This document shows positions 1-34,278 of a DNA stretch of 34,278 nt, piece after piece. The stretch is from contig WFUO01000012.1 of assembly GCA_015484945.1 (NCBI GenBank), positions 1-34,278 on the forward strand. The letters run 5' to 3'. Each line of letters starts with the position of its first letter. Position 1 is the stretch's first letter. Source of the DNA: Gammaproteobacteria bacterium (GTDB taxonomy: Bacteria > Pseudomonadota > Gammaproteobacteria > WFUO01). The notes beneath the pieces are model-generated. The model was given only the letters and a program-made list of their open reading frames with translations, made no database searches and had not been told where the DNA came from. The position numbers were made by a program, and so were the translations under genes.

Positions 1-2
1 CC

Positions 3-155
3 AGCCACATGCTTGAATCCAGCGGTGACCTGCGCGCGGTACAGGAACTGCTCGGCCATGCCGACATCAGCACCACCCAGGTCTATACCCATCTGGACTT
101 CCAGCACCTGGCAAGCGTCTATGACGCCGCCCATCCCCGCGCACGCAAGAAGTAA
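3..155 (+). CDS. xerC: Tyrosine recombinase XerC, C-terminal fragment (5' end outside window)
   Basis: Frame 3 reads [50 protein letters not shown]; LLGHxxISTTQxYTHLD is the tyrosine recombinase C-terminal motif. Directly precedes hslV. Confidence 0.85.
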
Positions 156-241
156 ACGCCGGCCCCTGCCACGATCCATGCACCCCGGGCGGCCATTTGG
201 TGTACAATTCGCAGTCCCGTATATTTATAAAGGTGTGGCCA

Positions 242-793
242 GTGGAACAGTTCAGAGGCACGACGATCGTCTCGGTACGCCGCGACGGCAAGGTTGTCAT
301 CGGCGGCGATGGCCAGGTGACGCTGGGCAATACGGTAATGAAGGGCAACGCGCGCAAGGTGCGGCGTCTGTATCACGACAAGGTCATCGCCGGTTTCGCC
401 GGCGGCACGGCGGACGCCTTCACGCTGTTCGAACGCTTCGAGGCCAAACTGGAGAAATACAGCGGCCACCTGACCCGCGCGGCGGTGGAAATGGCCAAGG
501 ACTGGCGCACCGACCGCATGCTGCGCCGCCTGGAGGCGCTGTTGTGCGTTGCCGACCACACGGCATCGCTGATCATCTCCGGCAACGGTGATGTGATCGA
601 GCCCGAGCAATCGTTGATGGCAATCGGTTCCGGCGGCCCCTATGCCCAGGCGGCGGCCATGGCGCTGCTGGACAACACACAACTCGACGCGCGCAGCATC
701 GTCGAAAAGAGCCTCCAGATTGCCGGCCACATCTGCATCTACACGAACCAGAACCTCACCATCGAGGAACTCGATATCCCCGCCAATGGCTGA
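242..793 (+). CDS. hslV: ATP-dependent protease peptidase subunit HslV
   Basis: GTG start gives [43 protein letters not shown]; typical HslV N-terminus with catalytic Thr. Adjacent to hslU. Confidence 0.95.
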
Positions 794-819
794 GTTCCGC
801 TTTCGATCAGGTACCCGAC

Positions 820-2145
820 ATGTCCGAAATGACACCCCGTGAAATCGTACAGGAACTCGACAAGCACATCGTTGGCCAGCACGAGGCCAAGCGCGCGGTG
901 GCCATTGCGCTGCGCAATCGCTGGCGCCGCATGCAGGTGGACGAGGCGCTGCGAAACGAAATCACGCCCAAGAACATACTCATGATCGGCCCCACCGGGG
1001 TGGGCAAGACCGAAATCGCGCGGCGCCTGGCCAGGCTGGCCAATGCGCCATTCATCAAGGTGGAGGCGACCAAGTTCACCGAGGTCGGCTACGTCGGACG
1101 CGATGTAGAATCCATCATCCGCGATCTGATGGACATCGCCATCAAGATGAACCGCGAACGCGAGATGGCCAAGGTGGAGCAGCGCGCGCTGGACGAGGCC
1201 GAGGAACGGGTGCTCGACGCATTGCTGCCGATGCCATCCGGTTTCGACTTCGACGACGAACGCGAAGACAATGATACCCGGCAGAAACTGCGCAAGCGTC
1301 TGCGTGAAGGCGATCTGGACGAGCGTGAGATCGAGATCGAGGTATCAAGCACGCCGATCGGGGTGGAGATCATGGCGCCGCCCGGCATGGAGGACATGTC
1401 CAGCCAGCTGCAGAGCATGTTCCAGAATCTTTCCGGCGGGCGCACCGAGATGCGCAAGATGAAGATACGCGACGCGCTCAAGGTGTTACAGGAGGAAGAG
1501 GCGGCGCGCATGGTCAACGACGAGGAGATCAAGCTCAACGCCATTCGTGATGTGGAGCAAAACAGCATCGTGTTCATCGACGAGATCGACAAGGTGGCGC
1601 AGCGTTCGGAACACGGTGGACCCGATGTTTCGCGCGAGGGCGTGCAGCGTGACCTGTTGCCGCTGGTCGAGGGCTGCACGGTGAGCACCAAGTACGGTAT
1701 GATCAAGACCGACCACATCCTGTTCATCGCCTCGGGCGCCTTTCATCTCTCCAAGCCTTCGGACCTGATCCCCGAGCTGCAGGGCCGGCTGCCGATCAGG
1801 GTCGAGCTCAAGGCGCTGGGCAGCGATGATTTCGTGCGTATTCTCACCGAGCCCGATGCCTCGCTGACTGAACAATACACGGCGCTGATGGCCACTGAAG
1901 GGCTGACACTCTCGTTTGCCGATGACGGTATCCGGCGTATCGCGGAACTGGCCTGGGAGGTCAACGAGCGCACCGAGAATATCGGCGCACGTCGGCTGCA
2001 CACCATCATGGAACGCCTGATGGAGAAGATCTCCTTCGAGGCCAGCGACCGTGGCGGTGAACAGATCGTCATCGATGCCGCCTATGTGGACGACAATCTC
2101 TCGGATCTCGCCATGAACGAGGATCTGAGCCGCTATATCCTGTAA
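820..2145 (+). CDS. hslU: ATP-dependent protease ATPase subunit HslU
   Basis: [37 protein letters not shown]; Walker [17 protein letters not shown]-terminal DLSRYIL. Confidence 0.97.
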
Positions 2146-2202
2146 ACGAACACAAAAACGATCGCAAGGCGATCGTCAAACGACTGACACTGGAGAATCA
2201 CC

Positions 2203-2565
2203 ATGAGTTCACCCAAACCCGTTGAAATCAAGCTGCACCAGAAATCACGAACCCTTGAGATCAGCTTCGACGATGGCAAGACCTTCACCATGACCGCTGA
2301 ATACCTGCGCTGCTTCTCGCCCTCTGCCGAGGTGCAGGGACACGGCCCCGGCGAGGAGGTATTGCAGGTGGGCAAGGAGAACGTCAACATCGAGAAGATA
2401 GAACAGGTGGGGCAATATGCGATCGCCCTGCACTTCGACGATGGCCACAACACCGGCATCTACTCGTGGGATACGCTCTACAAGCTGGGCAGCAACATGG
2501 AACAGAACTGGAGCAACTATCTCAAACGTCTGGAAGAAGCCGGACACAAGCGGCAGGCGGACTGA
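2203..2565 (+). CDS. DUF971 (gamma-butyrobetaine hydroxylase-like N-terminal) domain protein
   Basis: 120 aa protein with LRCFSPSAEVQGHGPGEEVLQ..NVNIEKIEQVGQYAIALHFDDGHNTGIYSWDTLY, characteristic of DUF971; conserved position after hslU. Confidence 0.85.
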   Translation: MSSPKPVEIKLHQKSRTLEISFDDGKTFTMTAEYLRCFSPSAEVQGHGPGEEVLQVGKENVNIEKIEQVGQYAIALHFDDGHNTGIYSWDTLYKLGSNMEQNWSNYLKRLEEAGHKRQAD

Positions 2566-2609
2566 TCCACATTCCGCTACAATAATCCGCGTCGAGGGTG
2601 GAACCGGAC

Positions 2610-3368
2610 ATGAACGAAGACAAGCACCAGCAGACCACGCATTTCGGGTTTCAGGAAGTGCCCGTCGAGGAAAAGTCCGGCCGCGTGGCCGAGGTCTTCC
2701 ACTCGGTGGCCAGCAAGTACGACATCATGAACGACCTGATGTCGATGGGCATCCACCGTCTGTGGAAGCGCTTTGCCATTGAACTCAGTGGCGTCCGCCG
2801 CGGACAGCGTGTGCTGGACCTTGCCGGCGGCACCGGCGATCTGGCCACACGCTTCGCCAGCATGGTCGGCGCGGACGGGCTGGTGGTGCTGTCCGACATC
2901 AATTCGTCCATGCTTGCCGAGGGCCGGCGTCGCCTGCTCGACGACGGTCATGCGGGCAATGTGGAATATGTGCTCGCCGACGCACAGAAGCTGCCGTTTC
3001 CCGACAACCATTTCGACTGTATCAGCATCGCCTTCGGCCTGCGCAATGTCACCGACAAGGACGCCGCGCTACGCGAGATGCAACGCGTGCTGAAGCCCGG
3101 TGGCCGCGCCCTGGTGCTGGAGTTCTCCCGCCCGGTGACACCCGGCCTGAAGCCGGTGTATGACTTCTACTCGTTCAAGGTGCTGCCCCTGATGGGCAAG
3201 CTGGTGGCCAACGATGCCGACAGCTACCGCTATCTGGCCGAGTCGATCCGCATGCACCCCGACCAGGCGACCCTGCGTGACATGATGCAGTCTGCCGGTT
3301 TCGTCGAGGTGGACTACCACAACCTCACTGGCGGCATCGTCGCCCTGCATCGCGGCTTCAAGGCCTGA
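2610..3368 (+). CDS. ubiE: Ubiquinone/menaquinone biosynthesis C-methyltransferase UbiE
   Basis: [58 protein letters not shown] motif, [15 protein letters not shown]. Confidence 0.97.
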
Positions 3369-3380
3369 CGGAGCAACGCA

Positions 3381-4022
3381 ATGGGTTCCGCCGCCTTTTC
3401 ACCTGTCACCCTGGCCATGACCAGCGTGATAGAGACCGCCTTCAATGCGGCGCTGTCACGCGATCCGGGCACACGCCAGCGCATGCAATCGCTGGCCGGC
3501 AAGGTCATCCACCTGCGACTGACGGGTATCGATCGCTCACTGTACATCATCCCCGGGCATCGCTGTCTGGTGCTCTCCACCTGCGAGGCGCAGCCTGACG
3601 TGACCATTACCGGTACACCGCTGGCCTTCATGCGCATGCAGCTTGCGCGCCGGCGCGAGGACAGCCTGTTCGCGGGTGATGTGACCATCGACGGTGATAC
3701 CGCCACCGGGCATGCCTTCCAGAACATACTCGCGCAACTCGATCTGGACTGGGAAGAGCAGCTCTCCCGGCTGACGGGCGACGTGCTTGCTCACCAGGTC
3801 GGCAATCTGGCGCGCGGACTGGGCCGCTGGGGCCGGCATGTGGCAGAGACACTGCTTGAAGATACCGGCGACTGGCTGCAGGAAGAAAGCCGCCTGGTCC
3901 CATGCGCCATTGAAATCGAACATTTCGTGAATGCCGTCGATACCCTGCGCGCCGATACCGCCAGGCTGGAGGCACGCATCCGACGCCTGTGCCGCCGGGC
4001 CGGAGTCGAGTCATGCGCCTGA
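3381..4022 (+). CDS. ubiJ: Ubiquinone biosynthesis accessory factor UbiJ (SCP2 domain)
   Basis: 213 aa SCP2-like protein located between ubiE and ubiB; (LEE)[14 protein letters not shown] motif and C-terminal coiled region. Confidence 0.85.
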
Positions 4023-5662
4023 TCCGTCCGTCGCAGTTTGTGCATCTGCTGCGCATCAACCGTGTCATGGTGCGGCATCGGCTGGATGAAATCATCCTGT
4101 CGATACATTTCATGCGTCCATTCCGTATCCTGTTCGCGTTGCTGCCATGGCGCTGGTTGCGCCGCCGTCATGCCACCTCGCGCGCGGTGCGTATCCGGCG
4201 TACGCTCGAGGATCTGGGCCCGATCTTCGTCAAGTTCGGCCAGATCCTCTCCACCCGCCGCGACCTGCTGCCGGACGACATCGCCGATGAACTGGCACGC
4301 TTGCAGGACCGGGTGGCGCCATTCCCCGGTGACGAGGCGCGCGCCATCATCGAGCGCGCCTATCGCAAGCCGGTGGAGGAATTGTTCGCCGAATTCGACG
4401 CCACGCCGATCGCCTCGGCGTCCATCGCCCAGGTGCATGCCGCGCGTCTGCACAACGGCGACGAGGTCGTGGTCAAGGTCGTGCGGCCAGGCATCATGCC
4501 ACAGATCGAGCGTGACATCGCGCTGCTGTACTATCTTGCCGGGCTGGCCGAACGCTACTGGGCCGACGGCAGGCGCCTGCGTCCGACCGAGGTCGTGGCC
4601 GAATTCGATCGTGTGATTCATGACGAACTGGATCTGATCCGTGAAGCCTCAAACGCCGCGCAACTGCGGCGCAACTTCGAAGGATCGTCTCGCCTGTACG
4701 TTCCACGTGTGTACTGGGACTGGGCACGCCGCGATGTAATGGTCATGGAGCGCATCTACGGCACCCCGATCGGCGATATCGACACGCTCCGCGCCCAGGG
4801 CATCGACATGAAAAGACTGGCCGAGAACGGCGTCGATATATTCTACACCCAGGTGTTTCGTCACAACTTCTTTCACGCCGACATGCATCCAGGCAATATC
4901 TTCGTCTCACCCGAGGGCCGCTACATTGCCGTCGATTTCGGCATCATGGGCACCCTGAGCCCCGAGGACAAACGGTATCTGGCGGAGAACTTCATCGCCT
5001 TCTTCAACCGCGACTACCAGCGTGTCGCCGAGCTGCATGTCGAATCCGGCTGGGTACCGCCGCAGACACGCGTTGACGAGTTCGAATCGGCCATACGCGC
5101 CGTGTGCGAACCCAACTTCAATAAACCGCTCAAGGATATTTCGTTCGGACACGTGCTGCTGCGCCTGTTCCAGACCGCGCGCCGTTTCGACATGGTCGTG
5201 CAGCCGCAGCTGGTGCTGCTGCAAAAGACGCTGCTCAACATCGAAGGACTCGGCCGTCAGCTGTACCCTGACCTGGACCTGTGGCAGACGGCCAAGCCGT
5301 TTCTGGAAGAATGGATGAAGGAACAAACAGGCCCCCGCGCCCTGCTGTCACGCCTGCGCAGGAACCTGCCGGCATGGTCCGAAAAGCTGCCCGAGCTACC
5401 GGGCCTGATGCACGATGTGCTGCAAAAGGCGCGCGACGGCAAGTTGGAGATACATTACCGCAGCGATGAACTCGCCCGTCTGCGTGACGACCTGTGCCAC
5501 CAGCACCGGCGCACGCTACTCGGCATCACCGGCGGCTCGCTGATCATCAGCGCCTCGTTGGCTGCCCTGACAACAGGTACGGCGGGCATCCCGCTGGCCA
5601 CCTGGCTGCTCGGCGTTCCCGGCCTGGGCTGTCTGATCGCCGCACTGCGTCCGCAGCAGTAG
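4013..5662 (+). CDS. ubiB: Ubiquinone biosynthesis protein UbiB (ABC1/ADCK kinase-like)
   Basis: [70 protein letters not shown]; overlaps ubiJ end by 10 nt. Confidence 0.96.
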
Positions 5663-5720
5663 CACACATCAACTGCGCAACATCACCGGGTCCAAGGGGC
5701 ACACGGATGCAGATCGCTAG

Positions 5721-5974
5721 CCCGGATATTGCATCAGCATCCCGAGAGCCGGCGGAATTCGCAGCCGCTGTGGTGCCGGTTTGGAATGAAATCCATAGCC
5801 TTCGCTATGGATTGAATGAAAACCCGGCCACAGCGAGCGAGAAACCGCCGGAATCGGGATAGAACCGCACGGTGAACAAATGGTTACCGGTGACAATCTG
5901 CAGTCTTTAGCCATTTTTTACGCTGTTTCGGTCGGTTATGTCCTCAGTACGGTTCGGCTGGTGCAATATTCGGG
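5721..5974 (+). mobile_element. MITE-like non-coding element, copy 1
   Basis: Terminal inverted repeats CCCGGATATTGCATCAGC and reverse complement of GCTGGTGCAATATTCGGG (16/18 match); flanked on both sides by CTAG (5717-5720, 5975-5978); internal core shared with the inverted copy at 29589-29805. Lies between the convergent ends of ubiB and a DJ-1 gene. Confidence 0.75.
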
Positions 5975-6004
5975 CTAGGTACGGCAAGCCATCACCCGAA
6001 ACGA

Positions 6005-6556
6005 TCAGCCACGCAGCAACCCGGCTTCGACCTCATCGCGCTTGCCTCTGCCCGCGAGCAGTTCGATCAGTGTCAGCGCAAAGTCCATCGCGGTGCCCGG
6101 CCCGCGCGAGGTGACGACCTTGCCGTCCGTAACCACCGGCTGGTCACAATACTGCATGCCGGGCACATCCATGACATCCAGGGTGCCGGGATAGCTGGTC
6201 GCCTTGCGCCCTTCCAGCACACCGGCACTGGCCAGCACCCGGGGTGCGGCACAGATCGCGGCGGTGTAACGGCCTTCACCTGCCATCTTCATGACCAGAT
6301 CAATGATCCGCGGATCCTGGTTCAGGTAGTCTGCGCCGGGCAGGCCACCGGGTAATACGACCATGTCGTAGTCCTTCGACAGCGCCGCATCCAGATCGGT
6401 ATCGGGCACCAGCACCACGCCACGCGAGGCGGTCACCGGGCCGGGCTGCAACCCGGCCGTGGTCACCTCGATGCCGGCCCGGCGCAGCAGGTCGATGATG
6501 GTTACGGCTTCGAGCTCCTCACATGACTGGGCGAGGGGAACGAGAACACTGGGCAT
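6005..6556 (-). CDS. DJ-1/PfpI (YajL/ThiJ-like) family protein
   Basis: MPSVLVPLAQSCEELEAVTIIDLLRRAGIEVTTAGL, VLPGGLPGADYL, AAICAAPRVLASAGVL nucleophile-elbow Cys, DGKVVTSRGPGTAMDFAL. Confidence 0.92.
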   Translation of the reverse strand: MPSVLVPLAQSCEELEAVTIIDLLRRAGIEVTTAGLQPGPVTASRGVVLVPDTDLDAALSKDYDMVVLPGGLPGADYLNQDPRIIDLVMKMAGEGRYTAAICAAPRVLASAGVLEGRKATSYPGTLDVMDVPGMQYCDQPVVTDGKVVTSRGPGTAMDFALTLIELLAGRGKRDEVEAGLLRG

Positions 6557-6640
6557 GACGGTTTCCTCCTCTAATGTTACGGCTATCACACCAACAGCCT
6601 GTTCAGGAATATGCGCTTTTTACCCGTCATGGACGGCGTG

Positions 6641-7423
6641 TCAATGCGTTGCGCTGGCTGTCCGCTTTGGCTGCCCGGTGGGTGTGGTCAGTTGCAATAC
6701 ATACCGCAGGTTGACCAGACGCACCCCTTCGCGTTGCAGCTGCGGCAGGCGCCGCTCGAGCATCGCCAGGGTGACGGGATAGGGATGGCCGATGGCCACG
6801 GCATGCCCCTTTCTGCGCGCCAGCCTCAGCAGGCGTTCGAACTGCGCCTCGACCGCGGCGGGTGACGGGTCATGATCCAGAAACACATCGCGGCGGATAC
6901 CCGGCACGCCCGTTTCATGCGCGATCTGCAACGCCACGGTCTTGTCGGTGGTGCGGCTGTCAACGAAGAACAGCCCGCCATGCTGGCGCAGTGCGCGCAT
7001 CAACCACAGCATGTGTCCCGGATGCCGGGTCAGCAGGCTGCCCATATGGTTGTTGACCCCCTGGACATACGGCACCGCGCGCAGGTCGGCCTTTAACTGC
7101 CGCCTGAAGGCCTGTTCGGTCATGTGCAGGGTCAGCCCGCCCCGGTCGAGCCGTCCAAAGGCCACCGACTGCATCGGCAGATGCAGCAGGACTTCCTTGC
7201 CGCGCCGATGGGCCGCAAGCGCCAGCGCGCGGGTGTGGGCCGCGCGTGGCAGAAACGCGCACGCCACCGGCCCGCGCAGGCGCAGCACCCGCTGGCCGTG
7301 ATCGAGACGCTTGCCGAGATCATCGATGATGATGGCGATGACCGGCATCCGGGCCTGGACCGGAAACAACGGCAAGACAGCCGCGATCAGGATCAGCCAC
7401 AGCCTCGTCAGCACCGTCGGCAC
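6641..7423 (-). CDS. Divergent polysaccharide deacetylase family protein
   Basis: ARMPVIAIIIDDLGKRLDHGQRVLRLRGPVACAFLPRAAHT, VNNHMGSLLT, FFVDSRTTDKT, AIGHPYPVTLAMLE; follows ctp and envC. Confidence 0.9.
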   Translation of the reverse strand: MPTVLTRLWLILIAAVLPLFPVQARMPVIAIIIDDLGKRLDHGQRVLRLRGPVACAFLPRAAHTRALALAAHRRGKEVLLHLPMQSVAFGRLDRGGLTLHMTEQAFRRQLKADLRAVPYVQGVNNHMGSLLTRHPGHMLWLMRALRQHGGLFFVDSRTTDKTVALQIAHETGVPGIRRDVFLDHDPSPAAVEAQFERLLRLARRKGHAVAIGHPYPVTLAMLERRLPQLQREGVRLVNLRYVLQLTTPTGQPKRTASATH

Positions 7424-7424
7424 A

Positions 7425-8759
7425 TCAGCGCAGCTTGCGCGCGATATCCAGCCCCTTGAGCAGGTTGAGGGCCTCGAACAACTGGTAGTCGGTCTTGATC
7501 AGGTCCTTGCGCTTCCCGGTATTGGGCTTCTTCACAGCCTTTTTCGTGTCACTCCCGTGCTTCTTGCGATTGCCATTGCTCAGGTGGTGCTTGAGATCGC
7601 GCTCACGCAACATGCGAATGCGGCGTTTCCTGGCCTCGGTGACCTTGAGCGGCTTGACGACGATGTCGGGCACGATGCCCTCGGCCTGGATGGAACGCTT
7701 GTTGGGCGTGTAATAGCGCGCCGTTGTCAGTTTCACGGCACCACCGCCGCGCGCCGGCATGATGGTCTGTACCGAACCCTTGCCGAAGGTCTTGGTGCCC
7801 ATGATGATGGCCCGCTTGTGATCCTGCAGCGCTCCGGCGACGATCTCCGACGCAGAGGCTGATCCGCCGTTGACCAATACGACGATCGGCGCGCCATCGA
7901 CCACGTCACCCCGGGTAGCAGTGAAACGCATGCGCGAGTCAGCCACGCGCCCCTTCGTGAACACGATCAGGCCCTTGTCGAGAAAGGCATCGGATACCGA
8001 TACCGCGGCCCCCAGTACGCCACCCGGATTGTTGCGCAGGTCGAGCACCAGGCCTCGCAGTGGACCGCCATTGCGCTGCTTGAGCCGTTCCACTGCCTCG
8101 ACCAGGTTCTTGCCGGTGCGTTGCTGGAAGGTGGTAATGCGCACGTAACCAAACCCCTTTTCGAGCAGACGGCTCTTGACGCTCTTGACCTTGATGATGG
8201 CGCGTACGATGGTGATCTTGAGGGGTTTATCGACGCCTTCGCGCAGAATCGTCAGCACGATCTTGGTACCCGGTTTGCCGCGCATGATCTTGACCGCTTC
8301 AGACAGGCTCAGACCCTTGACCGGGGTCTTGTCGAGCCGGATGATGAGATCGCCCGGCTTGATCCCGGCGCGCTGGGCCGGGGTATCGTCAATCGGCGCC
8401 ACGACCTTGACATAGCCGTTCTCCATACCGACCTCGATTCCCAGACCACCGAACTCGCCCGTGGTGCCGATGCGCAGATCCTTGAATTCATCGGGCGAGA
8501 GATAGGCCGAATGCGGATCCAGCCCGGACAGCATGCCGCGGATGGCGTTTTCGATCAGCTTCTTGTCATCGACCTGCTCGACGTAATCGTTCTTGATACG
8601 CGCATAGACATCGGTGAACGCGCGGATGTACTGGATCGGAATCTGCCCGCCGATGGCCTTGTCACCCCGCTTGGCCAGCGCGTTGCCGGTCAGTGTGGCC
8701 GCGGCGCCCAGCACGATGCCGAGCAACAGAACAGCTGTGATACGAAATCTGGATTGCAT
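7425..8759 (-). CDS. S41 family C-terminal processing peptidase with PDZ domain
   Basis: PDZ GLGIEVGMENGYVKVVAPIDDTPAQRAGIKPGDLIIRLD; catalytic GGSASASEIVAGALQDHKRAIIMGTKTFGKGSVQ; N-terminal membrane anchor. Confidence 0.95.
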   Translation of the reverse strand: MQSRFRITAVLLLGIVLGAAATLTGNALAKRGDKAIGGQIPIQYIRAFTDVYARIKNDYVEQVDDKKLIENAIRGMLSGLDPHSAYLSPDEFKDLRIGTTGEFGGLGIEVGMENGYVKVVAPIDDTPAQRAGIKPGDLIIRLDKTPVKGLSLSEAVKIMRGKPGTKIVLTILREGVDKPLKITIVRAIIKVKSVKSRLLEKGFGYVRITTFQQRTGKNLVEAVERLKQRNGGPLRGLVLDLRNNPGGVLGAAVSVSDAFLDKGLIVFTKGRVADSRMRFTATRGDVVDGAPIVVLVNGGSASASEIVAGALQDHKRAIIMGTKTFGKGSVQTIMPARGGGAVKLTTARYYTPNKRSIQAEGIVPDIVVKPLKVTEARKRRIRMLRERDLKHHLSNGNRKKHGSDTKKAVKKPNTGKRKDLIKTDYQLFEALNLLKGLDIARKLR

Positions 8760-8896
8760 GCAGTTTCTCCTGCCGGCATCCGGCCGACATACGGTATTCA
8801 ATTCAAATCTGGTCCCGAACGTTCAACATAGCACAGAACCCGCTGTGCGTGAATGACAAAATGTTACTAATCATGGGCTTGGCACCCTGACTCCTT

Positions 8897-10090
8897 TCAG
8901 CGACGCACCACCCTGCCAGTTGAACGCCGCAGCCAGCGTTTCGGGTCCACCGGCTTGCCCTGGTGGCGAATCTCGAAGTACAGGCCACTGTAGCGCTGTC
9001 CGCCGCTGTCGCCGGCGCTGGCGATGACATCGCCGGCATCGACCCATTCTCCAACTTCCTTGAGCAGCGACTGGTTGTGCCCGTACAGGCTCATATAGCC
9101 GTTGCCGTGATCGATGATCAGCAGGTTGCCGTAACCGCGCAACCAGTCGGCGAACGCCACGCGTCCATGCGAGATGGCGCGCACCTCGCGCCCGCGCGGC
9201 GTGCGGATGACGATGCCCCTCCATTTCAGGTTGCCGATTCGCCGCCTGGTGCCGAATCGCACCACCACGCGCCCGTTCACGGGCCACGGCAACAGGCCCC
9301 TGAGGCTGGCGAATGGCCGGTGCTGACCGTCCCCGGACGGGATGTCGTCGAGCGTCTGGCGGATGGCCTGCAACACGCGCTGCAATTCGCGTTCCGCGCG
9401 CCGCAGCGTGCGCAGACGTTGCCCCTTGCTGCGGATGTCGCGTGCCAGGCGACGCAACATGGCGCGCCGCTGACGACGGCCAGCCTGCAACGCATGCCGC
9501 TCGTCGCGCTGGCGTCGATACAGGCCGTCCAGTGCCCGGCGCTGCTGTTGGATCTGCGCCGTAACCCGGCGCAACTCGTCGAGCTTGCGATCGATCAGCG
9601 TGATACGCCGGCTGCGGTCGCGTATCAGATAATCGTAATAAACGAGAATGCGCTGAATGCGCGCCGGGTCGCCCTGGTTGAGCAGGATCTTAAGCTGTTC
9701 CTGGCGCCCCATCGCATAGCTGGCGCGGATCTGACCGCCCAGCACCTCCCGCTGCACGGCAAGCTCGCGCCGCAGCCGACGCTGCCGCTGGCGCAGACTG
9801 GCCAGCCGGCGCTGTGACCGGGCGATCATCTTGCGCAACTGGCGCAGACGCCGGTCGATGCGGCCGATGCGGCGTTCGATATCGCGCAGGCCATTGCGGG
9901 TCCGCTCGCGCTCGGCCCGCGCCCGCGCGAGCGCCTGCTGCAGGGCGTGAATGCGCGCCTGGACACGACGCAATTCAGCGGCGCGGCGCGCGCTGTCTTC
10001 GGCCTCGCCGGCGGAAAGGATGGGTGGCGCGAGGGCCACCAGGCACAGAACAAACGCGAACAGGCGTCTGCCGGTGCCCGTGCGTATCAC
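8897..10090 (-). CDS. envC: Murein hydrolase activator EnvC (coiled coil plus degenerate LytM/M23 domain)
   Basis: N-terminal signal sequence, long coiled coil, C-terminal [61 protein letters not shown]; the HxH metal motif is replaced by GLYFEIR as in EnvC-type activators. Confidence 0.92.
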
Positions 10091-11637
10091 GACTCGTCCA
10101 ACTCCACCAGCGACGAGCCGGTCATTTCCGTGGGCTTGTCCATGCCCATAAGATAGATCATGCTCGGTACCACGTCACTGAGCGCGCCATTCGGCAACAT
10201 CCTGGCCGGCCGGCCAACATAGATCAGCGGGACAGGGTCGGTGGTATGTGCGGTGTGCGCCTGGCCGGTCCTTTCATCACGCATCTTCTCGGCATTGCCA
10301 TGATCGGCGGTGATCAGCATCTCGCCGCCAACCTTTTTCAGCGCTTCGTCGATACGTCCGAGACAGATGTCGAGGGCCTCGATGGCCTTGACCGCGGCTT
10401 CGAAATTGCCGGTATGGCCGACCATGTCGGGGTTGGCGTAGTTGCAGATGATCACATCGAACTGTCCGCTCTCGATGGCCTCGACCAGCTTGTCGGTCAG
10501 CATCGGCGCATTCATCTCCGGCTGCATGTCGTAGGTCGTCACCTTCGGTGACGGCACCAGTATCCGCTCTTCGTCGGGAAAGGGTTCTTCACGCCCGCCA
10601 TTGAAGAAAAAGGTCACATGCGCATATTTTTCCGTCTCCGCGATCCGCAACTGACGCAGGCCATGATTGGCGAGATATTCACCAAACACGTTGACCATGC
10701 GTTCCGGCGGAAACGCGACAGGCACATCGAAATCCGAGGAGTATTCGGTCAGGCTGACGAAACGCCCGAGCACCGGTGCCACGCCACGGTCGAAGCAGTC
10801 GAAGTCCGGCTCGATGAACGGCCGCGTGATCTGGCGCGCGCGGTCGGATCGGTAGTTCATGAAGATCACCACGTCGCCATCGTGGATGGAAACCGTCTCG
10901 CCGTTGCTGTCGCGCACCGCCGTGGCCTGTACGAATTCGTCGGTCTCGCCGCGTCCGTAGGCCTTTTCCAGTCCTTCCAGCGCACTGTCCACGATCACAT
11001 CGGCCTGGCCGTGCGCAATCAGGTCGTAGGCGGCCTTGATGCGCGGCCAGCGGTGATCGCGGTCCATGGCGTAGTAACGCCCGATGACGGAGGCGAAACG
11101 GCCGCCGCCGTATTCACGAAACTTCTCTTCCATGCTGGTGATGGATTCGCGCGCACTCTTGGGTGGCGTGTCACGGCCGTCGAGGAAGGCATGCAGATAG
11201 ACATCCTGCGCACCGCGTTCGACCGCCAGCTTGACCATCGCATGGATGTGTTCCTCGTGGCTGTGCACACCGCCGGGCGACAGCAGACCAAGAACGTGAA
11301 CGGCGCGACCGTTGTCGATGGCCAGATCCACGGCATCGGTCAGAGTCTGGTTGGTGAAGAACGATCCGGTGCGGATGGCGCGGCTCACGCGCGTGAACTC
11401 CTGGTAAACGACCCGGCCTGACCCCAGGTTCAGGTGCCCGACCTCGGAATTGCCCATCTGTTCGGCCGGCAGGCCGACTGCCGCGCCCGAGGTGCGGATC
11501 AGCGTATGCGGATACGCCGACCACAAGCGGTCCCAGACCGGCTTGTTGGCCGCATGAATGGCGTTGTATTCGGTCTTTTCGCTATAGCCCCAGCCATCGA
11601 GGATGACCAGCAGCATCGGTTTGGGTCTGCCTGACAT
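10087..11637 (-). CDS. gpmI: 2,3-bisphosphoglycerate-independent phosphoglycerate mutase
   Basis: [66 protein letters not shown] overlap with envC. Confidence 0.97.
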
Positions 11638-11722
11638 CAATCTGTTTTCCTTGCTTGTCTCGTCTGCGAGCAGGCGCGCGCAACATGCCCGGGCCACGAC
11701 GACGGGACCGGACACGCAATAT

Positions 11723-11737
11723 TTAGACCAAGTCTAA
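11723..11737. promoter_or_regulatory. 15-bp palindrome, possible operator upstream of gpmI
   Basis: TTAGAC-CAA-GTCTAA, perfect 6-bp arms, in the intergenic region between divergent gpmI and the ArsR-family gene. Confidence 0.4.
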
Positions 11738-11846
11738 CCTGATCCTGCCCTTGAATCGAGTGGTTGCCGCCGGCGGACGTGAAAAATCTGGCGTGATCGC
11801 CGGCCGGTAAAACATCGCAAAAAGTAAGCTATCTGGTAACGGGTGC

Positions 11847-11871
11847 TATACAAACAATGTATTATTGTATA
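11847..11871. promoter_or_regulatory. Inverted-repeat operator candidate upstream of the ArsR-family gene
   Basis: TATACAA-N11-TTGTATA with an inner ACAAT-GTATT-ATTGT repeat; overlaps a TATAAT-like -10 box at 11868-11873. Confidence 0.55.
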
Positions 11872-11909
11872 ATGTTCCACTTATAAAAGAAAAGGGACAT
11901 GCGGATCCA

Positions 11910-12284
11910 ATGGAAAATCCCGAGTTCATGGGCATGGCTTGCCCGCTAACCGATACGGAAGCTGTTATGACAGAAAGCAGTAGTCTGCTCATTACCCAAG
12001 ACGAAGACATCGACCGTGCCTCGCGTTCGCTCAAGGCCATGTCGCACCCGCTGAGGCTCAAGATTCTCTGCACACTGGGTGATCGCGAGGTCAGTGTCCA
12101 GGACATCGTCGAACATGTCGGTACTTCGCAGAGCAATATCTCCCAGCATCTTGCCATCCTGCGCGACAAGGGCATCCTCTCGTCACGCAAGGACGCCAAC
12201 CGGGTTTATTACCGGGTCGGCGACCCTCGCACGCTGCGCCTGATCAGCATGATGCGGGAAGTCTTCTGCAGTTCCGAGATGTAA
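11910..12284 (+). CDS. ArsR-family transcriptional regulator, YgaV/BigR/SqrR-like
   Basis: SLKAMSHPLRLKILCTLGDREVSVQDIVEHVGTSQSNISQHLAILRDKGILSSRKDANRVYYRVGDPRTLRLISMMREVFCSSEM; wHTH with two Cys in the ILC and C-terminal FC positions. Start codon uncertain (11910 or downstream MTESSS). Confidence 0.88.
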   Translation: MENPEFMGMACPLTDTEAVMTESSSLLITQDEDIDRASRSLKAMSHPLRLKILCTLGDREVSVQDIVEHVGTSQSNISQHLAILRDKGILSSRKDANRVYYRVGDPRTLRLISMMREVFCSSEM

Positions 12285-12401
12285 CCAGGGCACAGGCAGG
12301 TTGCCGGATAGCGAACCATGGGGCGAGACTCCCGGTTCATCCTGTGCTGTCCCTTCACCCGGGCGCATGCCCATCATCATAAAAAAGACCGGAGGTAGAT
12401 C

Positions 12402-12626
12402 ATGACAACCGAGCGTTTGGTACGTATCTTTGCTGGCACTTTCATCCTGCTGTCACTGGGCCTGGGCGTGCAGGGCAGCCCGATCTTCCACAACGTGAAC
12501 TGGCTGTGGTTCACCGCCTTTGTGGGCGCCAACCTGTTGCAGAGCGGGTTTACGAAATTCTGCCCACTGGAGATCATTCTCTCCAAACTGGGTGTGAAGA
12601 GCGGCTGCCAGGCCACCTCGTCCTGA
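12402..12626 (+). CDS. DUF2892 family inner-membrane protein (YgaP C-terminal domain-like)
   Basis: MTTERLVRIFAGTFILLSLGLGVQG..NWLWFTAFVGANLLQSGFTKFCPLEIILSKLGVKSGC; two TM segments and FCPLxxxLxxLG..C motif. Confidence 0.85.
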   Translation: MTTERLVRIFAGTFILLSLGLGVQGSPIFHNVNWLWFTAFVGANLLQSGFTKFCPLEIILSKLGVKSGCQATSS

Positions 12627-12658
12627 CCAATCACCCACCACGCTGAACGGAAACATCG

Positions 12659-13081
12659 ATGGAACAACTGCTTGAATTCGTAGGTAACCACCTGTTGCTG
12701 AGCACCAGCTTCGTGGCCCTGCTGGTCATGTTCATCATGGCTGGCGGTTCCTCGCGGCATGGCTGTAACGAGATATCGCCGCTCGAAGCCGCGGCACTGA
12801 CCAACCGCGAGAACGCAGTGCTCATCGATACCCGTGAGGCCGGTGAATTCGCCGACGGGCACATCGTCAATGCCCTCAACGTGCCCGTCGGCGAGGCCGA
12901 AAAACAGATCGAAAAACTGGAAAAATACAAGAAACGCCCACTGGTGCTGTACTGCCGCAGCGGGCACCGCTCCGGTACGCTGTGCAAGCTGCTGCGCCAG
13001 GCCGGGTTCGAAAAGGTCTATAACCTGCGTGGCGGCATCATGGCCTGGGAGCGTGAAAAACTGCCGATAACACGCGGCTGA
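12659..13081 (+). CDS. Membrane-anchored rhodanese-like domain protein (YibN-like)
   Basis: N-terminal TM; VLIDTREAGEFADGHIVNALNVPV and active site VLYCRSGHRSGTLCKLL, GGIMAWERE. Confidence 0.93.
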   Translation: MEQLLEFVGNHLLLSTSFVALLVMFIMAGGSSRHGCNEISPLEAAALTNRENAVLIDTREAGEFADGHIVNALNVPVGEAEKQIEKLEKYKKRPLVLYCRSGHRSGTLCKLLRQAGFEKVYNLRGGIMAWEREKLPITRG

Positions 13082-13157
13082 ATGACGCACGAATTGAACT
13101 GGACGCTGTTGCGCCCCATATCTCCCGTGATTTTGGACAACACGGGAACCCTGCGAC

Positions 13158-13592
13158 ATGAGTGACACACAACAGATCGTCTGTCCACACTGCCATACCG
13201 CCAACCGGGTGCCGGCAAACAGGGATGCGCGACAGGCCAAGTGCGGCCGCTGCAAGCAGGCGCTGTTCGATGGCCGCCCGGTCGAGCTGGATGCGGCCGC
13301 TTTCGAGCGGCATATCGGCAACAACGACATTCCGGTACTGGTGGATTTCTGGGCCAGCTGGTGCGGGCCCTGCAAGATGATGGCGCCGGCGTTTGCCGAG
13401 GCCGCAAAACGGCTTGAACCGGACGTGCGCCTGGCCAAGCTTGAAACCGATCGCGAGCAGTCCGTCGCCGCGCGTTACGGTATCCGCAGCATCCCTACCC
13501 TGGTGCTGTTCCGGCATGGTCACGAGATCGCGCGCCAGGCCGGTGCCATGGATGCCGCCAGTATCACAGGCTGGGTGCGACAGCACCTGTAA
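13158..13592 (+). CDS. trxC: Thioredoxin 2 (zinc-ribbon thioredoxin)
   Basis: N-terminal CPHCHTANRVPANR..AKCGRCKQALF zinc ribbon plus WASWCGPCKMMAPAF thioredoxin active site. Confidence 0.93.
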   Translation: MSDTQQIVCPHCHTANRVPANRDARQAKCGRCKQALFDGRPVELDAAAFERHIGNNDIPVLVDFWASWCGPCKMMAPAFAEAAKRLEPDVRLAKLETDREQSVAARYGIRSIPTLVLFRHGHEIARQAGAMDAASITGWVRQHL

Positions 13593-13637
13593 ACGGCTGC
13601 TGCAGGCCACAACCCTCAACGAATCAGGAAACGACGA

Positions 13638-14096
13638 ATGACTGAAGAACAACAGGGCAGCGAGCCCAACCGCAATCTGACACTGCTCAGTATCTATCTG
13701 AAAGACTGTTCCTACGAGGCGCCCAATACACCGGGGATCTTCGAGAGTGACGCCGCGCCCGACATGAACCTGGACATCAGCGTGGAATCGAAACATCTCG
13801 AACAAGACCGCTTCGAGGTCACCGTCTCGGTCACCGTTACCGCCAGATTTGGCGACAAGACCGCATTCCTGGTCGAGGTTCAGCAGGCTGGCCTGTTCGT
13901 TATCAGCGGTTTCGACAACCAGGAAGTAGGCCCCATCCTCGGTATCTATTGCCCCAACATGCTGTTCCCGTATGCGCGTGAGGCGGTCGCCAACCTGGTC
14001 GGCAAGGGCGGCTTCCCGCAACTGATGCTGGAGCCGGTCAACTTCGAGGCCATGTATGCCCAAAGTCTGGAACAACAAGGTCAGCGCGTGAACTGA
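13638..14096 (+). CDS. secB: Protein-export chaperone SecB
   Basis: LLSIYLKDCSYEAPNTPGIFE, LDISVESKHLEQDRFEVTVSVTVTARFGDKTAFLVEVQQAGLF, LGIYCPNMLFPYAREAVANLVGKGGFPQLMLEPVNFEAMYAQ. Confidence 0.97.
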   Translation: MTEEQQGSEPNRNLTLLSIYLKDCSYEAPNTPGIFESDAAPDMNLDISVESKHLEQDRFEVTVSVTVTARFGDKTAFLVEVQQAGLFVISGFDNQEVGPILGIYCPNMLFPYAREAVANLVGKGGFPQLMLEPVNFEAMYAQSLEQQGQRVN

Positions 14097-14160
14097 TACC
14101 GACATGCCGAGCGATCACGATGTCCCTGTCTGGCTGTTACCGCGGAGGCACGACGCCTAG

Positions 14161-15174
14161 ATGAACCAGATCGCTGTCATCGGCGCCGGTTCCTGGGGCA
14201 CTGCCCTGGCCGTGCTGCTGGCACGCAATGGCGTGCACGTACGGCTATGGGGCAACGAGCCCGATCAACTGGACCGCATGCGCCAGACGCGCTGCAACGA
14301 TCGCTATCTGCCGGGTATCGCACTGCCCGAAAGGTTGTCCATCACCGACGATCTGGAAGAGGCGGTATCGTCTTGCGACGACATACTGCTGGTGGTGCCC
14401 AGCCACGCCTTTCGCATGGTGCTGGAGCGGCTGCATCCGCTGTTGCGTGACGGTGCGCGACTGGCCGGTGCCGCCAAGGGATTCGAACAGGGCACGCACA
14501 AGCTCCTGCACGAGGTGGTGGAAGAGGTCTGTCCGGGACATGACTATGCGGTCGTCTCGGGCCCTACCTTTGCATTGGAGGTGGCGCGCGGACTCCCGAC
14601 CGCGGTCACGGTCGCCAGCCGCAGTACCGCACTGGCCGAGGACTGGGCCGCGTGTCTGCACAACGACAGCTTCCGCGCCTATACCAGTGACGATGTGATC
14701 GGCCTGGAGATCGGTGGCGCGGTCAAGAACGTCATGGCCATTGCAGCGGGTATTTCCGACGGCCTGGGTTTTGGCGCCAATACCCGGGCCGCGCTGATCA
14801 CCCGGGGTCTGCACGAAATCATGCTGCTTGGCAGCAGCCTGGGCGGCAGGCGCGAGACCTTCATGGGCCTGAGCGGGCTGGGCGATCTGGTACTGACCTG
14901 TACCGACGATCTTTCACGCAACCGACGCTTTGGTCTGGCGCTGGCAGCGGGCAAGTCCCGTGACCAGGCGCTGGCCGGAATAGGCCAGGTCGTCGAGGGC
15001 CTGCAGACCGCCAGTGAAGTGGATGCGCTCGCGCGCCGGCATCAGGTGCCGATGCCGATCACAGAACAGGTGTGCCGCGTGCTGTATCAGGGCGCCGATC
15101 CTCACGAGGCCGTGCAGACACTGTTTAGGCGGCGTCTCAGGGCGGAGTTCAACGACGGCGATCTCTCTCAATAA
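14161..15174 (+). CDS. gpsA: NAD(P)H-dependent glycerol-3-phosphate dehydrogenase
   Basis: MNQIAVIGAGSWGTALAVLLARNG, AAKGFEQGTHKLLHEVV, SGPTFALEVARGLPTAV, GLSGLGDLVLTCTDDLSRNRRFG. Confidence 0.97.
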   Translation: MNQIAVIGAGSWGTALAVLLARNGVHVRLWGNEPDQLDRMRQTRCNDRYLPGIALPERLSITDDLEEAVSSCDDILLVVPSHAFRMVLERLHPLLRDGARLAGAAKGFEQGTHKLLHEVVEEVCPGHDYAVVSGPTFALEVARGLPTAVTVASRSTALAEDWAACLHNDSFRAYTSDDVIGLEIGGAVKNVMAIAAGISDGLGFGANTRAALITRGLHEIMLLGSSLGGRRETFMGLSGLGDLVLTCTDDLSRNRRFGLALAAGKSRDQALAGIGQVVEGLQTASEVDALARRHQVPMPITEQVCRVLYQGADPHEAVQTLFRRRLRAEFNDGDLSQ

Positions 15175-17573
15175 GCGACACCCATGGCGCGCAATTTGCG
15201 TTTTGCGGCGGCAAGCCCCTTGCGTGCGGCCTTGCGGTACCAGTAGATGGCCATGCTGCGATTGCGTGCAACACCATACCCATACCGGTACAAATCCCCC
15301 ATCCAGTCCATGGCGATCATGGAACCGTTTCGCGCCGCTTTCTCGAACCAGTATTTCGCGCTGGCATAACTCTTTGCCACGCCCTTGCCGGTGAAGTAGA
15401 GGTAACCCAGATTGTTCATGCTCGCGGCCTGACCCGCGTTCGCCCCCTTGCGGTACCAGCGCGCGGCCGCGCGGTAATTTCGTGGCACCGCAATGCCGTT
15501 CTGGTAAAACCAGCCGATCTTGTTATATGCGCCTGCATACGACCTGCCAGCCGCCTCACGGTACCATGACAGGGCACGCAACAGATCCTTTTTGACGCCT
15601 TTTCCGTTTTCGTACATCAAACCAATGACATAGGCAGACCAACCCGAGCCGAGGCTAACACCCTTGCGCAACAAACGCATCGCCAGCGCGGGATTGCGCC
15701 TTGTTCCCCGGCCCTGCAACGCCATATAACCGAGTACCGCATGCGCATCGCCATGCCCCATCTTCGCAGCCTGAATCAACCATTTGAGTGCCTGGTCATA
15801 CTTCTTGTTCAGATACGCGGCGCTCCCCATCCGGTACAGTTGCGCGGCGGTGTAACGCGGCTTGGCCGGCGCCAGTTTAGTCAGCCTGACGTGCACGGTG
15901 CGCGGTGAGCGGCTGACAAGCACCGACACCGTGCGTGACTTGTATCCTGGCGCGCTGACGTGCAGGCGATACTGGCCTCGCTTGAGTTTCATGCCCTGCA
16001 CGAAAGGCTTGCCATCGGCAAAACTTATGCGCGCATTGTGCGGATGTACGATCACCTTGACTGCATAACGTTTGCGCGCCAGCTTGACCTCGAATGCCGT
16101 ATCACGGTCAAGCTTGATCACACGTTCGACCGGCTCGTATCCCGGAAACGATACCCTGATCCGGTAACGGCCGGCCGGCAGGTTCATGCCGGGTTTGTAA
16201 CGGTAGGGCTTGTCGAGAAACTTTACGAAGGCATACCGCGGCTGTCGCTCGATGGTCAGCCGGTAGGTGATCTGCCTGAGTGTCGCCTTTACCGGCAACA
16301 GGCGGCCCCTTTCGACCGTTACGATCCGCTGCCAGCTGTGATAACCCGGTTTTCTGACAACGATCAGGTGCTTGCCTGCTTTCACGCGCTCCAGGCGGCC
16401 TGGCGTCTTTCCCTTGACCACACCGTCCAGCAACCATTCGCCACCCTCCGGCTCGCTGGCGATACTCAGCGCGCCATATCCGGGGATCAGCCACAGCCAC
16501 GCACCCGCGCCGCCGGCCAGAAGCAGGACAAGCATGACGACAAGCCACAGTCTCTTGCGCGAGCGCCTGGCCGGCGCTGTCATGGGCGGCGGGCCGTCAT
16601 GTGGCTGTTTGCCGGCCTCGGATGGCTTTTCGCCACTGGCCGGATTCATGACCCGTGTCGGCGCATCCGCGTCAACCGGCTCACGCTGGCCCAACAAACA
16701 GTCGAGTACCTGTTGTACCGACTGTGGCCGGTCCCTGGCCACCGGCGCGAGCATCCAGTCGATGGTGCGCAGGAATGTCTCACTGTAGCGCCCGGCCGCC
16801 ACCTCGGCGGCCGGCAGCATGGGATCCGCGCCATGGTTGTGCAGGGCATCGATCCTTTCCGGCGCCTCGGGTGGTGCGGTACCGGTCACGGCCTTGTAGA
16901 GCGTCGCACCAAGGGCATAGATATCACTGCACGGCTGGTGCTTGCTGCGCGTGCTGTACTGTTCGAACGGGGCATAGCCGGGGGTGATGATTCCGGTCAT
17001 CGAACGGCTGTGCTCGCCAAGGGCCTGGCGCGAGGCGCCGAAATCGATCAGCATGGGCGCGCCTTCACGGCGCAGATAGATATTGGCCGGCTTGATGTCG
17101 CGGTGCAGATAGTCTTGTGCATGGATGGCGCGCAGGCCATCGAGTATCGGAATGAAGATGGCGCGCAGCTGCGCCTCGTCCGGATGTGGATGGCGTTTCA
17201 GATATGCGGCGAAGGTCTCACCCTGCTCATAATCCATGACGATATAGCCGGTGCCATTGGCACGAAAGAAACGCAGCACCCGAACGATATTCGGCTCCTT
17301 GAAACGTGCAAGCGTACGCGCTTCCTCCAGAAAACGTTCCAGGCCGAACTCGTAGTCTTCGGCCGCGCTGTCATGGGGCATGACGCTGCTGTCTTCCTGG
17401 TTGCGGGTTGCGATCTCTACCGGAAAGTATTCCTTGATGGCCACATCGGTCTGCAACTCGGTATCCAGGGCCCTGTACGTGATCCCGAAGCTGCCCTGGC
17501 CGAGCACCTCGATGATCTCGTAGTTCTCAATGCGTGCGCCCTTTGTCAGGGCATGCTGGTATGTTCTGGTCAC
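15168..17573 (-). CDS. Ser/Thr protein kinase with TM segment, PEGA-type repeats and C-terminal Sel1-like repeats
   Basis: Kinase: EVLGQGSFGITYRALD, VAIKEYFP, LHRDIKPANIYL, LIDFGASRQALG, GYAPFEQY; TM LWLVVMLVLLLAGGAGAWLWL; three PEGA-like modules (e.g. PEGGEWLLDGVVKGKTPGRLERVKAGKHLIVVRKPGY); about six Sel1-like repeats. Confidence 0.93.
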   Translation of the reverse strand: MTRTYQHALTKGARIENYEIIEVLGQGSFGITYRALDTELQTDVAIKEYFPVEIATRNQEDSSVMPHDSAAEDYEFGLERFLEEARTLARFKEPNIVRVLRFFRANGTGYIVMDYEQGETFAAYLKRHPHPDEAQLRAIFIPILDGLRAIHAQDYLHRDIKPANIYLRREGAPMLIDFGASRQALGEHSRSMTGIITPGYAPFEQYSTRSKHQPCSDIYALGATLYKAVTGTAPPEAPERIDALHNHGADPMLPAAEVAAGRYSETFLRTIDWMLAPVARDRPQSVQQVLDCLLGQREPVDADAPTRVMNPASGEKPSEAGKQPHDGPPPMTAPARRSRKRLWLVVMLVLLLAGGAGAWLWLIPGYGALSIASEPEGGEWLLDGVVKGKTPGRLERVKAGKHLIVVRKPGYHSWQRIVTVERGRLLPVKATLRQITYRLTIERQPRYAFVKFLDKPYRYKPGMNLPAGRYRIRVSFPGYEPVERVIKLDRDTAFEVKLARKRYAVKVIVHPHNARISFADGKPFVQGMKLKRGQYRLHVSAPGYKSRTVSVLVSRSPRTVHVRLTKLAPAKPRYTAAQLYRMGSAAYLNKKYDQALKWLIQAAKMGHGDAHAVLGYMALQGRGTRRNPALAMRLLRKGVSLGSGWSAYVIGLMYENGKGVKKDLLRALSWYREAAGRSYAGAYNKIGWFYQNGIAVPRNYRAAARWYRKGANAGQAASMNNLGYLYFTGKGVAKSYASAKYWFEKAARNGSMIAMDWMGDLYRYGYGVARNRSMAIYWYRKAARKGLAAAKRKLRAMGVAY

Positions 17574-17771
17574 TGGTATCCCGTCTGCCCGGAGATCTTG
17601 TTGTTATCTATCCTGCCGTTTCCAGCAGCCAGTGTGTCACCCTGACAGCCTGTGCCACTGAGCGAACGTGGCGTCTGAACATGGGCAAGCGTTATTCATG
17701 AACCCAGACGATGCTGGCACGGGTGTCTTTCCACCATGTACGAATGCCGGCATCTCATCCGCCGATCTAGC

Positions 17772-17846
17772 AGCAGCCCGTCGGACTCAGGAAGAATCAC
17801 CTGCGCTGCCGGGAACGCGAGGACCCCCTCAATCCGACAGGTTGCT
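17772..17846. repeat. Short inverted-repeat element (16-bp arms)
   Basis: AGCAGCCCGTCGGACT (17772-17787) versus AATCCGACAGGTTGCT (17831-17846); reverse complements match 13/16 with a 43-bp spacer; non-coding gap between kinase and trmL. Confidence 0.5.
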
Positions 17847-17948
17847 GGGTCAAGATAATCCCTGACCATCAGGGTGTCAATCTCGGCGCCCTGTTGCGCT
17901 CTGGCTAAGCCGTTGTTTGAACAGAAGAACTTGTTTTTCGCGCACTCA

Positions 17949-18410
17949 TCATCCAAGGTGCGGAAACCCCTGCTGGCGCAGTGCTTCATAGAGAATAACG
18001 GCGGCGGCATTGGACAGGTTCATCGACCGGCTGTCCGGCTGCATCGGGATGCGTACGCATCTATCCGCCGGCATTTCATCCAGCAGCCCCTGGGGAAGGC
18101 CACGGCTCTCAGCGCCGAACAGCAAGACATCGTCGTTGTCGTAATCAACCCGGTCATAGCGTTGCCTGCCCCGTGTCGTACACGCAAAGATGCGATGTCC
18201 TTCCATAGCGCTGCTGAAGGCCACCCAGTCGTCGTAAACACTCACCTTTGCCGTATCACGGTAATCGAGACCGGCACGGCGCAGTTGCCTGTCATCCAGC
18301 TCGAATCCCAATGGCCGGATCAAATGCAGAAAAGTCCCCGTATTGGCGCACAGGCGCATGATGTTGCCGGTGTTGGGCGGGATCTCTGGCTCATGGAGGG
18401 CGATATGCAT
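17949..18410 (-). CDS. trmL: tRNA (cytidine(34)-2'-O)-methyltransferase TrmL
   Basis: MHIALHEPEIPPNTGNIMRLCANTGTFLHLIRPLGFELDDRQLRRAGLDY, LLFGAESRGLP, RIPMQPDSRSMNLSNAAAVILYEALRQ (SPOUT family). Confidence 0.95.
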   Translation of the reverse strand: MHIALHEPEIPPNTGNIMRLCANTGTFLHLIRPLGFELDDRQLRRAGLDYRDTAKVSVYDDWVAFSSAMEGHRIFACTTRGRQRYDRVDYDNDDVLLFGAESRGLPQGLLDEMPADRCVRIPMQPDSRSMNLSNAAAVILYEALRQQGFPHLG

Positions 18411-18506
18411 GGCTTTCGTCATATGCTGGCTGGCCTGGTGATGATATGCGAAAATCACGGCTTCAAGCCAGTACTGGGGAACCACGTGACACCTGAACAC
18501 AAGGCC

Positions 18507-19448
18507 ATGCTAAAGACCGATTTCTGCGGTCTGGACTTCGCGACGCCATTGGTGTTGCTGTCCGGCTGCGTCGGCTTCGGTGACGAGTACACCCGGATCC
18601 GCGGTTTCAGCAACCGCGACGTTGGCGCCGTGTGTCTAAAAGGCACCACTGCCGCGCCGCGCGCCGGCAACATGCCGCACAGGGTCTGCGAGACCCCCGC
18701 CGGGATGCTGAATGCGATTGGCCTGCAGAACCCCGGCGTCGATCGTGTCGTGGACGAAATCCTGCCTCGGCTGGATTTCGACGAAACCCGGTTCATCGCC
18801 AACGTGTCCGGTTCCACGATCGAGGAATATCACGAGGTCACCCGGCGTTTCGACGATTCGCCGATCGACGCCATCGAAATCAACATCTCCTGCCCGAATG
18901 TCAGGGAAGGTGGCGTCGCCTTCGGCAACGATCCAGACATGTCTGCGCGGGTCGTCGAAGCCTGCCGCAAGGCCACCGACAAGCCGCTGATCACCAAGCT
19001 GTCACCCAATCAGACCGATATCGCCGACAATGCGCGCCGGTGCATCGATGCCGGCAGCGACGCGTTCGCGGTCATCAATACCCTCATGGGGATGGCCATC
19101 GACATCGAGGAACGCACACCGGTGATCGGCAATAACCAGGGCGGCCTGTCGGGGCCCGCGATCAAGCCCGTGGCCCTGCTCAAGGTGCACCAGGTCTATC
19201 AGGTCTGCCGTGAGCATGCGATCCCGATCATTGGCCAGGGCGGCATCACGACGGCCGAGGATGCGCTGGAGTTCATCATCGCCGGCGCCACGGCAGTGGG
19301 TATCGGTACCGCGTTGTTCTATGAACCGCTGGTATGCAAGAAGATCAACAGCGGGATCATCGATTATCTCGAGCGCCACGGACTGAGTGAAATCTCACAG
19401 CTCACCGGCACGCTCACACTCAACGGCAATACACCCTCATGCTGCTGA
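18507..19448 (+). CDS. Dihydroorotate dehydrogenase, class 1B (PyrD catalytic subunit-like)
   Basis: PLVLLSGCVGFGDEYTRI, ETPAGMLNAIGLQNPGVDRVV, IEINISCPNVREGGVAFGNDP, ITKLSPNQTDI, INTLMGMAIDIEERTPVIGNNQGGLSGPAIKPVALLKVHQV, IIGQGGITTAEDALEFIIAGATAVGIGTALF. Active-site Cys in ISCPNV indicates class 1. Confidence 0.88.
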   Translation: MLKTDFCGLDFATPLVLLSGCVGFGDEYTRIRGFSNRDVGAVCLKGTTAAPRAGNMPHRVCETPAGMLNAIGLQNPGVDRVVDEILPRLDFDETRFIANVSGSTIEEYHEVTRRFDDSPIDAIEINISCPNVREGGVAFGNDPDMSARVVEACRKATDKPLITKLSPNQTDIADNARRCIDAGSDAFAVINTLMGMAIDIEERTPVIGNNQGGLSGPAIKPVALLKVHQVYQVCREHAIPIIGQGGITTAEDALEFIIAGATAVGIGTALFYEPLVCKKINSGIIDYLERHGLSEISQLTGTLTLNGNTPSCC

Positions 19449-19952
19449 CAGGCGGTGCGTACGGCGTCGCATAAGCATGACAGAGGCCATGGCCAGCGCC
19501 ATCAACACCCATGCCGATGGTTCCGGCACCGGCGTGACGTCGTTGAGATAGATCTGCAATGTCTTGCTCTCACTACCCGCTTCGAAACTGATCAGATAGC
19601 CGGTGGTATTGTCCTGAAAATAGCCGACATCCGGCGCCCAGCTTCCTCCCATCATGGCGCCCAGGCGAAATGCCTGCCCGCCCACGAGGGTGACGGATGT
19701 GTTGCTGGTGGTATTCGTGAATGTGTTACCGCTCACACTGATGAGATCACCGGGCTCAAAGGTGAGCTTTACGCTGGTCAGCGCGGTATCGGTATCTTCA
19801 AAGATACCGTAGGTGCCACTGTCCGAAAACAGTTTTGACGGATTCATGTCACCATCGGTCGGTAACCAGACCGTGCCTGCCACTGCGGTGGCGGTGAAAA
19901 GTAACGATAGCAGGAAGGCCATGACGGGCATGGCGTGACGAATGCGCTTCAT
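19437..19952 (-). CDS. PEP-CTERM sorting domain protein, paralogue 1
   Basis: Signal peptide, TVWLPTDGDMNPSKLFSDSGTYGIFEDTDTAL..., C-terminal VPEPSAWVLMALAMASVMLMRRRTHR sorting signal. Confidence 0.85.
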   Translation of the reverse strand: MKRIRHAMPVMAFLLSLLFTATAVAGTVWLPTDGDMNPSKLFSDSGTYGIFEDTDTALTSVKLTFEPGDLISVSGNTFTNTTSNTSVTLVGGQAFRLGAMMGGSWAPDVGYFQDNTTGYLISFEAGSESKTLQIYLNDVTPVPEPSAWVLMALAMASVMLMRRRTHRLSAA

Positions 19953-20142
19953 CTGGGTATCCCCCCTCGATCCTTGAACTACATCCGGGTAGCAGAAAAT
20001 CCAAAACCCTTCGCACGAAGAATTTACATGCGTAGCGCAGGGAGGGGCAAGCGCTGTGGGATTGAAATACCTTATATCGGCATCTGGCTGATTAATGGTG
20101 TGTACAGGCCGTGGATGCCGGGAAAGGGTGCTCGATGGCCTC

Positions 20143-20196
20143 AAAAAGCCGCACTCCCGGCGGCAACCTGACGACAGGCCGCCCACACGGGAGTGC
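20143..20196 (-). terminator. Rho-independent terminator downstream of PEP-CTERM paralogue 2
   Basis: On the minus strand: GCACTCCCG ... GCGGC ... GCCGC CGGGAGTGC GGC TTTTT; outer 9-bp and inner 5-bp stems followed by T5. Confidence 0.7.
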
Positions 20197-20222
20197 GTGG
20201 TTTTCCGTACTAAACTAACGCC

Positions 20223-20735
20223 TCAGGCGCGGCGGCGCAGGAACTGCAGCCCGCCCAGGCCAAGCAACAGCATCAAAACAGCGGAAGGCTCCGGTACCGG
20301 TGTATAGGGCGTGACATCATTCAGATACAGTTTCTCAGTGTATCTGGATAAGGGTTCGTCGGTGTTTCTGAATGTGATCAGATAGGCCGTGGCGGTATCC
20401 TGTGTCACAGCCACTTCAGCTCTCCAGGCACCGCCGATGAATGCCGCCAGGCGGAAACGCTGGTCGCCGGTCAGGCTGGCCGTTTGCAACGGCGAGCTGC
20501 CAACCTTGCTGATCGTGGTGCCGGCAAACGCGATGATATCGCCCCCGACAAACTCCAGCAGTGGATTGGACAGTGTCGTGTCGCTGTCGTCGAAGATTGC
20601 GAACGTGGCGCCGGAGGTGGAAAAGACGGCCGAGGCGTTGATGTCGTTGTCGGTCGGTTGCCAGACAGCAGCGATACTGGTCTGTGCGAACATGAGCAGT
20701 GCCGCCATGACGGCCAGGCGCAGTCTATGGATCAT
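20223..20735 (-). CDS. PEP-CTERM sorting domain protein, paralogue 2
   Basis: Signal peptide, AVWQPTDNDINASAVFSTSGATFAIFDDSDTTL..., C-terminal VPEPSAVLMLLLGLGGLQFLRRRA; aligns along its length with 19437-19952 product. Confidence 0.85.
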   Translation of the reverse strand: MIHRLRLAVMAALLMFAQTSIAAVWQPTDNDINASAVFSTSGATFAIFDDSDTTLSNPLLEFVGGDIIAFAGTTISKVGSSPLQTASLTGDQRFRLAAFIGGAWRAEVAVTQDTATAYLITFRNTDEPLSRYTEKLYLNDVTPYTPVPEPSAVLMLLLGLGGLQFLRRRA

Positions 20736-20818
20736 GGGATATCCCCCGCTTTTTTTTCTGAAACAGCTTCCCGAACGCGCATTGTAACAACATCCCGATC
20801 TTATGCAATCATTATTTA

Positions 20819-21922
20819 TCATTCATCCTCGTCGTCATCGTCCCTCTGATTCGATACCGGCTTCTTGCGCTCGGGTTGCAGCGGCTGTCCGCTGGCCTGT
20901 TTGGCGCGTATCTCCGCAACGGTCTTTTCCAGCGCCAGAAAGCGCCGCGACGTAATCGGATGGGTTCGGGTAAACCCGGTCCGGTTGCTGCCCGGGTGCG
21001 AGGCCGCCATCCTGCGCCAGAAATTCGGTGCCCGCTCGATTCGCCAGCCGGCCCGCGCCATGATATACATCCCGACATAGTCGGCTTCTGCCTCGAATGC
21101 CTTGCTGAAGCGCAACAACGCGAGCCGGCCGAATGCGCCCTGGGTGTTCACCCCGTAGCCGGCCGCGAGCAGATCGAGCAGGGTACCCAACCAAGCATTG
21201 CGACGCATCTTCTGAATGTGGCCCATGATGTTGTGGGCCAGCTCATGCGAAACCACCAGCGCCAGTTCGTCATCGTTGTTGACGAACCGCATCATGCCGC
21301 TGGTGACCACTACGAACACGCCATTGGCGAAGGCATTGACCCTGTCGTTGGTCATTACGCCGAAACGGTAGTCACAGATCCGGGTGGGCCGAACGACCGT
21401 GGTGATGGTCTGCCTGACCCCTTGCGGGTTGCGGCGCTCGAGCACCAGCCTGACGATGCCGCTTTTGTCCAGCCGCTGCATGAGCAGCTTGCGCAAACGG
21501 CTGACGGCTTTCTTGCCTTGCGGCGCGGCGGTGTCATCGATCCGCAGGATCACGTCCAGCGGCTTGACACCGGCACGGTCAGCCGGTGAACCACGCGCCA
21601 CGAACAGGATCTGCACGCGGTCGCCGGTCTGCCACAGCCGTGCCGCTGCCTTGCGGAAACGCTGGTTGAAATCGTACTGGTTGACGGGATAAATGCCGAT
21701 CGCCTGACGGGTCTTCGGGCACATCGCCGATGCGCCATCGAAGGTGCGGAATACCACATGATAGAAACGCCGGAAATGATCGGCACGTGCCTGAAGTGCA
21801 ATCTCGGTCTGCTTTTCGATCTCGCGCTGCAAGGCGGCATTGTCCACCGGCACCTGGCGGGTCACCGGCCCGGCACAGCCAGCCAGTACCATGAACGCAA
21901 GCATCAGGATCGGTGCCCGCAT
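20819..21922 (-). CDS. M48 family metallopeptidase with PDZ-like domain, lipoprotein-type signal
   Basis: MRAPILMLAFMVLAGCAGP lipobox; PDZ ARGSPADRAGVKPLDVILRIDD; catalytic VVSHELAHNIMGH; EADYVGMYIMARAG; acidic DDDDEDE tail. Confidence 0.92.
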   Translation of the reverse strand: MRAPILMLAFMVLAGCAGPVTRQVPVDNAALQREIEKQTEIALQARADHFRRFYHVVFRTFDGASAMCPKTRQAIGIYPVNQYDFNQRFRKAAARLWQTGDRVQILFVARGSPADRAGVKPLDVILRIDDTAAPQGKKAVSRLRKLLMQRLDKSGIVRLVLERRNPQGVRQTITTVVRPTRICDYRFGVMTNDRVNAFANGVFVVVTSGMMRFVNNDDELALVVSHELAHNIMGHIQKMRRNAWLGTLLDLLAAGYGVNTQGAFGRLALLRFSKAFEAEADYVGMYIMARAGWRIERAPNFWRRMAASHPGSNRTGFTRTHPITSRRFLALEKTVAEIRAKQASGQPLQPERKKPVSNQRDDDDEDE

Positions 21923-22072
21923 TTCTCATCCCCCGTTTTGTATGGTTTTATTTGTCAGTATAGCATCATCATGCCTCAACAGCCGGCGACACCCTCCCCG
22001 GCACATGCCTGCGAACGCACCATGCCAATATCATATGCCCTGAAGCATTACACGGGATGCGCACGCTATCGC

Positions 22073-23494
22073 TCAGGCCTGGATATTCAGTTCACGGATC
22101 TTGCGCGTAAGGGTGTTGCGCCCCAGGCCAAGCAGTTTTGCGGCCAGCTGTCGGCGTCCACCGGTCTTGCGTAGCGCCGATTCGATCATGATTTTCTCGA
22201 ACGCGGGCTGGGCCTCGTCGAGCAGGTTCTCGGCGCCACGCATCAATTGCTGGTCCGACCAGTTCTTGAGCGCTGTCTGCCAGTCGTTGCCGACGGCCGA
22301 GGTTCCGGTACCCGCCGATTCGATCAGTTCCGGCGGCATGTCTTCCATATGGATTTCACGCCCCGAGGCCATGACCGTGAGCCAGCGGCAGGTGTTTTCC
22401 AACTGGCGTACATTGCCCGGCCAGTCGAGCCGTGTGAGAAAGTCACGCACATCGTCCTGCAACACCTTGGGTTCGACGTTGAGCTCCGCCGCCGCGCGTG
22501 CAAGAAAGAACTCGGCCAGTAGAACGATATCCTCTCGCCGCTCCCGCAGGGCGGGAATATGAATGCGAATGACATTGAGACGGTGGAACAGGTCTTCACG
22601 AAAATCACCGCGCTGTACCAGGCGCTCGAGATCCTGGTGGGTGGCGGCGATGATGCGCACATCGACCTTGATCGGGGTATGGCCGCCAACCCGGTAGAAC
22701 TCGCCATCCGACAACACGCGCAACAACCGGGTTTGCAGCTCTGCCGGCATGTCGCCGATTTCATCGAGAAACAGGGTACCGCCGTCGGCCTGCTCGAAGC
22801 GCCCCTTGCGCTGCGCCTGAGCGCCGGTGAATGCGCCCTTCTCGTGTCCGAAGAGTTCCGATTCCAGCAGATCGCGCGGTATCGCGGCCATGTTCAGGGC
22901 GATGAAGGGTTTGTCGGCACGCGGGCTGTGCTTGTGCAGCGCGTGTGCGACCAGCTCCTTGCCGGTGCCCGATTCACCATTGATGAGCACCGTGATGTTC
23001 GAGCGAGACAACCGGCCAATGGCGCGAAACACCTCCTGCATCGCCGGTGCCTTGCCAATGATGTCCTGTACCTGTCCATCGGTGAGCGCTCTGGTATCGG
23101 CGCTCTTTTCAGCTCGTTGCTCGTCAGCGTAGGTGATCGCCCGCTTGACCACCGCCACCGCCTCGTCAACGTCGAACGGTTTGGGCAGATATTCGTACGC
23201 GCCACCCTGATAGGCCGACAATGCGCTGTCGAGATCTGAATGCGCGGTCATGATGATGACGGGTATCTCGGGATGCCGTTCACTGACCTGTTGCAGCAGA
23301 TCGAGCCCGTCGATTCCCGGCATGCGGATATCGCTGACGATCACAGCGGGCTGTTCCTGCTCGAGTGCCGCGATCATCTGGCCGCCATCCTCGAAACTGC
23401 GCACGGGCAGCTTTTCAGCACCGAGCGCCTTTTCCAGCACCCAGCGGATCGAACGGTCGTCGTCAACGATCCAGACGGATTCTCTATTCGTCAT
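22073..23494 (-). CDS. ntrC: Nitrogen regulation response regulator NtrC (sigma54 activator)
   Basis: [20 protein letters not shown] receiver; [34 protein letters not shown]; Fis-type [26 protein letters not shown]. Confidence 0.97.
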
Positions 23495-24566
23495 CTTCGT
23501 TCTCCAGCGGCAGCAATACCCGGAACACCGTATTACCCGGTTTGCTCTCACATTCGATCAGGCCCTGGTGCATATTGACCAGGGATTGTGCGATCGACAG
23601 CCCCAGGCCGGTGCCATCCGCGCGTCCTGTGACCATCGGGTAGAAAATCTTTTTCTGCATCTCTTCGGGGATGCCCGGCCCGTCGTCACTAATCTCGATC
23701 AGCACGGCCAGCTTGTGACGCCTGTGACCAATGGTGATCTGACGTATCGCGCGCGTGCGCATGACGATGCGCCCTTCTCCACGGGTAGCCTGCACGGCGT
23801 TCCTGACCAGGTTCAGGATGGCCTGGATCAGCTGTTCGGGATCGACGCTGATCTCCGGCAGGCTGGGGTCATAATCGCGTTGCAGATCCAGTGATTCGCC
23901 AAACTCGGCCATGACCAGTGCATGCACACGCTCCATGACCTCGTGGATGTTGATGCGCCGGCGCACCGGCAGCCGGCTTGGCCCGAACATCCGGTCCATC
24001 AGGTTCTGCAGACGATCGGCCTCGTCAATGATGATGCGCGTGTATTCCCGCAAACCTTCGTCGGGCAACTCGCGCTGCAACAGCTGTGCCGCGCCACGCA
24101 ATCCGCCCAGCGGGTTCTTGATCTCGTGCGCCAGGCCACGCAGAATCTCGTGCGTGGCACCCTGCTGTGTGAGCAGGCTTTCCTCCCGGGCGATCTTCAG
24201 CTGCCTGTCCCGGTGAATGATCTCGAGCAACATACCTGTGTTCTGCCTGGGTTCCTGCAATGGCGTCATCGTACAATCCACGGTAACCGGCTCCCTGCCA
24301 GCGATCGTCAGCCGCAGCTCACGCTCGGTGCAGGGATGCCCGCTGCGCAGCGAATCGGCCAGACGCCGATGCAGGCTGGCTGGCTGTTCGATGAGTCGCG
24401 CCAGCGGTACGCCACTGGCCATGCGGCGGCTGACCTGAAACAGGTTCTCACAGGCCGGGTTGATATAGACGATATCCAGGCGCTCGTCGAGCAGGGCGAT
24501 ACTGATGGTTTGGTTCTCCAGTATGCGCTGCATGGCGCCCGCCGGCACCGTGGTTTCCTGTTTCAT
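23484..24566 (-). CDS. ntrB: Nitrogen regulation sensor histidine kinase NtrB (start may be 24533)
   Basis: PAS region; H-box ILRGLAHEIKNPLGGLRGAAQLLQREL; N-box ILNLVRNAVQAT; DDGPGIPEEMQKKIFYPMVTGRADGTGLGLSIAQSLV; overlaps ntrC. Confidence 0.95.
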   Translation of the reverse strand: MKQETTVPAGAMQRILENQTISIALLDERLDIVYINPACENLFQVSRRMASGVPLARLIEQPASLHRRLADSLRSGHPCTERELRLTIAGREPVTVDCTMTPLQEPRQNTGMLLEIIHRDRQLKIAREESLLTQQGATHEILRGLAHEIKNPLGGLRGAAQLLQRELPDEGLREYTRIIIDEADRLQNLMDRMFGPSRLPVRRRINIHEVMERVHALVMAEFGESLDLQRDYDPSLPEISVDPEQLIQAILNLVRNAVQATRGEGRIVMRTRAIRQITIGHRRHKLAVLIEISDDGPGIPEEMQKKIFYPMVTGRADGTGLGLSIAQSLVNMHQGLIECESKPGNTVFRVLLPLENEDDE

Positions 24567-24578
24567 GGTCGATTACCG

Positions 24579-24594
24579 AGCAAAAACCGAACCA
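24579..24594 (-). promoter_or_regulatory. Sigma54-like promoter upstream of ntrB
   Basis: Minus strand TGGTTCGGTTTTTGCT: GG-N10-GC spacing, TGG..CG....TTGCT match to TGGCACGN4TTGCW; lies downstream of NtrC-type sites. Confidence 0.6.
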
Positions 24595-24680
24595 GAATCC
24601 GGTATTTGATAATAAATATTGAATTAACAACAAGATATGACGGCTTCACCATGCCTCTGCAAACGTTCTGTCGATGCTCG

Positions 24681-24695
24681 GCACTAATGAAAGGC
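24681..24695. promoter_or_regulatory. Degenerate NtrC-type half site upstream of ntrB
   Basis: GCACTAATGAAAGGC followed by GTTAAC; resembles the intact site GCACTAATTTAGTGC-GTTAAC at 27330 upstream of glnA; 32 bp centre to centre from the strong site. Confidence 0.4.
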
Positions 24696-24712
24696 GTTAA
24701 CGGTATCACTAT

Positions 24713-24727
24713 GCACCAAATTGGTGC
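24713..24727. promoter_or_regulatory. NtrC-type binding site upstream of ntrB
   Basis: GCACCAAATTGGTGC, near-perfect dyad matching the enterobacterial NtrC consensus GCACC-N5-GGTGC. Confidence 0.8.
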
Positions 24728-24760
24728 GTCACGCAATCGTTTAGCGGGTGGTGTCGTGGC

Positions 24761-25369
24761 TCAGGGCTTGAAACCGGGCTTGCTCGCCGGTGGCGGCGGC
24801 AGGGTCGGCATCTTGGGTGCCTGTGGCGCGCGTTTGATCAGCGAGCCCTGGGGCGGCGCCTGGTTGTAGAGACGGGAGTAGCGGCGCAAATACACGGTGA
24901 CGCGCGAGATGCCACTCAATGGCCGGCCGAGGCTGTCGAAGGCCTGGGCGGCGATGACATGCGTGCCCCGGTCGATATTGGTCAGCTTGTAGCGGTTGGT
25001 GGTCGTGACGATGGGACGACCGTCGATATTGAGCACCAGCTTGTGTCCCCGCCTGACCATCAATCTGGGTTCGACGCTGACCTCCACCTCGATATTGCCG
25101 TCGTTGTCGTTGACGGTCTCCTTGTGGCCCGGTTTGACGATACGTACTTTATAAGTATCCGCCAGCGAGGTCTTCTTGCCGCTCCTGGCCGGTGTGATCT
25201 TTCTGTATTTCGGCGCCTTGTAGGTGGTCAGGCCCTTTAGCTTGACCTTCGTGGCGCCCTTGACGGGCTGGTCGGAGAAATGCACGCGGCCTTCGCTGTC
25301 AACCCAGCGGTAGATCTCGGCCAACGCCATACCTGGCAGCAGCAACAGTATGAACAACCATGTTCTCAT
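24761..25369 (-). CDS. DUF4124 domain-containing secreted protein
   Basis: MRTWLFILLLLPGMALAEIYRWVDSEGRVHFSDQPVKGA is the DUF4124 signature; located between glnA and ntrB. Confidence 0.88.
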   Translation of the reverse strand: MRTWLFILLLLPGMALAEIYRWVDSEGRVHFSDQPVKGATKVKLKGLTTYKAPKYRKITPARSGKKTSLADTYKVRIVKPGHKETVNDNDGNIEVEVSVEPRLMVRRGHKLVLNIDGRPIVTTTNRYKLTNIDRGTHVIAAQAFDSLGRPLSGISRVTVYLRRYSRLYNQAPPQGSLIKRAPQAPKMPTLPPPPASKPGFKP

Positions 25370-25545
25370 GGCCACAAGATAGGCAATTATTGGCTTGGAA
25401 TCAACCATATTCGTTCAAACGGCCCGATACCGGCAACGGGTTATACAACGCGGAGCACTCGGTGGCACAGCGTCACGGAGGATAATGCGTGGAAAGCAGC
25501 CCCGATGCAGGCGCGAAGCGCCGGAATCCGGGGTGACATAAAGGC

Positions 25546-25659
25546 AGAGAAAAGAGACAAGATACAAGGGGAAGGTTGATAACCACGGGGGACACGGGGT
25601 ACGCCGGGCAGGCTGCTCAGACAGACAAATTTTCTCTTGTATCCTGTTGTATTTTCTCT
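25546..25659. repeat. Imperfect long inverted repeat between glnA and the DUF4124 gene
   Basis: Left arm AGAGAAAAGAGACAAGATACAAGGGGAA (25546-25573); right arm reverse complement AGAGAAAATACAACAGGATACAAGAGAAAA (25630-25659); centre contains CCACGGGGGACACGGGG. Confidence 0.55.
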
Positions 25660-25662
25660 CGC

Positions 25663-25689
25663 AAAAAAACGCCCCGCAGTGCGGGGCGT
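25663..25689 (-). terminator. Rho-independent terminator of glnA
   Basis: Minus strand ACGCCCCGC-ACT-GCGGGGCGT followed by TTTTTT, 24 nt after the glnA stop codon. Confidence 0.9.
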
Positions 25690-25712
25690 TCCAGTTGCGA
25701 TGTACGTTTGCC

Positions 25713-27122
25713 TCAGAGGCTGTAGTACATGTCGAACTCGACCGGATGGGTGGTCATGCGCAGGCGCGTGACTTCTTCCATCTTCAGGTCGATGTAGCCG
25801 TCGATCATGTCGTCGGTGAACACGCCACCGGCGGTGAGGAAGTCCCGATCGGCATTCAGGCAGTCCAGCGCCTGTTCGAAGCTGCTGCAGATGGTCGGAA
25901 TGTCGGCGGCCTCTTCCGGCGGCAGCTCGTACAGGTCCTTGTCCATGGCATCGCCCGGATGGATCTTGTTCTTGATGCCGTCGATGCCGGCCATCAGCAT
26001 GGCCGAGAAGGCCAGGTAGGGGTTGGCCATGGAATCCGGGAAGCGTACCTCGATGCGGCGCGCCTTGGGGTTGCTGACGAACGGGATACGAATCGACGCG
26101 GAACGGTTGCGGGCCGAGTAGGCCAGCATGACAGGCGCCTCGAAGCCCGGAACCAGACGCTTGTACGAGTTGGTCGAGGCGTTGGTGAAGGCGTTCAGTG
26201 CGCGCGCGTGCTTGATGATGCCACCAATGTAGTACAGGGCCTTGTCGGACAGGCCGCCATACTTGTTGCCGGAGAAGATGTTCTTGCCATCCTTGCCCAG
26301 CGACTGGTGCACGTGCATGCCATTGCCATTGTCACCGACGATCGGCTTGGGCATGAACGTGGCGGTCTTGCCATAGGCATGGGCGACGTTCTGGACTACG
26401 TACTTGAGGATCTGCACCTCGTCGGCCTTGCGCACCAGGGTGTTGAAACCGGCGCCGATCTCGCACTGGCCGGCTGTGGCGACCTCATGGTGATGCACTT
26501 CCACTTTCAGGCCCATCTCTTCCAGCGCCAGGCACATGGCGGCACGCAGATCGTGCAGTGAATCAACCGGTGGAACCGGGAAATAGCCGCCCTTGAGGCC
26601 CGGGCGGTGACCCATGTTGCCGTCAGGATAGACCTTCTCGGAGTTCCAGGTGGCCTCTTCGGAATCGATCTTGACGAAACTGCCTGACAGGTCGGCGCCC
26701 CAGCGCACGTCGTCAAGGACGAAGAATTCGTTTTCCGGACCAAAGTAGGCGGTGTCGGCGATCTTGGTCGATTTCAGGTAGGCTTCGGCGCGCTTGGCGA
26801 CCGAACGCGGGTCACGCTCGTAGCCCTTCATGGTGCTCGGTTCGAGAATGTCACAGCGCAGGTTCAGGGTCGGCTCGTCGCAGAACGGATCGAGTACCGC
26901 GGATGCGGTATCCGGCATCAGGATCATGTCGGATTCGTTGATGCCCTTCCAGCCGGCGATCGACGAACCATCGAACATTTTACCTTCCTTGAAGAAGCTG
27001 TTGCTGATTTCCGAGGCCGGGATCGTGACATGCTGTTCCTTGCCGCGGGTGTCGGTGAACCGCAGGTCGACGAACTTGACGCTGTTATCCTTGATCATCT
27101 TGTTTACTTTGGTTGCGGACAT
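25713..27122 (-). CDS. glnA: Glutamine synthetase type I
   Basis: [93 protein letters not shown], adenylylation-site region [10 protein letters not shown]. Confidence 0.98.
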
Positions 27123-27219
27123 TTGCCACTCCTCACTGTGTCGCTATTGAATTCGTACGTACGAAAAAGGGCGCCGCCGTACCCGGCAGCGCGCCGAAAT
27201 TTTCAGGCGCCGATGCCCG

Positions 27220-27235
27220 TGCAGTATCCATGCCA
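27220..27235 (-). promoter_or_regulatory. Sigma54-like promoter of glnA
   Basis: Minus strand TGGCATGGATACTGCA: GG-N10-GC spacing with TGGCA.G and .TGCA matches to the -24/-12 consensus; about 100 bp upstream of the glnA start. Confidence 0.7.
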
Positions 27236-27298
27236 GCAGAAATTCTGCTTGCCTTTTATGGACTTGGCATCACCAAACCCGTACGGCATGGCCAGAAT

Positions 27299-27313
27299 GC
27301 ACCCAGTTGGTGC
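27299..27313. promoter_or_regulatory. NtrC-type binding site upstream of glnA (proximal)
   Basis: GCACCCAGTTGGTGC dyad. Confidence 0.8.
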
Positions 27314-27329
27314 GGCTGGCTTTCTGTTG

Positions 27330-27344
27330 GCACTAATTTAGTGC
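27330..27344. promoter_or_regulatory. NtrC-type binding site upstream of glnA (distal)
   Basis: GCACTAATTTAGTGC perfect dyad; centre 31 bp from the proximal site; ends 1 bp from the stop codon of the CDF gene. Confidence 0.8.
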
Positions 27345-27345
27345 G

Positions 27346-28497
27346 TTAACAGAAGCATACCGAGACATTGCCCAGATACTCCAGTTGGCGGCTGCGCGCT
27401 ATCAGTGTCTGCCTGATTTCAGCGCCATCCTTTATATCACGGATCACCGACAGCGGCAGCAAAATTTCCACGTCGATATGGCCGTCCAGGTAATGCAGCC
27501 GCATGTCGCGTATCTGCGAACTGACGGCCTCGTCTTGCCAGGCGCGGTTCAGGTCGGAAACCACCTGTTCACGTAATGGCAGCCCGACACTGGTGGCCTC
27601 CTCGGCATCGTTCTCGGGGTCGATGTGCACGAGTACGTCACTGACCTCGTCGATACGTTCGATCAGGCGCTGGCGAACCGCCTCGCTGAGCTGATGCCCC
27701 TCGGAGACACTGATCCTCGGGTCACTGACCTGGATGTGGACATCGACCAGCGCCTCTCCGCCCATCAGCCGGGTGCGCAGCAGATGCAGGTCCCGCACAC
27801 CGGGCATGGCGATGATCTCGCGCCGGATGGCCTCGACGCGCTCCGGTTCCAGGCTGGTATCGACCAGTTCGCGGACGCTGTTCCAGACCAGGTCCCAGCC
27901 GATCTTGGCGATCATCAGGCCAACGCCTATCGCTGCCACGGCATCCAGCCAGGTCACACCGGCCATCGCGCCAATGATGCCGAACAGTACGATCACCGAG
28001 GAAATGGCGTCGGTGCGGCTGTGCCAGGCATTGGCCTTGAGCAGATTGGAATTGAGCCGCTCGGCAACCTTCATGGTATAGCGGAAAATCCATTCCTTGC
28101 TCAGTATGGACACTGCGGCCACCACCAGCGTGATCCACGAGGGATGCATCAGGATCTCCTGTCGGAACAGGCGGTGGGCGGCGTCCCAGGCGATGCCGCC
28201 GGCCACGCCGATCAGCGCCACGCCCAGCGCCACGGTCATGATGGTTTCGAAACGGCCATGGCCGTAGGGATGATCCTCGTCGGCATCACGGCTGGCGTGA
28301 CGCGCGGCGTAGAGCACCATGAAGTCGGTGAACAGATCCGATAGCGAATGGATGCCGTCGGCGATCAGTGCCTGGGAAGCGCCGATCATGCCGACGACGA
28401 TCTTGGTCACGCCCAGTACCAGGTCGATGACCGAACCGATCAGCGTGACGCGCCGCGATTCGAGGTAACGCTCGGTCCTGTCCGTGCCGTTACTCAT
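27346..28497 (-). CDS. Cation diffusion facilitator family transporter (FieF/MamM-like)
   Basis: GASQALIADGIHSLSDLFTDFMVLYAARHASRDADEDHPYGHGRFET; multiple TMs; C-terminal cytosolic domain with VDVHIQV, VLVHIDPE. Confidence 0.94.
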   Translation of the reverse strand: MSNGTDRTERYLESRRVTLIGSVIDLVLGVTKIVVGMIGASQALIADGIHSLSDLFTDFMVLYAARHASRDADEDHPYGHGRFETIMTVALGVALIGVAGGIAWDAAHRLFRQEILMHPSWITLVVAAVSILSKEWIFRYTMKVAERLNSNLLKANAWHSRTDAISSVIVLFGIIGAMAGVTWLDAVAAIGVGLMIAKIGWDLVWNSVRELVDTSLEPERVEAIRREIIAMPGVRDLHLLRTRLMGGEALVDVHIQVSDPRISVSEGHQLSEAVRQRLIERIDEVSDVLVHIDPENDAEEATSVGLPLREQVVSDLNRAWQDEAVSSQIRDMRLHYLDGHIDVEILLPLSVIRDIKDGAEIRQTLIARSRQLEYLGNVSVCFC

Positions 28498-28736
28498 TCA
28501 CTCTCTCCCGCGCGGATGGTGATAAGGATCTCGCCTGCCTGCTCGTCGATGCTCACGACCTCGTGACCATTGATACGGCACCAGGCCGGGATGTCGTTGA
28601 TCGCGCCCGGGTCGGTACAGCTCACCGTCAGGACATCACCCGGCCGCAGCCGCTGCATGTGATCCTGGGTGCGGATCACCGGCAGGGGACATAGAAGGTT
28701 GCGGGCATCGAGGGTATGCGTGGACATGGGCGGCAT
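28494..28736 (-). CDS. TusA-family sulfurtransferase
   Basis: LDARNLLCPLPVIRTQDHMQRLRPGDVLTVSCTDPGAINDIPAWCRINGHEVVS; CPxP motif; ATGA overlap with CDF gene. Start may be at internal MSTHTLD. Confidence 0.9.
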   Translation of the reverse strand: MPPMSTHTLDARNLLCPLPVIRTQDHMQRLRPGDVLTVSCTDPGAINDIPAWCRINGHEVVSIDEQAGEILITIRAGESE

Positions 28737-28870
28737 TATAACCCGTTGACATCATGCCGCATATTGCCATCTACGATCCGCGCCGGGCTGCCAGGACCCT
28801 CATCACATGATCGGCTCCTCAGCACCCGGCAGACGGCCGACCCGGCATGCGTCACCGGAAAGCGGAAATT

Positions 28871-29269
28871 TCAGCTGCGGCGCGCTTCGTCCCCGGCGGG
28901 TTCCGCCAGCCAGTTGCGCGCGCTGTCGATGTCCTCGAAGATGGCGATGTCGCGCGGCTGACCATCGACGGTCTGCTGGAACATGCGTGACAGGCCATAG
29001 ACCAGCTTGCGGTTTGCGACGATGGCGGTCTTGCCTCTCTCGTCTTCCCGCCATACGCGTCCGGTCAGCTCACCCAGTTTCTCTACCCCCTCCAGGCCGA
29101 CATCGCTGAGATCGGCCTCTCGCAGATCCCACAGCGAGTACAGCGGATACTGACCCTGTTCGCCATACACGACCTGGATGGCTTCGATGAAATCCTCCAC
29201 CCCGAGCGTACCCTGGCAGACATAGATGGCCCACCGGGACCGCTTGTCATATGTATGGGAAATGCTCAT
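28871..29269 (-). CDS. Hypothetical protein, SpoIIAA/STAS-like fold suspected
   Basis: MSISHTYDKRSRWAIYVCQGTLGVEDFIEAIQVVYGEQGQYPLYSLWDLREADLSDVGLEGVEKLGEL...DIAIFEDIDSARNWLA; fold suggested by pattern only. Confidence 0.6.
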   Translation of the reverse strand: MSISHTYDKRSRWAIYVCQGTLGVEDFIEAIQVVYGEQGQYPLYSLWDLREADLSDVGLEGVEKLGELTGRVWREDERGKTAIVANRKLVYGLSRMFQQTVDGQPRDIAIFEDIDSARNWLAEPAGDEARRS

Positions 29270-29286
29270 GTGGGTTCGCCCTGCTG

Positions 29287-29544
29287 TCAATGGCGCACCT
29301 GATACAGGCAATCAGGAACCGTGTCACGGTGGTTGCGGTCACTTGGTGGGGCATAAGAACGGCTGGAAACATCGCAACGACACAAAAGCCACCTGTAGGC
29401 GTGGTGTACAACCCGGTCTATCACCGAATCCGGGAAGCGGCCGGTCAGCTGGATACGGTAATGATTGATGACCCCAACGGGCAGGGCCTCCGCCACCGGC
29501 AATGATACAGGCAGCGAAAGGACGATCAACAACCCTGTTTTCAT
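29287..29544 (-). CDS. Possible small secreted protein of unknown function
   Basis: MKTGLLIVLSLPVSLPVAEALPVGVINHYRIQLTGRF...; signal-peptide-like N-terminus only; no recognised domain. Confidence 0.3.
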   Translation of the reverse strand: MKTGLLIVLSLPVSLPVAEALPVGVINHYRIQLTGRFPDSVIDRVVHHAYRWLLCRCDVSSRSYAPPSDRNHRDTVPDCLYQVRH

Positions 29545-29588
29545 GCAAGGCACCGACAATGAAATCTGACGCGATGGCAAAACTTTAA

Positions 29589-29805
29589 CCCGGATATTCC
29601 ATCAGCCGAACCGAACGGGTGGGGTAAGCCACTGAGTCAACATGTAAAATGGGCAATATACACCGGTTGTTACTTATTCGTCGTTCGGTTCTATCCCGAT
29701 GCTGGCGGTTTCTCGCTCGCTGTGGCTGGGTTTTCAACGCTCCATATCAGCGCCGCAGCGGTTGCGAATTCCGCCGCCTCCCGGGAGGCTGATGCAATAG
29801 CAGGG
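29589..29805 (-). mobile_element. MITE-like non-coding element, copy 2 (inverted relative to copy 1)
   Basis: Ends CCCGGATATTCCATCAGC and (reverse complement of the right end) CCCTGCTATTGCATCAGC; flanked by TTAA on both sides (29585-29588, 29806-29809); reverse complement shares a core GAAAACCCrGCCACAGCGAGCGAGAAACCGCCrGmATCGGGATAGAACCGmACG with copy 1. Confidence 0.75.
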
Positions 29806-29870
29806 TTAATTATAGTCTATTCAACAGGAATAGCGGCCGGCGCAGCCGGATCTAAAGGCATTGTACCTGT

Positions 29871-31067
29871 TCAGCGGCTGGGCAGTGGGCGAATGCGGGT
29901 GCCCTCGCTGATGCGGTCGTCAGGATGGACGACAACCCGCTCGCCTTCGCGCAGCCCGGAAAGGATCTGCACCTGAAGGCCGTTGTTGCGCCCCGGAACC
30001 ACCCGCCGGCGTTGTGCGCGCCCTCGCTCGACGACGAACACGGCCCAGCCGCGTGCATCCCGAAACAGCGCGCTGGCCGGAATCTGCAGGATGTCACGCC
30101 CGTGCCAGACGATGAATCGCGCCTCGACCCGGTAGCCATGTCCGAGCCGCCGCCAGCGTGACGGGGGAGAAACGATATCGGCAATGACCCGGACACGCTG
30201 TTCCTCCACGCCAAGCGCCGAGGGCTTGGTATAGCCAACCGGCTCCACCGTGCGCACACTGCCTTCGAGCGGCTTGCCGCCCCAGCGCACGAAGCGTACC
30301 CGGGTGCCGGGGCGCAGGACCACGGCATCGGCCGAAAGTACCTCGACCACCACTTCGAGATGGTGTGTATCGCCGAGCGCCAACAAGGCCTGTCCAGGCT
30401 GTACCACACCCTCGCTGCGGCGATAGACCTTGAGGATACGCCCGTCGATCGGTGAGCGCAGGCTGATCATGTCATGTCTGCGTCCCGAACCACGCACGGC
30501 CGAGTACTCCAGTACCGCACGTGCCTGGGCGAGGTCGTGGCGCGCGACATCGATCGCCGAAGCGGCGGCCCGGGCCATGGCCTGCTGATGTTTCCATGTC
30601 GCCAGTGCCTGATCCAGGCGATCACGCGATATCATACGGCTATGGTACAGCTTGCGCATGCGTTGCCATTCCTTTTTCGCCAGCGTGGCGTCTGCAGCCA
30701 CGGCACGGGCCCTGGACAGCGCGGCCCGCAACGCCGCGCGAGCGGATTCAACGCGGGCTCGCGCACTGGCCTCGCTGCGTGGATCCAGCGCCGGTGAGGG
30801 CAACGGATCGATCTGGATCAGTTCCTGACCCTTGCGCACCGCATCGCCCACCTCGCTGCGAATGCGCCGTGCATAGCCCGGTACCGGGGATGAGATGATG
30901 TAAACGTCACGCACACGCGTGAACCCCTCTTCCTCGATGGTGATCTGCAGTTCGCCACGCGAGACCGGTACGACATCGGTCAGTACCGCACGCGGGCGCC
31001 AGATGATCAGCGACAACAGCACGATCAGCAGGATAATCAGGACGGGCATCAGTCTTTTGAAGGACAT
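29871..31067 (-). CDS. HlyD/RND-type periplasmic adaptor (membrane fusion) protein
   Basis: N-terminal TM MSFKRLMPVLIILLIVLLSLIIW; VYIISSPVPGYARRIRSEVGDAVRKGQELIQIDPLPSP; coiled coil; SLRSPIDGRILKVYRRSEGVVQPGQALLALGD. Confidence 0.93.
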   Translation of the reverse strand: MSFKRLMPVLIILLIVLLSLIIWRPRAVLTDVVPVSRGELQITIEEEGFTRVRDVYIISSPVPGYARRIRSEVGDAVRKGQELIQIDPLPSPALDPRSEASARARVESARAALRAALSRARAVAADATLAKKEWQRMRKLYHSRMISRDRLDQALATWKHQQAMARAAASAIDVARHDLAQARAVLEYSAVRGSGRRHDMISLRSPIDGRILKVYRRSEGVVQPGQALLALGDTHHLEVVVEVLSADAVVLRPGTRVRFVRWGGKPLEGSVRTVEPVGYTKPSALGVEEQRVRVIADIVSPPSRWRRLGHGYRVEARFIVWHGRDILQIPASALFRDARGWAVFVVERGRAQRRRVVPGRNNGLQVQILSGLREGERVVVHPDDRISEGTRIRPLPSR

Positions 31068-31074
31068 GTCTGTC

Positions 31075-33435
31075 TTACTCGCGGGTCTTGAGCACACCGA
31101 TCAGATCGAGATGCTTCAGTTTTCTGGCGATCAGCCAGGCCGAGAACAGCGCGCCCGTAACCACGACCAGGGCCGCAAATGCATAGGAATCGTCCCTGAG
31201 TATCAGCGGTACGCGAAACAGCTCGGTCTGCAAATTGTAGGTCATGATGCGGCAGAAGCCGTAACCGAACACGAACCCCAGCGGGATCGCCAACAGTGTC
31301 AGTATGCCGAATTCACCCAGCAACAGCCAGGTGATCTCGCGCCGGGTGAAACCCAGCACACGCATGCTGGCCAGTTCGCGACCGCGCTCGGACAGGGCGA
31401 TACGCGCGCTGTTGTAGATCACACCAAAGGTCACACCAATACCGAGGATCAGCGTAACCATGGTGAAGAACACTATCAGGCGGTCCATGATGATGCGCAT
31501 GTTGACGATCTCTGTCTGTCGCTGCACGGTTCCTGCCACGCGTGGCATATCTCGCAGGTCGCGGAATATCGCCAGGTTACGGTGCCTGTCACTGAGCAGG
31601 TAAACGCCGCTTACCAGCGGACCCTCGCGCATGAAGCGGTTCAGCGCACCGATCTCCATGTAAGCCGACAGGCCGATGGGCTGGCGCACCAGGCCCACCA
31701 GTGGCAGGCGTCGCACCGGACGCTCGCCTTCTAGGATCTCCACGGTCACCATCTGACCCGGGCGCAGATGCAGGATTTGCGCAAGGAAATCGGTCATCAG
31801 GATGCCCTTGCGCGGCAGATCGATACGCTGCAGCCTGTGGTCGAGAATGCGCCGCAGGCGGCTGTCCCGTGGCAGACCCTCGATGACGGTACGATACTGA
31901 TAGTGCGCATGGCGCAGTCGCACCGGCACGACCCGGAACGGCTCACCGTAATGCACGCCATCGATGCCATACAATGAATACAGGCTGCGTCGCTGGGTTG
32001 GTTCGATAAAGGTGACCTTCATATCGTCCTGCTGACTGATCCGGTAGTGCAGGTCGATCATATAGTCGATGGCGTTGCGCTGGAAGCTGCTGAGCATGAC
32101 GATGCCGGTGGCGAATGCGATACCAGCCACGGTCAGCGCCGACTTGAACGGGTGTCGACCGATATGCCGCAGGATCATGCGCGTGACCGGGCTAGCGGAA
32201 CCTGCAATCAGACGTTCCAGCCGGCCGATCCGGTAGCGCGGCGGTGGCTCGGGACGCATGGCTTCCGCCGGTGGCAACAGGGCTGCGCGACGAACCGCGT
32301 GCAGGGTTCCTAGCAGGGCCGCGATCCATGCGGCGAGCGCAACGATCACGATCACATACCCATGCAGGCGATAATCGAGAAAAGGAAAATGGAAAAAGGT
32401 CATGTACAGACGCGACAGGCCATGGCCGAACCAGGCTCCCAGTGCCAGCCCGCCAATGACGCCCAGGGTGGCGATCATCAGCATTAACTTGCTGTAGTGC
32501 CAGCCGATGCTGAAATTATCGTAGCCATTGGCTTTCAGCACGCCTATCAATTCGCGCTGCAGGATTACAATACGACCGATGGAGATATTGAGCATGAACA
32601 CGGCCAACGATAGAAAGATGACCGGAAATACCGTGGCCATGGTCCGCAGCTCTGCCATTTCCGTAGCCAGGAAACGATCCGAGGCATGGTCCTTGCGCGC
32701 GTAAGCGCCAAGTCCCCCATAACGGTCAAGGACCAGGTCGATACGCGTGATGATCTCGCGTACATTGACTTGCCGATGAACCAGGAATACGGCATCGTTG
32801 AACGCCGCCTGCATGTCCAGGGCGCGGCCCAGCGCCTTGCGCGACATCCACAGAATGCCATAGCGTTTCTCATCGGGAAACATCGCGCCAGCCCGTACCT
32901 GGTAGATGAATTCCGGTGACAACGCCACGCCCACGATACGCAACCGCCGGCGCTTGCCGTGTATGGTCACCCGGATGTGATCGCCGGGACGCAGTCGGTG
33001 TGCCCTTGCCAGGGTGCTGCTGATCACCACTTCGCCGTTGCGCCCAGGCGCAACGCGCCGGCCCGCGCGCAGATACAGGTCGTTGACGCGTGCCCTGCCG
33101 CGGTCGGGCAGGGAAACGACAAGACCGGTAACCGGCTCGTCAAACCCGCGGATGTCCATGCTCACCGGGGCGACGATGCGCGTCTCGACGGCACGCACCC
33201 CGGGTATCTCGCGCAGGCGTCTGGCAACCTGCTCAGGTGCGCGACCGAGACGCACGAAGATATCAGCGTAGCGGTACTGGCGGTAGTATTCGTCACGCGT
33301 CTCGCGCAACGAGTCCAGCGCCGAGACTGCCATGACGAAGGTCGATACCCCGCCAACGATGACGAACGCGATGGCCACGACCTGGGCGCGCATGTGCAGG
33401 AACTCACGCCACAGCTTGATGTTCAGGATCTGCAT
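31075..33435 (-). CDS. FtsX-like ABC transporter permease
   Basis: Large permease with repeated FtsX-type TM regions (FFTMVTLILGIGVTFGVIYNSARIALSERGRELASMRVLGFTRREITWLLLGE); between HlyD and ABC ATPase genes. Confidence 0.93.
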   Translation of the reverse strand: MQILNIKLWREFLHMRAQVVAIAFVIVGGVSTFVMAVSALDSLRETRDEYYRQYRYADIFVRLGRAPEQVARRLREIPGVRAVETRIVAPVSMDIRGFDEPVTGLVVSLPDRGRARVNDLYLRAGRRVAPGRNGEVVISSTLARAHRLRPGDHIRVTIHGKRRRLRIVGVALSPEFIYQVRAGAMFPDEKRYGILWMSRKALGRALDMQAAFNDAVFLVHRQVNVREIITRIDLVLDRYGGLGAYARKDHASDRFLATEMAELRTMATVFPVIFLSLAVFMLNISIGRIVILQRELIGVLKANGYDNFSIGWHYSKLMLMIATLGVIGGLALGAWFGHGLSRLYMTFFHFPFLDYRLHGYVIVIVALAAWIAALLGTLHAVRRAALLPPAEAMRPEPPPRYRIGRLERLIAGSASPVTRMILRHIGRHPFKSALTVAGIAFATGIVMLSSFQRNAIDYMIDLHYRISQQDDMKVTFIEPTQRRSLYSLYGIDGVHYGEPFRVVPVRLRHAHYQYRTVIEGLPRDSRLRRILDHRLQRIDLPRKGILMTDFLAQILHLRPGQMVTVEILEGERPVRRLPLVGLVRQPIGLSAYMEIGALNRFMREGPLVSGVYLLSDRHRNLAIFRDLRDMPRVAGTVQRQTEIVNMRIIMDRLIVFFTMVTLILGIGVTFGVIYNSARIALSERGRELASMRVLGFTRREITWLLLGEFGILTLLAIPLGFVFGYGFCRIMTYNLQTELFRVPLILRDDSYAFAALVVVTGALFSAWLIARKLKHLDLIGVLKTRE

Positions 33436-33437
33436 GG

Positions 33438-34148
33438 CTACCACCTGATCTGCGACGGCGCCAGCCGTTGCCGGTTGCGCTCGTCACGCACGATGCGTCC
33501 GTCACTGAGATGCAGCACCCGGTCGCCAATACGCGCAATATCGGCATTGTGAGTAATGACCAGCGTCGTCATGCCGCGCGCGTTGGCGTCGCTGATCGCC
33601 TCTAGCACGCGGATACCGGTATCGACATCGAGCGCACCAGTGGGCTCGTCACACAACAGAACGTCGGGTTGCTTGGCGATGGCCCTGGCGATGGCGACAC
33701 GCTGTTGCTCACCGCCCGACATCTGGGCCGGAAAGTGATCCTGCCGGTCCCCGAGCCCCACCAGCGCCAGCGCCTCTTCTGGCGGTATGGCGCTCTCGGT
33801 CAGGTCGGTGACCAGGGCAACGTTCTCTCGCGCAGTGAGGCTGGGCACCAGATTGTAGAACTGAAACACGAAACCGATGTGCCGGCGGCGGTAGGCGGTC
33901 ATCTCGGCGTCGCTGTCCAGGTTCAGTGGCTCGCCACGATACAGCAATGTACCCGAGCTTGGCCGGTCCAGGCCACCGATGATGTTGAGCAAGGTGGACT
34001 TGCCACTGCCGGACGGGCCGAGCAAGACGATGAACTCGCCTTCCTCCACGGACATGTCGATGCCGCGCAGGGCGTGAACCTGCACCTCACCCATGTTATA
34101 GGTCTTGGTCAGACCATGGATATCATGGATCACGGCCGTCGTGCTCAT
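33438..34148 (-). CDS. ABC transporter ATP-binding protein (MacB/LolD-like)
   Basis: Walker [58 protein letters not shown]. Confidence 0.96.
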
Positions 34149-34278
34149 CGTCCCGTCCCGTATGGTGTGAGGAAACTCGTCCGGATTTGACCCAGGTCAT
34201 GAAGTTGTCATGTTGCTGTGCGATAAGTCTGTTGAAGACGATCCAGACAGGAAAATCCTTAAACATGATAAATCACTA

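Follow-up and report, generated by a model that had tools for sequence, protein, structure and literature searches.

The 262-bp element at 5717-5978 (+) of the window (the whole 34,278-nucleotide stretch of DNA that was analysed), counted with both copies of its target duplication, is very probably a MITE moved in trans by DDE transposases of the IS1380 family, with a body selected as a fold that has a role on one strand. An IS1380-family transposase would recognise the CCCG-type ends, insert at YTAR and duplicate the target, as the identity of the ends and the duplications indicate. Selection would keep the body as a fold comprising a base stem made of the terminal inverted repeats (TIRs), hairpin A of 122 nt, in which two base pairs separate two internal loops rich in G.A, and a short arm with the motif AACAAACTGT. 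Most likely it is one strand that acts, either as RNA or as a hairpin of single-stranded DNA, and the fold may aid the persistence of the element or its pick-up by a host protein or the transposase. The common view of MITEs is of IS remnants in decay whose interior is unimportant. Here the interior shows covariation and strand-specific conservation across one class, in 27 genera or more, and the ends track different IS1380 subgroups, and selection of a non-coding MITE body for its own function becomes a directly testable question.

The element and its copies in the host genome

The initial annotation had described 5721-5974 as a MITE-like copy with terminal inverted repeats, CTAG on both sides and no convincing ORF, lying between convergent ubiB and DJ-1 genes. 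Repeats and flanks are present exactly as described, the left and right 18-mers being inverse at 16/18 positions; there is no coding ORF within the element, and the assignments PF03109 (+) and PF01965 (-) agree with the named neighbours. The interior between the two 18-bp repeats is 218 bp. The parts of the element, its neighbours and a second copy in the window are listed below; covariance model R1 was built from a sequence-only alignment of 15 hairpins.

3989-5662, + strand: flanking ubiB-type ABC1 kinase gene (PF03109), stop 54 bp before the element
5717-5720, no strand: left target site duplication CTAG (YTAR), from the sequence
5721-5738, + strand: left TIR CCCGGATATTGCATCAGC, IS1380 type, from the sequence and comparison with IS1380 ends
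5739-5860, + strand: hairpin A, 122 nt, conserved fold, internal loops GGA/GA and GA/GA, from R1 and covariation
5861-5956, + strand: region B, second arm, AT-richer and less conserved than hairpin A, from fold and motif
5862-5867, + strand: 5' side GAACCG of the stem closing region B, partner CGGTTC directly before the right TIR, from the fold
5875-5884, + strand: AACAAATGGT, the version in this element of the conserved single-strand motif with consensus AACAAACTGT, from motif search
5957-5974, - strand: right TIR, GCTGGTGCAATATTCGGG on + and CCCGAATATTGCACCAGC read on -, from the sequence
5975-5978, no strand: right target site duplication CTAG, from the sequence
6005-6589, - strand: flanking DJ-1/PfpI gene (PF01965), convergent, stop 26 bp past the element
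29585-29809, - strand: second window copy, 225 bp, TTAA/TTAA as duplication, hairpin A with deleted tip, from similarity and R1

A search of the host draft genome (1.8 Mb in 65 contigs, 76% complete) gave 20 matches at about 15 places, representing full or partial copies. Eight of these align over 258-262 bp, and in every complete copy the similarity stops at the inverted repeats, so the ends first proposed coincide with those of the repeat family; multiple copies, TIRs, a target duplication and the lack of an ORF all bear out the MITE-like label. The terminal motif YTARCCCGNATATTKCAYCAGC occurs 27 times in the 1.8-Mb draft with up to two mismatches, against 0 for the reversed control, and the copy number is far beyond chance. 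Length variants include two deletion derivatives, C15 (199 bp) and the second window copy (225 bp), and C41, which an insertion lengthens to 310 bp. The second window copy sits downstream of an HlyD-like gene and is matched by R1 at 29693-29787 with 62.6 bits. A 140-bp host copy, L011 (G000:C64:14568-14707), consists of the two ends and region B only, and a 153-bp form at locus L141 of genome G056 resembles it; such B-only derivatives may be able to move by themselves.

IS1380-type ends and YTAR target sites

The initial annotation had tentatively suggested a transposase of the IS630/Tc1 type, and the only complete IS elements found to have these ends instead encode IS1380-family transposases. 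When 85,462 genomes were scanned for TAGCCCGGATATTGCAYCAGC, nine stretches matched. The 1,579-bp Halomonas halmophila contig NZ_BJOC01000077.1 is one complete IS with ends TAGCCCGGATATTGCACCAG and CTGGTGCAATATTCGGGCTAG, its 21-bp ends agreeing with that of the MITE at 20-21/21 positions, and its single 438-aa ORF is an IS1380-family transposase (PF13701, E=2.5e-155; NF033539, E=2.2e-112); relatives of this IS are held by Halomonas almeriensis. Three plasmid IS1380 elements, located by similarity, have ends of the same layout: ISPa33 with TTAG followed by CCCGGATTTCTCATGAG and TTAG at the far side, ISMaq4 with CTAG followed by CCCGGATTTCTCATAGG and CTAG at the far side, and ISPosp7 with CTAG followed by CCCGCATATTTCACGC and CTAG at the far side. 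Ends of the same kind with a CTAA/CTAA duplication bound a Marinobacter IS1380 element, and an IS1380 element in genome G294 has ATTATTCA ends. When the MITE interior was compared with the Halomonas IS, the one IS used for this comparison, only the ends matched. No PF13701 match was found in the host draft, which at 76% completeness is weak evidence of absence, and no IS1380 transposase above the family cut-off was found in several MITE-bearing genomes, including the closed genome G124. Weak PF13701 matches in G124 belong to a different DDE transposase, two copies of which were scanned and lack a pair of these ends. From the shared ends, the element is most likely non-autonomous and mobilised in trans by IS1380 transposases. 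IS1380 transposases are the outgroup to the PiggyBac transposons of animals, most of which have TTAA as their duplication and many of which start with CCC (PMC10813416).

The target duplication had been given as TA or YTAR, alternatives that CTAG alone cannot separate because it is palindromic. Host copies C35 (TTAG/TTAG) and C64 (CTAA/CTAA) and the second window copy (TTAA/TTAA) directly repeat four bases. Over all loci, TTAG/TTAG is seen at L007 and L237 and CTAA/CTAA at L164, L229 and L011, alongside TTAA/TTAA cases. Among 89 elements, namely those of 104 examined R1 matches that have a clear TIR pair, 45 carry identical 4-bp duplications (31 CTAG, 7 TTAA, 2 TTAG, 2 CTAA and a few others). 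YTAR is upheld by the non-palindromic cases, and the TA-only version falls. A MITE of an IS630/Tc1-mariner transposase with a TA duplication is accordingly very improbable: TA is indeed central in every intact YTAR site, but the duplication reaches beyond it, the base adjoining CCC at the terminus follows the target (TTAA versus CTAG sites), and the complete elements sharing these ends encode IS1380 enzymes.

Neighbouring genes, called by longest-ORF heuristics, were predicted on both sides of 83 elements, and in 23 of these the stop codon of a neighbour lies inside the YTAR duplication. This rate of 28% compares with about 18% expected (55 YTAR stops versus 251 intergenic YTAR sites), a mild excess over YTAR availability. 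Every YTAR target includes TAA or TAG and its duplication re-creates the stop, so that an insertion of this kind does not damage the protein. The neighbours checked as examples are full-length: farnesyl diphosphate synthase (298/299 of the model), ISC ferredoxin (109/110) and release factor 2 (353/353). Exact insertions at natural stop codons were seen at L167, L166, L161, L227 and others. At L167, by the longest-ORF calls, one CTAG was apparently the stop of both convergent neighbours before it was duplicated by insertion. With co-directional neighbours, 35 elements have the fold on the strand antisense to these genes and 16 on the sense strand, and a read-through mRNA would therefore usually be without the fold.

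Conservation of the hairpin A fold

The fold of the window copy has an energy of -134.7 kcal/mol (z = -9.7); its ends pair as a base stem that carries the large hairpin A and the second arm B. Elements extracted from at least five families are mostly about 250-264 bp and share this plan. In most of them hairpin A measures 121-122 nt and begins at a distance of 22 nt from the first YTAR base, and it folds identically in elements of barely alignable sequence. In the 89-element set the hairpin starts 22 or 23 nt from YTAR in 81 cases, and element length has a median of 260 bp with a 5-95% range of 246-276 bp.

Covariation was examined in 15 hairpins aligned by plain MAFFT from sequence only, with no structure used. 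Compensatory change occurred in 20/45 pairs, a result reached by 0/500 shuffles, and 92.4% of cells were paired against 80.4% when shuffled; sliding the partner strand by one column reduced pairing to 37%. A larger alignment of 74 elements gave compensatory change in 42/45 pairs, 88.4% of cells paired and 635 double-changed cells. A tree-aware null, in which substitutions were randomly re-placed on a FastTree tree in 200 runs, gave 63.4±2.1% paired, 28±2.8 pairs and 124±26 cells, with maxima of 70.2% and 36 pairs. Because the 74-element alignment was fitted to structure, the 15-element alignment is the cleaner evidence.

Several features of the fold are not symmetrical between strands. A GGA/GA internal loop, strand-specific, is present in 67/74 hairpins. 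Two more base pairs inwards lies the second loop; it reads GA/GA in 41 hairpins, and in 21 all of its bases are paired (GC/GC, GA/TC or TC/GA), suggesting a stack of tandem G.A pairs at these sites. At the tip most hairpins have ATAGC or GTAGC, then four bases and the complement; the window copy reads ATAGC-NNNN-GCTAT. R1 scores the window hairpin at 139 bits on the + strand versus 43 bits on the - strand. Downstream of hairpin A, mostly 14-15 nt past its end, the motif AACAAACTGT is found with up to two mismatches in 32/89 elements, where shuffles lead one to expect 1.6. The conserved loops, this motif and the strand-specific scores argue against simple palindrome filler.

A rival reading is that the element is an ordinary decayed MITE, its hairpins being palindromic filler kept symmetrical by replication slippage or hairpin-templated repair and its fold unselected. 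Hairpin-templated repair can itself yield paired changes, which counts against a selected fold, and it does happen: the tips of L205 (CCCTCAACCCATAGCTTAAGCTATGGGTTGAGGG) and L212 in genome G267 are now perfect palindromes. Stable stem-loops are moreover common to MITEs in general according to a review of bacterial MITEs (PMC10969869). Repair would, however, erase mismatched loops, yet the asymmetric GGA/GA was kept at the frequency given above, as were the length of hairpin A and its 22-23-nt offset across many families and the single-strand motif at its fixed place. We consider filler unlikely on these grounds. A mobile host regulatory RNA device, for example a 3'-end mRNA stabiliser or a bidirectional terminator between convergent genes, would suit the many copies at gene ends, those placed exactly on a predicted stop codon and the convergent setting of the window copy. 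The use of stop codons is only mildly above what YTAR availability offers, however; the fold strand has sense orientation to its neighbours less often than antisense, there is no conserved gene association and only one weak terminator-like match was obtained, which makes such a device quite unlikely. With that single match and no sigma-70-like promoter in 5600-6100, a terminator or promoter role was dropped. An integron attC or a retron-like cassette was likewise dropped, as we know of no matching motif or enzyme.

Known systems, distribution and probable exchange of ends

The element resembles several known systems in part. With the IS1380 elements (ISPa33, ISMaq4, ISPosp7 and the Halomonas IS) it shares the 4-bp YTAR duplication and CCCG-type inverted repeats, but it has no transposase gene, spans 246-276 bp rather than about 1.6 kb, and has an interior with no similarity found to that of the IS compared, from Halomonas. 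Bacterial MITEs such as QMITE of Coxiella are also short and gene-less, with TIRs, direct repeats and predicted stable stem-loop transcripts (PMC10969869); here, in contrast, the body fold covaries across many families and is decoupled from the type of end. The review makes no mention of IS1380. REP/BIME palindromes are likewise repeated intergenic hairpins with strand-specific features, whereas our element is much larger and has the TIRs and target duplications of a DDE transposase. Rfam mobile-element RNAs such as HEARO also place a conserved, RNA-like folded segment within a mobile element, but ours has no nuclease gene and matches no Rfam family above the gathering score, giving chance-level matches only. 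A search of literature on IS1380 and MITEs, partial in its sources and covering few subscription journals, revealed no IS1380 MITE family with a conserved fold, and the six end sequences were not mentioned in literature of the same coverage. The closest earlier concept is the ordinary MITE, from which the conserved, end-independent fold is the distinguishing feature. Our results suggest a superfamily of MITEs in which a fold of RNA or of single-strand DNA is under selection, and the conserved hairpin core suggests that the repeat is more than transposon debris.

R1 can find the family in raw genomes. It matches 32/369 sampled genomes of the class, in 27 genera and often with many copies per genome, while a DNA search of the 369 genomes detected relatives in 9 besides that of the host. 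In a phylum-wide draw of 399 genomes, R1 matched nothing but the host genome and, outside the class, three genera belonging to a single family; because these matches are so few, false positives of R1 are rare. Searched with the DNA of the window element, the 55 nearest genomes available gave no match, and plasmids gave a single weak match of 25 bases. Diverged copies had no match in plasmids or phages and the core pattern had none in viral contigs, and from these nearly empty searches the family looks chromosomal.

A YTAR/CCCG end pair surrounds 89/104 examined R1 matches; the remainder include contig-end cases, decayed copies and hairpins of genome G290 without such ends. The same body carries ATATTGCA, ATATTTCA, ATTTCTCA, ATATCTCA and ATTATTCA ends, and these types parallel the ends of different IS1380 elements. 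In the host genome, the copy C35:162759 has differing ends, ATTTCTCA and ATTTCTTA. Judged by its end types, the body would have passed between IS1380 subgroups. Tentatively, and a little short of an even chance, the elements could form a widespread selfish class that hands down no cargo other than a structured RNA or a hairpin of ssDNA; this body would persist in many families of the class by swapping the ends of IS1380 subgroups, its fold would give mobility or tolerance, and it would be a new family of non-coding RNAs or DNA hairpins.

The G290 hairpins (L173, L223, L284 and L285) have hairpin A with the GGA/GA loop, lack IS1380 ends and lie within longer palindromes. Some are flanked by GGGTCGCTG.CC.GGGG arms, and one pair is arranged in tandem. 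As a module, the hairpin may exist apart from IS1380 ends. Genome G057 (Chromatiales bacterium bin2008) holds 46 IS1380-type end matches, many of them paired about 230 bp apart, with ATATTTCACCCGG ends; the elements examined there fold alike yet give no match to R1, so the family is wider than R1 shows. At L132 (G124:C1:2342621-2342838), IS1380-type ends surround other cargo, a long hairpin with the repeat GTAGGAGCGGCCTCCAGGCCGCGA.
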